A DNA stretch of 64,000 nucleotides from NCBI GenBank assembly GCA_002457515.1, contig NTJN01000003.1, positions 1 to 64,000 on the forward strand, in the 5' to 3' direction. Each line of letters begins with the position of its first letter. Position 1 is the stretch's first letter. Below the pieces are notes generated by a model. It was given only the letters and a program-made list of their open reading frames with translations, was not told the DNA's origin and searched no databases. Both the position numbers and the translations under genes were made by a program. This stretch comes from Pelagibacterales bacterium MED-G40. GTDB taxonomy: Bacteria; Pseudomonadota; Alphaproteobacteria; Pelagibacterales; Pelagibacteraceae. Of this stretch, positions 1 to 64,000 are shown one piece after another.

Positions 1-69
1 GGATTAGTGACCATTATTAATTGATAACTGTTGCAAAAAGACAATTCTTCAGATTATTTTAATCTTCTA

Positions 70-96
70 TTGACATTTTCTTAACAAATCTATTTA
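70..96 (+). promoter_or_regulatory. Candidate sigma-70-type promoter of the cold-shock gene
   Basis: A perfect TTGACA lies at 70-75 and a TATTTA -10-like hexamer at 91-96, spaced 15 bp (shorter than the usual 17). Transcription would start near 103, leaving a leader of about 55 nt before the csp start codon at 158. This is motif matching only, and AT-rich DNA produces many -10-like hexamers. Confidence 0.4.
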
Positions 97-105
97 AGGT
101 TCTGA

Positions 106-124
106 AGTTAGTATATTACTAACT
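106..124 (+). promoter_or_regulatory. Perfect inverted repeat in the csp leader
   Basis: AGTTAGTA (106-113) and TACTAACT (117-124) are exact reverse complements around a 3-nt TAT loop. If transcription starts near 103, this 8-bp hairpin sits at the very 5' end of the csp mRNA. It could stabilise the mRNA or act as a cold-responsive structure. It could instead be a protein-binding palindrome. The symmetry is directly visible; the role is inferred. Confidence 0.55.
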
Positions 125-157
125 AAAGTTAATAACAAATAAGGAAAAGTAAACAAT

Positions 158-382
158 ATGAGTACACTAAAAGGTAAAGTAAAGTGGTTCAATGGTACTA
201 AAGGATATGGTTTCATTGAAAGAGAAGACAAAGAAAAAGACGTGTTCGTTCATTCTTCAGCAGTTAGAGAAGCTGGTTTAAAATATTTAAACGAAGGTGA
301 TGAGTTAACGTTTGAAGTGGAGAACGGAAAAAGGTCCTTCAGCAGTAAAATTGCAGAAAACATCTTAAATCTTATTTCCTAA
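158..382 (+). CDS. csp: Cold-shock domain protein (CspA family)
   Basis: This 74-residue single-domain protein should be a cytoplasmic single-stranded RNA/DNA-binding chaperone that melts mRNA structure at low temperature or in stationary phase. Both nucleic-acid-binding motifs are present: RNP1 KGYGFI at residues 15-20 and RNP2 VFVHSS at 29-34. The N-terminal KVKWFN strand is typical, and the length matches the family (65-75 aa). An AAGGA ribosome-binding site at 141-145 precedes the ATG. It stands alone, with its own leader and a perfect palindrome upstream, which suits independent regulation. Which Csp paralogue it is cannot be told from sequence alone. Confidence 0.95.
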
Positions 383-393
383 ATCCAAATTAT

Positions 394-427
394 CGGGACA
401 TCAGACTTATTATAGTTTTTTGTCCCG
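394..427 (+). other. Stem-loop downstream of csp
   Basis: CGGGACA (394-400) and TGTCCCG (421-427) are exact complements around a 20-nt loop, 12 bp after the csp stop codon. The stem is GC-rich against an AT-rich background and so probably matters. No U-tract follows the 3' arm, so it is not a classical intrinsic terminator. It may protect the mRNA 3' end. The rest of the 383-605 spacer holds the tandem hairpins at 511-546 and presumably the tRNA-His promoter. Confidence 0.45.
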
Positions 428-510
428 CTAATTCTCTTCTTGCAAATCTCAAATCTTTTGTTAAAACGATATTAATGATTATTAAGAATAAAATTTTAGC
501 TATCAAAACA

Positions 511-546
511 CACTCTCACAGAGTGCATGCTAGGCTATTGCTTAGC
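511..546 (+). other. Tandem hairpins, possible structured RNA
   Basis: CACTC/GAGTG (511-515 with 521-525) forms a first hairpin. GCTAGGC (529-535) pairs with GCTTAGC (540-546, one G-U pair) across a TATT loop to form a second. The patch is richer in GC than the flanking sequence. It lies between csp and tRNA-His and could belong to a small RNA or to the csp 3' end. I recognise no known RNA family. Confidence 0.25.
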
Positions 547-605
547 TAAATCATTACATATTTTAAAATACAAATTTATAAACAATTAATATAAAAAGGA
601 GTTAT

Positions 606-682
606 GCAGCAGTAGCTCAGTTGGTTAGAGCACTAGTTTGTGGAACTAGGGGTCGGTGGTTCGAATCCACCCTGCTGTACCA
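606..682 (+). tRNA. tRNA-His (GTG anticodon), CCA encoded
   Basis: The 77-nt cloverleaf has acceptor arms GCAGCAG/CTGCTGT (G1-U72 wobble), anticodon stem CTAGT/ACTAG with loop TTGTGGA, and a TTCGAAT T-loop. The anticodon GTG reads His codons, and CCA is encoded. The base before position 1 is T and the discriminator is A73. The nearly universal extra G-1 (paired with C73) is therefore not encoded, as known for one clade of Alphaproteobacteria. hisS starts four bases after CCA, so the tRNA and the mRNA almost certainly share a transcript. Confidence 0.97.
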
Positions 683-686
683 AAAA

Positions 687-2021
687 ATGGTAAAAGATAA
701 AAAAACAAAACCCTCAAAGGAACTTCCTTTAGGTTTTGTAGATAGACAGGAAAAAGAATTATTAATCCGTGATTTTGTAATTTCTAATATTAAAGAAATT
801 ATGATTAAGTACGGTTTTCAATATCTCGAAACACCAAGCTTCGAGTATACGGATAGTATTGGAAAATTTTTACCCGATAAAGACAGGCCTGACGCAGGAG
901 TATTTTCATTTAAAGATGAAAACAAATGGCTATCACTTAGATATGATCTTACTGCTCCATTAGCAAGATATGTTGCAAAAAACTATCTTGAAATTTCAAA
1001 ACCTTTTAAAAGATATCAACTAGGTACTGTTTGGAGAAATGAAAAACCAGGACCTGGAAGATTTAGAGAGTTTTTACAGTTTGATGCTGACTGCGTGGGA
1101 ACAAAAAATTTACAGTCAGATGCTGAGCTTTGTATATTAGTATCTGAGATATTAGAGAGATGTGGATTAAACAAAAATGAATATATTGTAAATATTTCCT
1201 CTAGAAAAATAACAGATAAATTATTTGAAAAATTAAAAATCAATTCAAAAGATCAAATATTAACGACTTTACGAGCGTTGGATAAAATAGATAGACTTGG
1301 ATGGGATGAAGCTAAAAAACTTCTTGGAGAAGGTAGAAAAGATAAATCTGGAGATTACACAAAAGGGTCAAATCTAAAAAAAGATCAAATTAAAATAATA
1401 GAAGATACTTTAAAGGGTAAAACAACCGACAGTGAAGATGTATTAGAAATTACAAAAATTTTTGAAGCTTATAACTTTAAAAACTACAAATTTGATCCGT
1501 CAGTTATTAGGGGTTTAGAATATTACACAGGACCTATTTTTGAAGTTAATTTGAATTTTGATGTCAAGAATGCAAAAGGACAAACTATTCAATTTGGCTC
1601 AATAGGGGGAGGAGGAAGGTACGATAATCTTGTAAATAATTTTGGAAACCTTGATTGTCCAGCAACTGGAATATCAGTAGGTCTTGATAGATTAGTATTT
1701 GCTTTAATGCAAAAAAAGGATTTTAAAATTAAAAGCTCTCGACCTGTAGTCATATGCACTTTCGATAAACTTCGTACCAAAGAATATGTAGAAATATTAA
1801 GTAAACTAAGAAACTCAAATATCAGTTCTGAGATTTATCCTGGAGATGGCAAATTAAAAAAACAGATGGAGTATGCAAACAAAATTGGATCACCCGCTGT
1901 CATTTTATATGGCGATGATGAAATCAAATCAGGAAAAGTAACTTTGAAAAATCTAAAAACTGGGAATGAAAGTTCAGTTAAAATAGAAGACCTAGCAAAT
2001 GAAACCAAAAAATTACTCTGA
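687..2021 (+). CDS. hisS: Histidyl-tRNA synthetase
   Basis: This class II synthetase charges tRNA-His with histidine. Visible landmarks are the motif 2 region with a WRNEKPGPGRFREF loop, the HisA-type motif RGLEYYTGPIFE, the GGGGRYD strand, and a C-terminal anticodon-binding domain. The form is 444 aa. The motif 2 loop is the alphaproteobacterial type, in keeping with a tRNA-His that lacks G-1. A longer frame opens inside the tRNA, but the ATG at 687 (MVKDKKTKPS) is the sensible start. That leaves only four bases after the tRNA and no Shine-Dalgarno outside tRNA sequence. The gene overlaps hisZ by 23 bp. Confidence 0.97.
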   Translation: MVKDKKTKPSKELPLGFVDRQEKELLIRDFVISNIKEIMIKYGFQYLETPSFEYTDSIGKFLPDKDRPDAGVFSFKDENKWLSLRYDLTAPLARYVAKNYLEISKPFKRYQLGTVWRNEKPGPGRFREFLQFDADCVGTKNLQSDAELCILVSEILERCGLNKNEYIVNISSRKITDKLFEKLKINSKDQILTTLRALDKIDRLGWDEAKKLLGEGRKDKSGDYTKGSNLKKDQIKIIEDTLKGKTTDSEDVLEITKIFEAYNFKNYKFDPSVIRGLEYYTGPIFEVNLNFDVKNAKGQTIQFGSIGGGGRYDNLVNNFGNLDCPATGISVGLDRLVFALMQKKDFKIKSSRPVVICTFDKLRTKEYVEILSKLRNSNISSEIYPGDGKLKKQMEYANKIGSPAVILYGDDEIKSGKVTLKNLKTGNESSVKIEDLANETKKLL

Positions 2022-3051
2022 AAATATAATAAAAGTTTTTAAAAAAGACGGTTTTATTTTATCGGAACCGGATGTTCTTTTAGACTCAGACTATATAATT
2101 CAAAGATCAGGCGAGAATTTTCGAAAATTAATGCTCACTTTTGAGGACGATACTGGCAAAAATATGTGTTTAAGACCAGATTTAACAGTTGCCTCGTGTA
2201 TAAAATATTTGAAAGAGAACTCTAAAACTAATTCAAAAATTTATTATTCTGGCCAAGCCTACAGAAGATCAAACAGACCAAAAGATAAAGTTGTCAATGA
2301 TCAGCTGGGAATTGAAATTTTAGGTTCTAAAAACAAGTCTTACGATGATTTGAAGGTTATAAAAACAATCACTAATTCAATTAAAAAAATAAAAATAAAA
2401 AACATATCCACGAAGGTGGGAGATGTCAGTTTGTTTCAAAGGTTATTAGACTCCTTAAACATACCAGAAAGATGGAAAATGAGATTGAATAGACACTTTT
2501 GGAGACCTAAATATTTTGAAGATTTACTTAATAGACTTGAAACTAACTCCGATGTGGACCCTTCGATAGTTGAACTAGATAAAAAAAAGTTCTTAGATAT
2601 GAAAACTATTGATCAGAATAAAGAAATTGCAAATCGTAAAATTTCTGAAATTATATCTAGATTTGATCGAAAGATAAAAGATCCAAGATCTTTTAAAGAA
2701 AACAAAAAAACTGTAAAAATTATAAGAGAATATCTAAAAATTAATTGCCCAATAGTTAAATTAGAAAAAACTCTTAATATTTTTATTCTTAAAAATAAAT
2801 TGGGAGCAAATATTTTTAAAGACTTGTCTAATTTAAAAAATTTATCAAAGATCGACTCTAAAACAGTTTTTTCAACAAACTTTGGAAGAGATATTGAGTA
2901 TTACACAGGATTAGTTTTTGAGATATATAATTCTTCAAATAAAGAAATAGCTAGAGGCGGAAGGTACGATAGTTTATTAAAAAGTCTTGGATCAAAAAGA
3001 AACATTTCAGCAGTCGGTGCCGCAATTAATTTAAATAATTTAAAAAGATGA
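1999..3051 (+). CDS. hisZ: ATP phosphoribosyltransferase regulatory subunit
   Basis: HisZ is a catalytically inactive HisRS paralogue that partners short-form HisG in the first step of histidine synthesis. The 350-residue protein keeps class II-like landmarks (LRPDLTVASC, YYSGQAYRRS, GRDIEYYTGLVFEIY, ARGGRYDS). It lacks the long anticodon-binding domain of HisS. It overlaps hisS by 23 bp and hisG by 4 bp (ATGA), so the three should be translationally coupled. HisZ next to its ancestor-type gene hisS and its partner hisG supports the call. Confidence 0.93.
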   Translation: MKPKNYSENIIKVFKKDGFILSEPDVLLDSDYIIQRSGENFRKLMLTFEDDTGKNMCLRPDLTVASCIKYLKENSKTNSKIYYSGQAYRRSNRPKDKVVNDQLGIEILGSKNKSYDDLKVIKTITNSIKKIKIKNISTKVGDVSLFQRLLDSLNIPERWKMRLNRHFWRPKYFEDLLNRLETNSDVDPSIVELDKKKFLDMKTIDQNKEIANRKISEIISRFDRKIKDPRSFKENKKTVKIIREYLKINCPIVKLEKTLNIFILKNKLGANIFKDLSNLKNLSKIDSKTVFSTNFGRDIEYYTGLVFEIYNSSNKEIARGGRYDSLLKSLGSKRNISAVGAAINLNNLKR

Positions 3052-3731
3052 AAAATTTAATAACTATAGGAATACCAAGCAAAGGAAGATTGAAAGAGGC
3101 ATCAGTAGACTATCTTAGTAAAAATAATTTAAAACTCTCTTCTAATGGTGCAGAGAGAAATTATTTTGCAGATGTGAAAGATTTTCCGTACATAAGGATT
3201 ATATACTTACATGCTAAAGAAATTATACAAAGATTGAGTGATGGCACTCTAGATATAGGTATATCTGGTTTAGATCTTTTAAATGAGTCACCAATTAATA
3301 TAAACAAAAAAGTAGAAATTAAAAAAAAATTAGATTTTGGCGCTGCTAATCTTGTAGTCGCTATTCCTGATGATTGGATTGATGTTCAAACTGTTGCTGA
3401 TTTAGAAGAGGTATCATTTGATTTTAGAGATAAAAAAAATATAAGGCTTAGAGTTGCAACTAAATATCCTAATTTAACTAATAATTTTCTTGTTTCAAAA
3501 GGTGTAACACAATACCAACTAGTACCTAGTTTAGGAGCAACTGAAACTTACCCTTTTATCGGATCTTCTGAAATTATTGTTGACATTACATCAACAGGGA
3601 AAACACTTAAGGATAACAACTTAAGGGTTTTGAAAGATGGATTGATACTTCAATCTAGAGCATGTTTAATGGTCGCAAAAAACTCAATAGATAAAAAAAT
3701 TTTAAAAGATTTACCTGTGTCTTTTTTTTAA
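3048..3731 (+). CDS. hisG: ATP phosphoribosyltransferase catalytic subunit, short form
   Basis: This enzyme joins PRPP and ATP to give phosphoribosyl-ATP, the committed step of histidine synthesis. At 227 aa it is the short form without the C-terminal ACT-like regulatory domain, so it needs HisZ, which is encoded just upstream. Visible features include the N-terminal GIPSKGRL strand and a DITSTGKTL phosphoribosyl-binding loop near residue 180. The start overlaps the hisZ stop as ATGA. The end overlaps the convergent membrane-protein gene by 21 bp. Confidence 0.95.
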   Translation: MKNLITIGIPSKGRLKEASVDYLSKNNLKLSSNGAERNYFADVKDFPYIRIIYLHAKEIIQRLSDGTLDIGISGLDLLNESPININKKVEIKKKLDFGAANLVVAIPDDWIDVQTVADLEEVSFDFRDKKNIRLRVATKYPNLTNNFLVSKGVTQYQLVPSLGATETYPFIGSSEIIVDITSTGKTLKDNNLRVLKDGLILQSRACLMVAKNSIDKKILKDLPVSFF

Positions 3732-4175
3732 GTCTTTTTTAAGGTCTTCATGATCACCAACGACTGTATGGTAACGACTTTTAGTTACATATTTCTCTAA
3801 AAATGGAACTGCTAATAAAGGTAAAAATCCTCCAATAACTATTCCCAAAGCAGCACTTTGTAAATCAGGATCAGCCATTGCTGCGATGAAGTCTGCTGCA
3901 ATATGCGCTAAAACTATACCAACAATACCAGCTATAGCTCCATTTGAAATGATTTTAAGAAATCTATTGATACTCCAGCCAGTATAAAATCCTACCAAAG
4001 GAATTAGAGTATGAATAAATCCGAAAGTTGCACCTCTTAAAATACTATGTTCCTCTATTAATTCTTCCATAAAATGTAGGAATCCTGGTAGTTCATGTGA
4101 ATGTCCTTCAGCAGCACGAACAAAAGTAAAGCTGAATATATAAACAATTACAGTTAAAAGACTTATTTTTTTCAT
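3711..4175 (-). CDS. Exported/membrane protein with His-bearing N-terminus, unknown function
   Basis: I do not recognise this 154-aa protein. It has a likely signal peptide (residues 1-22, ending VRAA). Just after it comes a segment with His at GHSHELP and further His/Glu residues up to about residue 44. Three probable membrane spans follow, near 47-67, 77-98 and 105-126, then a basic tail. The start codon overlaps the stop of the Fur-family gene as TAATG, and an AAGGAG site lies inside the regulator's 3' end. The pairing with a zinc-site Fur-family regulator suggests a metal-related role, perhaps in uptake or sensing. That is inference. Confidence 0.8.
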   Translation of the reverse strand: MKKISLLTVIVYIFSFTFVRAAEGHSHELPGFLHFMEELIEEHSILRGATFGFIHTLIPLVGFYTGWSINRFLKIISNGAIAGIVGIVLAHIAADFIAAMADPDLQSAALGIVIGGFLPLLAVPFLEKYVTKSRYHTVVGDHEDLKKDLKKRHR

Positions 4176-4543
4176 TAGTTACACTCCTTGCATGTTGTTG
4201 TTATTTCTAAATTAAAATTATTAAAGTTAAATTTATTTTTTGATTTTACGTTTTTAACTATTTTTGAGAAAAGATTTGTGCTTAATTCTTCTGCAATACC
4301 GCAATCATCACAAACTGCAAGAACAGCATTATGCTCATGACTTTCAGAAGTATTACATAAGTGAAATGTTTTATTTTTATTTGTTTTATGAATTAAACCT
4401 TTTTCACATAAATCTTTTAAAGATCTATAAACAGTCATTGGTTGAATTATCTTAAATTTTTGCATTCTGCTTAACAATTGATAGGCTGTTAAACCCTTAG
4501 GGTTTTTTTTAAGAATATTTAACACAAGTGTGTTGTTTTTCAT
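4175..4543 (-). CDS. Fur-family transcriptional regulator, Zur-like
   Basis: The first 80 or so of the 122 residues form a winged helix (LTAYQLLSRM, QPMTVYRSLKDLCEKGLIHK). The C-terminal half has two CxxC pairs (CDDC near 92 and CKEC at the end), which form the structural zinc site of Fur/Zur proteins, and an HEH cluster before the first pair. Length and the H-rich metal region favour Zur over Fur, but specificity cannot be fixed by reading alone. A palindrome ten bases upstream of its ATG resembles a Zur box, so the gene probably represses itself and the co-transcribed membrane protein. Confidence 0.88.
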   Translation of the reverse strand: MKNNTLVLNILKKNPKGLTAYQLLSRMQKFKIIQPMTVYRSLKDLCEKGLIHKTNKNKTFHLCNTSESHEHNAVLAVCDDCGIAEELSTNLFSKIVKNVKSKNKFNFNNFNLEITTTCKECN

Positions 4544-4553
4544 ATTATTGTGA

Positions 4554-4568
4554 TGTTATAACATAACA
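4554..4568 (-). promoter_or_regulatory. Zur-box-like operator
   Basis: TGTTAT-AAC-ATAACA is a perfect 6-bp inverted repeat with a 3-bp centre, ending 10 bp before the regulator's ATG. It resembles the TGTTATA...TATAACA core of enterobacterial Zur boxes. The site covers the expected -10 region of the minus-strand promoter, a repressing position. It lies between the regulator's start and the groEL terminator. Confidence 0.6.
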
Positions 4569-4582
4569 GTTTGAAAAACAAC

Positions 4583-4614
4583 AAAAAAAAAGGCAGTAAA
4601 AACTGCCTTTTTTT
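4583..4614 (-). terminator. Intrinsic terminator after groEL
   Basis: AGGCAGT (4591-4597) pairs with ACTGCCT (4602-4608) around an AAAA loop. The stem is extended by A/T pairs and flanked by A8 and T7 runs, so a U-tract is present on either strand. It lies about 20 bp after the groEL stop and upstream of the Zur-like promoter. It is the best intrinsic terminator in the window. Confidence 0.85.
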
Positions 4615-4635
4615 AATAATTCTGTTTCAGGATAT

Positions 4636-6303
<1,668 letters not shown>

Positions 6304-6597
6304 CTATTTACTTTTTGAAATTCCCATTATGTCGGATTCTTTCATTATACTATATTCTTTTCCGTCTATTTTAACTTCAGTTCCAGACCATTTTCCAAAA
6401 AGAACTCGATCTCCGACTTTAACATCCATTTTGATTATTTTACCATCTTCAGTTCTTGCACCTGATCCTATGGCTACTACCTCGCCTTCCTGAGGCTTTT
6501 CTTTTGCTGTATCTGGTATAATTATACCACCAGCAGTTTTTTCTTCACTATCAAGAACTTTAATTAATACCCTGTCATGCAAAGGTCTAAATTTCAT
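6304..6597 (-). CDS. groS: Co-chaperonin GroES, 10 kDa
   Basis: GroES is the heptameric lid of the GroEL chamber. The 97-residue sequence has the N-terminal [10 protein letters not shown], a mobile loop ([11 protein letters not shown] near residues 17-27) and the conserved GDRVLFGKW strand. A longer frame opens at 6657, but the ATG at 6597 matches GroES exactly and has an AGGAG ribosome-binding site 8-10 bases upstream. It is the first gene of the groESL operon. Confidence 0.98.
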
Positions 6598-6630
6598 ATT
6601 ATACTCCTGTAAATTCTTATTTGTAGTTTG

Positions 6631-6658
6631 ATATGGTATTTTATGATTAAATTTCAAG
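6631..6658 (-). promoter_or_regulatory. RpoH (sigma-32)-like promoter of groESL
   Basis: On the minus strand CTTGAAA (6658-6652) is followed 13 bp later by TACCATAT (6638-6631). The heat-shock sigma consensus is CTTGAAA, then 13-17 bp, then CCCCATNT, so the -35 is perfect and the -10 keeps CCATAT. The leader to groS is about 25-30 nt. The match, spacing and downstream genes agree well. Confidence 0.75.
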
Positions 6659-6749
6659 TGCTAAATAACTTTTTAATTAGAAAAAAAAAGGTCAATATTG
6701 CTATATTTTGCTAACTTTTCTATAAATACTTAAAAAAGGACCTTTTAAA

Positions 6750-7556
6750 TTGAAAAAATTAAAGAAATTTTCTGTAATTTCAAACTTTTATGATGCTTTC
6801 ATAATAGATTTATGGGGAGTCATGCACAATGGAATTCGGCTTAATCCTGGCGCCATAGAGGTTGTAGAAAATTTAAGCAAAAATAGAAAGAGGGTTATTT
6901 TTTTATCTAATGCACCAAGGCCTAACAAAAGTGTAATTAAATTTTTAAAGAAATTAAATATGGATGAAAAATATTTTAATAATGTTTTAACATCAGGCGA
7001 AATAGCCAGATATTCCTTAAAAACTCAAAAGTTTGGTATAAATTTTTTTCATCTTGGGCCAGAAAGAGATAGCTCTATATTTATTGAGTGGGCAAAAAAC
7101 AAAACATCAATTGAAAAATGTGATTTTATTTTATGTACTGGTTTGTTTGATGAACAGGAAGAAAATTTAAGTTTCTATAAGCAGCTATTAAAAAACCATA
7201 TTACTAAAAAATTAATCTGTACTAATCCTGACCTCATTGTTCATAGGGGTAATAAAACTGAACTTTGTGCAGGAAGTATAGCTGAAATTTTTAGTTCTTT
7301 AGGAGGTAAGGTCATATACTTTGGCAAGCCTTACCCTGAGGTATATAATAATTGTTTAAAAAAAAATGAAAAAACTCTTGTTATAGGAGATAACTTAAAT
7401 ACAGATATTAAAGGAGCAAATAACTTAAATTTAGACTCTTTGTTTATAACAAATGGAGTTCATAGATCTGAATTTACAGAAGAACATGAGTTAGAAAAAT
7501 TGCTAAAAAAATACAACGTAACATCAAACTACTTTCAAAGTGAACTTTTTTGGTAA
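6750..7556 (+). CDS. HAD-superfamily IIA phosphatase (NagD/PGP-like)
   Basis: This 268-aa cytoplasmic HAD hydrolase has the nucleophile motif DLWGVMHNG (first Asp near residue 20, with Trp-Gly in place of the usual Asp-Gly), motif II FLSNAPRP, and motif IV GDNLNTDIKGAN. This is the alphaproteobacterial IIA subgroup. The start is a TTG with AAGGA 10 bases upstream; no earlier ATG is in frame. Close linkage to ribF is usual in Alphaproteobacteria and hints at a flavin- or nucleotide-phosphate substrate, which is unproven. Confidence 0.88.
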   Translation: MKKLKKFSVISNFYDAFIIDLWGVMHNGIRLNPGAIEVVENLSKNRKRVIFLSNAPRPNKSVIKFLKKLNMDEKYFNNVLTSGEIARYSLKTQKFGINFFHLGPERDSSIFIEWAKNKTSIEKCDFILCTGLFDEQEENLSFYKQLLKNHITKKLICTNPDLIVHRGNKTELCAGSIAEIFSSLGGKVIYFGKPYPEVYNNCLKKNEKTLVIGDNLNTDIKGANNLNLDSLFITNGVHRSEFTEEHELEKLLKKYNVTSNYFQSELFW

Positions 7557-7558
7557 AA

Positions 7559-8467
7559 ATGATAGTTTATAAAAATCTTAAAATACATAAAAAATTTAAA
7601 AAATCTGTTATTGCCATTGGAAATTTTGATGGTATTCATTTAGGACATCAGAGAGTTTTAAAACAAGCGAGATTAAAAGCAAAAAAAAATAATTTAAAAT
7701 TTGGTGTGGTTACATTTGAGCCTGTTCCTGTAATGTTTTTTAATAAACAAATTAAAAATCATAGGATAAATAATTTAAATCAAAAAATATTAGGATTAAA
7801 AAAATTAAAATTAGATTTTTTGTTAATAATTAAATTTAATAAAAAGTTTTCAAACCAAAACCCATTAGAATTTATAAATAAAATTCTTTTTAAAAGTCTT
7901 AAATGCAAATATATATTTGTAAGTAAAAACTTTCGTTTTGGAAAAAAAAGAAAAGGCAATATAGAAACCTTAAAACAAAATGAAAATGTTTATTCTTTTA
8001 AAACCATTATTTCTAAACCATTAAAGAAAAATAATAAGATATTGTCTTCGACCCTTATTAGGAAAAAAATATCTTTAGGTATGGTAAAAAAAGTAAAGTC
8101 TTTTTTAGGAAGAAATTGGAGTATAGAAGGTATAGTTGTTAAGGGTAGAAAAAGAGGAAGAAAAATTGGTTTTCCAACATGCAATATAAGATTAAAAGAT
8201 TATATAATTCCAAAATTAGGTGTCTACTCGATATTAGCAGAAACCGATAAATTTAGGAGAAAAGGCATTGCTAATATTGGATATAGACCAACGTTTAATG
8301 GAAAGAGTTTACTTTTAGAGGTAAATATATTTGGAATTAAAAAAAATTTATATAAAAAGAAACTAAAAGTTAGTTTTACAAAATTTATTAGAGGAGAGAA
8401 AAAATTTAAAAGTATTAATCAACTAAAAATGCAAATTAAAAAAGATATTAAAACAGCCAAAAAATAA
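7559..8467 (+). CDS. ribF: Bifunctional riboflavin kinase/FAD synthetase
   Basis: RibF phosphorylates riboflavin to FMN and adenylates FMN to FAD. The 302-aa protein shows the nucleotidyltransferase motif IGNFDGIHLGHQ near residues 20-31. It also has the C-terminal flavokinase domain with GRKRGRKIGFPTCN and the YSILAET strand region. A TTG at 7550 could give three extra residues. I chose the ATG at 7559, two bases after the preceding stop. ileS follows with no spacer. FMN and FAD serve flavoproteins including the monooxygenase at 46982. Confidence 0.95.
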   Translation: MIVYKNLKIHKKFKKSVIAIGNFDGIHLGHQRVLKQARLKAKKNNLKFGVVTFEPVPVMFFNKQIKNHRINNLNQKILGLKKLKLDFLLIIKFNKKFSNQNPLEFINKILFKSLKCKYIFVSKNFRFGKKRKGNIETLKQNENVYSFKTIISKPLKKNNKILSSTLIRKKISLGMVKKVKSFLGRNWSIEGIVVKGRKRGRKIGFPTCNIRLKDYIIPKLGVYSILAETDKFRRKGIANIGYRPTFNGKSLLLEVNIFGIKKNLYKKKLKVSFTKFIRGEKKFKSINQLKMQIKKDIKTAKK

Positions 8468-11206
8468 ATGTCAAAAGATACTATACAACTTCCAAAAACA
8501 GCTTTTTCGATGAAAGCTAATTTACCCTCTAAAGAACCAGGAATTTTGGAGAAATGGGAAAAAAATAAAATTTATGAAAAATTAAGAAAGATATCAAAAG
8601 GAAGAAAAAAATTTGTTTTGCATGACGGTCCTCCTTATGCCAACGGACATATCCATATGGGCACAGCTTTAAATAAAATTTTAAAAGATATGGTTACAAG
8701 ATTCCATCAAATGCAAGGTAAAGACTCGATTTACGTCCCAGGCTGGGACTGTCACGGGCTTCCTATTGAGTGGAAAATTGAGGAGTTATATAAAAAGAAC
8801 AAAAAAAATAAGGATGAAATACCAATAAAAGATTTTAGAGGTGAATGCAGAGATTTTGCAAAAAAATGGATCGAGATTCAAACTAAAGAATTTAAAAGAT
8901 TAGGTGTAGTTGGGGATTTCGATAATTACTATTCCACGATGAGTTTTAATGGGGAGGCGCAAATAGTTCGTGAACTTGGAAAATTTTTATTAGATAAAAG
9001 TTTATATCAAGGTTTTAAACCAGTACTTTGGTCCACAGTCGAAAAAACTGCATTAGCTGATGCCGAAGTAGAATATAAGGATCATACTTCTAATACAATT
9101 TATGCAGCCTTCAAGATCAAAAAAACTGATAAGGAATTTTTAAAAGATGCCAACATTGTAATTTGGACCACCACTCCTTGGACTATACCAGCTAATAAAG
9201 CTTTGGCTTTTAATAGCTCTCTTGAGTATTCCCTAGTTGAAATTTCTGGCTTAGATAATTTCAAAGAAAAAAAAATTGTTATAGCAAAAGAATTAATTAA
9301 ATCTGTAACTGAATCTTGTGGATTAAAAAAATTTACAATAATTAAAAGTTTTAAGGGTTCTGAATTAAATAAAACAGTATGCAGTCACCCTTTTTTAAAA
9401 TTGGGATATGACTATGATGTACCAATGTTTGATGCAAGATTTGTTACCCTTGAGCAAGGTACAGGTATAGTTCATTGTGCACCCAGCCATGGTGTTGACG
9501 ATTTTAATTTGTGTTTAAAAAATAACATTGAGTCGAAATACACCGTTGACGACTCGGGATATTACACTAAAGAAATACCACATTTTGAAAAGACTCACGT
9601 CTTTAAAGCAGATCCTATTGTTATTGATAATCTTAGAGAGCAAAAAAAATTATTAAAAAATGATACCCTACAACATAGTTATCCTCACTCTTGGAGGTCA
9701 AAAGCTCCATTAATTTATAGAGCTACTCCTCAATGGTTCATTTCAATGGAAGTAAATTCTTTAAGAAATAAAGCATTAAAAGCTATAAACGAAACAAATT
9801 TTTATCCTGGTAAAGGGAAGGAGCGACTGTCATCTATGATAGAAGGTAGACCAGATTGGTGTGTTTCCCGACAAAGAGTTTGGGGCGTTCCACTGCCTAT
9901 TTTTATAAATAAAAAAACTAAAGAACCTCTTAGAGATAAAAAAGTTATTGATAGGATTGCTGATATATATGAAAAAGAAGGCTCAGATTGCTGGTTCACA
10001 GAAAATTCTAAAAGATTTTTAGGCGAGGCATACAATGAAAAAGATTACGATAAATTAAACGATATTGTTGAAGTTTGGTTCGATAGTGGATCTACTCATA
10101 GTTTTGTACTGGAGCAAAGAAAAGATTTAAAATGGCCTGCTGATATGTACTTGGAAGGATCTGATCAGCATAGAGGTTGGTTTCACTCATCTTTACTAGA
10201 GTCGTGCGGAACAAGAGGAAAAGCTCCTTTTGAAAGCATTTTATCACATGGTTTTGTTGTAGACGGCAAAGGAATGAAAATGTCTAAGTCCGCAGGCAAT
10301 GTAGTATTGCCAGAAGATATTTTAAAGAACTACGGTGCAGATATATTAAGGGCGTGGGTTTGTGCCTCAGATTATTCAGAGGATTTAAGGATTGATAAAG
10401 CGATTCTAGCTCAACACGCAGAGTCATACAGAAAAATAAGAAATACTTTTAGATTCATATTAGGAAATATTAAAGACAATTTTGAACCACAAAATATTAA
10501 AAACTTAGAAACAAAAGATTTTCCAGAATTAGAAAGATATATTTTAAATAAGTTATTTTTTATTGATAAGTCAATTAAGGAAAATTTAAAAAACTATAAT
10601 TTTCATAAAATTTATAAAGAATTATTAAATTTTTGTACGCTTGAACTTTCGTCGTTTTATTTTGATATAAGAAAAGATGCTTTATATTGTGACAGCTTAG
10701 ACTCAAAAAAAAGGAAAGCATGTATTAAAGTTTTAAATATTGTTCTTGAATGTTTGTTAAAATGGTTGGCACCAATATTTGTTTTTACTTCAGAAGAGAT
10801 ATTTAGTTTAATAAACAAAACAAATGAGAGTATACACGAAAAAACTTTCGTAGAAATTCCTGAATCTTGGAAGGATGATAAATTAGATAATAAATGGAAA
10901 GATTTATTTAAAATCAAACAAGAGGCCAATATTGCCATAGAAGAAAAAAGAGCCAGCAAAGAAATAGGTTCGAGCCTGGAAGCAGATATTGAAATTTTTG
11001 TTAATACTAATCAATACAATTTATTGGATGGTCTAGATTTAGCTGAATATTTTATAACATCCAAAGCTCAAAAGTTTGAGAACAAAGGAAAGGAAGAAGG
11101 CATCAAAATATTGGTGAAAAAGTCTAATGGAACAAAATGTCCAAGATGTTGGAAAATAATTCAGAACAAGTGTTCCAGATGTGAAGAAGTGCAAAAGATA
11201 CAATAA
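8468..11206 (+). CDS. ileS: Isoleucyl-tRNA synthetase
   Basis: This class I synthetase charges tRNA-Ile and edits valine. The 912 residues include the HIGH-type motif HIHMG near residue 61, the editing domain with TTPWTIPANKA, KMSKS near 602, and a C-terminal zinc finger with two CxxC pairs (CPRC, CSRC). This is the bacterial cytosolic type, with full length for the family. The gene starts at the base after the ribF stop and is followed by lspA two bases later, so the run is probably one operon. Confidence 0.98.
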   Translation: MSKDTIQLPKTAFSMKANLPSKEPGILEKWEKNKIYEKLRKISKGRKKFVLHDGPPYANGHIHMGTALNKILKDMVTRFHQMQGKDSIYVPGWDCHGLPIEWKIEELYKKNKKNKDEIPIKDFRGECRDFAKKWIEIQTKEFKRLGVVGDFDNYYSTMSFNGEAQIVRELGKFLLDKSLYQGFKPVLWSTVEKTALADAEVEYKDHTSNTIYAAFKIKKTDKEFLKDANIVIWTTTPWTIPANKALAFNSSLEYSLVEISGLDNFKEKKIVIAKELIKSVTESCGLKKFTIIKSFKGSELNKTVCSHPFLKLGYDYDVPMFDARFVTLEQGTGIVHCAPSHGVDDFNLCLKNNIESKYTVDDSGYYTKEIPHFEKTHVFKADPIVIDNLREQKKLLKNDTLQHSYPHSWRSKAPLIYRATPQWFISMEVNSLRNKALKAINETNFYPGKGKERLSSMIEGRPDWCVSRQRVWGVPLPIFINKKTKEPLRDKKVIDRIADIYEKEGSDCWFTENSKRFLGEAYNEKDYDKLNDIVEVWFDSGSTHSFVLEQRKDLKWPADMYLEGSDQHRGWFHSSLLESCGTRGKAPFESILSHGFVVDGKGMKMSKSAGNVVLPEDILKNYGADILRAWVCASDYSEDLRIDKAILAQHAESYRKIRNTFRFILGNIKDNFEPQNIKNLETKDFPELERYILNKLFFIDKSIKENLKNYNFHKIYKELLNFCTLELSSFYFDIRKDALYCDSLDSKKRKACIKVLNIVLECLLKWLAPIFVFTSEEIFSLINKTNESIHEKTFVEIPESWKDDKLDNKWKDLFKIKQEANIAIEEKRASKEIGSSLEADIEIFVNTNQYNLLDGLDLAEYFITSKAQKFENKGKEEGIKILVKKSNGTKCPRCWKIIQNKCSRCEEVQKIQ

Positions 11207-11208
11207 TA

Positions 11209-11709
11209 ATGAACGAACTAAAAAATAGGATTTTAAACAAAATTAATATTTTAAATCTTTTAATTATAGTTTTAATTTTTGTTGCAGATAGATTTTCTAA
11301 AATTAAGATTATAAACTATGTCTTGAGCAACAATAAAAGTATTTATGTAAACGATTATTTAAATTTAGAACTTGTGTGGAATAGTGGTATCGGATTTGGC
11401 TTATTAAATCTAGATGCAGGAATTTGGTATCATTTTATCTCATTAATAATTTTCTTTGTTATATTAGCAATAATTTACCTTATGATAAAATCTAGTAATT
11501 TGGATAAAATTTTTCTCTCACTAGTTTTAGGTGGAGCTCTTGGAAATTTATATGATAGAGCTTTGTATTTTTCAGTTCCAGATTTTATTGATATACATTT
11601 TAATGACTTTCACTGGTTTACTTTTAATATTGCGGATATATTTATCTCATTAGGTATTATTTTAATTTTGTTAAAAGAGGTATTTTTAAAAAAACATGAA
11701 AAAAATTAG
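11209..11709 (+). CDS. lspA: Lipoprotein signal peptidase (signal peptidase II)
   Basis: LspA is an inner-membrane aspartyl protease that removes the signal peptide from diacylglyceryl-prolipoproteins. The 166 residues have four hydrophobic spans. The two catalytic-Asp boxes are visible: GGALGNLYDR followed by VPDFIDIHF, and FNIADIFISLG. Its 3' end overlaps a putative lipoprotein gene by 14 bp, a substrate-enzyme pairing. The partner enzyme Lgt is encoded at the far end of the window. Confidence 0.96.
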   Translation: MNELKNRILNKINILNLLIIVLIFVADRFSKIKIINYVLSNNKSIYVNDYLNLELVWNSGIGFGLLNLDAGIWYHFISLIIFFVILAIIYLMIKSSNLDKIFLSLVLGGALGNLYDRALYFSVPDFIDIHFNDFHWFTFNIADIFISLGIILILLKEVFLKKHEKN

Positions 11710-12013
11710 TATAGTTTTAATATATTTTTTTATAGCTATTTCCATTTTATCATGCACTTCTTTAAAAGAAGCAGGAGATGTTTTAAAAAATGAAAAAAGA
11801 AAAACAACAGATGAGTTTTTAGTTAAGAAAAGAGGACCATTAACCGAACCACCAGACTATAAAAAAATTCCCGAACCTGGATCTGTATCATCTAAAAAAC
11901 AAGAAAATTTAAGCGATGTAGAGAAACTATTTAAGACATCAAATAAAAATAATGTAAAAAGAAAATCATCATCTTCTGCAGAAGAGTCAATTTTAAATGA
12001 AATAAAAAAATGA
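11696..12013 (+). CDS. Small lipoprotein, DUF3035-like (possible BAM-complex lipoprotein)
   Basis: The 105-residue product has a type II signal peptide with lipobox ILSC, lipidated Cys at residue 20. A segment follows, TTDEFLVKKRGPLTEPPDY and then PEPG, that resembles the DUF3035 family, which often follows lspA in Alphaproteobacteria. The rest is Ser/Lys-rich and probably unstructured. DUF3035 proteins have been linked to outer-membrane assembly (BamF/BamC-like); I treat that as possible only. It overlaps lspA by 14 bp and pgi by 4 bp. Confidence 0.8.
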   Translation: MKKISIVLIYFFIAISILSCTSLKEAGDVLKNEKRKTTDEFLVKKRGPLTEPPDYKKIPEPGSVSSKKQENLSDVEKLFKTSNKNNVKRKSSSSAEESILNEIKK

Positions 12014-13170
12014 AAAATAATTTATTAATTAAAAATTTTATTACCAAAAGATTTTATAATACAAAAAAAAAAAATAAAAATGTTAAAATCAGTTTAAAAT
12101 TATTAGAATATATTTCAAAAAATATACATAAAGAAAAAAATATTTTTCACTTATTTAATAAAAAATATGAGCTTGATTTCATATTAAAATCTCTTAAAAA
12201 GTTTAAAAATTTCAAAACTATTATTGTCATAGGAATGGGTGGTTCGACATTAGGCATTAAGGCCTTTCATTCATTTTTAAAATTAAAAGTAAAAAAAGAA
12301 GTTTTATTTTTAGATAATTTGAATAGTTTTAGATTGAAAGAGCTATCCAAGATTATAGATAGAAAAAAAATTTTTTTTATTATAATTTCTAAATCTGGAA
12401 ATACATTAGAAACTTTAACAAATAAAAATTTTTTTAAAAATAAAATTTCACAAAATAACTCAATCGTTATTACTGAAAAGGGAAATAGCAAACTTAATAA
12501 ATTTTCTAAAGACAAAAAAATTTTACACATTAAACATAAAAAATATATTGGTGGAAGATATTCTGTTTTGTCAGAGACTGGCATGGTACCTGCTTACTTA
12601 ATGGGACTTAAAATAAAAAAATTTAGAGAAAATTTATCTAAATATTTTAAAAATAATTTTAAAAAATTTTTATGTGAAAGTTCGTCTATAATTGCACAAA
12701 ACTATTTATCTAAAAAAATAAATTCTATTATCTTTTTTAATTATTGCCCTCGCTTAAATAATTTTGTGTATTGGAGTCAACAACTAATGGCAGAAAGCTT
12801 AGGAAAAAATGGAAAAGGAATTTTGCCAGTTCTTTCAGAAGCTCCTAAGGATCATCACAGTCTTCTTCAACTTTATTTAGATGGACCTAAAGATAAAATT
12901 TTTTATATTATTAGTGCGGAAGACAGATTAAATAAAAAGATTGATAAAATAGTTAAAGCTCAAAAAAATGCTTTTATTCAAGTTTTAAAAAAAAAGAGAA
13001 TTCCTTTTAGAATTATTCACATAAACAACTTCTCAGAATCAACTATGGGTGAGTTATTTTCTTATTTTATTTTAGAAACAGTTTTGATTGCAAATCTTAT
13101 TAAAGTTAATCCTTTTGATCAACCAGCTGTAGAAGAGATAAAAATTTTTACAAAAAAGAATTTAAGATAA
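12010..13170 (+). CDS. pgi: Glucose-6-phosphate isomerase
   Basis: Pgi interconverts glucose-6-phosphate and fructose-6-phosphate. At 386 aa it is shorter than the 550-residue enterobacterial form. Key regions are intact: GMGGSTLGIKA, SKSGNTLET (phosphate-binding), GGRYSVLSETG, and APKDHHSLLQL with the catalytic His area. The start overlaps the upstream lipoprotein stop as ATGA. The end overlaps rsmD tail to tail by 9 bp. Confidence 0.93.
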   Translation: MKNNLLIKNFITKRFYNTKKKNKNVKISLKLLEYISKNIHKEKNIFHLFNKKYELDFILKSLKKFKNFKTIIVIGMGGSTLGIKAFHSFLKLKVKKEVLFLDNLNSFRLKELSKIIDRKKIFFIIISKSGNTLETLTNKNFFKNKISQNNSIVITEKGNSKLNKFSKDKKILHIKHKKYIGGRYSVLSETGMVPAYLMGLKIKKFRENLSKYFKNNFKKFLCESSSIIAQNYLSKKINSIIFFNYCPRLNNFVYWSQQLMAESLGKNGKGILPVLSEAPKDHHSLLQLYLDGPKDKIFYIISAEDRLNKKIDKIVKAQKNAFIQVLKKKRIPFRIIHINNFSESTMGELFSYFILETVLIANLIKVNPFDQPAVEEIKIFTKKNLR

Positions 13171-13722
13171 TGTACCGAATATCACTTTTGATCTGCCGTA
13201 TTCTTTAGTAAGTTTTACCTTAATAAGTTTATCTAATTCCTCTTGCTCATTTTCTCTATGAATGACAATTAAATGATTTTTTTTAAAAATTTTTAATTTT
13301 TTAATCAATTCTATTTCCTCTTTAAATTCTTTTTCAGCAAAAGGAGGGTCAATAAAAATTATGTCAAATTTTTTATTTATATTTATTTTGCTTAAAAATT
13401 TTTTAATTTCATAAGGGTAAAGAAAAACTTTTTTTTCTAGATCAAGTTTTTTCAAGTTTTCTTTTAATATTTCTAATGTTTGAGAATTATTTTCAACAAA
13501 TGTGACACTGTCAGCTTCTCTTGATAAACATTCAATACCAAAAGAACCTATGCCTGAGTAAAGATCCAAAACAGTTGAGTTTTTTATATTAACATTAATA
13601 AAATTTGAATGATGAATAGTATTAAACAAACTTTCTTTGACAAGATCTCTTAAGGGTCTTGTTGATGAAGTTTTTATAAAAGATATTTTTTTTCCTTTTA
13701 AATATCCACCTATTATTCGCAT
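13162..13722 (-). CDS. rsmD: 16S rRNA (guanine-966-N2)-methyltransferase
   Basis: RsmD methylates G966 in the small-subunit rRNA using S-adenosylmethionine. The 186 residues contain the family start MRIIGGYLKGKKI, the RPLRDLVKESLFN segment, the SAM motif LDLYSGIGSFGIE, and the catalytic FIDPPF motif near residue 125. It follows purD by 6 bp on the minus strand and overlaps the convergent pgi gene. Confidence 0.93.
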   Translation of the reverse strand: MRIIGGYLKGKKISFIKTSSTRPLRDLVKESLFNTIHHSNFINVNIKNSTVLDLYSGIGSFGIECLSREADSVTFVENNSQTLEILKENLKKLDLEKKVFLYPYEIKKFLSKININKKFDIIFIDPPFAEKEFKEEIELIKKLKIFKKNHLIVIHRENEQEELDKLIKVKLTKEYGRSKVIFGTLS

Positions 13723-13728
13723 GTTAGT

Positions 13729-14988
13729 TTAAACAACTCTCCATCCAATATCTTTTCTAAAAAAACCATATTTCCAATTTATTTTTCTAATTATTTTAAA
13801 GATAACTTTTCTAATTTTAAAAAAACTCTGTCCAGTTGAAGTTATATTCAAAACTCGGCCACCGATTGAAAAATATTTCTTATTTATTATTTGAGTTCCA
13901 GCATGAAAGATTTGAGAGTTTTTTTTAAGTAAGACTTTATTTAAATTTTTTATTAATAAATTTTTTTTATATTTTCCAGGATACCCTTTAGTACATAATA
14001 CAATAGTCATACACTTTCTTTTCTTCCACTTAATTTTTATCTTATTTAATTTATTTTTTGTTGCCAGGATAAAAAGTTTCACTATATCGGTTTTTAATCT
14101 CGGCATTATAACTTGACATTCTGGGTCGCCCATTCTGACATTATATTCAATTAAGTAAGGCTCACCATTTTTTATCATAAGTCCTGCATACAAAAATCCC
14201 GTGTATGGTTTTCCTTTTTTTTTAAGCGCAGATAATGTTGGCTTAATAATTCTACTTATAATTTTTTTTTCTAAACTGTTATTAATTATCGGAGCTGGAG
14301 AATATGCTCCCATTCCACCAGTATTAGGCCCAGTCTCATTTTCACCAACTCGTTTATGGTCTTGAGCGGAGCCGATAAAAGAAAATTTTTTTTTGTCAAC
14401 TATAAGAAAATAACTAGCTTCTTCACCTTCCAAAAACTCTTCAAGAACTAATTTTTTTGAACTTTTAAATTTACCAGAGAATATTTCATTAGATAAATTT
14501 ATTACCTCATTTTTAGAATTGCATATAGCAACACCTTTACCGGCAGCTAAACCATCCGCTTTTACAACAAGTGGCATATTATTATTTTTTAAAAAATTTA
14601 AAACTTCTGACTTTTTTTTACATATTTTAAAATTTGCTGTAGGGATATTATTTTTTTTACATATAGACTTCATAAAAGCTTTTGATCCTTCAAGTTGTGC
14701 GGCATATTTATTAGGTCCAAAAACTCTAATTTTATTTTTTTTTAAGAAGTCAACGATTCCATTTACCAGAGGCTGTTCAGGACCGACTATGACCAAACTT
14801 ATTTTGTTTTTTTTTAAATTTTTTAATAGAAATTTAAAATTTAAAAAATCAAAATTTAGATTTGTTGCTAATTTAGCAGTTCCTGCATTGCCTGGAATAC
14901 AATAAATTTTTGATTTTATTGATGATTCATATATCTTTTGACAAAGAGCGTGCTCTCTACCTCCGCTACCTATTAAAGCAATATTCAT
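13729..14988 (-). CDS. purD: Phosphoribosylamine-glycine ligase
   Basis: PurD is the second enzyme of purine synthesis. It joins phosphoribosylamine and glycine with ATP. The 419-aa protein has the N-terminal IGSGGREHALC, VKADGLAAGKGV (ATP-grasp), GPNTGGMGAYSP, and NVRMGDPECQ, all signature blocks of the family. The start is the ATG at 14988. The gene on the opposite side (15024) is divergent, with 35 bp between them for both promoters. Confidence 0.97.
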   Translation of the reverse strand: MNIALIGSGGREHALCQKIYESSIKSKIYCIPGNAGTAKLATNLNFDFLNFKFLLKNLKKNKISLVIVGPEQPLVNGIVDFLKKNKIRVFGPNKYAAQLEGSKAFMKSICKKNNIPTANFKICKKKSEVLNFLKNNNMPLVVKADGLAAGKGVAICNSKNEVINLSNEIFSGKFKSSKKLVLEEFLEGEEASYFLIVDKKKFSFIGSAQDHKRVGENETGPNTGGMGAYSPAPIINNSLEKKIISRIIKPTLSALKKKGKPYTGFLYAGLMIKNGEPYLIEYNVRMGDPECQVIMPRLKTDIVKLFILATKNKLNKIKIKWKKRKCMTIVLCTKGYPGKYKKNLLIKNLNKVLLKKNSQIFHAGTQIINKKYFSIGGRVLNITSTGQSFFKIRKVIFKIIRKINWKYGFFRKDIGWRVV

Positions 14989-15023
14989 ATGAAAAATTAT
15001 ATTATATATAATACTTTTATATT

Positions 15024-15230
15024 ATGAATAAAATAAAAGCCAAAATAAAATTTAAACCAAATTCATTTGAGGTTTTAGAAGAAGGGGATCATGTATTATG
15101 TGCAGTTTCAAAAAAAGTAATACCTTTAAAAGATTTGGCGTATTGGAACGTCGATCTTCAAGAGGCTTATTTTTCTCCAGCCGAAGTAAAGATTAGGTAT
15201 GACCAAATAAACAAAAAAGTTGATAAGTAG
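15024..15230 (+). CDS. DUF2093-family small protein
   Basis: This 68-residue conserved protein of unknown function occurs in Alphaproteobacteria. The features recognised are a Lys-rich N-terminus, FEVLEEGDHVLCAVS, and IPLKDLAYWNVDLQEAY with a conserved aromatic cluster. No signal peptide or membrane span is visible. Its stop abuts the stop of the convergent acyltransferase gene with no spacer. I assign no biochemical role. Confidence 0.85.
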   Translation: MNKIKAKIKFKPNSFEVLEEGDHVLCAVSKKVIPLKDLAYWNVDLQEAYFSPAEVKIRYDQINKKVDK

Positions 15231-16097
15231 CTATTTCCAACGATTATGGGTCCAAATCCAATCTCCTGGATTATTTATAATCATTTTTTCAATAATAGAA
15301 TTAAGTTTTTCAGTTATTTCAAGAATATTTTTTTCAGATTTATCTTCCTTATTGATTTCTAATTTTTCAAAAAATTCTAGAAGAAAATTGCCATCATCTT
15401 GTCTTGTAATGCAAACTGGAATTATATCACATTTAAATTTTATAGATAATTGTGCTGGCAAGGTAGTTGTGAGGGCCTTTTTTTTAAAAAAAGATACTTT
15501 TTCCCCTTCACTTACTCTTTGATCAACCATTAAAGCTACGCTGTAATTTTGTTTTAAAAAATTAAATGTATGCCTAATACCCGCAACACCTTTTTTAATT
15601 TGATTTTTGCAAACATACTTTCGTCTGAAGTATTCCATAAATGGGTTTAAAAATAAGTTATTTAATGGCCTATAAATAGTTGATAGTTTAATTCCTTTTT
15701 TAACTATTTCCATAGACATTAACTCAAAATTAGCAAAGTGTCCTGAAATAAAAATTACCGGTTTATCTTTTTTTAAAATTTCATCTAATATTTTTTCATT
15801 CTTTATATTTATGTGATAACTTTCCTTATTGAATCTTTTTAAAAAAATATATTCAACAAAAGTCATCGCATAATTAGACCACATTTTTTTAATTATAATA
15901 TCTTGGTCTTTTTTTTCAATATTTGGAAAAGCTATTTTTAAATTTTCTTTTATTATTTTTTTGGATCTTATTAATGGTCCTATCACCCTAAATAGTAATG
16001 AAAATATTTTTCTACTTTGTTTTAAACCAATTATTTTTATAATTAAAAAAAAAGTATATATAAATATTGACTCAATAAAATATTTTAAAATTTTCAT
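15231..16097 (-). CDS. LpxL/HtrB-family lipid A acyltransferase
   Basis: This 288-aa inner-membrane protein has an N-terminal hydrophobic segment, the catalytic GHFANFE box (H-x4-E type) near residue 120, VDQRVSEG, and the C-terminal WIWTHNRWK typical of the family. It likely adds a secondary acyl chain to Kdo2-lipid A. It overlaps lpxK by 4 bp and closes a minus-strand run with waaA and msbA, which fits lipid A maturation. Exact acyl chain and position (LpxL or LpxM type) cannot be told. Confidence 0.9.
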   Translation of the reverse strand: MKILKYFIESIFIYTFFLIIKIIGLKQSRKIFSLLFRVIGPLIRSKKIIKENLKIAFPNIEKKDQDIIIKKMWSNYAMTFVEYIFLKRFNKESYHINIKNEKILDEILKKDKPVIFISGHFANFELMSMEIVKKGIKLSTIYRPLNNLFLNPFMEYFRRKYVCKNQIKKGVAGIRHTFNFLKQNYSVALMVDQRVSEGEKVSFFKKKALTTTLPAQLSIKFKCDIIPVCITRQDDGNFLLEFFEKLEINKEDKSEKNILEITEKLNSIIEKMIINNPGDWIWTHNRWK

Positions 16098-17026
16098 TTT
16101 ATATAACTTTTAATAATTTTTTCAAATTTGTCTTTTTCTTTAATTTGAACTTTAATTGGAAAATAATTTATATTAAAGCCAAGTTTTTTTAATCTATAAT
16201 GATCTTTCTCTGTAGTTATTAAATCTAATTTATTTTTATTTGCTAAATTTAACAAATTTTCAATTTCGTTTTTTTTGTATGAGTAGTGGTCAGGGAAAAT
16301 TTTAGATATATCAATATTAAGATTGAATTCTCTTAGAGTATCAAAAAAATTTTCAGGATTTCCTATTCCTGCGAAAGCTAAGAATTTTTTATTAATAAAA
16401 TCTTTTGATAAAACTGGAATATATTTAGAATAAAAAATATTTATATTTTTAGATATTTTTTTTAATTTATTTTCAAAGTCTTTATTTTCATTTCCGTTTA
16501 TAACTATAATTTGTGATTTTTTTATAGAACTCAAGCCTTCTCTTAAAGGTCCAGAAGGAATGGTATGACCATTTCCAATTAATTGTTTTTCGTTAAAACA
16601 CAAAATTTTTAAATCTTTTTTAATCGAGTAATCTTGGTAACCATCATCTAGAATAACAATATCACAATTATTATTTTGCACTTCTTCAATTGCTTTTTGT
16701 CTAGATAAATTTGTAAAAAAATTTTTTGCCTTATTTTTGATAAGCTCTATCTCATCATATTGGTTTTTATAAAATTTTTTTACTATTGCAGGATTTTTAT
16801 TCATATTTTTTAAAATATTATATATTTCTAAAGTTAAAGGTGTTTTTCCAGTTCCACCGATATAAATATTACCTATACATATAACAGGAATATTAAATTT
16901 TTTTGTTGTTATTATTACTTTTTTGATAAGATTGAGAAGTTGAATTAAAATAGATATTGGTAATAAAATTAGTGAATAAATATTATAATAATTTTTTTTC
17001 CAAAAATTTGGTTTATATAGCTTCAT
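16094..17026 (-). CDS. lpxK: Tetraacyldisaccharide 4'-kinase
   Basis: LpxK phosphorylates the lipid A precursor at the 4' position, at the cytoplasmic side of the inner membrane. The 310 residues include an N-terminal hydrophobic anchor (about 13-33), the P-loop IGNIYIGGTGKTP near residue 52, and the conserved LDDGYQD box. It overlaps waaA and the acyltransferase by 4 bp each (ATGA), so translation is coupled. Confidence 0.94.
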   Translation of the reverse strand: MKLYKPNFWKKNYYNIYSLILLPISILIQLLNLIKKVIITTKKFNIPVICIGNIYIGGTGKTPLTLEIYNILKNMNKNPAIVKKFYKNQYDEIELIKNKAKNFFTNLSRQKAIEEVQNNNCDIVILDDGYQDYSIKKDLKILCFNEKQLIGNGHTIPSGPLREGLSSIKKSQIIVINGNENKDFENKLKKISKNINIFYSKYIPVLSKDFINKKFLAFAGIGNPENFFDTLREFNLNIDISKIFPDHYSYKKNEIENLLNLANKNKLDLITTEKDHYRLKKLGFNINYFPIKVQIKEKDKFEKIIKSYIK

Positions 17027-18300
17027 CTTAAAATTATTTTACTAAATTCATCAACAGTTTTTTTTAAAACTTCTGCCCCATAATTATCAATTTTTTTTAC
17101 TTTATTTTCATCAACTATTTTAGGATTATTTAAATCATCAATTATTTTTAAAGAAATTTCTTTAAAGTTATCTATTTTTTCTGCAACATTTATCTTATTC
17201 AAAAATTCATAAACTTCATCAAAATTAGATACATATGGTCCGTGATATATTTTGCACCCAAATCTTGCTGCTTCGATTGGATTTTGACCACCAACAGAAA
17301 TTAATTTTTTTAATGTAGATTTGCCTATAAAAACACTTTTACAGTATTTAAAATATTGAGTTAGTTTTCCAAAAGAATTAATTAAGAGAATTTCTGTATC
17401 ACTTTTTATGACCTCATTGTCATTTAAAATTTGAATTTTAATATTAAGTCTTTTTAATTTTTTATAAATTTTATCTATTCTACTGATGTGCCTAGGTATA
17501 ATTATTGTGACAATATTGTTATGAACTTTTTTAATTTCTTGGTGTGCTTTTACACAAAACTCTTCTTCATTATTATGCGTACTAGCTGCACACCAAACTT
17601 TATGTTTATCTAAAAATACTTTATTTATATCATTTAAACTAGAGGATGAATTTGCATCTGTTATAAACTTGAGATTTCCAAAATATTTAACGTTTTTTGC
17701 CTTAAGATTTTGTAGATAAATTAATGATTTTTTATTTGATGCCAAACATATATCAAAAGAAGAAAAGATTTTTTCAGCTAAACCTTTAAAAATACTCCAT
17801 CTTTTAAAAGTCTTTTCTGTAATTCTGCCATTCACTAAAATTAAAGGAATTTTATTTTTTGTCAGTTGGTTTATAAAGTTTGGCCAGATTTCTGAGTCGA
17901 CAAAACATGCTAAGTTTGGCATCCAAGAATTAATAAATTTTTTACTCAAATGCGGTGTGTCTATAGGAAAATATCTATGGACAATATTTTTATCCTCAGA
18001 GAAATATTTTTCAATTAATGTTCCTGAACTAATTGTTGTAGTAGTAATAAGAAAATTAATTTTTTTTCTAAGACTTTTCAGCTCTTTTATAATAGGAATA
18101 ATGCTTGTAATCTCTCCTATGCTTGCTCCATGCATCCAAATAAGAAAAGTTCCTTTAGTTTTTTGAGGTTTGAAATGGGAGCTAAATATTTTTTCTTTAA
18201 ATCTTACTTTATCTTCTTTTTTAATAAACTTTCTACAATAGATAATTAATAATAATAAGGGATAAAATAAAATTGTTAAGAATTTATAAACTAAAAACAT
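17023..18300 (-). CDS. waaA: 3-deoxy-D-manno-octulosonic acid transferase
   Basis: WaaA (KdtA) adds Kdo sugars to lipid A. The 425-aa protein has an N-terminal membrane anchor and the HGASIGEITS box with the family's Gly/Glu. It also has a Rossmann-type C-half containing IIPRH and GGQNPIEAARFGC, the CMP-Kdo-binding region. It lies between msbA (5 bp upstream) and lpxK (4-bp overlap). Confidence 0.95.
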   Translation of the reverse strand: MFLVYKFLTILFYPLLLLIIYCRKFIKKEDKVRFKEKIFSSHFKPQKTKGTFLIWMHGASIGEITSIIPIIKELKSLRKKINFLITTTTISSGTLIEKYFSEDKNIVHRYFPIDTPHLSKKFINSWMPNLACFVDSEIWPNFINQLTKNKIPLILVNGRITEKTFKRWSIFKGLAEKIFSSFDICLASNKKSLIYLQNLKAKNVKYFGNLKFITDANSSSSLNDINKVFLDKHKVWCAASTHNNEEEFCVKAHQEIKKVHNNIVTIIIPRHISRIDKIYKKLKRLNIKIQILNDNEVIKSDTEILLINSFGKLTQYFKYCKSVFIGKSTLKKLISVGGQNPIEAARFGCKIYHGPYVSNFDEVYEFLNKINVAEKIDNFKEISLKIIDDLNNPKIVDENKVKKIDNYGAEVLKKTVDEFSKIILR

Positions 18301-18305
18301 TAAAT

Positions 18306-20048
18306 TTATTTTAATTGTCTTTGATATAGAGACTTATAATCCTCTGAACTATTAATTAAAGACTGGTGATTACCTGAGTCAATTATCATTCCACTTTTTA
18401 CTAAAAAAATTTTATCAGCATTATGAATAGTTGAAAGTCTATGAGCTATCACCAAAGTAGTCTTATTTTTAGTCAGATTTTTTATTGCACTTTGAACTTT
18501 TTCTTCTGATTCAGCATCTAAAGAAGAGGTTGCTTCATCTAGTAAAATGATTGGTGAGTTTTTTAGTACAGCTCTTGCGATTGAAATTCTTTGTTTTTGC
18601 CCACCAGACAATCTAACTCCATTTTCTCCAATTAAAGTATTATATTTATTAGGCATTTTATTAATGAAATCATCTGCAGCTGCAAATTGACAGGCCTTAA
18701 CTATTTCTTCATCAGAGGCATTGGGATTAGCATAAGCAATATTATCTTTAATAGAAGAGTCAAATAAAATTACATCTTGACTTACTAAAGCAATATTTTT
18801 TCTGAGTGACTCCAAATTAACAGAGTGTATATCTTGATTATCTATAAATATTTTACCTTTTTGAGGGTCATAAAATCTAGGAATTAGTTTAATTATAGTA
18901 CTTTTTCCTGCACCGCTATGCCCAACAAATGCAGCCATAGTACCCCCTTTAATTTCAAAATTTATATCACTAACCGCCTTTTCTGTAGTCACATCATACT
19001 TAAAACTCACATCTTTAAAAATAATATCTGATTTTTTTACTTCAAGTTTTGGTAAGCTAGTATCATTAGCAATTGATATAGGCTCATCCAAAACTGCGAA
19101 AACCCTTTTTGCCCCAGCAGCTCCGGAATACAAAACCATATTTATTGTAGCTAAAGACCTAATAGGTTGGTATGCAAGCATCATTGCTGTTAAAAAGGAA
19201 AAAAAATTATTAATTTCTAACTCACCTTCAGCAATCAAAACACCTGAAAAAAAAATAAAGCCAGCAATCATTATTCCTGTAAGAATTTCCATTATTGGAG
19301 TTGCCCTAATAAGTATACTTTGAATTTTTATTGACTTATCAATCACTGCATCTGTTTTATTTAATGCATTTAAATTCTCTCTTTTTTCTGTTTGAAAAAT
19401 TCTTATCATTTGTGAACTTCTAATTATTTCAGATAAAAAAGACGTTAGATCCTCAGCCAAAACTCCACTTTCTTTTGTTGCCTTTCCTATTCTTTTTCCA
19501 AGAGTTCTAGCTAGAGCTGCTGAAAGGGGCATCATAATAATTGCAAAAAGCGCTAACCTCCAGTTCTGGTAGAACATAAGGGATAAAAGAGCAATTAGTG
19601 TAAAACTATCTTTCATAAGATTTAAAATTGCGGTGCTAACCATATTTTGAATCAGTGTAGCGTCATAAAGGATGTTTGAAACATATTTACCAGAATGTTT
19701 TTTTTCTAAAGTTTGAATATCAGATAATAAAATCTTATTTGCTAATTGTTTTTGAATTTTTCCTTGTATCCAAGACCCAACTTTAATTACATTAATTCTA
19801 GCAAAATATAGAGATAGTCCTTTTGTTGAAAAAGCAATGATTATTAAAATAGGTATTAAATAAGCGTAAGTAGTATCTTTATCTATAAATATTTTTTTAA
19901 CAGCCGGATCCAACAACCAAGCTATAGCTGCCGTACTTCCCGCTACGACCAAGGATAGAGACAGGGCAAAAAGAAGTCTAGAAAAATACTTTTTTACGTA
20001 ATCTCTAAAAAGTCTTTTGGTAATTTGAATTAATTCTTTAAATTCCAT
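18306..20048 (-). CDS. msbA: Lipid A export ABC transporter MsbA-type
   Basis: This is a half-transporter of 580 aa with an N-terminal six-helix membrane domain and a C-terminal ATPase. The ATPase shows Walker A GHSGAGKST near residue 375, a Q-loop (LVSQD), signature LSGGQKQR, and Walker B IILLDEATSSLD. Homodimeric MsbA flips lipid A across the inner membrane. Flanking waaA, lpxK and acyltransferase genes favour that role over a generic multidrug exporter. It follows ubiA directly. Confidence 0.9.
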   Translation of the reverse strand: MEFKELIQITKRLFRDYVKKYFSRLLFALSLSLVVAGSTAAIAWLLDPAVKKIFIDKDTTYAYLIPILIIIAFSTKGLSLYFARINVIKVGSWIQGKIQKQLANKILLSDIQTLEKKHSGKYVSNILYDATLIQNMVSTAILNLMKDSFTLIALLSLMFYQNWRLALFAIIMMPLSAALARTLGKRIGKATKESGVLAEDLTSFLSEIIRSSQMIRIFQTEKRENLNALNKTDAVIDKSIKIQSILIRATPIMEILTGIMIAGFIFFSGVLIAEGELEINNFFSFLTAMMLAYQPIRSLATINMVLYSGAAGAKRVFAVLDEPISIANDTSLPKLEVKKSDIIFKDVSFKYDVTTEKAVSDINFEIKGGTMAAFVGHSGAGKSTIIKLIPRFYDPQKGKIFIDNQDIHSVNLESLRKNIALVSQDVILFDSSIKDNIAYANPNASDEEIVKACQFAAADDFINKMPNKYNTLIGENGVRLSGGQKQRISIARAVLKNSPIILLDEATSSLDAESEEKVQSAIKNLTKNKTTLVIAHRLSTIHNADKIFLVKSGMIIDSGNHQSLINSSEDYKSLYQRQLK

Positions 20049-20912
20049 TTATCCTAGATTCATTAAAATTATGCTAGCAAAAAGTATTAAACCAGAAAAA
20101 TTATTTAACTTGAAAGCATCCAAACATTTTTGCGGTCTATCTTTACTAAAAATTTTTAATTGATACATTAAAGTTAAAAAATACATAAATACAAAAAAAA
20201 TTGAATATTTAAAGTTTCCCGTTGCATAGAATAGATAGGTAATAAGAATAATATTTATTGTGTAACATGTTCCTACAAAAAATTTTAATTTATCTTTAAA
20301 TTTTATCGAAGTTGATTTATTTCCAATAATCTCATCATCTATCAAATCTTGAGTTCCATAAATCGTGTCATAACCCAATGTCCAAAATATGGCTGACATA
20401 TATAGTATTCCAATATTTATTGATATATTCCCCATTATCGAAGCCCAAGCCATTATTATTCCCCAATTAAAAGTAAGACCCAAAAATAATTGAGGCCAAT
20501 AAGTTATTCTTTTCATAAAAGGATATGAAAATGCTAATAACATTGATCCCAATCCTAAAAAAATTGTTAATTTATTAAATTGAAGCAAAATTATAAAAGC
20601 AATTAAACATAAAATCACTACGTAAAAAAGAGATAATTCAATCGATATTTTTCCAGAAGCTATGGGTCTGTCTTTAGTTCTCTTAACTTTCTTATCTAAA
20701 TCCCTGTCAACAATATCATTAAAAATACATCCTGCACTTCTCATTAAAACTGACCCTAAAAAAAACAACATTAAAAATAATAGAAAATTTTTTAAATTTT
20801 GGTCAAAGTAAAAAGCATACGCTAAACCCCAACTACATGGCCAAAATAATAGCATAAAACCAATTGGTTTATTAAGTCTTGTGAGGTCAACAAATATTTT
20901 TAGTTGATTCAT
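20049..20912 (-). CDS. ubiA: 4-hydroxybenzoate polyprenyltransferase
   Basis: UbiA attaches the polyprenyl tail to 4-hydroxybenzoate in ubiquinone synthesis. It is an integral membrane protein (287 aa, about eight spans). The first Asp-rich motif NDIVDRDLD and the second DLIDDE are both present, along with RPIASG. A TTG at 20936 would add eight residues, but the ATG at 20912 (MNQLKIF) is preferred. Ubiquinone serves the bc1 complex encoded at 55908-58428. The same superfamily as CyoE at 30700, but clearly the UbiA branch. Confidence 0.93.
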   Translation of the reverse strand: MNQLKIFVDLTRLNKPIGFMLLFWPCSWGLAYAFYFDQNLKNFLLFLMLFFLGSVLMRSAGCIFNDIVDRDLDKKVKRTKDRPIASGKISIELSLFYVVILCLIAFIILLQFNKLTIFLGLGSMLLAFSYPFMKRITYWPQLFLGLTFNWGIIMAWASIMGNISINIGILYMSAIFWTLGYDTIYGTQDLIDDEIIGNKSTSIKFKDKLKFFVGTCYTINIILITYLFYATGNFKYSIFFVFMYFLTLMYQLKIFSKDRPQKCLDAFKLNNFSGLILFASIILMNLG

Positions 20913-20966
20913 TAGATTTATGATTGTAAATACCAAACACTACCTACATAATCAATTTGATTCGAT

Positions 20967-21380
20967 ATGGAAATAGATTACACAGTTACAGCTTTAATGT
21001 TTCCTGCCATTCCACTAATTATGACTGTTTATAGTAACAGATTTCATACTTTGAGTGCATTAATCAGGAAACTTCATGATGAATATGTTTTTGAAAAACA
21101 AATCCCGCCTGAGTGGGAAAAACAATTACATAATCTTAATGGTAGAACAAATTTGCTTAAATACACAATGGGCTTTGCTTGTTTTGGATTTTTATTTAAT
21201 ATGCTTACTGTTTTCGCACTTTATTTAGATTTTTTAATAGTTGCTAGGTTAATATTTGCTGGCTGTTGTTTGTGTATGATTATTTCTATATTCCTTTTTT
21301 TACAGGAAATTAGACTTTCGAATAAAGCTCTCAAATTTCATTTGAGCGATATGAAGTCTATGAAAGATGATCTGAATTAA
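20967..21380 (+). CDS. DUF2721-family membrane protein
   Basis: The 137-residue product has three hydrophobic segments (about 8-25, 68-90, 93-115). It has the family layout: N-terminal span, a Leu-rich RFHTLSALIRKLHDEY amphipathic stretch, then paired spans and a LQEIRLSNKAL end. Function is unknown. It is divergent from ubiA. Its stop codon shares the palindrome TTAA (21377-21380) with the stop of the convergent DUF1289 gene. A single GATTC (GANTC) site lies at 20959-20963 just before its ATG. Confidence 0.85.
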   Translation: MEIDYTVTALMFPAIPLIMTVYSNRFHTLSALIRKLHDEYVFEKQIPPEWEKQLHNLNGRTNLLKYTMGFACFGFLFNMLTVFALYLDFLIVARLIFAGCCLCMIISIFLFLQEIRLSNKALKFHLSDMKSMKDDLN

Positions 21381-21607
21381 GCTTTATTTTTTTTACTTGC
21401 GTAAGAAGTTTTAAAAGTTTCCAATTGCCAACCTGATAATCTTTTTTGTATTTCCTTAAGATTGTTATTTTTCCAATTTTGAGTAGTATTTTGATTTTTC
21501 CAATTTTTTTTTTCTTCATTGGTTCGTCCGCATCCATAACAAAAACCTGAGACAGGATCTGTTTTACAAATACTTATACATGGTGAAATGATTTCTTGAC
21601 TTTTCAT
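21377..21607 (-). CDS. DUF1289-family small Cys-rich protein
   Basis: This 76-aa protein carries the family's four-cysteine block, PCISICKTDPVSGFCYGCGRT, with pattern CxxxC...CxxC. Such an arrangement can bind metal or an iron-sulfur cluster. The following Trp-rich segment is also typical. Start and upstream stop overlap as TAATG with the quinone reductase-like gene. Role unknown; it is often found near oxidoreductases. Confidence 0.88.
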   Translation of the reverse strand: MKSQEIISPCISICKTDPVSGFCYGCGRTNEEKKNWKNQNTTQNWKNNNLKEIQKRLSGWQLETFKTSYASKKNKA

Positions 21608-22581
21608 TAGGGCACTAAAATTGCTGGTCCTATTATTTTTCTTGACTCAAGATCTTCATGCGCTTTATGTACATCTTCTAATTTATATTCTTTGAAAATT
21701 CTAATCTTTACTTTTCCATATAATATTTTTTCAAATAAACTTTTAGATGCTTCATTTACTTCTTTACCAGTGCTTAAATACTGTCCCATCGAAGGTCTTA
21801 CAAAAAAAAGACCTTTTGGTTGTAATAATTTTGGAACATCAATTGGTTCTAAAGCTCCAGAGGCATTACCAAAAGAAACCATCATTCCCCTCACCTTAAG
21901 AACATTAAGAGATTTTTCGAAAGTATCTTTTCCCACCCCGTCGTAAACTACGTCAACACCTTTATTATTTGTTATCTCTAAGACCTTTTCATCAAAACTA
22001 TCTTTTTTGTAATTGATTACAAAATCACAACCATTGGTTTTTGCTATATCTATTTTTTCATCAGAGCCAACAGTGCCAATTATTTTACATCCAATACTTT
22101 TAGCCCATTGTGTAAAAATTTGTCCAACTCCACCTGCCGCAGCATGAAACAATACCGTTTCCCTAGAGCTAACTTTATATGTTTTGTTTAGTAGATAATA
22201 AGTTGTGAGGCCCTTTGTCATTACACTTGCTGCTATTTTATGACTAATTCCATCTGGAATTTTAACAGCAATTTTTTCAGGTATAATTCTTTTTTCGCTG
22301 TATGATCCTAATGGAGGCGAAGCGTAAGCTACATTATCACCTTTGTTAAAATTCTTAACATCTGATCCAATTTCTTCGACTACTCCCGCACCCTCCATTC
22401 CGATGCCTGAAGGCAATTTTACTGGATACAAACCACTTCTATGATATGTATCTATGTAATTTAAGCCAATGGCAATGTTTTTTACTTTTATTTCATTTTT
22501 ACCGGGCGAGCCAATTTTAATTTTCGACAATTCAAGAACTTCTGGACCACCGTGTTTTTTAAAAATAATAGATTTTGACAT
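21607..22581 (-). CDS. Quinone oxidoreductase-like, zinc-free MDR family
   Basis: This 324-aa NADPH-dependent quinone/zeta-crystallin-type reductase has the MDR N-terminal domain (GMEGAGVVEEIG) and the nucleotide-binding AAAGGVGQIFTQWAKSIG near residue 145. It has no catalytic-zinc Cys/His set. Actual substrate is unknown. It overlaps pirin and DUF1289 genes by one base each, which points to a co-translated redox/stress cassette. Confidence 0.9.
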   Translation of the reverse strand: MSKSIIFKKHGGPEVLELSKIKIGSPGKNEIKVKNIAIGLNYIDTYHRSGLYPVKLPSGIGMEGAGVVEEIGSDVKNFNKGDNVAYASPPLGSYSEKRIIPEKIAVKIPDGISHKIAASVMTKGLTTYYLLNKTYKVSSRETVLFHAAAGGVGQIFTQWAKSIGCKIIGTVGSDEKIDIAKTNGCDFVINYKKDSFDEKVLEITNNKGVDVVYDGVGKDTFEKSLNVLKVRGMMVSFGNASGALEPIDVPKLLQPKGLFFVRPSMGQYLSTGKEVNEASKSLFEKILYGKVKIRIFKEYKLEDVHKAHEDLESRKIIGPAILVP

Positions 22582-23423
22582 TAGTATTTTGCAAAGTTTC
22601 CGTCTTTATAATCTTTAACTGCTTGAAGTATTTCATCTTTAGTATTCATTACAAAAGGCCCTCCTCTAGCAATAGGTTCCTCAATTGGTTTACCAGCTAT
22701 AAATAAGAATTCAGCTTTCTTGATTGCTCTGACTTTAAGTTTATTTCCTCTTTCTAATAAAATTAAATTTGAGTTACCAGTCTTATAGTGACTTTTATCT
22801 CCAATTTTTAACTCACCTCTAAGCAGATAAATAAATGAGTTATGACCTGTAGGAACATCACAATTAAATTCTTTATCTTCGTTCAAAGCTAAATGGAAAT
22901 AAATCGGTTCAACATTATGATTTTTTTCAGGACCTTCTGCCTTTTCATATTTACCCGCAATCACTTTTACAGTTTTTTCATCGTCTTTATGAACTCCTAG
23001 TTCATTAGCTTTAATATAAAGATATTCAGGTTTATTCCCTTTTAACTTTGCTGGCATATTGATCCAAAGTTGAAAACCTAATAACTTTCCTTCTTTCATG
23101 GTTGGCATCTCAGAATGAATAATTCCTCTTCCAGTTTTCATCCACTGTACATCTCCAGGTGCCATAATACCTTTTGCACCAGTGCTATCTTGGTGCTCAA
23201 ATTCCCCGTTTAACATGTAAGTCACGGTTTCTATTCCTCTATGAGGATGTGGTGGAAAGCCAGCAATGTAATCTTCTTTATTCTCAGATCCAAACTCATC
23301 AAGCATTAAAAATGGATCAATATACTCTGCTCCAGGAGTACCAATACTTCTTTTTAATTTAACACCAGCTCCATCTGATGCACTGATAGCTTTTAAAATT
23401 TTTTTAACTTCAATTTGTGACAT
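22581..23423 (-). CDS. Pirin-family bicupin protein
   Basis: The 280-residue protein has the pirin N-cupin with FPPHPHRGIETVTYM and the metal-binding HRG and HSE residues (GRGIIHSEMPT), plus a C-terminal cupin. Some pirins have quercetinase or regulatory activity, but the substrate here is unknown. It lies 20 bp after the dehalogenase-like gene and couples by TAATG to the reductase gene downstream. Confidence 0.92.
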   Translation of the reverse strand: MSQIEVKKILKAISASDGAGVKLKRSIGTPGAEYIDPFLMLDEFGSENKEDYIAGFPPHPHRGIETVTYMLNGEFEHQDSTGAKGIMAPGDVQWMKTGRGIIHSEMPTMKEGKLLGFQLWINMPAKLKGNKPEYLYIKANELGVHKDDEKTVKVIAGKYEKAEGPEKNHNVEPIYFHLALNEDKEFNCDVPTGHNSFIYLLRGELKIGDKSHYKTGNSNLILLERGNKLKVRAIKKAEFLFIAGKPIEEPIARGGPFVMNTKDEILQAVKDYKDGNFAKY

Positions 23424-23443
23424 ATAATAAATATATTAAAAGT

Positions 23444-24103
23444 TTAAATTTTATCAAGTAGTTGCGATAAGTTACCAATTTCATTTTTTGGGAGATAATC
23501 AAGGTTATCAAACTGTGATTTATTTCTATTAACCCAAATAGAGTTATAACCATAGTTACCGCCTCCAGAAACATCCCATGTATTTGCACTTAAAAAAGTT
23601 ATTTCGTCAGGTTTAAGTTGATATTTTTTAACCGGCATCTCATAAACTTTTGAGTCAGGTTTATAAACTTTTACCTGCTCAACTGAAAAAAGATCGTCAA
23701 ATAGATTATCAAGGTTATTGCTTTTCACTAATTCATTTAAAAGAGCTGGTGTTCCATTTGAAAGTATAGCGAGTTTTAGGTTTTTTTTCTTCAAATTATT
23801 TAAAACATCATTTACCTCTGGATACGGGGATAAAATTTTATAAAGGTTTAATAATTCTTTTTTCATACTCTTATCGATATTAAAAACTTTCATAGATTTA
23901 TCTAAGCTATCTTCAGTGACTTGCCAGAAATCCTTATGCCTTTTCATTAGACTTCTAAGCCAAGTATATTCAAGCTGAGTAGTTCTCCAAAAATTAGCAA
24001 AAGTTTCCCAAGTATTTCCAATTTTATCTTTACATTTTTCTGCAGCTGAGTTTACATCAAACAGCGTACCATAGGCATCAAATACTACAGCTTTTGTATT
24101 CAT
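23444..24103 (-). CDS. Haloacid dehalogenase type II-like hydrolase
   Basis: This 219-aa HAD protein resembles L-2-haloacid dehalogenases. It has the nucleophile VFDAYGTLFDV (Asp near residue 9), the conserved Arg/Leu-rich cap, SNGTP, a Lys in VYKPDS, and the SANTWDVSGGGNYG motif near residue 175 that is diagnostic of type II. It follows the CDGSH gene by 3 bp. True substrate may be a haloacid or another small acid. Confidence 0.88.
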   Translation of the reverse strand: MNTKAVVFDAYGTLFDVNSAAEKCKDKIGNTWETFANFWRTTQLEYTWLRSLMKRHKDFWQVTEDSLDKSMKVFNIDKSMKKELLNLYKILSPYPEVNDVLNNLKKKNLKLAILSNGTPALLNELVKSNNLDNLFDDLFSVEQVKVYKPDSKVYEMPVKKYQLKPDEITFLSANTWDVSGGGNYGYNSIWVNRNKSQFDNLDYLPKNEIGNLSQLLDKI

Positions 24104-24106
24104 TTT

Positions 24107-24346
24107 TTATCTAATATTATGAGAACCATCACACAATGGTTGATCATTTGTTTGTTTGCACGTACAGAAAAAAACTTTTTTAGATTGATTTGCTTTATAA
24201 ACTAATGACTTAAATTCTGTGCCTTTATGCGAACCGTCACAGAATGGCTGTTTTGAACTTTTACCACAAGAACACCAATAATATGATTTTCCTTCAACTA
24301 CATCTATTCCAATCGGAGAATCTCCTGCTCTTTCACCTTTTCCCAC
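24107..24346 (-). CDS. Dual CDGSH iron-sulfur protein
   Basis: Two mitoNEET-type motifs sit in 79 residues: CSCGKSSKQPFCDGSH at 25-40 and CTCKQTNDQPLCDGSH near 61-76. Each C-x-C...C-x3-H set would bind one 2Fe-2S cluster with three Cys and one His. There is no membrane span, so the protein is probably soluble. The start is GTG, supported by AAAGGAG seven bases upstream (24352-24359 region). Function is likely electron or cluster transfer; partner unknown. Confidence 0.93.
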   Translation of the reverse strand: MGKGERAGDSPIGIDVVEGKSYYWCSCGKSSKQPFCDGSHKGTEFKSLVYKANQSKKVFFCTCKQTNDQPLCDGSHNIR

Positions 24347-24395
24347 AATAAGCTCCTTTAATTAACCTTATTTTTTTATATTATATAAAATATTT

Positions 24396-25103
24396 ATGAA
24401 CATTAGATTATATCATCCTAACAGTATAGTTGAAAATACAACAGTATTATTAACTAAGGAACATACTCATTATGTTGTAAACGTAATGCGACTAAAGCGA
24501 GGATCTGAAATAAATTTTTTCAACAAAGAAGGAGAGTGGAAAAGTGAAATTATTTTCTTAGATAAAAATAGGGTAGAGGTTAAATTTTTAGAAAAAATCA
24601 AAAAAGTAAGTACTTTATCTAAAATTGAGTTAGCAATTTGCTTAGTGAAGAAAAATCCAATGGAAATGATTTTACAAAAAACTACAGAGCTTGGTGTTAG
24701 CGGTATAATTCCAGTAGTTTCAGAACGAACTGAAGTAAAAGAATTAAATTATGATAGAGCAAAAAAAATAACTATTGAGGCAACAGAGCAATCTAATCAA
24801 TTAGTTCCTCCTGAAATTTCCAAAGTTATAAAATTAAAAGATTTCTTAATAAATTTAGACGGATCTACTAAACTTTTATTTGCTGATATTAATTCAAAAG
24901 ATAACTTAAAAACTGAAGATCTGAAAGATAGTGAATCTCTATGCATTTTAATTGGCCCAGAGGGCGACTTTTCTCCAAAAGAAAGAGAATTGATTTTATC
25001 TAGAAAAAATACAATATCTTTTTCACTTTCAAAGAATATTTTAAAAGCAGAAACTGCATCAATTTCTGCCCTAACCTTGATTAATTACTTTTTAAAATTA
25101 TAA
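24396..25103 (+). CDS. rsmE: 16S rRNA (uracil-1498-N3)-methyltransferase
   Basis: RsmE methylates U1498 of 16S rRNA. The 235-aa SPOUT-type enzyme shows the N-terminal PUA-like domain (THYVVNVMRLKRG), KTTELGVSGIIPV, and the knotted SAM site ILIGPEGDFSPKE near residue 187, followed by LSKNILKAETASI. The 49-bp gap to the divergent CDGSH gene carries the promoters. The end overlaps the SCO gene by 6 bp tail to tail. Confidence 0.94.
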   Translation: MNIRLYHPNSIVENTTVLLTKEHTHYVVNVMRLKRGSEINFFNKEGEWKSEIIFLDKNRVEVKFLEKIKKVSTLSKIELAICLVKKNPMEMILQKTTELGVSGIIPVVSERTEVKELNYDRAKKITIEATEQSNQLVPPEISKVIKLKDFLINLDGSTKLLFADINSKDNLKTEDLKDSESLCILIGPEGDFSPKERELILSRKNTISFSLSKNILKAETASISALTLINYFLKL

Positions 25104-25682
25104 AATTTTCTTAATTATTTTGATAGACTCTTCGATATTGTCATGGTGAGTGATACGATCACTGTATTTTCCATTCTTTAAAAGCAGGATAGGGGAACTG
25201 TGGTCTACGGTATAATTCCCATTTTCTGAAAAAATTTTTTGGCTTTTTATTCCCCAAGATTTAGATAGGGTAAAAATTTTCTCTGACTCCCCTGTTATAC
25301 CAATTATTTGATTACCAAATGAGCTTAAGTAGCTTTTCATTATCTCTGGTGTATCTCTCTCAGGATCAATACTTATAAAAAATACTTTTAATTTTTCTTT
25401 TTCTTTCTCAAGTTCATTCATTATGACATTTAGTTTATTTAAAGTAATTGGACATACATCAGGGCAGTTGGTAAAACCAAAAAAAAGGGCAGTTGCTGGA
25501 CTCTCAAATGATTTTTCAGTTATGATATTATTATTTACATCTTTTAATGAAAATGATGACCCAGCCATCGATGCGACATATTCATCTTTTTGATTTTGTA
25601 AAGATAAAAATATAGGTAACATTATAAATAAAAAAATAATAAAACAACCTGTTATAATTGTTAATGATGTTTTTATTTTCAT
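25098..25682 (-). CDS. SCO1/SenC-family copper chaperone for cytochrome oxidase
   Basis: Sco proteins deliver copper to the CuA site of cytochrome oxidase subunit II. The 194 residues contain an N-terminal membrane anchor, the redox/copper motif CPDVC near residue 74, SIDPERDTPE, and the third ligand His in VDHSSPI. Placement beside the coxBAC cluster supports the role. It is divergently arranged, 20 bp from the subunit III-like gene. Confidence 0.93.
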   Translation of the reverse strand: MKIKTSLTIITGCFIIFLFIMLPIFLSLQNQKDEYVASMAGSSFSLKDVNNNIITEKSFESPATALFFGFTNCPDVCPITLNKLNVIMNELEKEKEKLKVFFISIDPERDTPEIMKSYLSSFGNQIIGITGESEKIFTLSKSWGIKSQKIFSENGNYTVDHSSPILLLKNGKYSDRITHHDNIEESIKIIKKIL

Positions 25683-25702
25683 TAATGATATAAATAATAG
25701 AT

Positions 25703-26386
25703 ATGTCTAGTTTTATAAAGAAATTATTTGGCACACTAGTAGAAAAACCTTGGGAGGAAAATCAGGCCAAAATTGATGACCATCATCATGGAAAAACATT
25801 TAAAGGCTTATCCGCTCAAGTTTCTGCTGTTATTGTAATCTTTGGTGTAAGTACTGTTCTTTTTAGTCTTGTAGTTACAGGTTATCTTTATACTATCCCC
25901 GGCGATCAAGATACTATGTTTCTTTTAAGGCCAAACTTGCTTTGGTTTAATACTTTAGTCTTATTTTTAGTCGCTTATATTTTTAGAAAAATTACAAAAG
26001 ATTTATTAAACAACGATATATCCAAAATTAAAAAAAATCTTATTCAAGTTGGTGGCTTAAGTTATCTTTTTTTATTTGGACAAATATATTTTTGGTTTCA
26101 CTTAATTCAAAGTGGAAAAGTTGTTTCAACTAATTCCTATTTTACATCTTTTTATTTTTTTACAGCTTTGCATGGCTTACACTTGTTAGGTGGTTTATTA
26201 TTTTGGGGAAAAATTTGTTCAAAAGTACTTAAATTAGAAAATAGAGAAATTTTAAAAGAGAAAAAAAATGTTGAGGCACTTTCTTTATATTGGACTTTTT
26301 TGCTAGTTGTATGGTTAGTGTTTTTTCTAATTATTTATGTTTTTAACGATGCTTTTATAGCTTGGTGCAAATCTATAATCTCGTAA
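25703..26386 (+). CDS. Heme-copper oxidase subunit III-family protein (second copy)
   Basis: The 227-aa polytopic protein has about five spans and the family signature FFTALHGLHLLGGLLFWG near residue 155. A soluble His-rich N-terminus (DDHHHGK) precedes the spans. It is distinct from the subunit III at 29377, which follows coxA. It may be a subunit of the same oxidase, an assembly factor, or a NorE-like protein. Both copies look intact. Confidence 0.85.
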   Translation: MSSFIKKLFGTLVEKPWEENQAKIDDHHHGKTFKGLSAQVSAVIVIFGVSTVLFSLVVTGYLYTIPGDQDTMFLLRPNLLWFNTLVLFLVAYIFRKITKDLLNNDISKIKKNLIQVGGLSYLFLFGQIYFWFHLIQSGKVVSTNSYFTSFYFFTALHGLHLLGGLLFWGKICSKVLKLENREILKEKKNVEALSLYWTFLLVVWLVFFLIIYVFNDAFIAWCKSIIS

Positions 26387-26392
26387 ACTTTA

Positions 26393-26584
26393 TTATAAAA
26401 ATAAAACTAAAACACATCCCAAGACAGCTATAAATATTAATAAGAGGTAAACTGACTTTAGATATTTTTTAATTTCAGGTTTTTTTTCCCCTTTTGAAAA
26501 GACTCCCGCTCCTAGTGATATAACTATAAAAAAAAGGAGAATTAATAGAAGTATAGATATTAAAATTCCCAATTTTCCAATCAT
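26393..26584 (-). CDS. Small two-span membrane protein, hypothetical
   Basis: This 63-residue product has two hydrophobic spans (about 5-30 and 44-62) joined by a basic loop GEKKPEIKKYLK. The layout recalls twin-span HIG1-type proteins of respiratory supercomplexes, but sequence similarity by eye is weak. It occupies most of a 230-bp gap in the oxidase cluster. No clear Shine-Dalgarno is seen. A small respiratory accessory protein is plausible. Confidence 0.55.
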   Translation of the reverse strand: MIGKLGILISILLLILLFFIVISLGAGVFSKGEKKPEIKKYLKSVYLLLIFIAVLGCVLVLFL

Positions 26585-26616
26585 TTTAAGAAGTTATATA
26601 CATTTTATAAGACATT

Positions 26617-27519
26617 TTGTCCCTAGGTTATATTGATCTTTTATTTTATAACCTAATTCATATGTGGACAGGTCTAGTTTTTTTAGGGGTAATAATTGGT
26701 TCAATAGCTTTTCATATTTGGACACCTTGGTGGTGGACAGATATCGCCTCAAACTGGAGTAAAATGGATGATACGATTATTTTATCTTTCTGGATAGGTG
26801 GAGGAGTTTTTATCTTAGTAGCTTTATTCATGGTCTACTGTATTTTTAGATATAATTATAAAGAGGGGCGAAAAGTTGAGTATAAACCTGAAGATAAAAA
26901 ATTAGAATTTCATTTAACTTGGTTAACTACTTTAGGTGTAGTAGCTCTTTTAGCACCAGGTCTTCTTGTTTGGAATGACTATATTAAGGTGCCTGATAAT
27001 GCTCAGCATGTAGAAGTAATGGCGTGGCAGTGGGGCTGGAAATACAGATTGCCTGGAGAGGATGGCAAATTAGGAACGTCAAGCAACAAAATTATTAGTG
27101 ACTCAAATCCTTTCGGTATAAATTTAGATGATCCAAATGGTAAAGATGACATTATAATAGATAGTAACGAATTACATGTTGCAAAAGACAGACCAGTTAA
27201 AATTTTATTGAGATCAATAGATGTTTTACACAATTATTATGTACCTCAATTCAGAGCTAAAATGGATGCAGTGCCTGGAATAGTTAGTTTTTATTGGTTT
27301 GAGCCTAATAAAAATGGAGAATATGAAGTTTTATGTGCTGAGTATTGTGGAGTCGGGCATTACGCAATGAGAGGAATAGTTATAGTTGAAGATGAGGAAA
27401 ATTATAATAAATGGCTCGCAAAACATGAGACATTTTCAAGTTTTGTAGCTAAACAAAAGAATGATAACATTAAAAATAATCAGTTAGCTAAAATTAACAA
27501 TTTATTAAATGATAAATAA
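26617..27519 (+). CDS. coxB: Cytochrome c oxidase subunit II
   Basis: Subunit II takes electrons from cytochrome c through CuA. The C-terminal cupredoxin domain has MAWQWGWKY, the ligand His in LHNYYVPQF, and CAEYCGVGHYAM near residue 245, giving the C-x3-C-x3-H-x2-M set. Three hydrophobic N-terminal spans are visible (about 8-38, 53-76, 92-112) where two are usual, and there is no cleavable-looking signal. The TTG at 26617 is the longest start; ATG at 26662 is an alternative within the first span. Confidence 0.95.
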   Translation: MSLGYIDLLFYNLIHMWTGLVFLGVIIGSIAFHIWTPWWWTDIASNWSKMDDTIILSFWIGGGVFILVALFMVYCIFRYNYKEGRKVEYKPEDKKLEFHLTWLTTLGVVALLAPGLLVWNDYIKVPDNAQHVEVMAWQWGWKYRLPGEDGKLGTSSNKIISDSNPFGINLDDPNGKDDIIIDSNELHVAKDRPVKILLRSIDVLHNYYVPQFRAKMDAVPGIVSFYWFEPNKNGEYEVLCAEYCGVGHYAMRGIVIVEDEENYNKWLAKHETFSSFVAKQKNDNIKNNQLAKINNLLNDK

Positions 27520-27537
27520 AGTATATTAAAAGAAAAA

Positions 27538-29367
27538 ATGTCAGACGATTTAAACATAAAAAAGAGCTCTAAGATTAAAACGAAATCCTCAAGTGTTTCT
27601 GGCGGAGGGACAGACATCGATTACGTAAGACCTGCAGAGTTACCTGAACAGGATCTTTATCATGGTCATAGCTTTATAACTAAATGGATTTTTTGTCAGG
27701 ATGCTAAAGTAATTGGAATTCAGTATACTCTTACAGCAGTATTTACTGGTGTTGTTGGTCTTATTCTTTCTTGGATGATGAGGATGCAGTTAGGTTTTCC
27801 TGAACTCTTTCCATTTTTAACAGCTGAGTCGTATTATCAATTTGTAACAATGCATGGAATGATAATGGTTGTTTATCTACTAACAGCATTATTTTTGGGT
27901 GGGTTTGGAAATTACTTAATACCTTTAATGGTCGGAGCAAGAGATATGGTCTTTCCATATGTAAATATGCTTAGTTATTGGATGTTTTTTGTTGCAGTGG
28001 TTGTCTTAATGGCAAGTTTTTTTGTACCAGGCGGTCCTACGGGTTCGGGTTGGACACTTTATCCACCACAAGCTATTTTAGAAGGAACACCAGGCTCAGA
28101 ATACGGAATTTTATTAATGTTAATCTCTCTGTCTCTATTCGTAATAGGTTTTACTATGGGAGGTTTAAATTATGTTATTACAATTTTACAAGCAAGAACT
28201 AGAGGCATGACTTTAATGAGAATGCCTTTAACTATTTGGGGAATTTTTACAGCAACAGTATTAGCTTTATTAGCTTTTCCAGCTCTATTAGTAAGCTCTA
28301 TCATGATGACTTTAGATAAGGTGCTTGGAACAAGTTTCTTTATGCCAACAATCATTAAAGCTGGTGAACTACTGTCGTATGATGGAGGTAGTCCTATTCT
28401 TTTTCAACACCTTTTTTGGTTTTTTGGCCACCCCGAAGTTTACATTGTAGCATTACCGGCCTTTGGAATAGTTTCAGACTTAATATCAGTACACTCTAGA
28501 AAAAATATTTTTGGATATAGAATGATGGTATGGGCTATAGTAATAATTGGTGCCCTAAGCTTCTTTGTTTGGGCACACCATATGTATGTGAGTGGAATGA
28601 CTCCTTGGTTTGGATTTTTCTTTGCTACAACTACACTTATAATTGCCGTTCCAACCGCACTCAAAGTTTATAATTGGATTTTAACCTTATGGAGAGGAAA
28701 TATTAGGTTGAACACTGTAATGCTTTTTTGTTTAGGTTTTATACTTACTTTTGTGAATGGAGGTATTACCGGAATATTTTTAGGAAATGTTGTCGTAGAT
28801 GTTCCTTTATCAGATACATATTTTGTTATAGCTCACTTCCATATGGTGATGGGAATTGCTCCACTAATGGTAATCTTTGGAGCCATATACCATTGGTACC
28901 CTTTAATCACCGGAAGATTTTTGGATGAAAAGTTAGGTAAATGGCATTTTTGGACTACTTTCTTAGGTGCGTACTCAATATATTTTCCAATGCACTATTT
29001 AGGTTTTATAGGTGTACCTAGAAGATATTTTGAAATGTATGATAGCCCTTACGTTACATCAGCGGTAGGTATGAATGAATTTATAAGTGTAGCAGCGTTT
29101 ATAGTAGGTGCAGCACAGTTTATCTTCTTTTTTAACGTTGTTAGAAGCCTTAGACTTGGTAAACGAGCAGAAAAAAATCCATGGAAAGCAAACTCGTTGG
29201 AATGGTTAACTCCTAGTATGCCACCAGAACACGGAAACTTTGGAAAAGAATTACCAGTGGTACATAGATGGGCTTATGATTATAACGTGCCAGGTGCTAA
29301 AAAAGACTATATTACTCAAACGACTCCACCTAGTGAAGTTTTAGGGGCAGAAGTAGAAAAAACTTAA
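27538..29367 (+). CDS. coxA: Cytochrome c oxidase subunit I (aa3-type, A1)
   Basis: Catalytic subunit of 609 aa with twelve or so spans. Heme and CuB ligands are visible: MHGMIMV (heme a His), GHPEVY with the cross-linked His-Tyr pair and the D-channel Glu, WAHHMY, and HFHMVMG. The K-channel Lys in PTALKVYNW is present, so this is an A1-type proton pump. A hydrophilic N-terminus of about 45 residues precedes the first span. The operon places coxB, coxA, coxC and subunit IV in order. Confidence 0.98.
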   Translation: MSDDLNIKKSSKIKTKSSSVSGGGTDIDYVRPAELPEQDLYHGHSFITKWIFCQDAKVIGIQYTLTAVFTGVVGLILSWMMRMQLGFPELFPFLTAESYYQFVTMHGMIMVVYLLTALFLGGFGNYLIPLMVGARDMVFPYVNMLSYWMFFVAVVVLMASFFVPGGPTGSGWTLYPPQAILEGTPGSEYGILLMLISLSLFVIGFTMGGLNYVITILQARTRGMTLMRMPLTIWGIFTATVLALLAFPALLVSSIMMTLDKVLGTSFFMPTIIKAGELLSYDGGSPILFQHLFWFFGHPEVYIVALPAFGIVSDLISVHSRKNIFGYRMMVWAIVIIGALSFFVWAHHMYVSGMTPWFGFFFATTTLIIAVPTALKVYNWILTLWRGNIRLNTVMLFCLGFILTFVNGGITGIFLGNVVVDVPLSDTYFVIAHFHMVMGIAPLMVIFGAIYHWYPLITGRFLDEKLGKWHFWTTFLGAYSIYFPMHYLGFIGVPRRYFEMYDSPYVTSAVGMNEFISVAAFIVGAAQFIFFFNVVRSLRLGKRAEKNPWKANSLEWLTPSMPPEHGNFGKELPVVHRWAYDYNVPGAKKDYITQTTPPSEVLGAEVEKT

Positions 29368-29376
29368 ATTAAAACA

Positions 29377-30084
29377 ATGACAGATCCTACATTAGATAAA
29401 TTGCCAGACGGTTTTAAAGGCATGTCTTCTGATATGGGATCAGACCAAACTACTTTCAAAGGTGTTAATTGGGGAAAAGCAATGATGTGGATTTTCTTGC
29501 TTAGTGATACATTTGTTTTTAGCTGTTTCTTAGTTGCTTATATGAAAGTTAGAGCATCTGTAACTGAACCGTGGCCTTATCCAAGCGAAGTTTTTGGTTT
29601 AGAAGTAGGTGGAGTTCCAGTTCCTCTACTTTTAATTGCTATAATGACATTTGTTTTAATAACTAGTAGTGGGACAATGGCGTTAGCTGTTAAGTTTGGT
29701 TATGAAAAGAATAGAAAAATGTGCGGTCTATTTGTTTTATTAACGGCTATAGGCGGATTAACATTCGTAGGAATGCAAGCGTTTGAGTGGTCAAAACTAA
29801 TTTTTCATGACGGCGTTAGACCTTGGGGAAATCCTTTTGGCGCAGAACAATTTGGAGCTTTCTTTTTTATGATAACAGGTTTCCACGGAACCCATGTATC
29901 TATAGGTGTAATCTTTTTGTTCATTTTTGCTAGAAAAGTTTTCAGGGGAGATTTTGATACTGGAAGAAGAGGTTACTTTACAACAATGAAGTCTAATTAC
30001 GTAGCTATAGAGATATTAGGTCTTTATTGGCATTTTGTTGATTTAGTTTGGGTATTTATATTCGCTTTCTTTTATTTATGGTAA
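29377..30084 (+). CDS. coxC: Cytochrome c oxidase subunit III
   Basis: This 235-aa polytopic protein lies 9 bp after coxA. It shows the family motif FFMITGFHGTHVSIGVIF near residue 163 and YWHFVDLVWVFIFAFFYLW at the C-terminus. The sequence has a soluble N-terminus and five main spans. The conserved Trp/His/Asp near the end favour a true oxidase subunit III. Confidence 0.95.
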   Translation: MTDPTLDKLPDGFKGMSSDMGSDQTTFKGVNWGKAMMWIFLLSDTFVFSCFLVAYMKVRASVTEPWPYPSEVFGLEVGGVPVPLLLIAIMTFVLITSSGTMALAVKFGYEKNRKMCGLFVLLTAIGGLTFVGMQAFEWSKLIFHDGVRPWGNPFGAEQFGAFFFMITGFHGTHVSIGVIFLFIFARKVFRGDFDTGRRGYFTTMKSNYVAIEILGLYWHFVDLVWVFIFAFFYLW

Positions 30085-30093
30085 TATAAAATT

Positions 30094-30426
30094 ATGAACG
30101 ATACAAAAAAAGAACAATCAACTACTCATAAAATTGGAATATATCTATGGATATGGGGCCTATTATTTGTGCTCAGTTTTTTTTCCTATATGGTTGATTG
30201 GTATAATTTTCAAGGTTTATTGAGATGGTCTTTAATATTAATATTTATGTTTTTAAAGGCTGGATTAATTATGGCTTTTTTTATGCATTTGTTTTGGGAA
30301 AGATATGCTTTAGTTAATGTGCTTTTATGGCCAATGACAGCTATAGCTGGTTTTTTATGTTTAATGATAGCAGAAGGAAAATACACAGTCTTTACAAGAC
30401 TGTTTTATTTTTTTACGGGAGGATAA
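30094..30426 (+). CDS. Cytochrome c oxidase subunit IV-family protein
   Basis: The 110-residue membrane protein has three spans and the prokaryotic subunit IV layout (IYLWIWGLLFVLSFFSY, FLKAGLIMAFFMHL). It stabilises the oxidase complex. Close spacing to coxC (9 bp) puts it in the operon. Near its 3' end (30385-30414) the coding DNA contains an 8-bp perfect hairpin followed by a T-tract that looks like an intrinsic terminator. Confidence 0.9.
   Translation: MNDTKKEQSTTHKIGIYLWIWGLLFVLSFFSYMVDWYNFQGLLRWSLILIFMFLKAGLIMAFFMHLFWERYALVNVLLWPMTAIAGFLCLMIAEGKYTVFTRLFYFFTGG
30385..30414 (+). terminator. Terminator-like hairpin inside the subunit IV coding sequence
   Basis: ACAGTCTT (30385-30392) and AAGACTGT (30396-30403) form a perfect 8-bp stem with a TAC loop, followed by TTTTATTTTTTT. 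It lies about 10 bp before the stop codon. It could end or attenuate transcription after the core oxidase genes, lowering expression of the 87-aa protein, cyoE and thrC. The structure is directly visible; activity is inferred, and translating ribosomes might suppress it. Confidence 0.5.
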
Positions 30427-30433
30427 TAATAAA

Positions 30434-30697
30434 ATGGGTGGTTATAATTTAGTTGCTGGTTTTTTGATATTCTTTTTTGTATTTATTTATTTTGTTTGGT
30501 TTGGAACTTCATTAAAAATTGAAAATAATAAAGATAAAGAGGATAATATCAAAATCAATCCTTATGATAAACTTCCTATGCACAGAAAGCTTATTGATAA
30601 AAAAAATAAAAAAATAGGAATTTTTGATTTAGGCAACCACATTCTTATTGTTGGAATTATATTGTTAGCAATTTTTATTGCTTTAAATGTAGATTAA
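30434..30697 (+). CDS. Small membrane protein in the oxidase cluster, hypothetical
   Basis: I do not recognise this 87-aa protein. It has one span at each end (about 4-26 and 65-85) with a charged middle (KDKEDNIKINPYDK). It lies between subunit IV and cyoE, where other Alphaproteobacteria may have an assembly gene such as the Cox11-type ctaG. Size and lack of Cys make Cox11 impossible. Likely an accessory or assembly protein. Confidence 0.75.
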   Translation: MGGYNLVAGFLIFFFVFIYFVWFGTSLKIENNKDKEDNIKINPYDKLPMHRKLIDKKNKKIGIFDLGNHILIVGIILLAIFIALNVD

Positions 30698-30699
30698 TC

Positions 30700-31611
30700 T
30701 TGTCACATAATTTAATAAAAAGAAGAAGCACTTCCTTTAACTTAAAATCTTATATTAGTAGTTTTTGGTTATTAATGAAACCTAGCGTCATGTCGCTTGC
30801 AATTTTTACATGTGCTGTCGGACTTTTAACATCTGGCTCACCCATAAGCATAACAGACTCAATAATAGGAATAATTTTAGTTGCAGTTGGAGCGGGCGCA
30901 GCAGGTTGCCTAAACATGTGGTACGAAGCTGATCTAGATGCGTTAATGTCTAGAACGTGTTTAAGACCTATACCTACTGGGAAAATTAATAAAAAAGAAG
31001 CCTTAATTTTTGGAATATTATTAAGTGCAGTTTCAGTTTTAGGACTTAACTATTTTGCAAATTTTTTATCAGCGTTTTTACTTTTGTTTACAATTTTTTT
31101 CTATCTTTTCGTATATACAATTTGGTTAAAGCGAAAAACTCCTCAGAATATAGTTATAGGAGGAGCGGCAGGTTCATTGCCACCTGTTATAGGTTGGACT
31201 ATAGCAACTAATTCAATTTCCATCGAACCATTATCATTTTTTCTTATAGTATTCTTTTGGACACCATCACATTTCTGGGCTTTGAGCTTATATAAGGCAG
31301 ATGATTATAAAAAAGCTAATATACCTATGCTTCCATTGACTGATGGAGTGAAAAAAACAAAAGTTTATATATTTGTCTACTCTATATTGATGATACCAGT
31401 TGTAATTTTTCCGTATATTATAAATTTTTCTGGATTAATTTACCTAGTTCCCGCCTTAATACTAACAATTTATTATAATTTTATATGTTTTGAACTTTAC
31501 AAAAGTACAAGAAACAAGCCTATTTTAAAAAAGGCTAAGAAAATTTTCGGCTACTCAATTTTGTATCTGTTTTTGATTTTTGTATTATTCTTGATAGATA
31601 AAATTATTTAA
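30700..31611 (+). CDS. cyoE: Protoheme IX farnesyltransferase (heme O synthase)
   Basis: The enzyme (also ctaB) farnesylates heme b to heme O, the first step to heme A for the aa3 oxidase. The 303-aa polytopic protein has NMWYEADLDALMSRT (Asp-rich motif) near residue 80 and RPIPTGKI, with the second loop at SLYKADDYKKANIPMLP. The start is TTG, two bases after the preceding stop. The next ATG would remove the N-terminus before the first span. Its stop overlaps thrC as TAATG. Confidence 0.95.
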   Translation: MSHNLIKRRSTSFNLKSYISSFWLLMKPSVMSLAIFTCAVGLLTSGSPISITDSIIGIILVAVGAGAAGCLNMWYEADLDALMSRTCLRPIPTGKINKKEALIFGILLSAVSVLGLNYFANFLSAFLLLFTIFFYLFVYTIWLKRKTPQNIVIGGAAGSLPPVIGWTIATNSISIEPLSFFLIVFFWTPSHFWALSLYKADDYKKANIPMLPLTDGVKKTKVYIFVYSILMIPVVIFPYIINFSGLIYLVPALILTIYYNFICFELYKSTRNKPILKKAKKIFGYSILYLFLIFVLFLIDKII

Positions 31612-32984
31612 TGAGATATTTTAGCACCAGAGATAAAAAACTGAACTTCAGTTTTAGAGAAATTTTTTCAAGAGGATTAGCGCCCGATGGAGGCTTATTT
31701 ATTCCATCAGAAATCAAAAAATATAGTGATTCAGAACTGAAAAGTCTTCAGGATTTATCTTACACAGATCTTGCAACAGAAATTATATCGAATTTTTGTT
31801 CACCCGACCTTGATAAACAAAAATTAAAAATATTAGTTTCTAAAGCTTATAATAACTTTGCCACAAAGGAAGTTGTAAAAATAAAAAAGGTCGGGGATAT
31901 CTATTTGCTAGAATTATACCATGGCCCGACTCTTGCTTTTAAAGATATCGCTATGCAAGTAATTGGTAATTTATATGATGAATTAAATATAGCTGATAAA
32001 AAAAAAGTTAATATAGTAGTGGCAACTTCCGGCGATACTGGTTCAGCAGCAATTTCAGCTTTAAATGACAGAAATAATATTAATGTCTTCGTATTACACC
32101 CTCACAATAAAATTTCTAAAACTCAAAGAAAAATTATGACCACTATTGGTTCTACTAATATATACAATATTGCTATTAAGGGAAATTTTGATGATTGCCA
32201 AAAAATTGTAAAAGAAATGTTCTCAGATAATAGATTCAGAGAAAAAATCAATATGTCAGGGGTTAACTCAATAAACTGGGCAAGAATTATTTGTCAAATT
32301 GTCTATTATTTTTATACTTATTTTAAGTTATCAAAAAAAACCAACTTTGCAGTTCCTACCGGTAACTTCGGAGATATCTATGCTGGGTATGTGGCAAAAA
32401 AAATGGGATTACCAATGGGCAAACTAATAGTAGCCACAAATCAAAATGATATTTTGACAAGAACAATTAATTCTGGCGAATACAAACTAAGTGAAGTTAG
32501 ATCAACTTTAACACCAAGTATGGATATTCAAATTTCAAGTAATTTTGAAAGACTGCTATTTGATATATCTGAAAGAAGTGAAAAAAAAGTTATTAATTTA
32601 ATGAATGATTTACAAAATCAAGGTTCTTTTTCTTTAGAGGAAAAAGCAGTAAATATAATTAAAGATATTTTTGATGCTGAGGCCATTGATGATGATGAGA
32701 CTATAAGAATAATCAGAGATTTTTTTAACAATTTTGGTTTTATATTAGATCCACACACTGCGACTGCTGTAGGAGCTTCCTATAAGGTAAAAAATAGTTT
32801 ATCAACTGTTGTTCTTGGAACAGCGCACCCTTATAAATTTGCCGATACTGTTAAAATAGCAATTAATAGAGATGTATCTACTCCTAATCAAATAGCTGAA
32901 TTGCCAAAAAAGAAAGAAAAATTTGATATACTAGATAACAACTTACAAAAAGTTAAAAACTATATTTTAGAAAAAATACAATGA
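31611..32984 (+). CDS. thrC: Threonine synthase
   Basis: ThrC converts O-phosphohomoserine to threonine with pyridoxal phosphate. The 457 aa show RGLAPDGGLFIP near residue 22, the PLP-Lys segment HGPTLAFKDIAMQ near 108, VATSGDTGSAA, and PTGNFGDIYAGY. This is the longer fungal/proteobacterial type. It is coupled to cyoE upstream (TAATG) and to a peroxiredoxin gene downstream (ATGA). The upstream pathway enzyme, homoserine kinase, is encoded nearby at 33905. Confidence 0.96.
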   Translation: MRYFSTRDKKLNFSFREIFSRGLAPDGGLFIPSEIKKYSDSELKSLQDLSYTDLATEIISNFCSPDLDKQKLKILVSKAYNNFATKEVVKIKKVGDIYLLELYHGPTLAFKDIAMQVIGNLYDELNIADKKKVNIVVATSGDTGSAAISALNDRNNINVFVLHPHNKISKTQRKIMTTIGSTNIYNIAIKGNFDDCQKIVKEMFSDNRFREKINMSGVNSINWARIICQIVYYFYTYFKLSKKTNFAVPTGNFGDIYAGYVAKKMGLPMGKLIVATNQNDILTRTINSGEYKLSEVRSTLTPSMDIQISSNFERLLFDISERSEKKVINLMNDLQNQGSFSLEEKAVNIIKDIFDAEAIDDDETIRIIRDFFNNFGFILDPHTATAVGASYKVKNSLSTVVLGTAHPYKFADTVKIAINRDVSTPNQIAELPKKKEKFDILDNNLQKVKNYILEKIQ

Positions 32985-33469
32985 AAATAAAAGTAGGGGA
33001 CAAGTTACCAAGTTCAGAATTATTTTATCTTGACGAAGATAACATACCTAAAAAAATTGATATTTTAAATTTGTGCAAAAGTAATAAGACCATAATATTA
33101 GGTATGCCAGGAGCATTTACTAAAACATGTTCAGCTATTCATCTACCTGGATATGTCAAAAACTATGATTTAGCTTTAAAAAAAGGAATAACAAAAATTA
33201 TTTGTATAGCTGTAAACGATCCAAATGTTATGAAAGCTTGGGGCGAAAATCAAAATGTTGAAAAAAAAATTCTTATGGCTGGAGATCCTTTCCTAAAATT
33301 TACTAAAGCTATCGGAGCTGAAGTAGATAAATCAGCAAAAGGATTAGGGATAAGATCAAATCGATATACAATGCTTGTAGAAAATGGTGAAGTAAAAAGA
33401 GTTGAAGAGGAGAAAGAGACTGCTAGTTGTGAATTATCCTCTGCAGAAAATTTCTTAAAAAGTTTATAA
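32981..33469 (+). CDS. Peroxiredoxin, Prx5-like
   Basis: The 162-residue thiol peroxidase has the PGAFTKTCSAIHLPGY active site, peroxidatic Cys near residue 49, and GDPFLKFTKAIGAEVD. A second Cys in TASCELSS near residue 150 matches the resolving position of atypical 2-Cys Prx5 enzymes. It reduces hydroperoxides with thiol donors. The start overlaps thrC by ATGA. The end lies 4 bp from the convergent rnhA gene. Confidence 0.93.
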   Translation: MKIKVGDKLPSSELFYLDEDNIPKKIDILNLCKSNKTIILGMPGAFTKTCSAIHLPGYVKNYDLALKKGITKIICIAVNDPNVMKAWGENQNVEKKILMAGDPFLKFTKAIGAEVDKSAKGLGIRSNRYTMLVENGEVKRVEEEKETASCELSSAENFLKSL

Positions 33470-33483
33470 ATAGCTATCTATTT
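33468..33483 (+). terminator. Weak terminator-like hairpin between peroxiredoxin and rnhA
   Basis: AAATAG (33468-33473), loop CTAT and CTATTT (33478-33483) form a perfect 6-bp stem, followed by TTT. It overlaps the peroxiredoxin stop and the rnhA stop. The stem is almost all A/T, so its stability is low. Confidence 0.3.
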
Positions 33484-33905
33484 TTTGTTTGTAAAACAGC
33501 TAACCCGTCAACTAAATTATTAAATTTATTTTCTGCGTGAGCCTTTACCCATTTCCAATTAACTTTGTGTTTCTTACAGGAATCATCTAATTTAACCCAA
33601 AGGTCTTTATTTTTAACAGGTTTTTTATTCGAACTTTTCCAATTATTAATTTTCCATTTCGTAATCCAATCAGTAATTCCATCTTTTACGTATTTAGAGT
33701 CAGTATAGATAGTTATCTCAGATTTCTTTTTAATTTTATTTAAAGCCATAATTGGAGCTATAAGTTCCATTCTGTTATTTGTTGTATTTTTCTCACTTCC
33801 AAAAATATTTGATTGATTTAATTTATCATCTAAAATAATTGCTGCCCAACCACCTCTGCCTGGATTTCCAGAGCATGCTCCATCAGTATAAATCTTATAT
33901 TTCAT
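33474..33905 (-). CDS. rnhA: Ribonuclease HI
   Basis: RNase HI degrades RNA in RNA-DNA hybrids. The 143-aa enzyme has YTDGACSGNPGRGGW (first Asp near residue 7), the catalytic Glu in NRMELIAPI, the Asp in YTDSKYV, and a final Asp in NLVDGLAV. It is coupled to thrB by TAATG overlap at 33905. The order ispH-thrB-rnhA is common in Alphaproteobacteria. Confidence 0.96.
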   Translation of the reverse strand: MKYKIYTDGACSGNPGRGGWAAIILDDKLNQSNIFGSEKNTTNNRMELIAPIMALNKIKKKSEITIYTDSKYVKDGITDWITKWKINNWKSSNKKPVKNKDLWVKLDDSCKKHKVNWKWVKAHAENKFNNLVDGLAVLQTKNR

Positions 33906-34873
33906 TAAAAAAAATAATCCTCGTGTGTCTTTGCATTTTTGTGAAATTCTAATCTTTTCAAATATTCCATTGGATCTTTTACCTTAACCATGGCACCTTC
34001 TACTGTATTTAGAGAGTCAAAAACTCTAGTAAGTAAAAATCTTAAGGCTGCTCCTTGAGATAAGACTTTAATACTTTCTTTCTCTTCATTGCTTATTTTT
34101 CTTATTTGATTATAACCATCAATAAAATTTTTAGCTTTAGTAACATTAAAACTTAAATTAGTTTTAGGTCCATCGAAACAAAGTGCATTAAAACATATTG
34201 CAATTTCAAATGCATAAAAGTCATTACAAGAAAAGTAAAAATCAATTAATCCACTAAAATTATTTTCTTTAAAAAAAATATTATCATGAAATAAATCTGC
34301 ATGAATAATACCTTTGGGCAAGTTTGTTGGCCAATTTTTTTCTACATCAGCTAAATTGTCTTCAATAAGTTTAGGTAGATCTTTGTGAATTTTAATACAT
34401 TTATCTTTTACTTGATCAAATATTTTTCTCCAAGAATTTACAGACAAATCATTTCCTCTTTGAATTTTAAGTTTTTTTGTTAATTCATGCATTTTTGCAG
34501 TTTCAATTCCAATTGATTTACAGTTATTAGGACTTAAATTAATTTTAGGTCGTCCTTCTATAAAACTTACAATCATCAATTTTTTATCATTAAAATTTGA
34601 AATTGGATTTTTATTTTTATTTAATATTGGTTCAGGACATTTGAAACTAGACTTATTTAATGAAGTCATTAGATTAGAAAAAAAAGGAAGATCGTCTTTT
34701 TTTACTCTTTTTTCATAAATAGTTAATATATATTTTTTTTTATCTACCAATATAAAAAAATTAGAGTTTTCAATTCCCTCCTCAATACCTTCAAATTTTT
34801 CTAACTTTCCTATTGAATAATTAGATAAGATTTTTTCTATATTTTCTTGATTTAGTTTTGTATAGACTGCCAT
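33905..34873 (-). CDS. thrB: Homoserine kinase (APH-like type)
   Basis: ThrB phosphorylates homoserine ahead of threonine synthase. The 322-residue protein belongs to the aminoglycoside phosphotransferase-like fold, with N-terminal GIEEGIENSNFF, catalytic HADLFHDNIFF near residue 195, and DFYFSCND. This is the Pseudomonas/alphaproteobacterial ThrB type rather than the GHMP type. It starts one base after ispH ends. Confidence 0.93.
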   Translation of the reverse strand: MAVYTKLNQENIEKILSNYSIGKLEKFEGIEEGIENSNFFILVDKKKYILTIYEKRVKKDDLPFFSNLMTSLNKSSFKCPEPILNKNKNPISNFNDKKLMIVSFIEGRPKINLSPNNCKSIGIETAKMHELTKKLKIQRGNDLSVNSWRKIFDQVKDKCIKIHKDLPKLIEDNLADVEKNWPTNLPKGIIHADLFHDNIFFKENNFSGLIDFYFSCNDFYAFEIAICFNALCFDGPKTNLSFNVTKAKNFIDGYNQIRKISNEEKESIKVLSQGAALRFLLTRVFDSLNTVEGAMVKVKDPMEYLKRLEFHKNAKTHEDYFF

Positions 34874-34874
34874 T

Positions 34875-35819
34875 TTAGTTTAAATCTTTAGGTATCTTGA
34901 ATTTTACTTTTTCTTCAGCAACAATTATTTCTTCTAGTGAAACTTGACAATGTTTTTTAATTTCTGAAATAAGATTTTGAACTAATTGTTCAGGAGCAGA
35001 GGCGCCAGAAGATATACCGATATTTTTAGAATTTTTAATTTTGTCTATTGGTAATTCTTTTCCAAAATGCATTAGTTCTGCATTATAACAACCAGCTTTT
35101 TTAGCAACCTCAACTAATCTAACAGAATTAGAAGAGTTCCTGCTACCAATCACAAAAAACATATCACAATTTGGCGCAATTTTTTTAACTGCTTTTTGTC
35201 TGTTGGTTGTTGCATAACATATATCTTCCTTAATTGGCTCTTTTATTTTAGGAAACTTGCCTTTAAGTTTTACAATAATTTCAGCGGTATCATCTACTGA
35301 TAAAGTAGTTTGAGTAATATACGCCATTGGTTTTTTAAAAGATTTTGGATCTAAATCTTTAACTTCATCAACTTGCTCAATTAAATGAATTGATCCAGAA
35401 GGTAGTTGACCCATAGTACCAACAACTTCTGGATGGTTTTTGTGACCTATTAAAATTATGTCATAACCATTTTTATGTAATTGTTCAGACTCTCTATGCA
35501 CTTTTGAAACCAAAGGGCATGTCGCATCAATATAGAATAAATTTTTTAACTTTGCTTCTTCTGGAACTCTTTTGGGTACACCGTGCGCAGAAAATATTAC
35601 AGGTCTAGATAGATCTTTAACCTCAGATAGCTCCTCAACAAATATAGTTCCTTTTTTTTTTAGATTTTCAACAACCTGTTTATTATGAACAATTTCGTGT
35701 CTTACATAAACAGGCGTTCCATACTTCAAAATTGTTTTTTCGACTATATCTATAGCTCTTTCTACCCCCGCACAGAAACCCCTCGGAGATGCTAAAAAAA
35801 TTTTAACTTCGTTTTTCAT
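34875..35819 (-). CDS. ispH: 4-hydroxy-3-methylbut-2-enyl diphosphate reductase
   Basis: IspH performs the last MEP-pathway step, giving IPP and DMAPP. The 314 aa hold the three Fe-S Cys regions (PRGFCAGVERAI near residue 17, DATCPLVSKVH, EDICYATTNRQ), and HGVP and HPEVVG with catalytic His residues. It overlaps the 3' end of the blh gene by 17 bp. It can supply precursors for the carotenoid genes directly upstream. Confidence 0.97.
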   Translation of the reverse strand: MKNEVKIFLASPRGFCAGVERAIDIVEKTILKYGTPVYVRHEIVHNKQVVENLKKKGTIFVEELSEVKDLSRPVIFSAHGVPKRVPEEAKLKNLFYIDATCPLVSKVHRESEQLHKNGYDIILIGHKNHPEVVGTMGQLPSGSIHLIEQVDEVKDLDPKSFKKPMAYITQTTLSVDDTAEIIVKLKGKFPKIKEPIKEDICYATTNRQKAVKKIAPNCDMFFVIGSRNSSNSVRLVEVAKKAGCYNAELMHFGKELPIDKIKNSKNIGISSGASAPEQLVQNLISEIKKHCQVSLEEIIVAEEKVKFKIPKDLN

Positions 35820-36705
35820 TTTTTTCTATCAAATATTCAAGCAATATATGCGGAAATGTTAATGACGCCAAACCAATAAAAATCACCTTATATATAGCCT
35901 CATTAAGTTCGTAAAGATTATTTAAAAGATAAATAACAACTATAAAAGCGCAGCCAGTTAACAAAGTTAACGGAATAGCTTTTTTAATGAATTTTTTGAA
36001 TCCATTCTTTAATGAATTATCTAATTCAAAAATTAGAGTTATGGAATGCCTAACTGAGTGAAGGAAACAGAAATAAAGGGTAAATGCCAAAATAGGACTT
36101 AAAAAAACATTAATTACTATTATAGAAAAAAAGTCGGTCATCATTAGTAATTTACAATTAATATCTTTTCTATGAGACAAAATAAATAAAGTAAAAAAAC
36201 TTAGAAATAAAATTGTAGTTAAAAGACTATCACTAAAAAAGGAATTCTCAAAAATATCAAAATTTAAAGTTCTAAAAATTTCATTTGTTTTTTCTCTGTG
36301 GAAAAATAAAGGAGCTACTATTACCGATGAGCCTTTTAAAAAAAATAAAAATTCAGTAAATTTTTTTTTTTTTTCAATATCGAAAACTGTATCTTCTTTA
36401 CCAAAATGATAACAGGCAACAATTAAGAATAAAGACAAAACTATATTGGGAAATATTATCCATAGTAGTATGATTAAAGATGATATTATTAAATAACTTA
36501 TATAAAAAACATACTCCGATTTAAATCCTAAAATTTTTAAAAGTTTTCTACCTTTAATGTTATCCAATGATCCATGAGATATCCCAATAATTAAAATTAA
36601 AAACAAACAAATAATTAAATTAATATCTTCAATTTTATTTAGTGGACTTAGCAAAATACATAAACTGAAAAATATTATTGAATGTTTAAAATTTATTGTT
36701 CTCAT
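35803..36705 (-). CDS. blh: Brp/Blh-type beta-carotene 15,15'-dioxygenase
   Basis: Blh cleaves beta-carotene into two retinal molecules, the chromophore of proteorhodopsin. The 300-residue membrane protein has many spans and the family's iron-binding His regions: GISHGSLDN near residue 40, CYHFGKEDT, and FLHSVRHS. A frame opens earlier at 36735, but the ATG at 36705 overlaps the crtY stop as TAATG, like most junctions here, so I chose it. No rhodopsin gene is present in the window. Confidence 0.9.
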   Translation of the reverse strand: MRTINFKHSIIFFSLCILLSPLNKIEDINLIICLFLILIIGISHGSLDNIKGRKLLKILGFKSEYVFYISYLIISSLIILLWIIFPNIVLSLFLIVACYHFGKEDTVFDIEKKKKFTEFLFFLKGSSVIVAPLFFHREKTNEIFRTLNFDIFENSFFSDSLLTTILFLSFFTLFILSHRKDINCKLLMMTDFFSIIVINVFLSPILAFTLYFCFLHSVRHSITLIFELDNSLKNGFKKFIKKAIPLTLLTGCAFIVVIYLLNNLYELNEAIYKVIFIGLASLTFPHILLEYLIEKNEKRS

Positions 36706-37766
36706 TAATTTATCAAGCCTTTTATAAATATCCATTTTGGCATTTTAAATATTATAGACAAATCTTGAAATAAATTACTCTTATTTGATAAAAATTTAAT
36801 AACTGTATCCGAGGACGAGCTGAACATATCAAAGAATACATTAGGCATTTTTTCTGGATTTTTCTCTAAAACTCTTAAAAATACTTTATCTAAAAACTGG
36901 TATTTTTTTCCTATATTGTATTTTGTTGCGTTTTGAATATTTTCAATATTCACTCTTATATATTTACTATGTTCTTGAATATTAAGGAATGTATAACCAG
37001 TACTTAATCTTGTCATACCACCAGCTGTTCCAATATTTATCTTATTATTTTCTTTATTATTTACTGGGTGGAAAAGGGGAATGGCTCCTTCCTCTCTAAA
37101 ATTTATTTTATAATCTTTTAAACCTAATTTGTTTATATAATTTTTCATTTGAGAGTCGTAATCTTTTAAAGATTTATCTTCTTTAGATAACCAAGTAGTT
37201 TCGATCATTGCTTTGTTTTTACTGAAAGGTAAAACATAAAAAAAATGAACGTTTTTTCTTTGGTCACAATCAAAATCCATTAAATCTAAAATATTATCAT
37301 CAAAAAAATCTTTTTCTGTCTCGATTTCAATTCCATGAAAATGTTGCCAAAGATTAAATTTATTTTTTTGAAACGAAGGAACACTATTAAAGACAAACGC
37401 ATTGTCCATATTTACTTCTTTTATATTCTTAAAAAACTTAATATTTCTATTTTTTGCTAATCTGTCATTAATCTTCTTGTAAAAGAGTCCACTATCGATG
37501 CTTTGATAAGGGAAATTATTACATTTAATAATTTTAGATTCTGATGTTGTCTTTACAGAAAACTCCTTCCAGCTTTTTTTAACACAGTCCTCAAAATTGT
37601 GAGGGACCACTTTCCAAAAAGACCAAGTTTTATCTCTCTTATATTCCGATCTTGGCTCAACAATTGCAAGTCTTTTATCATTTAGCTTTTGATGGATGTC
37701 TAGCTCATAAGCTAGAGACAAACCAGCACAACCACCACCTAGAATGATATAATCAAATTCTTTCAT
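36705..37766 (-). CDS. crtY: Lycopene beta-cyclase
   Basis: CrtY cyclises lycopene to beta-carotene. The 353-aa protein has the N-terminal dinucleotide-binding motif YIILGGGCAGLSLA, DKTWSFW near residue 46, and GTAGGMTRLSTGYTF, all characteristic of CrtY-type cyclases. Its product feeds the Blh dioxygenase encoded immediately downstream. The start overlaps crtB by 14 bp. Confidence 0.94.
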   Translation of the reverse strand: MKEFDYIILGGGCAGLSLAYELDIHQKLNDKRLAIVEPRSEYKRDKTWSFWKVVPHNFEDCVKKSWKEFSVKTTSESKIIKCNNFPYQSIDSGLFYKKINDRLAKNRNIKFFKNIKEVNMDNAFVFNSVPSFQKNKFNLWQHFHGIEIETEKDFFDDNILDLMDFDCDQRKNVHFFYVLPFSKNKAMIETTWLSKEDKSLKDYDSQMKNYINKLGLKDYKINFREEGAIPLFHPVNNKENNKINIGTAGGMTRLSTGYTFLNIQEHSKYIRVNIENIQNATKYNIGKKYQFLDKVFLRVLEKNPEKMPNVFFDMFSSSSDTVIKFLSNKSNLFQDLSIIFKMPKWIFIKGLIN

Positions 37767-38601
37767 TTAAATTTATCTGTTCATTAATCATCAAATGTTC
37801 GTTTTTTTTTAAGTGTTCTTTATAATTTACAAAATATATTCTTATAAGATCATATAAAGATAAAATAGTTTGAATAATCTTGCCAATGCTAGAAACATAA
37901 ATTTTCCCTGCATTATTGTAATTATCTAAGTTTTTTTTGTTTAGTATATTGTCTCCAATTTTTCTATACACTCTTCTGGCAACCATAATAGAAAAACGAG
38001 AACTTAATGGAACAGCTTTGATAGCAGGAAAAGAGCTTTCATAAAAAGTATCAGCTATCTCGATAATTTCCTTAATAGAATTAAAATCATGGTTTATGTA
38101 AGATCTATTTCTTTTTTTATCTTCAACCACATCTCTAGCAATATTAGTTAATTGCATTGCTATTCCCAAATCTATAGCTCCCTTTAAATAATCTTTATCC
38201 TTAACTTTTAATATCTTTGACATCATCAATCCCACAGTTCCAGCAACTCTATAAGAATAAATAAATAATTCTTTCTTGTTATTTATTTTAACCTCATCTT
38301 TTAAATCACTTTCAACACCATCAAATAAATCTTCCGCTATTTTGATTGAAATATTTTCTTTTTCTAAAAGTTCCCAAATATTTTTAATTATAGAGTCTGA
38401 GAAATCTTTATTTTTAAAATTTGATTTGAAATTTAGAAAATTTTTCCTTTTAACTTCTAGGCTAGTTTCTTCATCAGCTATGTCATCTAGCGTTCTACAG
38501 AAGTCATATAAGAAGGAACATTTTTTGTAAATTTCTTTTGACAGAAAAAAACCAGCCCAATTAAAAGATTTAGCATGCTTAGAAAGTAAGTTATTTTTCA
38601 T
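37753..38601 (-). CDS. crtB: Phytoene synthase
   Basis: CrtB condenses two geranylgeranyl-PP to phytoene. The 282 residues include the KSFNWAGFFL start region, the first Asp-rich motif RTLDDIADE near residue 37, and the second NIARDVVEDKKRNRSYI near residue 155. It is coupled to crtI by TAATG at 38601. A GGPP synthase gene (crtE) is not in the window and must lie elsewhere. Confidence 0.95.
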   Translation of the reverse strand: MKNNLLSKHAKSFNWAGFFLSKEIYKKCSFLYDFCRTLDDIADEETSLEVKRKNFLNFKSNFKNKDFSDSIIKNIWELLEKENISIKIAEDLFDGVESDLKDEVKINNKKELFIYSYRVAGTVGLMMSKILKVKDKDYLKGAIDLGIAMQLTNIARDVVEDKKRNRSYINHDFNSIKEIIEIADTFYESSFPAIKAVPLSSRFSIMVARRVYRKIGDNILNKKNLDNYNNAGKIYVSSIGKIIQTILSLYDLIRIYFVNYKEHLKKNEHLMINEQINLNERI

Positions 38602-40067
38602 TACAATAATTCATCCAGTACTTTTGCCGAAGACAAAACTCCTGGCATTCCAGCGCCAGGGTGAGTTCCCGCACCAACAAAATAAAGATTATCAAACACT
38701 TCTGACTTATTATGGAATCTAAAATAAGCTGACTGTGTAAACTGTGGTTGAATTGAAAATCCAGAACCATGAAGTGTAGATAATTCGTTGGCAAAATAAT
38801 CTGGTGTTAAATAAAAGTCACTAACAACATTTTCTTTTATGCCTGGTAAAACAGTTTTGTCCATCTTATTAAGAACTATTTCTTTAAATTTTTCTCCTTC
38901 ATCAGACCAATTTATACCTGACAAATTATTTGGTACTGGAACCAATACATAAAAAGCATCCTGACCTTCTGGTGCCATGCTAGTGTCAGTAGCAGAAGGT
39001 CTGTGTAAGTAATAACTGATATCATCAGACAATATTTTTTGGTCAAAAATTTTATTTAAATGTTCTTTGTATGAGTTACCAAAGCAAATAGTATGATGAG
39101 CTACATCTTTGTATTGTTTTTTTGAACCAAAATAATAAACAAACAATCCCATGGAATAATTCATCCGTTTAATTTTTTCATTAAACAAAAAACCATAATT
39201 TTTTTTTGACTTGATTAAATTATTGTAAACATTTGGAGGATCTGAGTTACATACTACATAATCACAATCTATACTGTCTTTGTTGTTAATTTTAACTCCT
39301 TTTATTTTTTTTTCTTCACTTACAATTTCAGTTACTTCAGAATTTTTTAAGACTTTTATATTTTCTTCATACATTAATTTTTCTAACGCATTTACTATGC
39401 TTCCAGTTCCACCCATAGAATAATGAATGCCCCATTTTTTCTCTAAAAATAAAATAAGTGTATAAATAGAAGTAGTAGTAAAAGGATTTCCCCCTACCAA
39501 CAATGGATGCATACTAAAAACTCGTCTCAATTTATTATTTGATACAAAACTTGAAACTAGTTTATAAACAGATTGGTAACTTCGAAGTTTAAGTAGAGAA
39601 GGTATCTGTTTAATCATAAAACTTACCTCGTTAAATGGTTTTGTAGATAATTCAGTAAAACCTTTATCAAAGATTTTTTCTGTAAAAGATAAAAGTTTTT
39701 CGTATCCAACAAAGTCATCTTTTGAAAGATTTTCTATTTGATTTTTCATAGAAACTTCATTTCCGGAGTAATCAAATGATGAACCGTCCTCAAAAACAAA
39801 TCTATACCAAAGTTCCAATGGTACAATTTTTGTATAATCAGAAATATTTTTATTGAAAAGAGCAAATAACTCCTCAAGTAAGTAAGGTGCGGTTATCACT
39901 GTAGGACCGCCATCATAAATAAAATTATTTTTTTTAAAGACTCTAGCTCTACCTCCTAGGTCAGGATGTTTTTCTAATAAGGTAACTTCATAATTTTTAG
40001 CTCGTAGTCTTAAGGCAGCAGCTATACCACCAAAACCTGAGCCGATAACAACAACTTTTTTTGCCAT
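38601..40067 (-). CDS. crtI: Phytoene desaturase
   Basis: CrtI introduces the double bonds that turn phytoene into lycopene. The 488-aa FAD enzyme has VVIGSGFGGIAAALRL at the N-terminus, GGRARVFKKNNFIYDGGPT, and the C-terminal bacterial desaturase signature GAGTHPGAGMPGVLSSAK. It follows the ATP synthase b gene by 33 bp on the same strand. That is the largest gap in a 15-gene run and the only likely place for a separate carotenoid promoter. Confidence 0.96.
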   Translation of the reverse strand: MAKKVVVIGSGFGGIAAALRLRAKNYEVTLLEKHPDLGGRARVFKKNNFIYDGGPTVITAPYLLEELFALFNKNISDYTKIVPLELWYRFVFEDGSSFDYSGNEVSMKNQIENLSKDDFVGYEKLLSFTEKIFDKGFTELSTKPFNEVSFMIKQIPSLLKLRSYQSVYKLVSSFVSNNKLRRVFSMHPLLVGGNPFTTTSIYTLILFLEKKWGIHYSMGGTGSIVNALEKLMYEENIKVLKNSEVTEIVSEEKKIKGVKINNKDSIDCDYVVCNSDPPNVYNNLIKSKKNYGFLFNEKIKRMNYSMGLFVYYFGSKKQYKDVAHHTICFGNSYKEHLNKIFDQKILSDDISYYLHRPSATDTSMAPEGQDAFYVLVPVPNNLSGINWSDEGEKFKEIVLNKMDKTVLPGIKENVVSDFYLTPDYFANELSTLHGSGFSIQPQFTQSAYFRFHNKSEVFDNLYFVGAGTHPGAGMPGVLSSAKVLDELL

Positions 40068-40100
40068 AAAAATTAATTCGAAATTGTAATGGTTCTTATT

Positions 40101-40598
40101 TTAGGTAGATTTTTTCTTTAATGCTAGTTTAGTTTCTTCAATGCTAGACTTATAAAATTTATCTAATTTGCTTTTGTCTATTGAATTTTTAATTAATCTT
40201 TCAACAGATTCTATTGCAATTTTAACTGATGTATTTTTAATATCTTTAAAAGCCTGTTCTTTCATTTGTTTGATTTTTTCTTCTGCATTTTTTTTTCTGT
40301 TATCCATTAAAATATGGAACTCTGAATTGGTTTTTAAAACATTTTTTTCTGCTTCTTCATTAGCCTTTTCTATCATTTTCTTTATTTCTGACTTAGACCC
40401 ACTAATTTTCTTCTCATAATCACTTAATATAGTTTTAGCTTCTTCTTTGAGCGTTTCCGCATCATCTATTTGTTTTTTTATACTTCCTATATTCTCTTCT
40501 AGACTAATTTTTATTTTTTCTGGAATTTTAAAATAAAAAACTAAAAAAATAAAAATAAAGAAGGAAATTGCAACCCAAAATGTAGCATCTATTGTCAT
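40101..40598 (-). CDS. atpF: ATP synthase F0 subunit b
   Basis: The peripheral-stalk b subunit has one N-terminal span (about residues 5-24) and a long charged coiled coil to residue 165. It partners the b' subunit encoded just upstream with a 4-bp ATGA overlap. Order atpI-B-E-b'-b matches the alphaproteobacterial F0 operon. The F1 genes are not in the window. Confidence 0.93.
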   Translation of the reverse strand: MTIDATFWVAISFFIFIFLVFYFKIPEKIKISLEENIGSIKKQIDDAETLKEEAKTILSDYEKKISGSKSEIKKMIEKANEEAEKNVLKTNSEFHILMDNRKKNAEEKIKQMKEQAFKDIKNTSVKIAIESVERLIKNSIDKSKLDKFYKSSIEETKLALKKKST

Positions 40599-41170
40599 AA
40601 GTAATTAGATATTTTTTTTTTAGAAATTTCTGTGATAGCAGCTTTAATGCTGCTTTCATTTAGTTTATCTCCTGATATTTCTTCAATTACAGTAGCTGTC
40701 ATTTTTTCTGAAATTTTAAGAATATCATTTATTGAATTTTTTTTTAAACTAGTTATTTCAGACTGAGCTTTTTCTGCTGCACTATCTATCTCTTTTTCTA
40801 CTAACTTCTTTTTCTTTTGAATATCGTCATTAAGTTTCTCTTTACTGTCAGTATTAATTTTTTGCACTTCTCTTTTCGCACTCTCAATTAAATTTTCATA
40901 TTCTTTTAATTTTTTCTCTGAAGCATCTTTCAGATTTTTTGCTTCATCAAGATCATCCTTTATTTTACTATTTCTAACATCAATACTATTTCTGATTTTA
41001 GGAACAAAGAGTTTAGATATAGACAGGTACAATAAAGTAAAAATCAATATTAACCAAAAAGCTTGAGATGCCCAATACTCAGGATCTAGCTGAGGCATTC
41101 CTGCCTCAGCAGCAAGTAGATTTTTTCCAAAAATCATTAAAAAGAATGACGCAAGTACAAGTATCTTCAT
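40595..41170 (-). CDS. ATP synthase F0 subunit b'
   Basis: The second stalk subunit (191 aa) carries a signal-like hydrophobic N-terminus (residues 1-20), an acidic/proline linker GMPQLDPEYW, a membrane span near 34-54, and a coiled-coil tail. This N-terminal pattern is typical of alphaproteobacterial b'. It lies 10 bp after atpE. Two different b-type subunits form a heterodimeric stalk in this class. Confidence 0.92.
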   Translation of the reverse strand: MKILVLASFFLMIFGKNLLAAEAGMPQLDPEYWASQAFWLILIFTLLYLSISKLFVPKIRNSIDVRNSKIKDDLDEAKNLKDASEKKLKEYENLIESAKREVQKINTDSKEKLNDDIQKKKKLVEKEIDSAAEKAQSEITSLKKNSINDILKISEKMTATVIEEISGDKLNESSIKAAITEISKKKISNYL

Positions 41171-41180
41171 TAACTTTTAT

Positions 41181-41408
41181 TTAAAAAGCAAATAAAATTA
41201 TTAATGCAACAACTAAACCAAAAAGGCCAGTTGCTTCAGCTAAAGCAAAACCTAAAAGTAAATTAGGAAATTGCTTTTGAGCTGCAGATGGATTTCTCAT
41301 TGCACCTGACAAATAATTACCAAAAATTATTCCGATGCCGACTCCAGCTCCAGCTAGTGCGATTGCAGCTAAACCTGCTCCAATCATTTTTGCTGCTTCT
41401 AACTCCAT
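41181..41408 (-). CDS. atpE: ATP synthase F0 subunit c
   Basis: This 75-aa hairpin of two spans forms the proton-driven ring. The Gly-rich first helix (GAGVGIGIIFG), the RNPSAA polar loop, and the ion-binding carboxylate Glu in FALAEATGLF near residue 58 are visible. The absence of the Gln/Ser-Thr sodium set suggests proton coupling. A GGAGG-type site lies before the ATG. Confidence 0.97.
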   Translation of the reverse strand: MELEAAKMIGAGLAAIALAGAGVGIGIIFGNYLSGAMRNPSAAQKQFPNLLLGFALAEATGLFGLVVALIILFAF

Positions 41409-41421
41409 TTTTCCTCCTTTG

Positions 41422-42156
41422 TTAATGGTGTAAATTTAATGCATCATTTAAATAGATGCAGGTTAATATTGCAAAAACATAAGCTTGTAGAAATGCAACT
41501 AAAATCTCCAAACCTGTTAATGCTACTGAAAAACTAAGTGGTAACCAGCCACCTAGCAATCCTAAACTTATAACAAAGCCTCCAAAAACTTTTAACATTG
41601 TATGACCCGCCATCATGTTTGCAAATAATCTTACAGATAAACTAACTGGTCTACTTAGATAAGAAATAATCTCAATAATAGTTATTAAAGGCAAAAGTAA
41701 TACTGGAACTCCACTTGGTACAAAAATTTTTAAATATTTAAAACCATGCTTAATAAAACCAATTACTGTCACAGCTACAAATATAAACATAGCCATGATT
41801 AAAGTCACAATTATATGACTAGTTACAGTAAACGAATAAGGAAACATTCCAACCATGTTGCAAAATAAGACAAACATAAATAAACTAAATATAAAAGGAA
41901 AATAAGGTTTGGCTTTAGAACCCGCAGTATCACTTATCATCTTAGCAATAAAGTTATAAAAAATTTCAGCAACTAATTGCATTTTACCTGGTATAAGTTT
42001 CTTTTCCCTAGTACCTAACAATAAAAAAATACATATCGCACCCGCACTTAAAAGCATAAATAAACTAGAGTTCGTAAAAGAGATATCTATTCCAGCTATT
42101 TTAACCTCAGGTCCAATTCTATAGACATTGAACTGATGCATAGGGTTTGTTGCCAT
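41422..42156 (-). CDS. atpB: ATP synthase F0 subunit a
   Basis: Subunit a (244 aa) forms the proton half-channels. The conserved stretch SVRLFANMMAGH near residue 175 contains the essential Arg. The late helix has LEILVAFLQAYVFAILTCIYL with the expected Glu and Gln. About six spans are seen. The gene precedes atpE by 13 bp. Confidence 0.97.
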   Translation of the reverse strand: MATNPMHQFNVYRIGPEVKIAGIDISFTNSSLFMLLSAGAICIFLLLGTREKKLIPGKMQLVAEIFYNFIAKMISDTAGSKAKPYFPFIFSLFMFVLFCNMVGMFPYSFTVTSHIIVTLIMAMFIFVAVTVIGFIKHGFKYLKIFVPSGVPVLLLPLITIIEIISYLSRPVSLSVRLFANMMAGHTMLKVFGGFVISLGLLGGWLPLSFSVALTGLEILVAFLQAYVFAILTCIYLNDALNLHH

Positions 42157-42179
42157 AATTTCTACTTTCTTAAACTATC

Positions 42180-42455
42180 TTATTTTTGCATTCTCTTTGC
42201 AGTTCTTACAACATTTAGCATACCAGCTGCAGCTCCTACAAAAAAGAAAATTACTATTAACCATGGTGTAGTACCAAACCAACTATCTAAAATAAACCCA
42301 ATTATTGTCCCAACTGCTACCGCTGCGACAAGTTCAGTTCCAAGCTTAAAAGCATTACCCAAAAATGATGCTTCTTTTGCACTATCTTCATCTGTTTTTT
42401 TTAAATTAGATTTTGCAATTTTTAGGCGAGTTTTAAAATCGTTAAAATTTGTCAT
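42180..42455 (-). CDS. atpI: AtpI/AtpZ-family ATP synthase accessory protein
   Basis: This 91-residue protein has two spans (about 37-55 and 63-83) with a Gly-rich first helix, the usual AtpZ/AtpI hairpin, behind a charged N-terminus. It heads the F0 genes and lies 7 bp after smc. Such proteins help assemble the c-ring or move Mg/Ca; the role here is inferred from position. Confidence 0.87.
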   Translation of the reverse strand: MTNFNDFKTRLKIAKSNLKKTDEDSAKEASFLGNAFKLGTELVAAVAVGTIIGFILDSWFGTTPWLIVIFFFVGAAAGMLNVVRTAKRMQK

Positions 42456-42462
42456 AGACCAG

Positions 42463-44907
42463 TTATGCTACCAGCTCTTCTGCTTTTTGTAAGTCAACAG
42501 CTACTAACTGACTGACTCCCTTTTCCGGCATTGTAATACCATAAAGCCTATGCATTCTAGACATTGTTAAAGCGTGGTGTGAAATAATAATAAATTTTGT
42601 TTTTGTAGTTTTAACTAATTCATCCAATAAAGAACAAAATCTAGTTACGTTTGCATCATCTAAGGGAGCGTCTACTTCGTCTAAAACGCAAATTGGTGAT
42701 GGATTTACCAAAAACACTGCAAAAATTAGTGAAAGCGCAGTTAATGCCTGTTCACCACCAGAGAGCAGAGTTATGGATTGAAGTCTTTTACCTGGAGGAG
42801 AAACAAGCATTTCCAAACCCGCTTCCAATGGATCGTCAGAGTCTACTAATTCTAATTTTGCACTACCTCCATTAAAAAGTTTTGTATATACGTCATTAAA
42901 TTTTCTATTAACTTTTGTAAAAGCGCTTAAAAGTTTTTCCCTACCTTTTTGGTTAAGCTCATCTATACTGGTTTTTAATTTTACAATAGCTGAGTACAGA
43001 TCGGCTCTATCATCTTCCATTTTCTTTATTTCATCCGAATATTTTTTAGTTTCTTCGTCAGCTCTTAAATTAACGGATCCTAGAGCCTCTCTTTGTTTTT
43101 TTATTTTTTCTAATTTATCTTCTTGTTTTTCGATAGTAGGAAATTGACTTTTATCTAAATTATTTAAATCAGATACTGGCAGAAGTTCTTTTTCGTTATC
43201 TATCTTTATTTCATTTTTAATAGAAAAAATTAAATCTTTTTTTCTTTGTTCTATACCACTCAAAGTAGCTTCATTTCTTGCCTTGTTTTCTCTGAAAATA
43301 GTTAACTTTTCTTGAATATTTTTTAGGTTAAGATTAATTGAATTGTACTTCTCTTCCGCTTTAATTAATTCAGACTCTAATTCTTCATTAATTTTTTTAG
43401 TATTTTCTAAATTTTGAATATTTTGACCCTTGCTAGTTGCTATTCTTTCAGGATCTTTTTCATTTTCTTCTATTTCAGCTTTGATTTTATTTTTTCTTAT
43501 AATAAGCTCAGCCATCATTTTTTCAGAGTTTACTTTGAGATTTATCCAATTTTCTAATTCAAGATCTATATTTTTGATTCTTTCTTTTCTTTTAATGGAG
43601 TCATTTTTAATAGTTTCATTCTTTCCATAACTTAAAGCATATTCTTCTTGTGATAGTGTAATTTGATCTATTAATTCTTTTAAATCTTGAAAAAGATCTT
43701 TTGTAATTTTTTTTCCTGTGTCAATGTAACTTTCTAGCTTATTTATAATATCATTTAATTTATGCTTAAGTACTTTCAACTTATTTTTTGATGAGACTAA
43801 ATCTTCATTAGCTCTATCTTCACTTTCAAAAAGTTCTTTTTCGGTTTTAAGCAACTCATTCTTTTCCTCTAATATTCTTTTCTCATTAAGTGATGCATCT
43901 AAAGAAATACTCTTTTCTCTTTCTAAATCTGAGTCTAAAATTTCTAAGGATTTTTTTAATTTTACTTGTAAATTCTTAACTCTTTTTTCCTCTTTATCCA
44001 AACTAGTAATATCTAGATTAATTTTTTGAAGTTTAGCCAAACTCTCCATTTTTTTATCTCTTAAGGGCGCTAATTTTTTATTTTCTTCATCTAATAAATT
44101 ATTGTTGTGATCTAAATCAATTTTTACTGACGAGATATCATCATCCTGTTCACTAGATTTTTCTATTATTCCCGTTTTTTCGCTTTCTATTGTTTCTAAC
44201 TTTAAATAATACAATCCTGCTTCTATACTTCTTATTTCTTTAGAAATTTCTTTATATTTAGTTGCTTCCTCAGCTTGTTTTTTTAAACTTTCTAACTGTT
44301 TTTCTTGTTGTTTTTTTAGTTCATCGGCTCTTTTTAAATTATTTTCAGCTGCATTTAATCTTGTTTCTGCCTCTTGTCTTCTGGCATGTATACCCGAAAT
44401 ACCTGCCGCTTCTTCTAAAATAGATTTCCTTTCTGAAGGTTTAGAAGTTACCAGCATTCCTATTTTACCCTGACTAATTAACGAGGGTGAGTGAGCTCCA
44501 GTTGAAAGATCAGCAAAAAAAGTCTGCGCGTCTCTTGCACGTATTTCTTTATCATTCATATAATATTTAGAACCTTTATCTCTTTCTATTTTTCGAGTAA
44601 CAAGAATTTCATCTAATTCGTTGTATTGGCCAAATCCACTTTTGTCGTCATTTTCGATTAAAATTGATACTTCAGAAATATTTTTAGGGGGACGGTTAGA
44701 TGTTCCTGAAAAAATCACATCTTCCATACCAGATCCTCTCATACTTTTCGGAGAACTTTCCCCCATACACCATCTTAACGCTTCAACAACGTTTGATTTA
44801 CCACAACCATTCGGTCCTACTATTCCTGTAAGCCCATCTTCTATTAGAAAAGTTGTTTTATCAAAAAATGACTTGAAACCTGTTAAGTCTAGTCTTTTAA
44901 ACTTCAT
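42463..44907 (-). CDS. smc: Smc-type chromosome segregation ATPase, short, no visible hinge
   Basis: The N-terminal head has Walker A GPNGCGKS at 31-38 and the ISQGKIGMLV segment. The C-terminal head has signature LSGGEQ at 715-720 and Walker B ICVLDEVDAPLDD near 738-750. Between lie roughly 490 residues of charged coiled-coil sequence. Full-length bacterial Smc is about 1,150-1,200 aa with a 150-200-residue globular hinge. At 814 aa I find no Gly-rich hinge-like stretch midway. Both head motifs intact argues against a pseudogene. No scpA or scpB lies nearby. Confidence 0.9.
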   Translation of the reverse strand: MKFKRLDLTGFKSFFDKTTFLIEDGLTGIVGPNGCGKSNVVEALRWCMGESSPKSMRGSGMEDVIFSGTSNRPPKNISEVSILIENDDKSGFGQYNELDEILVTRKIERDKGSKYYMNDKEIRARDAQTFFADLSTGAHSPSLISQGKIGMLVTSKPSERKSILEEAAGISGIHARRQEAETRLNAAENNLKRADELKKQQEKQLESLKKQAEEATKYKEISKEIRSIEAGLYYLKLETIESEKTGIIEKSSEQDDDISSVKIDLDHNNNLLDEENKKLAPLRDKKMESLAKLQKINLDITSLDKEEKRVKNLQVKLKKSLEILDSDLEREKSISLDASLNEKRILEEKNELLKTEKELFESEDRANEDLVSSKNKLKVLKHKLNDIINKLESYIDTGKKITKDLFQDLKELIDQITLSQEEYALSYGKNETIKNDSIKRKERIKNIDLELENWINLKVNSEKMMAELIIRKNKIKAEIEENEKDPERIATSKGQNIQNLENTKKINEELESELIKAEEKYNSINLNLKNIQEKLTIFRENKARNEATLSGIEQRKKDLIFSIKNEIKIDNEKELLPVSDLNNLDKSQFPTIEKQEDKLEKIKKQREALGSVNLRADEETKKYSDEIKKMEDDRADLYSAIVKLKTSIDELNQKGREKLLSAFTKVNRKFNDVYTKLFNGGSAKLELVDSDDPLEAGLEMLVSPPGKRLQSITLLSGGEQALTALSLIFAVFLVNPSPICVLDEVDAPLDDANVTRFCSLLDELVKTTKTKFIIISHHALTMSRMHRLYGITMPEKGVSQLVAVDLQKAEELVA

Positions 44908-44908
44908 A

Positions 44909-45502
44909 TTAAAGATTTTTAATTACCATTTTTTTAAATTTCTTGTAATCGTGTTTTCCTTCATATTTTTTTTCATTAATATAAATTGTAGGTGTTGAAG
45001 TAATTTTGTATTTTTTTTGCGCTTGAATTCTTTCATTTAAAATTTTATCCTGAGTATTTTCATCTTTAAGACAACTATCAATTTTCGCACTATCTAAATT
45101 AAAATTCAAACCAATTTTTTTTAAAGATTCGTTTATCTTATTTATATCAGATCCAACAGCCCATTTATTTTGTTTTTTATAAATTTCACTTAAAAATTGA
45201 AAACTTTTATCGTTATTTTTAACACACCTTAAAATCTTTTCGGCATTCAGAGCTGCTAAATCTAATGGGAACCCATGGTGTTCAAATCTTACTTTGCCAG
45301 TATCGATAAATTCTTTTTTTAAATTTTTGTAAATCTTTTCATGAAAATGAGCACAATGAGGGCAAGTAAGAGAAGAAAAAACTTTTATTATAACTTTTGC
45401 CTCGGGGTTTCCTATACCAAGTCCAACTCTTTTATCATCGGCGTATAAATCTATTGGTATAGACGAAAAAATAAAAAGTAAGATTGCGATTTTTTTATAC
45501 AT
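44909..45502 (-). CDS. DsbA-family thiol oxidoreductase
   Basis: The 197-aa exported protein has a signal peptide (residues 1-21), the active-site CPHC near residue 47, and a cis-Pro loop TSTPTIYIN near residue 170. It likely oxidises or isomerises disulfides in the periplasm. It lies between the DUF721 gene (8-bp overlap) and smc (1-bp gap), a conserved alphaproteobacterial arrangement. Confidence 0.92.
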   Translation of the reverse strand: MYKKIAILLFIFSSIPIDLYADDKRVGLGIGNPEAKVIIKVFSSLTCPHCAHFHEKIYKNLKKEFIDTGKVRFEHHGFPLDLAALNAEKILRCVKNNDKSFQFLSEIYKKQNKWAVGSDINKINESLKKIGLNFNLDSAKIDSCLKDENTQDKILNERIQAQKKYKITSTPTIYINEKKYEGKHDYKKFKKMVIKNL

Positions 45503-45986
45503 TTTTAGAATTATAAGCTTTAATTAATTTATTTAATGAATTTTTAAGTTTTTCATTTTTGACGTTTTTTAATTTTAAGTTTGTTTCAATGGTATTTAAA
45601 TTTGTTTTTTTTATTCTATCAACGGAGTATTTTTTTTCATGAACTATTTTCAATTTAATTTCTTTTACGTAGTTGTAACCATAAAAACTATTTATTTTGT
45701 CAATTATTTCTTTTTTACTATACTCAATATCTAGTTCCTTTCCATGTATTACGTTTATGATGAGTATCCCGTTACTCAACTCTTTTCCTATTTTGATTGA
45801 ATTTGGATAACAGGAATTTGAAATATCCTTCCCTACAATTTTACTCCAGTTATCAACAACATTAGATAAATTATAACCACTTTTTTTAATAATTTTTTTT
45901 AAACCATGTGGCAAAGCGCTTGAGAGCGGCCTTAAGCCTTGAATGAAATTACGGCTTTTATTAATATTGTTCTTTTTATTATGCAT
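45495..45986 (-). CDS. DUF721/DciA-like protein
   Basis: The 163-residue protein has the DUF721 core: Leu/Pro-rich N-terminus RPLSSALPHGL, NVVDNWSKIVGKDISNSCYP, and a strand-rich LIINVIHGKELDIEYSK. DciA proteins help load the replicative helicase, so a replication role is plausible. The C-terminal third is Lys/Asn-rich. Its ATG lies inside the same ATGCAT hexamer (45981-45986) as the start codon of the divergent mutY gene. Confidence 0.85.
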   Translation of the reverse strand: MHNKKNNINKSRNFIQGLRPLSSALPHGLKKIIKKSGYNLSNVVDNWSKIVGKDISNSCYPNSIKIGKELSNGILIINVIHGKELDIEYSKKEIIDKINSFYGYNYVKEIKLKIVHEKKYSVDRIKKTNLNTIETNLKLKNVKNEKLKNSLNKLIKAYNSKNV

Positions 45987-46982
45987 ATTAATACTAATTT
46001 AACAAAAAAAGTTCTATCTTGGTACGATAATAATAAACGCAGCTTACCTTGGCGTGTTGGCAAAAATTCTCCAAAAAAGCTTTATTATAGACTTTTAAGT
46101 GAGTTTATGTTGCAACAAACTCAAGTTAAAACTGTAATTCCTTATTTTAAAAATTTTACAAAAAAATTTAAAACGTTGAAATCTCTATCTAAGAGCAAAG
46201 AAGTAGAAATCTTAAAGTTATGGGAAGGACTAGGTTATTATAGGAGGGCAAAAAATCTTTTAGCTTCGGCTAAAATTTTAGTAAAAGAGCATAATTCAAA
46301 ACTTCCAGAAAATCTTGAGGAAGTGAAAAGACTTCCTGGAGTTGGAGAATATACTGCTAATGCTCTTTTAGGCTTAATTTACAACCAGCCGAGAATAGCA
46401 ATCGATGGAAATGTTAGAAGGATATTTGCTAGAAATCTTAATAGAGAAGAAAGGAAAATAAACTTTGAAAAACTTATTTTTGTAAACAAAAAAAACTTCT
46501 TTAATACAAATCGTAGTTCAGATTTTGTTGAAGCACTAATGGAATTTGGAGCCTTAATTTGCAAACCCAAAGAACCAAAATGTGTCAGGTGTTGTTTGAA
46601 AAAAACATGCAAGTATTTTAAATCTTCTAACAAAATAAAAACAACTAGTAAAAAATTGATAAAGAATAAAAATTACGATATTTTTTGTTACTTAAATAAA
46701 AATAAACAAATAGCTCTCACAAAAAAAAATCAAATAAGTTTTTTAAAAAATTTTTATCTTCCCACAATCAAAGAAACTAATTATTTATCGAGTAATAAAA
46801 ATTGGAAGTTTTTAAAAAATTATAAAAACTCTATATCAAATTTGAAATTAAATATTAATTTATATTATAAATTTTCTAAAAAAATACCTCCAAAATATGA
46901 TTGGCATTATTTAAATCTTAACAAAGAGTTTATACCGACTTTTACAAAAAAAATATTTAAACAGGTTGAAACTTTATTTTAA
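45981..46982 (+). CDS. mutY: A/G-specific adenine DNA glycosylase
   Basis: MutY removes adenine mispaired with 8-oxoguanine. The 333-aa protein has the catalytic Glu region (EFMLQQTQV near residue 38), the helix-hairpin-helix LPGVGEYTANALLG, the catalytic Asp in IDGNVRR, and the 4Fe-4S ligand set C-x6-C-x2-C-x5-C near residues 190-210. The C-terminal domain is Lys/Asn-rich and short on NUDIX-like features. The ATG at 45981 is preferred over an earlier in-frame ATG at 45939. It couples by TAATG to the flavin monooxygenase gene. Confidence 0.95.
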   Translation: MHINTNLTKKVLSWYDNNKRSLPWRVGKNSPKKLYYRLLSEFMLQQTQVKTVIPYFKNFTKKFKTLKSLSKSKEVEILKLWEGLGYYRRAKNLLASAKILVKEHNSKLPENLEEVKRLPGVGEYTANALLGLIYNQPRIAIDGNVRRIFARNLNREERKINFEKLIFVNKKNFFNTNRSSDFVEALMEFGALICKPKEPKCVRCCLKKTCKYFKSSNKIKTTSKKLIKNKNYDIFCYLNKNKQIALTKKNQISFLKNFYLPTIKETNYLSSNKNWKFLKNYKNSISNLKLNINLYYKFSKKIPPKYDWHYLNLNKEFIPTFTKKIFKQVETLF

Positions 46983-48112
46983 TGAAAAAAAAATTAGCAA
47001 TTATTGGAGCGGGTATAGCAGGGCTTACTTTTGGAAATCTAATTAAGAAGCACTCAAAACATGACTTCACCATTTATGAGAAAGAAGAAAACTTATCTGT
47101 AGAGGAGGGTTATGGAATTCAATTATCAACAAATAGTATAAAAATTTTAAATCAAATTGGATTTGATAAAGTGAATTATGAGAAAATATTTCATCCAAAA
47201 GGTGTTGATTTTTATAATATCCATAACAAAAAAATATGTGATTTAGATTTAACTGAGTTTAACACTGAAAAGTATAAATACACTACTTTGCAAAGATCAG
47301 TCTTAATTGAATTTTTAAAAGATGATATCTACACTCAACATTTAAGATTTGGAAAAAGAATAAAAGAAGTCTCTGAATTAAAAGGTAAAGTATTAATTAA
47401 ATTTGATGATAATACTAACGATCTAGTTGATATCGTTGTAGGAGCTGATGGAATTTTTTCTAATACAAGATCTTTTTTTGAAAATAAAAAAAATAAACCA
47501 AAATTTCAAAAAGCTATAGCCGTAAGAACAATACTGAAATCAAAATCTGAATTAAATATTAGTGAAGAAAGAATAAGCCTCATGATGGGAAAAAATTGTC
47601 ACCTAGTTATTTATCCGATAAATAAAAATAAGGATCTTAATCTTGTTTGTATTATAAGAGATAAGAAGTATGAGCCTAATAATATTAAATTTATAGTTGA
47701 TAAAGTGGTTAAACAAAACCAGAATTTAAAAAAAATTTTTGATAGTGAATTAACATCTTGGCCTTTATACTCAACTACAAATATTCTTCCATCCTCTAAC
47801 AATAAAGTTTTCTATATTGGAGATGCATTTAATGGATTTCTACCAACATTAGCACAAGGTGCCGGGCAATCTATAGAAAGTGCTTATGAATTATTTAGTT
47901 TACTAAAAGAGGAAAATTTAGATGTCCAAAACTCATATTTTCAACAAAGATTAAAAAGAGCAAAAATTGTTAGAAAAAGATCAAATCTTAATTTTTTTGT
48001 ATTTCATTTTTCAAGTTCAATTATGCAAATAATAAGAAATTTTTTTATGAAATTTTTAGTAAAAAGAAAAAGTTTTATAAATTCTTATTTAGGTACAATT
48101 TACAAAAACTAG
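46982..48112 (+). CDS. FAD-dependent monooxygenase
   Basis: This 376-aa flavoprotein has the GxGxxG motif IGAGIAGL at residues 7-14, VVGADGIFSNTR (the DG fingerprint) near 155, and a C-terminal GDAFNGFLPTLAQGAG FAD-ribityl site. This is the aromatic-ring hydroxylase superfamily, which includes UbiH-type ubiquinone hydroxylases and salicylate hydroxylases. Substrate cannot be read. A C-terminal basic hydrophobic stretch might bind membrane. Its stop codon shares CTAG with the convergent ccrM stop. Confidence 0.88.
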   Translation: MKKKLAIIGAGIAGLTFGNLIKKHSKHDFTIYEKEENLSVEEGYGIQLSTNSIKILNQIGFDKVNYEKIFHPKGVDFYNIHNKKICDLDLTEFNTEKYKYTTLQRSVLIEFLKDDIYTQHLRFGKRIKEVSELKGKVLIKFDDNTNDLVDIVVGADGIFSNTRSFFENKKNKPKFQKAIAVRTILKSKSELNISEERISLMMGKNCHLVIYPINKNKDLNLVCIIRDKKYEPNNIKFIVDKVVKQNQNLKKIFDSELTSWPLYSTTNILPSSNNKVFYIGDAFNGFLPTLAQGAGQSIESAYELFSLLKEENLDVQNSYFQQRLKRAKIVRKRSNLNFFVFHFSSSIMQIIRNFFMKFLVKRKSFINSYLGTIYKN

Positions 48113-48122
48113 GATAGTTTTT
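48104..48122. terminator. Symmetric hairpin over the shared stop codons of monooxygenase and ccrM
   Basis: AAAAACTA (48104-48111) and TAGTTTTT (48115-48122) are perfect complements around GGA. Both genes end inside it, at CTAG 48109-48112. Each 3' arm ends in five T residues, so a small bidirectional terminator is possible. The stem is mostly A/T. Confidence 0.4.
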
Positions 48123-49182
48123 CTGAAATAAATTTTTGTCTAAGACTATCAATTACCACAATTGACCCATCTAGGTTATAATGCCAGTATGTCCAACCAT
48201 TACAGCTTTCAGTTCCCATAATTTTCGCAGCAACTTTGTGAATTGAACCCTCAGATTCTTTATATTTAATGCTTCCATCAGCCATTATCTTTGCATTAAT
48301 TTTTTTCTTAGGGTCCATTAAAGACGTTCCAGGTTTAATTATTCCTAGCTCAACGAGTGACCCAAAAGGAATTCTAGGTTTTGATTTATTGTTTTCAATT
48401 GTATCAAGATAATCGTCCTTAATCTTCTCTGCTTTGCTTATTCTGTCTTCCGCTGCATTAAAGTATTTTTTATCTTTTTCTATTCCACAATAACTTCTAC
48501 CTAATTTCTTAGATACTACTGCAGTAGTGCCAGTTCCTAAAAAAGGGTCGAAAACTGCATCGCCTTTATTTGTTGTTGCTAATATAATTCTATGAAGTAA
48601 CGCCTCAGGTTTTTGAGTTGAGTGAATTTTTTTACCATTTTTTTTTAGTCTTTCTTTTCCATTACAAATAGGTAACGTCCAATCCGATCTCATTTGTAAA
48701 TCATCGTTTAAGCATTTAAGTGATTGATAATTAAAAGTATATTTAGATTTTTTATTTTTTGAAGCCCAAATTAAAGTTTCATGAGCATTTGTGAACCTTG
48801 TGCCTCTAAAATTAGGCATTGGATTATTTTTGTTCCAAATCACATCATTAAGTAACCAATAGTCTAAATTTTGTAAATGGTACCCCAGTCGAAATATATT
48901 GTGATAGGAGCCTATTACCCAAATACATCCATTGTCTTTTAAAACTCTTTTACATTCAGTTAACCAAACTTTGCAAAAATCATCATAATGTTTAAAACTA
49001 TTAAACTGATCCCACTTATCATTAACTCCATTAACTTTGCTTGCATCTGGTCGAGTTAATTTTTCCCCAATCTGCATATTGTAAGGAGGATCAGCAAAAA
49101 CAAGGTCAAAAGTTTTATCGGGAATTTTTTTTAATTCTTTTAAGCAATCACCATTTAAAATTTTGTTTAAGTAATTCGTCAT
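48109..49182 (-). CDS. ccrM: Cell-cycle GANTC adenine DNA methyltransferase CcrM-type
   Basis: The 357-aa beta-class N6-adenine methyltransferase has the catalytic FADPPYNMQIG near residue 30 and the SAM-binding FDPFLGTGTT near residue 215. A C-terminal RAMA-type domain carries the CcrM hallmark region (IPFGSLVELG, GSIHKVAAKIMGTESCNGWTYW). CcrM methylates GANTC and helps time the alphaproteobacterial cell cycle. Its 78-bp upstream spacer contains four GANTC sites. It lies downstream of rnhB, the usual arrangement. Confidence 0.96.
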   Translation of the reverse strand: MTNYLNKILNGDCLKELKKIPDKTFDLVFADPPYNMQIGEKLTRPDASKVNGVNDKWDQFNSFKHYDDFCKVWLTECKRVLKDNGCIWVIGSYHNIFRLGYHLQNLDYWLLNDVIWNKNNPMPNFRGTRFTNAHETLIWASKNKKSKYTFNYQSLKCLNDDLQMRSDWTLPICNGKERLKKNGKKIHSTQKPEALLHRIILATTNKGDAVFDPFLGTGTTAVVSKKLGRSYCGIEKDKKYFNAAEDRISKAEKIKDDYLDTIENNKSKPRIPFGSLVELGIIKPGTSLMDPKKKINAKIMADGSIKYKESEGSIHKVAAKIMGTESCNGWTYWHYNLDGSIVVIDSLRQKFISEKLS

Positions 49183-49260
49183 TTTCTAGATTCAACTCTA
49201 AATTGAATCTTGGGTCAAACCATTTTATTAAAAAGACGAGTCTTCTTGTGTTGGAGATTC
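49183..49260 (-). promoter_or_regulatory. ccrM leader/promoter with four GANTC sites
   Basis: GANTC occurs at 49189-49193, 49205-49209, 49238-49242 and 49256-49260. With GC near 30 percent about 0.2 site would be expected in 78 bp. A minus-strand -35-like TTGACC (49218-49213) is followed 17 bp later by TTGAAT (49195-49190), which overlaps the site nearest the start. This would give a nearly leaderless mRNA. Feedback by methylation of its own promoter is a natural model, as described for Caulobacter ccrM. Confidence 0.6.
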
Positions 49261-49827
49261 TTATCTGGACAATATCTTGTGTATCGGCTTGAAACCTCTT
49301 CTGTGATGAGTAGTTACGCCAAACTTTTTTAAACCATCTAAATGAGCTTTGGTACCGTAACCAAAATTGCTTTCCCATGCATAATTTGAGAACTTTTCAG
49401 ATAATTTTATCATCAGAAGGTCTCTATAAGTTTTGGCAATTACCGATGCTGCACTAATACACTTTATTTTGTCGTCCCCGTTAATAATTGTTTTATAGTT
49501 TTTAATTCCCTCCGGTGCAAAGGGGCCATCAATCAATATTAAGTTAGGTTTTTTTGACAAATTTTCTATTGCCCTTTTCATTGAAAGTAAAGAGGCTTTT
49601 AAGATATTAAATTTAAAAATTTCATCTACGTCAGCAATGCCGATAGCATAATAGGAGTTTTTTTTTATATAGTCTGCAATCTTAAATCTGTTTGAAAAAC
49701 TAATTTTTTTAGAATCTTTTATGTCTTTTAAATTAATATTTTTTTTTAATATGACAGCTGCTGAAATAACTGGGCCCGCTAAACAGCCACGCCCCACTTC
49801 ATCCACACCAGCTACTATTTTTTTCAT
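49261..49827 (-). CDS. rnhB: Ribonuclease HII
   Basis: RNase HII nicks at ribonucleotides in DNA. The 188 residues include GVDEVGRGCLAGPV (catalytic Asp-Glu near residue 6), KKISFSNR, IDGPFAPEG with the third acidic residue, and AASVIAKTYRD. It overlaps the uracil-DNA glycosylase gene by 4 bp (ATGA) and sits upstream of ccrM. With RNase HI at 33474, the window encodes both H-type RNases. Confidence 0.96.
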   Translation of the reverse strand: MKKIVAGVDEVGRGCLAGPVISAAVILKKNINLKDIKDSKKISFSNRFKIADYIKKNSYYAIGIADVDEIFKFNILKASLLSMKRAIENLSKKPNLILIDGPFAPEGIKNYKTIINGDDKIKCISAASVIAKTYRDLLMIKLSEKFSNYAWESNFGYGTKAHLDGLKKFGVTTHHRRGFKPIHKILSR

Positions 49828-50537
49828 TTGTCAATTTTGATCTTTAGTTCTTTAATTTTTTTTCTTATCATTTTTAAGTCAATCCACGACATCTTTTTTT
49901 GATCAGGTTGTCTCATTAAAAAAGCAGGATGAAAGGATGCTATTACTTCAGTTGAACAATTTCCTATTTTTTTTTTAATCCATTTACCTCTGGCTTTAGA
50001 AATAACCAACTCATTCCCAATTATTGTATTAAGAGCTGTGCTTCCAAGCAAAACTAATATCTTAGGATTTATTATATCTATGTGTTTTGTCAAAAAAGGA
50101 AGATATCTAGCAATTTCCAAGTCGGTAGGCTTTCTATTTTCTGGAGGCCTATAATTCACAACATTAGTAATATAAACGTTTTTTCTATCTAATTTTATTG
50201 ATAAAAGCATTTTATCAAGTAGTTGACCAGCTCTACCAACAAAAGGCAAACCTTCCTTGTCCTCATTGGCTCCCGGTCCTTCACCAATCAACATTATTTT
50301 AGAGGAGGGGTTACCATCAGAAAAAACTAAGTTAGTCGCACTTTTCTTTAAACTACAATTTTTGATGTTTTTTAATAAGTTTTTAAGCTTTTGAAGTTGA
50401 TCTGCTTTATTTCCTGTCAATTTAAAACTATCTTTTTTATATCTATTAATAGCATTACTGTCATATATTAAATTATAATTAATTAAGCTATAATATTTAA
50501 TAAGTTTGGTTAATTTGCTATTAATTTTTTTTGTCAT
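49824..50537 (-). CDS. Family 4-like uracil-DNA glycosylase
   Basis: The 237-aa protein has GEGPGANEDKEGLPFVGRAGQ near residue 87 (motif A), NVVNYRPPENRKPT, and SFHPAFLMRQP (motif with catalytic-region His). These mark the UDG4/5 superfamily that excises uracil from DNA. The start chosen is the ATG at 50537; a frame opens earlier inside the divergent gene. The Cys ligands of the usual 4Fe-4S cluster seem largely lost: only one Cys remains in the first pair, and Tyr replaces Cys in EIARYLPFL. Confidence 0.88.
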   Translation of the reverse strand: MTKKINSKLTKLIKYYSLINYNLIYDSNAINRYKKDSFKLTGNKADQLQKLKNLLKNIKNCSLKKSATNLVFSDGNPSSKIMLIGEGPGANEDKEGLPFVGRAGQLLDKMLLSIKLDRKNVYITNVVNYRPPENRKPTDLEIARYLPFLTKHIDIINPKILVLLGSTALNTIIGNELVISKARGKWIKKKIGNCSTEVIASFHPAFLMRQPDQKKMSWIDLKMIRKKIKELKIKIDK

Positions 50538-50547
50538 TAAATAATTT

Positions 50548-52251
50548 ATGAAAGTACTTAAATTTATAATAACACTATTACTACAAGTAGTTTTTTTTCT
50601 TAGTATAATCAACACAATTCATGCAAAGAACTTAAGCAAATATCAAGATGCCGATAAAATTTCTAAGTATTTCTCTGGCATACTGTCTTTTAATGACAAC
50701 AAATACGCGAATTCTTATGATTATTTGAGGACACTAGAAGGTTTAGAGGATAATCATTTAACTTATTCTAAGTTATATCAATATTCTCTCATAAATTTAG
50801 AGAAGTTTGTAGAGGCTTATAGATATTCCAAAAAGCTTGAAAAAAAAGGACTAGACTCTTTTGAAAGTAATTTAATAATAGGAGCTTTTTATTTGAAGAA
50901 TAAAAGGTATCAAAATGCAGCTAAATATTTCAAAAAACTAAACGAAGGGAGCTATGATCAGTCACTTGAAGGATTGTTATCCGAGTCACTAAACAATTGG
51001 ATTTCATTTAAAGATATAAATAATGAAAAAGCAATTGCGCTCATAGATAATATAAACCCTAGGTTTGAAAATATCAAAAAAATCCAAAGAACTTTTTCAT
51101 ATTGTTTTTACGGATCAAAACTAGCTAATCAAGAGTTTAAAAAACTTACCATAAACTCAAAAACTAACTTTGCTAGGTATCACTTTTTTCATGCAAATTT
51201 CTTATACCAATCTGGGAATAAAAAAAACTCAATTAAAGTTATAGATAATTCTTTAAAAATGTATCCTGGAAACTTAATTTTAAACCAACTTAAAGAAGAT
51301 ATTAATTTCCAAAAAAACGCATTCAGCAATACATTTGATTGCAAAAATCTTTCTCATGTAGTTGCAGAAATATTTTATATCGTATCCAATGCGTTATCAG
51401 GACAATCACTTTATTCTTTATCAAACTTCTATCTAAACTTATCTAAATATTTAAATCCTGATTTTGCTTCTTTCGATGCTCTTTACGCTGAAAATTATTA
51501 TATGACTAGAAATTACGAAAAAGCTAAAAAAGTTTATAAAAAGGTAAAAGATAATGGAACATTTTATCATTGGCATGCATCAAAACAAATTTCTAATATT
51601 TTAATGATAGAAAAAAAAGAGGATCTAGCTGAAGAATTATTAAAAAAAGCATTTAACATTATTGATGATCCTTCAATTTATCAGATATTTGATTATGCTG
51701 AATTTTTAAAAAATAATGAGAGGTACAATAAATCAGTAGATTACTATTCAAAAGTTTTAAGTTTAATAAATAAAAATCATTATCTTTACCCTGAAGCTAC
51801 TGACGGTAGAGGTATAGCATATGAAAGACTTGGACAATGGAAAAAAGCTGAAGAGGATTTGTTAAATTCTTTAAGTGTTTCTCCTGATCAGGCTTATGTA
51901 ATTAATTATCTTGCTTACTCATGGATTGAGCAAGGAATAAATATAGAAAAGTCTTTAAAAATGCTTAGAAGAGCAAATGATTTAAAACAAAACGATGGTT
52001 ACATTATAGACTCTTTAGGTTGGGCTCTATTTAAATTAAAAAATTATAAAGAAGCAAGAGAATACCTTGAATTAGCAGTAAGAATAATGCCATCCGATCC
52101 AATAGTTAATGATCATTTTGCAGACTCTTTGTGGATGAATGATCAAACTATACAAGCAAGATACTATTGGAATTACGTATTAGGTTTAGAGAAAACTGAA
52201 AGTAAATTAAAAGAAAAAATAAAAAATAAATTAATTTTTGGGATTAAATAA
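50548..52251 (+). CDS. Exported tetratricopeptide-repeat protein
   Basis: The 567-residue protein has a signal peptide (residues 1-25, ending HAK) and multiple TPR-like repeats. The clearest lie near residues 85-135, 315-365 and 400-520, with ATDGRGIAYERLGQWKKAEEDL and LGWALFKLKNYKEAREYLELA. It probably scaffolds protein complexes in the periplasm or at the outer membrane. It is divergent from the glycosylase gene with only 10 bp between start codons. ispE follows 14 bp downstream. Confidence 0.88.
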   Translation: MKVLKFIITLLLQVVFFLSIINTIHAKNLSKYQDADKISKYFSGILSFNDNKYANSYDYLRTLEGLEDNHLTYSKLYQYSLINLEKFVEAYRYSKKLEKKGLDSFESNLIIGAFYLKNKRYQNAAKYFKKLNEGSYDQSLEGLLSESLNNWISFKDINNEKAIALIDNINPRFENIKKIQRTFSYCFYGSKLANQEFKKLTINSKTNFARYHFFHANFLYQSGNKKNSIKVIDNSLKMYPGNLILNQLKEDINFQKNAFSNTFDCKNLSHVVAEIFYIVSNALSGQSLYSLSNFYLNLSKYLNPDFASFDALYAENYYMTRNYEKAKKVYKKVKDNGTFYHWHASKQISNILMIEKKEDLAEELLKKAFNIIDDPSIYQIFDYAEFLKNNERYNKSVDYYSKVLSLINKNHYLYPEATDGRGIAYERLGQWKKAEEDLLNSLSVSPDQAYVINYLAYSWIEQGINIEKSLKMLRRANDLKQNDGYIIDSLGWALFKLKNYKEAREYLELAVRIMPSDPIVNDHFADSLWMNDQTIQARYYWNYVLGLEKTESKLKEKIKNKLIFGIK

Positions 52252-52265
52252 TATTTAAAAGTTTA

Positions 52266-53105
52266 ATGATAAAATCCTATTGTAAAATAAATCTTTCCCT
52301 ACGTATTTTAAATAAATTGAAAAGTGGATTACATAATATCCAATCAAATAGTTTTTTGTTAGAACTTCACGATAATATAAAAATAAAAAAAATCCGAAAA
52401 AAGAAAGATATCATAATAATAAATGGACCCTTTAGAGATTTAATAAATAAAGACAAAAACTCTATTACTGAAACTTTAGCAACTTTGAGACAAAAAAAAA
52501 TGTTAAGTGAAAACTTAAAATACAAAATTAATCTTTATAAGAATATACCTGTATTTTCTGGTCTTGGAGGCAGCGCTAGCAATGCAGCATTTATTTTAAA
52601 GTATTTACTAAAGAAAAAAATAACTTTTCAAACTCTGAAAATGTTTACAAAAAGAGTGGGAAGTGATTTAAACCTTTTTATTTACAAACAAACTTTCCAA
52701 AAAAGTTTAGAAAATATAACTAGATATAAGAAAAAATTTAATTTTTACTTTATTATTGTTTACCCCAATCTTAAATGTCCAACTAAAAAAATATATTCTA
52801 AGGTAAGAAATTATAGTCTTCCAGTAAAACATAATTTTGCTAACATAACATCTGAAAGAAGGTTTATTACTTTAATTAAAAATGAAAGAAATGATTTACA
52901 AAAAATTTCTACTTTAAAATTTACAAAGATTAAAGAAATCATAGACTTTCTTTCTAAACTAAAAGGCTGTTATTTTTCTAGAATGACTGGGTCAGGATCT
53001 GCATGTTTTGGCATGTTTAGAAATAAGAAATTGGCTTCTTTAGGAATGAAATCATTAAAAAAAAAGTTTCCAAGATATTGGTGCGTAGTTACTAAAACTA
53101 TTTAA
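52266..53105 (+). CDS. ispE: 4-diphosphocytidyl-2-C-methyl-D-erythritol kinase
   Basis: IspE is a GHMP kinase of the MEP isoprenoid pathway. The 279-residue protein has an N-terminal KINLSLRIL, the ATP-binding PVFSGLGGSASNAAF near residue 97, and the C-terminal MTGSGSACFGMF. It provides isoprenoid precursors for ubiquinone and retinal together with IspH. It lies 35 bp upstream of tRNA-Gln. Confidence 0.93.
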   Translation: MIKSYCKINLSLRILNKLKSGLHNIQSNSFLLELHDNIKIKKIRKKKDIIIINGPFRDLINKDKNSITETLATLRQKKMLSENLKYKINLYKNIPVFSGLGGSASNAAFILKYLLKKKITFQTLKMFTKRVGSDLNLFIYKQTFQKSLENITRYKKKFNFYFIIVYPNLKCPTKKIYSKVRNYSLPVKHNFANITSERRFITLIKNERNDLQKISTLKFTKIKEIIDFLSKLKGCYFSRMTGSGSACFGMFRNKKLASLGMKSLKKKFPRYWCVVTKTI

Positions 53106-53140
53106 TTTATAAAATTTATGATATATCAAACCAATAACAA

Positions 53141-53214
53141 TGGGGCATAGCCAAGCGGTAAGGCAGTGGTTTTTGGTACCACCATCCTAGGTTCGAATCC
53201 TAGCGCCCCAGCCA
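53141..53214 (+). tRNA. tRNA-Gln (TTG anticodon), CCA encoded
   Basis: The 74-nt cloverleaf has acceptor TGGGGCA/CGCCCCA, anticodon stem GTGGT/ACCAC with loop TTTTGGT (anticodon TTG at 53173-53175), T-arm CTAGG/CCTAG, discriminator G73 and encoded CCA. Position 7 (A) opposite position 66 (C) is an A-C mismatch where many relatives have a pair. The cca start codon lies two bases after CCA. Confidence 0.97.
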
Positions 53215-53216
53215 GA

Positions 53217-54497
53217 ATGATGAAAAAAATATCTTTAAATTTCGATTTAATTAACAAGTTCAAAAATGTTTTCTTCCCTTTCTATAAATCTAAAGAGGTT
53301 AAGAAGTTATTTAGTATTTTAGAGCAGGGAGAACCAAAAAATAAAAATGTAGCAATGTTTGTTGGAGGTTGTGTGAGAAATTATATTTTAAAAAATGTAA
53401 TAGATGATTTAGATCTGGCAACAGTATTTACTCCAGAGGAAATCAAATCCAAATTCAAAAATACTAGTCTTAAAGTGATTGAAACAGGAGTCGAACATGG
53501 TTCTGTAACAATTTTATTAAATAATTACAGATTTGAGTTAACGACCCTTAGAAAAGATGTGTCAACTGATGGAAGGCATGCAGAAGTGAAATTCACCGAT
53601 GATTGGAAAGAAGATTCAAATAGGCGAGATTTTACAATAAATGCAATTTATTTAGATAAAAATGGTAAACTTTTTGACCCTCAACTTGGAATAAAAGATT
53701 TAAAAAATAATGTAGTTAAGTTTATTGGAGATCCCGGCAAAAGAATAGAAGAAGATTATTTAAGAATAATTAGATTTATTAGGTTTTCTATTCAATATGA
53801 TCATAATACTTTAGAGTCTTCAACTATCAATGCTATTAAATTAAATCTAATTGGAATTAAAAAATTATCCAAAGAAAGAATTTTAAAAGAACTTTTAAAG
53901 ATTTTAAGCCTTAACAATTTTTTAAATATATTTAAAAATCAAGAATTAAAAAATATCTTTTTAATAATTTTTCCTGAATTTAAAAATTTAGACCGTATTA
54001 AAAAACTTTCTTACTTGTCTGAAGAACATTTATTAAGAATTGATACAAATATGATTTTAGCAATTTTATTAATAGATGATTCAGATAATTTTTTGTACTT
54101 TTGCCACAAGTATAAAGTACCAAATTTAACTAAAAATAAACTAGAGTTGTTTTCAAGATCTTTTAAAGAAGTTAAGGAAGACAAGAACTTTTTTAAAAAC
54201 AATCTTAAAAAAAATACCTATTTTTTAGGAAAAGATTTTCTTAAAAATTTATCTACATTCTTATTTTTCGAAAACAAAAGGTTTAAGTATAAAGAACTAA
54301 CTTCAATTTACAAAGATATTGAAATAATTTCAGTTCCAAAATTTCCTTTTGATGGAAAATTTCTTAAAGAAAGAGGTTTTATAGAAGGAAAAAAAATTGG
54401 CTTAGCTTTAAAAGAACTAGAGAGCGATTGGGTTGAAAATAATTATTCTCTCTCTGAAGACAACATTAACGCTATTTTAGAAAAAGTTAAAAATTAA
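53217..54497 (+). CDS. cca: CCA-adding tRNA nucleotidyltransferase/poly(A) polymerase family
   Basis: The 426-aa enzyme has the class II nucleotidyltransferase head: VGGCVRNYILKNVIDDLDLA with the two catalytic Asp near residue 62, RRDFTINAIYL, and IEEDYLRIIRFIRFS. In bacteria with CCA-encoded tRNAs this enzyme repairs CCA ends. The frame opens inside tRNA-Gln; the realistic starts are ATG at 53217 or 53220, two or five bases after CCA. The 3' end shares TTAA with the greA stop. Confidence 0.92.
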   Translation: MMKKISLNFDLINKFKNVFFPFYKSKEVKKLFSILEQGEPKNKNVAMFVGGCVRNYILKNVIDDLDLATVFTPEEIKSKFKNTSLKVIETGVEHGSVTILLNNYRFELTTLRKDVSTDGRHAEVKFTDDWKEDSNRRDFTINAIYLDKNGKLFDPQLGIKDLKNNVVKFIGDPGKRIEEDYLRIIRFIRFSIQYDHNTLESSTINAIKLNLIGIKKLSKERILKELLKILSLNNFLNIFKNQELKNIFLIIFPEFKNLDRIKKLSYLSEEHLLRIDTNMILAILLIDDSDNFLYFCHKYKVPNLTKNKLELFSRSFKEVKEDKNFFKNNLKKNTYFLGKDFLKNLSTFLFFENKRFKYKELTSIYKDIEIISVPKFPFDGKFLKERGFIEGKKIGLALKELESDWVENNYSLSEDNINAILEKVKN

Positions 54498-54510
54498 ATA
54501 TATTTAACTT
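54484..54510. repeat. Inverted repeat spanning the cca/greA stop codons
   Basis: AAGTTAAA (54484-54491) and TTTAACTT (54503-54510) are perfect complements with an 11-nt loop that contains the shared stop TTAA at 54494-54497. It may mark transcript ends on both strands, but has no U-tract. Confidence 0.3.
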
Positions 54511-54970
54511 CTAATATTTCAAAATTTCTTATCCCAGATGGCGTGGTTACCTCTACTAAATCTTCTACTTTTTTTCCTATCAATCCTTTTCCTATTGGAG
54601 ATTTAAAGTAGATAAGATTTTTGCTTATATCCGCTTCATCTTTACCTACTATTTTAAACTCTATTTTTTTATCTAATTCGAGATCTTTTACATTCACAGT
54701 TGACCCAAATATAACATTTCCATTATTTTCAATTTTTGTTACGTCAATTACATTTGCTCTAGCAATAATATCATTTATTGAAATAACCCTACCTTCTAAT
54801 TGAGCTTGTTGTTCTTTAGCCGCATGATATTCTGCATTCTCTTTTAAGTCTCCGTGAGACCGAGCTTCAGCAATCGCCGCAACTATTTTTGGTCTTTTAA
54901 TATTTTTAAGATTATCTAATTCTAATTTTAATTTTTGAAGTCCTGATATTGTAATTGGTTCTTTTTCCAT
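54494..54970 (-). CDS. greA: Transcription elongation factor GreA
   Basis: GreA rescues backtracked RNA polymerase. The 158-aa protein has the N-terminal coiled coil with LDNLKNIKRPKIVAAIAEARSHGDLKENAEYHAAKEQQ (the acidic-tip DxxE included) and the C-terminal FKBP-like domain with SPIGKGLIGK. It starts at the base before hemF ends, so the two are likely co-transcribed from a promoter upstream of hemF. Confidence 0.96.
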   Translation of the reverse strand: MEKEPITISGLQKLKLELDNLKNIKRPKIVAAIAEARSHGDLKENAEYHAAKEQQAQLEGRVISINDIIARANVIDVTKIENNGNVIFGSTVNVKDLELDKKIEFKIVGKDEADISKNLIYFKSPIGKGLIGKKVEDLVEVTTPSGIRNFEILEVKYI

Positions 54971-55828
54971 TTATTTCCATTTTGGTTTTGGAGGAATTGA
55001 CATCAATATAGCTTCAATATTACCTCCAGAATTTAATCCGAATTTTGTACCTCTATCATATAAAAGGTTAAACTCGACGTATTTACCTCTTTTTAAAAAT
55101 TGTTTCCCCTTTTCTTTTTTGCTCCACTTTAATTTACTTTTTTTATAAATAATTTCTTTAGTTATATCCATAAAACAAATGCCTAAATTTCTTACAAATT
55201 CAAAGTTATTAATCCAATCTTTCATTTCATAATCAAAAAAGATTCCTCCTATTCCTCTTGTTTCATTATGATGAGGCAAATAAAAGTATTTATCACACCA
55301 TTTTTTATATTTTGAATAATTTTTATTATTATTTAAACAAATAACTTTCAGTTTATTATGAATTGCGGTCTTCTCTTTTAAATCTTTATAACTGGGAGTG
55401 ACATCTATTCCTCCTCCGAACCATTCTTTTGTGGTTACAATAAATCTAGTATTAAAATGAAAAGCAGGTATTTTAGGATTTTTCATATGAGCAACTACTG
55501 ATATTCCAGAGGCCCAATATTTGCCATTCTTTTTGGCACCTGGAATTTTAGATTTAAACTCTTTTTGGAATATACCTGAAACTGTTGATTGATTAATTCC
55601 TACTTTATCGAATACTTCTCCATTTTCTAAAATTAAAGATAACCCTCCTCCTTCATCTTTATTCTTTTTAAACCATTTGCTAGCTGAAAATTTTTTATTT
55701 TTTTTTGTTTTTTTCTTAGAAAGTTTTTTTTCGATAACTTCAAATTGTTCACGTATTTGTGATTGTAAAAAAATAAACCAATTACTCACAAATTTTTTCT
55801 TTATCTCAACGTTTTTTATCATTTTCAT
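54971..55828 (-). CDS. hemF: Coproporphyrinogen III oxidase, oxygen-dependent
   Basis: HemF carries out the oxidative decarboxylation to protoporphyrinogen, using O2. The 285 residues include the GGGLSLILENGEVF strand, WFGGGIDVTPSY near residue 155, RGIGGIFFDY, and EFNLLYDRGTKFGLNSGGN at the C-terminus. Use of HemF rather than HemN fits an aerobic marine life. It is divergent from the bc1 operon. Confidence 0.96.
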   Translation of the reverse strand: MKMIKNVEIKKKFVSNWFIFLQSQIREQFEVIEKKLSKKKTKKNKKFSASKWFKKNKDEGGGLSLILENGEVFDKVGINQSTVSGIFQKEFKSKIPGAKKNGKYWASGISVVAHMKNPKIPAFHFNTRFIVTTKEWFGGGIDVTPSYKDLKEKTAIHNKLKVICLNNNKNYSKYKKWCDKYFYLPHHNETRGIGGIFFDYEMKDWINNFEFVRNLGICFMDITKEIIYKKSKLKWSKKEKGKQFLKRGKYVEFNLLYDRGTKFGLNSGGNIEAILMSIPPKPKWK

Positions 55829-55907
55829 TTAATTTGTGTGTCATTGTGCCCCTGCGAAACCTTTAAAAATAGGTTTAATTTTGATAATAACATATTAAAT
55901 ATCATAT
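55829..55907. promoter_or_regulatory. hemF/petABC divergent promoter region with inverted repeat
   Basis: The 79-bp spacer must hold promoters for hemF (minus) and petA (plus). AAACCT (55857-55862) and AGGTTT (55871-55876) are perfect 6-bp complements around an 8-bp A/T centre. This could be an operator for joint control of heme synthesis and bc1, but no known regulator site is matched. Confidence 0.35.
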
Positions 55908-56423
55908 ATGGATAAACCAGATAAAAAAACCAATAGAAGAGATTTTTTATTTACAGCAAGTTACACAGTAGGTGCTGTTGGTTTGGGAGCGACTATTTGG
56001 CCGCTAATTGCTCAAATGAATCCCGACCGTTCAGTTAAAGCCTTAGCAACAACCGAAGTAGATATAAGTCAAATCGAACCCGGCAAATCGATAACAGTTC
56101 TTTGGAGAGGTAAACCTGTTTTTATTAAAAGAAGAACTCAGTCAGAAATTTCTGATGCAGAGTCAGTAAGTTTGAATGAATTGAAACATCCAGAAAAGGA
56201 TCAAGACAGAGTCAAAAAATCTGAATGGTTAGTCATGCTAGGTGTTTGTACTCATCTTGGATGCGTTCCATTGGCAGACAAGGGAGAATATAATGGATGG
56301 TTCTGTCCTTGTCACGGTTCACATTATGATACATCAGGCAGAATTAGAAAGGGACCTGCACCAGTAAATATGGAAATACCAAAATATGAGTTTGTAGATA
56401 GTAACACTATAAAGATTGGATAA
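55908..56423 (+). CDS. petA: Ubiquinol-cytochrome c reductase Rieske iron-sulfur subunit
   Basis: The Rieske subunit carries electrons from ubiquinol to cytochrome c1. The 171-aa protein starts with a Tat-type RRDFLF motif and a single span (about residues 16-33). The 2Fe-2S ligands lie in CTHLGCVP near 113 and CPCHGSHYD near 133. First gene of petABC, 6 bp before petB. Confidence 0.96.
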   Translation: MDKPDKKTNRRDFLFTASYTVGAVGLGATIWPLIAQMNPDRSVKALATTEVDISQIEPGKSITVLWRGKPVFIKRRTQSEISDAESVSLNELKHPEKDQDRVKKSEWLVMLGVCTHLGCVPLADKGEYNGWFCPCHGSHYDTSGRIRKGPAPVNMEIPKYEFVDSNTIKIG

Positions 56424-56429
56424 AATAAA

Positions 56430-57647
56430 ATGAGCGAACATACATACGTACCTGAGTCAAAATTTGGAAAATGGTTTAATGATAGATTGCCACTGTTAAC
56501 GTTAAGCAAGCATCTACAAGATTATCCTACTCCAAAAAATTTAAATTACTGGTGGACATTTGGAGGAATTTTAACTTTTTGCTTAGTAACACAAATTGTT
56601 ACAGGACTGGTTTTGGCAATGCATTATGTTGCACACGCAGATCTAGCTTTTAATAGCATAGAGCACATTATGAGAGATGTTAACTATGGGTGGTTACTAA
56701 GATATGTTCATGCAAACGGTGCCTCTATGTTTTTTCTTGCAGTTTACATCCATATATTCAGATCTTTATTCTACGGTTCTTATAAGTCACCAAGAGAAAT
56801 AATATGGATATTAGGAATGCTAATTTATATTTTAATGATGGCTACAGCATTTATGGGGTATGTTTTACCTTGGGGCCAAATGAGTTTTTGGGGAGCAACA
56901 GTAATCACAAACCTGTTTAGCGCAATACCAATTGTTGGTGAAAGTATAACTACTTGGTTATGGGGCGGTTACTCAGTTGACAACCCAACCTTAACAAGAT
57001 TTTTTAGTCTTCACTATCTTTTCCCTTTTATAATTTTTGGTTTAGTCGTATTGCATATTTGGGCTCTACACGTCCCTGGAAATAACAATCCTGTAGGTAT
57101 AGATATTAGAAAACCTTCAAAAGACACAGTACCTTTTCACCCCTACATAACTATAAAAGATTTATTTGCCTTATTAATTTTTATAATAGTTTTTTCAGCC
57201 TTTGTTTTTTTCTCTCCTAACACTTTAGGACATCCAGATAATTATATTCAGGCCAACCCTTTAATTACTCCAAAACATATCGTTCCAGAATGGTACTTAC
57301 TACCTTTCTATGCAATCTTAAGATCAGTTCCTGATAAGCTTGGAGGAGTAATTTTATTATTCGCTTCTATATTTATTTTACTTGCCTTACCTTGGTTAGA
57401 TAAAAGCAAGGTAAGATCAGCAATTTTTAGGCCAATTTATAAACAATTCTTTTGGATTTTGGTAATCGACGTTTTAGTGTTGGGGTATATGGGAGCTATG
57501 CCGGCAGAAGGATTATATTTATTAATTGCTAGAATAGGAACTGCATATTATTTTTTACATTTTTTAGTAATTCTACCAGTTTTAAGTTCAATTGAAAAAA
57601 CAGAACCTTTACCGGCTAGTATTTCTGAGCCCGTACTCAAAGGATAG
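56430..57647 (+). CDS. petB: Ubiquinol-cytochrome c reductase cytochrome b subunit
   Basis: Membrane subunit of 405 aa with about eight to nine spans. It shows the heme-ligand helices ([14 protein letters not shown] and [23 protein letters not shown]; later [22 protein letters not shown]), the Qo-site [13 protein letters not shown] motif near residue 285, and [19 protein letters not shown]. It sits between petA and petC. Confidence 0.98.
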
Positions 57648-57651
57648 CTAT

Positions 57652-58428
57652 ATGTTAAAAAAAAAACTATTTGCTAAATTTCTATTTTTTTTTATTATTT
57701 TTAATTCAAATTTATTAGCGTCTGAAAAAGAATTTCTTCATGTAGATTGGAGCTTTAAAGGTTTTACAGGTAAATTTGACAGATCTTCTCTTCAAAGAGG
57801 CTACCAAGTTTACAATGAGGTATGTGCAGCTTGTCATTCAATGAATCTATTAAGTTACAGAAATTTAGGCGAACCAGGAGGACCAGAATTTCCTATTAAT
57901 GAAGTAAAAAATATAGCCTCAAGCTTTGAAGTAACTGATGGTCCAGATGATCAGGGAGAAATGTTCACAAGACCAGGCAGACCATCGGATAAATTTGTAT
58001 CTCCATACCCTAATGTTAATGCAGCGACAGCAGCAAATGGAGGCGCATATCCACCTGACATGTCTGTTTTAGTAAAATCAAGGAAAGGTGGTGCAGATTA
58101 TATTTATTCCGTTTTAATGGGATATGAAGATCCACCTGCTAATATAAAACTTGATGATGGGGTTTACTACAATAAATATATGGATGGAAATAAAATTAAA
58201 ATGTCTAAGCCACTAATGGATGATATCATTTCTTATGCCGATGGAACAAAAGCAACTGAAATGCAGATGGCTATGGATGTTACTACCTTCTTGACTTGGG
58301 CTGCAGAACCACATTTGGAAGCTAGACATAAAATGGGAATCAAAGTTATGATTTTTTTGATAATTTTAACTGTATTAGTTTATTTGAGTATGAAAAAAAT
58401 ATGGTCAAGGGTTGACTCTGAAATGTAA
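57652..58428 (+). CDS. petC: Cytochrome c1
   Basis: Periplasmic c-type cytochrome of the bc1 complex, 258 aa. A signal peptide (residues 1-22) precedes the heme-binding CAACH near residue 60. PYPNVNAA and GGAYPPDMS are present, and a C-terminal anchor span lies near 232-248. The ATG at 57652, with AAAGGA upstream (57639-57644), is chosen over an earlier in-frame ATG inside petB. The end overlaps the convergent ychF gene by 24 bp. Confidence 0.96.
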   Translation: MLKKKLFAKFLFFFIIFNSNLLASEKEFLHVDWSFKGFTGKFDRSSLQRGYQVYNEVCAACHSMNLLSYRNLGEPGGPEFPINEVKNIASSFEVTDGPDDQGEMFTRPGRPSDKFVSPYPNVNAATAANGGAYPPDMSVLVKSRKGGADYIYSVLMGYEDPPANIKLDDGVYYNKYMDGNKIKMSKPLMDDIISYADGTKATEMQMAMDVTTFLTWAAEPHLEARHKMGIKVMIFLIILTVLVYLSMKKIWSRVDSEM

Positions 58429-59478
58429 TACGTCCCCATCTTTTATTTGATAGTCTTTACCTTCAATTCTTAATTTACCTATTTCTTTACATTTCTCCAT
58501 GCTTCCATAACTAAGAAAATCCTCATATGAAACTACCTCAGCTCTAATAAAATTTTTCTGAAAATCTGAATGAATTACTCCAGCAGCTTTTGGCGCTAAA
58601 GTATCTTTTTTTATCGTCCAAGCTCTGCTTTCTTCAGGACCAGATGTAAAAAATGTATCTAAATTTAAAAGATCATAACCAGCTCTTATTAACTTATTTA
58701 ACCCAGTTTTATCTAATCCAACCTCTTTCATAAAACTCTCTCTTTCATTTTTATCCAAACCCATTATCTGATCTTCTATATCGGCACAAATAACAACGAC
58801 CCTCTCATTTGGGTAATTCTCTTTAATACTTGAAGTGTATTTATTTCCATTAGAAAGACTATTTTCATCAACATTACATACTATTATTTTTGGTTTTAAG
58901 CTTAACAAGCCTAAGTTAGACAAAAACCTTTTTTCTTGTTCAGCGACTGGCGGAACTATTTCTTTACCGTCATTTAAGGATTTTAAAATTTTTTCCAATA
59001 AAGATATCTCTTCTGCTTTAAGTGATTTTTTTTTACTTTTCTCTAATCTTTTAAGGATAATATCTATATCAGAAAGCAAAAGCTCAGTTTTGATAGACTC
59101 TAAATCATTTAGTGGATTAATTTTTGAATTAACATGTTGAATTTTTTCAGAGTCAAAACACCTTACTAAATGTATAATTGCGTCTACCTCTCTTATATGT
59201 GATAAAAATTTGTTACCTAAACCCTCTCCTTTTGAAGCACCTTTTACTAATCCCGCAATATCAACAAAAGTAATATTGGTGTAGATTTTTTTTTTTGATT
59301 TAGATAATCCATGTAGATCATCAAGCCTTTTATCCGGAACATCAACAATACCAACATTGGGATCAATAGTGCAAAACGGAAAATTGCCTGCTTCAGCGTT
59401 TTTAGATGCGGTTAGGGCATTAAACAAAGTTGATTTGCCTACATTTGGTAACCCAACTATTCCACACTTAAATCCCAT
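58405..59478 (-). CDS. ychF: Ribosome-binding ATPase YchF
   Basis: This Obg-related P-loop protein binds ribosomes and prefers ATP. The 357 aa have [14 protein letters not shown] near residue 8, [17 protein letters not shown], and CNVDENS in place of the GTPase NKxD, which marks ATP use. The C-terminal TGS-like domain ends [11 protein letters not shown]. It overlaps pth by 11 bp, a frequent pairing. Confidence 0.97.
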
Positions 59479-60040
59479 TAAGATTTTGATTAACCTTACT
59501 TGAAAATAAATCTATTTTTTTTTCTATTAAAGTTGGAACAAGCTTAACAATAATGTCAGTTATTTCTTGAATTTTTTCTTCTTCATCCTCTTTGAAATCT
59601 TCGAGTACATGATTATTGACTTTCTTTTTTTCTTTAGGATGGCCTATACCTATTCTTACTCTAGAATAATCTTTTCCTATAAACTTATCAATAGACTCAA
59701 TACCGTTATGTCCAGCACTACTCCCCCCAAATTTAGCTTTTATCTTTCCAAAATCTATATCCATATCATCATGAAAAACAATTACATCTTTTGCATCTAT
59801 CTTAAAATAGTCGATTAATTCTTTTACTGCAGTGCCAGAATTATTCATAAAAGTTAAAGGTTTTATCGCATAAACTTTTTTTGTGTCTATGTTGCCAGTT
59901 GTTAAAAGTCCTTTAAATTTAGGTTTTTGTTTTGAAAGCTTAAAATGTTGATTGATTGCGTCTATAATTTTAAATCCAATATTATGGCGTGTATTCAAAT
60001 TATTAGGCCCAGGGTTTCCCAATCCAACTAACAACATCAT
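59468..60040 (-). CDS. pth: Peptidyl-tRNA hydrolase
   Basis: Pth frees tRNA from drop-off peptidyl-tRNAs. The 190-residue enzyme has GLGNPGPNNLNTRHNIGF with catalytic His near residue 20, FMNNSGTAV, VFHDDMDIDFGK, and FGGSSAGHNGIESI. It lies between rplY (6 bp) and ychF. The ribosomal-protein/pth/ychF order is common in bacteria. Confidence 0.96.
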   Translation of the reverse strand: MMLLVGLGNPGPNNLNTRHNIGFKIIDAINQHFKLSKQKPKFKGLLTTGNIDTKKVYAIKPLTFMNNSGTAVKELIDYFKIDAKDVIVFHDDMDIDFGKIKAKFGGSSAGHNGIESIDKFIGKDYSRVRIGIGHPKEKKKVNNHVLEDFKEDEEEKIQEITDIIVKLVPTLIEKKIDLFSSKVNQNLNGI

Positions 60041-60046
60041 ATTAAA

Positions 60047-60829
60047 TTATTTTTTCTCTTGTGGTTTTTTTTCAGTAGATGATTTTTTATCACCACCAGC
60101 TTGTTTTTTATCTCCAGATTGATCTTTTCCTTTATCATCTTTTTTGGCAGCTTCACCCTCTTTACCTGCTGCAGCTTTGTCTCCTGTAGCCGCTCCTTCA
60201 GCGCTAGCAGCAGCTTCACCTTCAGCACCTTCTACTGCTGTTTCCTCAGCAGGTTTCTCTGGTTCTTTTACAATTGATGGTGCTGCTACCGTAGCAATAA
60301 CAAAATCTCTACCAGTTATTTTTGGAACTACGTTGCTAGGCAATGTTACAGAGGAAATTTTAATGCTTGTTCCGATGTCAGTACCTGCTAAATCTATTTC
60401 AATGTCATCTGGTATTTGGTCTGCAGGACAATTCAATTCAACTTTTCTTCTTACTATATTTAAAACTCCACCTCTTTTAAGCCCTGGTGACTCAGATTGA
60501 TTTTTAAATTTTACTGGTATCTCAATGACAATTTTTGAACCAGAAACCACTCTCATAAAATCTATATGAATTGGTTCATCAGATACAACATGGTAAGCTA
60601 TGTCTCTAGGTAAGACTTTTTGTTTTTTCCCATCTATTTCTAACTCAATAACAGTAGATAAGAAAGAGTCTGAATTTAATATGTTTTCTATAGATTTTTT
60701 TTCTATTGAGATTTTTGCATTAGGATCTTTTCCTCCATATAAGATAGCAGGTATTAAACCTTTTGCTCTTAATTTATTTGTTTCTCCTCTAGAGATACTG
60801 TCTCTTTTTATAGCTTTTAAATTATTCAT
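60047..60829 (-). CDS. rplY: Ribosomal protein L25/Ctc family, with long low-complexity tail
   Basis: The 260-aa protein has the L25 5S-rRNA-binding domain (residues 1-95) with RGETNKLRAKGLIPAILYGG, followed by the TL5/Ctc beta-domain (to about 185). The last 74 or so residues are an Ala/Glu/Lys/Gly-rich, probably unstructured tail. The tail DNA is richer in GC than the rest. A promoter could lie in the 54-bp gap before it (60830-60883). Confidence 0.93.
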   Translation of the reverse strand: MNNLKAIKRDSISRGETNKLRAKGLIPAILYGGKDPNAKISIEKKSIENILNSDSFLSTVIELEIDGKKQKVLPRDIAYHVVSDEPIHIDFMRVVSGSKIVIEIPVKFKNQSESPGLKRGGVLNIVRRKVELNCPADQIPDDIEIDLAGTDIGTSIKISSVTLPSNVVPKITGRDFVIATVAAPSIVKEPEKPAEETAVEGAEGEAAASAEGAATGDKAAAGKEGEAAKKDDKGKDQSGDKKQAGGDKKSSTEKKPQEKK

Positions 60830-60883
60830 TTTTTAATTAAATTGGATGAGCTATTTAACTCAACTTTGAAAATAAAACAAGTA

Positions 60884-61816
60884 TTAATTAAATAAATCAG
60901 ATACAGAAGTTGAGTTAGAAATTCTCTTAATTGCTTCGGCCATTAGAGAAGATATAGACAATACCTCAATTTTATTGTTATTTTTTATTTTATTTGAATT
61001 ATCTATTGTGTCGGTAATAAAAAGCTTTTTGATTTTAGAGTTTTGAATTTTTCTTGTTGCATCTCCACTTAAAACTCCATGAGTTATAAATACATAAATC
61101 TCTGTTGCTCCTCTTTTTTTTAGAACTTCGGCAGCATTGACAATTGTTCCTCCACTATCGATGATATCATCAACAATCAAACAACTTTTTCCTCTAACAT
61201 CGCCAATTAAATTCATTACCTGAGATTTTCCAGGTTTTGGTCTTCTTTTATCAATTATTGCAAGGTCTGTTTTAAGCTTAGTAGCTAAACCTCTAGTTCT
61301 TTGAACTCCACCAACATCAGGAGAAACACAAATTAGTTTTTTATTTTTAAAAGACTTTTTAATAAATCTTGCAAACAATGGAGTTGTAAATAAGTTATCA
61401 ACCGGAATATCAAAAAAACCTTGTATCTGACCAGCATGAAGGTCAACTGTTACAACTCTATCTGCCCCAGCCATTGAGATTAAATTTGAAACAACTTTAG
61501 CAGAAATAGAAGTTCTTGGTGCGACTTTTCTATCTTGCCTTGCATAACCAAAATATGGAATGACCGCTGTAATATTTTTTGCTGACGATCTTTTTAACGC
61601 ATCTAAACAAAGGAGAAGTTCCATTAAATTATCGTTAACAGGTGTAGAGGTAGACTGAATTACAAATACACTGTTTCCTCTTATATTTTCATTGATTTCA
61701 ATATAAATCTCTCCGTCAGCAAATCTTTTGATATTTGTATTGACTAATTTAGATTTTAATTTTTTTGAGATATCCTTACTGAGCTTATTATTGCTAGTTC
61801 CAGATAATATTTTCAT
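60884..61816 (-). CDS. prs: Ribose-phosphate pyrophosphokinase
   Basis: Prs makes PRPP from ribose-5-phosphate and ATP. The 310-aa class I enzyme has FADGEIYIEINENIRG, YARQDRKVAPRTSISAK (catalytic loop) near residue 100, DLHAGQIQGFFDIPVDNL, and the PRPP loop IVDDIIDSGGTI near 215. It supplies PRPP for the histidine and purine genes in this window. It follows pgeF by 30 bp. Confidence 0.97.
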   Translation of the reverse strand: MKILSGTSNNKLSKDISKKLKSKLVNTNIKRFADGEIYIEINENIRGNSVFVIQSTSTPVNDNLMELLLCLDALKRSSAKNITAVIPYFGYARQDRKVAPRTSISAKVVSNLISMAGADRVVTVDLHAGQIQGFFDIPVDNLFTTPLFARFIKKSFKNKKLICVSPDVGGVQRTRGLATKLKTDLAIIDKRRPKPGKSQVMNLIGDVRGKSCLIVDDIIDSGGTIVNAAEVLKKRGATEIYVFITHGVLSGDATRKIQNSKIKKLFITDTIDNSNKIKNNNKIEVLSISSLMAEAIKRISNSTSVSDLFN

Positions 61817-61846
61817 GAAAATATAATTATTTATACAATTATTTTT

Positions 61847-62611
61847 TTAAGTTTTCAAACTAATAGTTGCAATACACCTTCCATAGTCCGTTTGACCCAA
61901 TTTTTGAGATCGTCTGTAACTATAAAAGTTGTCTTTATCCTCAAATGTATCAAAATCGATATTTTCTACTTCTTCCACGCCACAATTATTCAACTTAAAA
62001 TTTACATATTTTCTTATATCAAAATTATACTTATTATGGTTTTGCTTTAAAAAAAAATTAATATTGTTTTTTGATTCTGCCAAAAAATTCTTATAAAAAT
62101 CCTCACCTACCTCATAACTTTTGTTTCCAATACATGGACCAATACAAGCTGTAATTTTAACTTTATTATTTATTTCCTTAAATTTTTTTATAGTGTTTTC
62201 AATTACTCCAGAAATAGAACCCTTCCAACCTGCATGTATACAACCAATTGATTTATTAACTTCATCATATAAAATTATAGGGACACAATCAGCAGTAAGA
62301 ACACCCAGAGCAACACCATTGACATTGGTGACAAGTGAGTCAGATTTAATTTTATTCAAATTCTTATTTTTTTCGTCAAGAAAAAATACTTTGTTACTAT
62401 GTGTTTGATTCATAAGCTTTAAGTTCTCTACATTATTGATCTCCATTTTTTTTGCTACAAACTCTAAATTTTTTATCACATTATTTTTATTATCATCTGA
62501 CCCTAGTCCACAGTTTAAACTTTCATATATCCCTGATGAATAGCCACCTTTTTTTGAAAAAAAACAATGATTTATGTTTTTAAATTTATTTAATTTATTT
62601 GAAAAAAACAT
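61847..62611 (-). CDS. pgeF: Peptidoglycan editing factor PgeF-like (YfiH/DUF152 family)
   Basis: This 254-residue protein belongs to the multicopper oxidase-like, purine nucleoside phosphorylase-type laccase-domain family. Metal ligands are visible as QTHSNKVF near residue 70, ADCVPIILYD with Cys near 107, and HAGWKGS. It was linked to peptidoglycan stem editing in enterics; its exact role here is inferred. Coupled to the upstream methyltransferase gene by TAATG. Confidence 0.88.
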   Translation of the reverse strand: MFFSNKLNKFKNINHCFFSKKGGYSSGIYESLNCGLGSDDNKNNVIKNLEFVAKKMEINNVENLKLMNQTHSNKVFFLDEKNKNLNKIKSDSLVTNVNGVALGVLTADCVPIILYDEVNKSIGCIHAGWKGSISGVIENTIKKFKEINNKVKITACIGPCIGNKSYEVGEDFYKNFLAESKNNINFFLKQNHNKYNFDIRKYVNFKLNNCGVEEVENIDFDTFEDKDNFYSYRRSQKLGQTDYGRCIATISLKT

Positions 62612-63654
62612 TAATTAAATCCCAGCCTAAATTTTTTTTTATTTTTATAAGCAAAAATTACTTTAAAAAGATTTCCCATATATCTTGAGTCCAGCAACCT
62701 TCTTAATCTTGAGTATAAATTGGCTTTTGCACTAAAACTCATTTTTTTACTTAACATTTCTGCTCTATGTAAAATACCAATTCTCTTTAAGAAAAAGCTT
62801 TGTGAAACAACTTGATTAAGATTAAAATTTTGTTTTAAAAAATAGTCCTTCAAAAGAGTAAAATTTACTAAAGAGGTAATATCAGCGTCACTTAAATTTT
62901 CAAATACTTCATTTTTTTTATGAGATTTTACAGATTGTAAAGTACTAACATTCTTTTTATCTAAAAAACCATAGTCGATTAACAGTATACCTCCATTAAA
63001 TTTTCTAATAACTTGTATCATCTTATCTAATTCCTTTATTCCTAGATCTGGATATTCTATTACTCCTTTATTATTAAATAGACCAAACTTTTTTAATTTA
63101 AATATGGTTTTTTTTTTAGCTTTCTTTAAAATTATTTTTATTTTATCCTTTTTATTAACAGAGAGATATTTTTCGTAAATTTTATTTTTATCTATTTTAA
63201 ATTGCTTAATTGGTATCGCATCAAAAAATTCATTTCCAAAGAAAAGAACTGGACCACTTTTAATATCATTTATATTTTTAAGCCAACTAACTTTTTTTTC
63301 TTTTATTTTATTTTTCTGTATTTTTTGTAAATATTTACTTCTTTCATATAAAAAAATTTTTACATTTTTATAAAAATCAGGGAAATTTTTAAAAGTTTTT
63401 ATCAAAACTTTACATAGATCTCCATTTCCAGGACCTAATTCTACAATATTAAATTTTTTAGGTTTTTGTAAATTTTCCCAGTAGGAAATTATCCATATTG
63501 CAATCATCTCACTAAACAAAAAAGATATGTTAGGAGCTGTTACGTAATCTCCAGATTTTCCAAAGGGATTTTTTTTTGAATAATACCCATAGTTTTCATT
63601 ATAAAGTGCGTTTTCAACAAATTTGTCTAATGGTATAATTTGAGCTTCTTTCAC
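62611..63654 (-). CDS. SAM-dependent methyltransferase, MidA/NDUFAF7 family
   Basis: The 347 aa include an N-terminal NENYGYYSKKNPFGKSGDYVTAPNIS (family signature) and the SAM motif IVELGPGNGDLCK near residue 75. Relatives methylate an arginine in NADH dehydrogenase (NDUFAF7). Bacterial members lie next to lgt and pgeF as here. The first Met is 5 bp after the lgt gene end. Substrate is unproven. Confidence 0.9.
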   Translation of the reverse strand: MKEAQIIPLDKFVENALYNENYGYYSKKNPFGKSGDYVTAPNISFLFSEMIAIWIISYWENLQKPKKFNIVELGPGNGDLCKVLIKTFKNFPDFYKNVKIFLYERSKYLQKIQKNKIKEKKVSWLKNINDIKSGPVLFFGNEFFDAIPIKQFKIDKNKIYEKYLSVNKKDKIKIILKKAKKKTIFKLKKFGLFNNKGVIEYPDLGIKELDKMIQVIRKFNGGILLIDYGFLDKKNVSTLQSVKSHKKNEVFENLSDADITSLVNFTLLKDYFLKQNFNLNQVVSQSFFLKRIGILHRAEMLSKKMSFSAKANLYSRLRRLLDSRYMGNLFKVIFAYKNKKKFRLGFN

Positions 63655-63659
63655 TTTTT

Positions 63660-64000
63660 TTATACTTCCTTGCTTTTATTAATTTTTAATAACAAAAAAA
63701 ATCCCAGAACCATCATTATTAAACTTAAGAGCGTTCCCATGCTAAATAAATTAAACAAATAACCTATATGTTCGTCTGGCTCCCTAAATTGTTCTCCAAT
63801 AATCCTAAAACCACCATAAAAAATTAAAAATAAAGCTGAGCAAATACCTATTTTAATTTTTCTATTATAAACAAAGGTTATAAGTATTAAAAAAAGAATA
63901 ACCCCTTCCATAAGAGCCTCATAAATTTGTGAGGGATGTCTTGGGATATTATCTACAGTTGGAAAGATAACAGACCAAAAAACTTGTGCTGGTTTACCGT
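63660..64000 (-). CDS. lgt: Prolipoprotein diacylglyceryl transferase (C-terminal part)
   Basis: Lgt transfers diacylglyceryl to the lipobox Cys before LspA cleavage. The gene runs off the window end at 64000, so only the C-terminal 113 residues are seen. In frame upstream of the internal ATG at 63911 I read PRHPSQIYEALMEG, the conserved PRHPSQLYEA box, then GGFRIIGEQFREPDEHIG. Together these identify Lgt. Two further membrane spans are visible. Confidence 0.95.
   Translation of the reverse strand, partial: GKPAQVFWSVIFPTVDNIPRHPSQIYEALMEGVILFLILITFVYNRKIKIGICSALFLIFYGGFRIIGEQFREPDEHIGYLFNLFSMGTLLSLIMMVLGFFLLLKINKSKEV

Follow-up and report, generated by a model that had tools for sequence, protein, structure and literature searches.

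Conserved GANTC sites lie in the predicted core promoter of the GANTC methyltransferase gene ccrM in SAR11 and recur across Alphaproteobacteria

The 78-bp gap between rnhB and ccrM in the window, the whole 64,000-nucleotide stretch of Pelagibacterales bacterium MED-G40 that was analysed, is predicted to contain a sigma-70-type ccrM promoter with target sites of CcrM itself in its core. Four GANTC sites occupy the gap; strong conservation is confined to two of them, sites A and B, and the outer two are weakly conserved. The cluster is conserved and probably functional, and we assign a probability of about 0.6 to the reading that the ccrM promoter senses methylation at these core sites and would thereby exert negative feedback through altered promoter opening. 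SAR11 bacteria rank with the ocean's most abundant cells, and the arrangement bears on how they time the cell cycle without CtrA. If the promoter senses the mark of its own product, it would form a minimal circuit linking methyltransferase dose to replication. The features are as follows, with offsets counted from the first T of the −35 hexamer.

48109..49182, minus strand: ccrM, GANTC adenine methyltransferase, 357 aa
49182..49185, minus strand: predicted transcription start, about 7 nt downstream of the −10 hexamer
49183..49260, no strand assigned: rnhB–ccrM gap with four GANTC sites
49189..49193, minus strand: site B, GAATC, offset 25, overlapping the −10 hexamer
49190..49195, minus strand: −10 hexamer TTGAAT
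49191..49207, no strand assigned: inverted repeat TTCAA-N7-TTGAA, flanked to read GATTCAA-N7-TTGAATC
49205..49209, minus strand: site A, GATTC, offset 9, in the −35/−10 spacer
49213..49218, minus strand: −35 hexamer TTGACC
49238..49242, no strand assigned: outer GANTC, upstream of the −35 hexamer
49256..49260, no strand assigned: outer GANTC, adjoining the rnhB stop codon
49261..49827, minus strand: rnhB, ribonuclease HII, upstream neighbour

The ccrM product carries N6_N4_Mtase and C-terminal RAMA domains, both above the Pfam cut-off, and matches the CcrM structure PDB 6pbd with an E value of 2.1e-136. Its full-length score of 574.9 bits with the NCBIfam CcrM model lies below the cut-off of 830, which a distant ortholog may miss because the name of the model points to Caulobacter. 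The upstream neighbour rnhB is recognised by Pfam RNase_HII and is encoded like ccrM on the minus strand; in 69 of 82 class loci it directly precedes ccrM. Of the 101 genomes of the genus, 79 gave a ccrM match (E 0.001), including all seven near-complete ones, with G042 and G096 among the 79 represented by weak partial matches only. GANTC is methylated in Pelagibacter (PMC9516812; here and below, cited papers are represented by their accessible portions).

The initial annotation had reported GANTC at 49189, 49205, 49238 and 49256 with about 0.2 sites expected; all four coordinates hold, and the computed expectation is 0.14–0.19 per 78 bp. The Poisson probability of at least four sites in the gap is 1.5e-5 to 4.4e-5, and when the gap sequence was shuffled 20,000 times with its dinucleotides preserved, four were reached in 11 cases. 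Genome-wide, GANTC density is 1.81 per kb (1647 in 911,758 bp), against an intergenic density of 2.40 per kb (75 in 31,287 bp) that depends on crude gene calls, namely 957 genes and 562 gaps in the 912-kb genome. Among these 562 gaps the rnhB–ccrM gap ranks first, and no other 78-bp stretch of the genome is as dense or contains four or more GANTC. The 64-kb window as a whole is GANTC-poor, with 109 sites against a shuffle mean of 161. The single other intergenic site noted earlier (20959) becomes four by the crude calls, at 663, 6817, 20959 and 53195.

The −10-like hexamer at 49195–49190, which the annotation had described as overlapped by the start-proximal site, pairs across a 17-bp spacer with TTGACC at 49218–49213, and the 49205 site falls in that spacer as proposed. 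TTGAAT does not have the A that is usual at the second position of a −10, and it is conserved in the alignment of the 53 closest loci. Directly downstream of it come CTAGAAA and the ATG of ccrM. A transcription start some 7 nt downstream of the −10 would coincide with the ATG or adjoin it, so the ccrM mRNA is probably leaderless or nearly so. As such, the word "leader" for the location of the four sites does not fit: relative to this predicted start they are located within the promoter core and upstream of it rather than in a transcribed leader.

Conservation was followed in SAR11 loci comprising the best 30 of the genus search and the best 80 of 577 matches of a second search, a sampling that over-represents near relatives. 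With L001 and L003 left out (without ccrM) and duplicates among L002–L113 removed, 99 distinct loci, the window's own included, were compared. In all 99, TTGAC is followed 5–29 nt later by GANTC, against 1.1 expected from shuffling; these loci are related and the shuffles ignore ancestry, so 99 of 99 does not amount to 99 independent events. Two GANTC lie in the promoter in 75 of the 99, and the offsets observed are 8, 9, 20 and 25 only. Conservation of all four sites was borne out in part: among the 53 closest loci, site A is kept in 50 and site B in 47, the outer sites at 49256 and 49238 in 33 and 31, and the background mean for four-base blocks is 20.9. Four equal sites are accordingly rejected, strong conservation being found for A and B alone.

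Two main arrangements are seen. Loci of the window's SAR11 type (n = 67) keep site A in 63 and site B in 53. The other main type comprises 40 loci taken from both the SAR11 and the order sets. Of these, 39 keep site A, its free base being A in 29, C in nine and G in one, and 38 keep site B at offset 20, where it runs into a TCTAAT −10. In the other SAR11 lineages site B thus stands at offset 19–20; in the window's lineage it lies about 5 nt downstream of that, at 25, with overlap of the −10 retained. Because the class has site B at 19, we infer that in the window's lineage it was shifted from the upstream border of the −10 to a position within it.

The same layout extends well beyond SAR11. 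For the order, 27 loci were chosen from 73 genomes with a match, and 24 remained once L173 and L174 (duplicates) and L197 (too short) were dropped; at least one site is present in 21 of the 24 (0.2 expected) and two sites in 16. For the class, a ccrM match was found in 97 of 115 genomes with short partial matches counted. The class set excluded the window's own genome (G000) and another of its family (G117), took 83 of 85 genomes with a match as carrying ccrM (identity 49% or more), and retained 82 of 83 loci after removal of L269 as too short. TTGAC followed by GANTC 5–29 nt on occurs in 58 of these 82 promoters outside SAR11, against 1.2 expected from shuffling. The initial annotation remarked on the feature as one of a very reduced genome; it is not peculiar to that genome and belongs to a pattern across the class.

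Geometry within the class is similarly restricted. The 82 loci divide into 38 with two or more sites, 20 with one and 24 without. Site A lies at offsets 6–12, mainly 6–10, and its free base varies (A 8, G 14, T 14, C 12) with GA and TC constant; site B lies at 19 in 37 promoters, and ten other sites are scattered at offsets 16–17, 20 or 25–29. In 31 of the 38 two-site promoters the second site is at offset 19 and touches the −10. When these 31 are aligned at that offset the −10 reads CANNNT, with A at the second base and T at the sixth in every one, the two bases that matter most in a −10. A genome-wide search for TTGAC-N2..5-GANTC-N4..7-GANTC recovered 112 places in 70 of 115 class genomes, zero to four in each, compared with 26 for a backwards control; 33 of the 112, spread over 33 of 85 genomes, are no more than 400 bp upstream of ccrM and share its strand. 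With 11 nt in its second gap, the window's own promoter falls outside this pattern.

Related promoters were observed at other genes. In class genomes a second recurrent paired-GANTC promoter, of a form near TTGAC-N5-GAATC-N7-GATTC, directly precedes FtsB/DivIC-like genes, by eye in seven of 30 loci (L234, L236, L237, L239, L246, L247 and L257), and Pfam DivIC was confirmed in all three loci tested (L234, L236 and L246). These promoters resemble that of ccrM in combining TTGAC with two GANTC and differ in their longer second gap. Elsewhere in the genome from which the window comes, a further TTGAC–GANTC site is found at each of C1:218564 and C1:222730, about 4.15 kb apart. One precedes a tiny ORF rich in Lys/Arg, close to a CarD-like gene, and the other precedes a helicase-like gene (by eye), and the pair recurs in SAR11, with G014, G075, G291 and G292 among the matches listed. 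Both sites are candidates for the same control as ccrM.

In the window, sites A and B are also the two ends of a palindrome, GATTCAA-N7-TTGAATC. The box TTCAA-N7-TTGA is present in 99 of 99 SAR11 loci, with other spacings from 3 to 12 found in zero or one locus each, and its position relative to the −35 is +11 in 67 loci, −12 in 29 and +28 in three, all three placements falling by inference inside the expected polymerase footprint. In the order set it occurs in 11 of 24 loci, or 18 of 24 when written TTCWA; in the class set it is found in none of 82 at N7 and in five of 82 at N8. The exact TTCAA-N7-TTGAA is intergenic in the window's own genome at ccrM only. By its arrangement the box resembles an operator whose position has shifted with its internal spacing unchanged. 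In the window's lineage, part of the conservation of A and B may belong to the palindrome, since both sites are its ends and it is kept where GANTC is lost. Separately, ten SAR11 ccrM gaps (L086, L087, L089, L100, L102, L108, L109 and L111–L113) start with GTTTCACGTAGAAAC, an imperfect palindrome that we take to resemble the parS centromere site.

Could the GANTC sites be incidental? A functionless cluster left by chance and shared ancestry would draw on the somewhat higher intergenic than overall density of GANTC in the own genome and on the modest conservation of the outer sites; the confinement of offsets across families, the variation of the free N base and the excess in the class (58 of 82 promoters against 1.2 expected) disfavour it, and we consider it highly improbable. 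A better case, still a rather unlikely one, can be made that the conserved element in SAR11 is an operator for a repressor dimer, for which NtrX, whose binding sites are CA-N-TG palindromes, is a candidate on motif shape alone, and that the two GANTC sites in the window's lineage are incidental to the sequence of its arms. The invariance of box and spacing in SAR11 favours such an operator, as does its persistence, as TTGAATT, where GANTC is lost. The genome encodes an NtrX-like regulator, L123, which scores 554.7 bits with a model whose cut-off is 600, Sinorhizobium meliloti NtrX binds CAAN2-5TTG in cell-cycle promoters, and Rhodobacter sphaeroides NtrX sites, GCAN9TGC, have the same CA-N9-TG spacing (PMC9223101). 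Where the box stands at −12, however, as it does in 40 loci, GANTC lies outside it and is yet kept (39 and 38 of 40 for A and B), and in the class the N7 box is absent from all 82 promoters, 58 of them with promoter GANTC; the operator accounts for neither. The ten intergenic boxes of the own genome with at most one mismatch are close to chance (7.5), which is odd for an NtrX regulon. A regulon suggested by near-boxes upstream of dnaA and glnA (one each, by eye) was rejected on the same count, which includes the exact ccrM box. CtrA, prompted as a binder by the N7 spacing, was likewise rejected: no Pelagibacter ctrA ortholog is reported in the accessible text of PMC2877005, and none was found among the four response regulators of the own, 85%-complete genome, where the CtrA model reached 114 of 350 bits on L122. 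Of these regulators, L124 (ActR/PrrA/RegA) alone passes its model cut-off; under it are L123 (NtrX as best model), L122 (OmpR-like) and L125 (marine sortase-system regulator/CreB).

A different reader is proposed if GcrA, the sigma-70 cofactor, recognises methylated A or B and activates ccrM, giving positive feedback; we regard this as possible and on balance doubtful. It gains from the presence of GcrA in 32 of 41 genomes, including 18 of the 24 others of the window's genus, from the match of SAR11 L114 to Caulobacter GcrA over its DNA-binding and sigma-binding parts, from the clustering of Caulobacter cell-cycle promoters with GANTC between −10 and −35 that are activated at 40–60 min (PMC4287350), and from the recruitment of polymerase by GcrA to methylated promoters (PMC7403470). 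Yet GcrA was not detected in the genomes of nine of the 38 two-site and four of the 20 one-site class promoters, and a 21-sequence profile run on 15 GcrA-negative ccrM genomes returned nothing convincing (best E 0.04, with an internal stop). PF07750 matched 76 of 115 class genomes, 74 over the family cut-off, and no positive association with the sites emerged (with sites, 45 genomes with GcrA and 13 without; no sites, 22 and 2; Fisher p 0.21), G177, one of the two sub-cut-off matches, being counted GcrA-positive. The window's sites, AGATTCA for A and TGAATCT for B, misfit by eye the extended motif YGAKTCG, quoted from Haakonsen 2015 in PMC7987155, a paper whose accessible text also describes few likely GcrA targets in Ca. 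P. ubique. A search of the window's own 85%-complete genome recovered no GcrA and no close match to the genes that flank gcrA in L114 and L115; this absence is probably an assembly gap. Since 13 of 58 promoter-bearing class genomes have no detectable GcrA, GcrA is not required for the layout to be kept, and by PF07750 and the 21-protein profile it is not supported as a universal single reader. A SAR11 loop through the gcrA promoter was rejected as well: in the five of eight loci with the gene start in view (L114–L117 and L120; L118, L119 and L121 left out), there is no GANTC in the roughly 200 bp upstream. For CtrA, the box TTAA-N7-TTAA was not found by eye in the 78-bp gap, and TTAA-N6..7-TTAA lies upstream of class ccrM in four of 24 promoters without the feature, two of 20 with one site and one of 38 with two; L200 and L263, both without the feature, have a CtrA-type box with a clear TTAACC end. 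For some alphaproteobacteria that lack CtrA sites, DnaA has been put forward as the regulator of ccrM, through DnaA boxes upstream of the gene (PMC2877005). Given nine two-site genomes without detectable GcrA and a Pelagibacter reportedly without CtrA, neither Caulobacter regulator alone explains the layout.

The reading that we prefer, a ccrM promoter that senses methylation in its core, fits the retention of sites A and B in the closest loci, their recurrence in the class promoters and the methylation of GANTC in Pelagibacter. The feedback switch suggested in the initial annotation is thereby supported in part. Under this model, adenine methylation of GANTC at the core sites would change promoter opening by RNA polymerase. 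Passage of the replication fork would leave the ccrM promoter hemimethylated and active, and CcrM, as it builds up, would re-methylate its own promoter and lower expression. The read-out would not need GcrA if N6-methyladenine directly affects recognition or melting of the −10, and GcrA may assist it where present. In SAR11, reportedly without CtrA, such feedback would be a main tie of ccrM expression to replication. Against the model stand the 24 of 82 class promoters without the feature and the Pelagibacter methylome, in whose accessible text ccrM is not named among the unmethylated sites (PMC9516812).

A negative sign was chosen by analogy, since it would limit CcrM and matches two described cases: in Caulobacter, only a hemimethylated chromosome allows ccrM to be activated (PMC2217572), and methylation lowers the activity of the Agrobacterium tumefaciens gcrA promoter region, which holds six GANTC, even in E. 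coli (PMC11514494). The opposite sign has precedents too, in that the Caulobacter ftsN promoter falls to 14% on GANTC mutation (PMC3885167) and Caulobacter ftsZ is most active when fully methylated (PMC8116508). The occurrence of the layout across distant relatives suggests an old self-adjusting circuit. A more speculative extension, to which we give less credence than even odds by some way, is that the ancestral alphaproteobacterial ccrM had a regulator-free governor in which polymerase reads the −10 mark directly, with CtrA and GcrA later layered on or lost. The methylated adenines would then lie at the −10 edge, or inside the −10 in the window's SAR11 lineage, and enzyme dose and replication-coupled timing would both be set without a dedicated transcription factor.

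Several elements of this arrangement have counterparts in known systems. In Caulobacter the GANTC sites of ccrM are in the leader. The Caulobacter crescentus ccrM promoter, activated by CtrA and active when hemimethylated, shares with the present one GANTC in the promoter region and expression tied to methylation (PMC2217572); here, in contrast, two sites lie inside the −35/−10 core and CtrA was not found. GcrA-dependent methylated sigma-70 promoters such as Caulobacter ctrA P1, with a site near −29, likewise carry GANTC in the −35/−10 region in the accessible descriptions, whereas the present layout has two sites at confined offsets, stands on ccrM itself and occurs also in genomes without detectable GcrA, which raises the question whether GANTC marks are read by GcrA alone. 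The gcrA promoter of A. tumefaciens, with its six sites in 250 bp, concerns another gene (PMC11514494), and the GANTC-free upstream regions of SAR11 gcrA are unlike it. A comparative study of 2010 tallied the GANTC sites preceding cell-cycle genes and, in its accessible part, drew no conclusion on methylation control (PMC2877005). The accessible portions of the open papers contain no report of a conserved GANTC pair in a ccrM core promoter or of the SAR11 case; prior notice is possible in the original Caulobacter ccrM promoter work, in Haakonsen 2015 or in Wu 2018. Methylation control of ccrM is known from Caulobacter, and what is new is the CtrA-free layout in the promoter core. The ccrM layout is a CtrA-free variant of a known theme, not a new kind of system.
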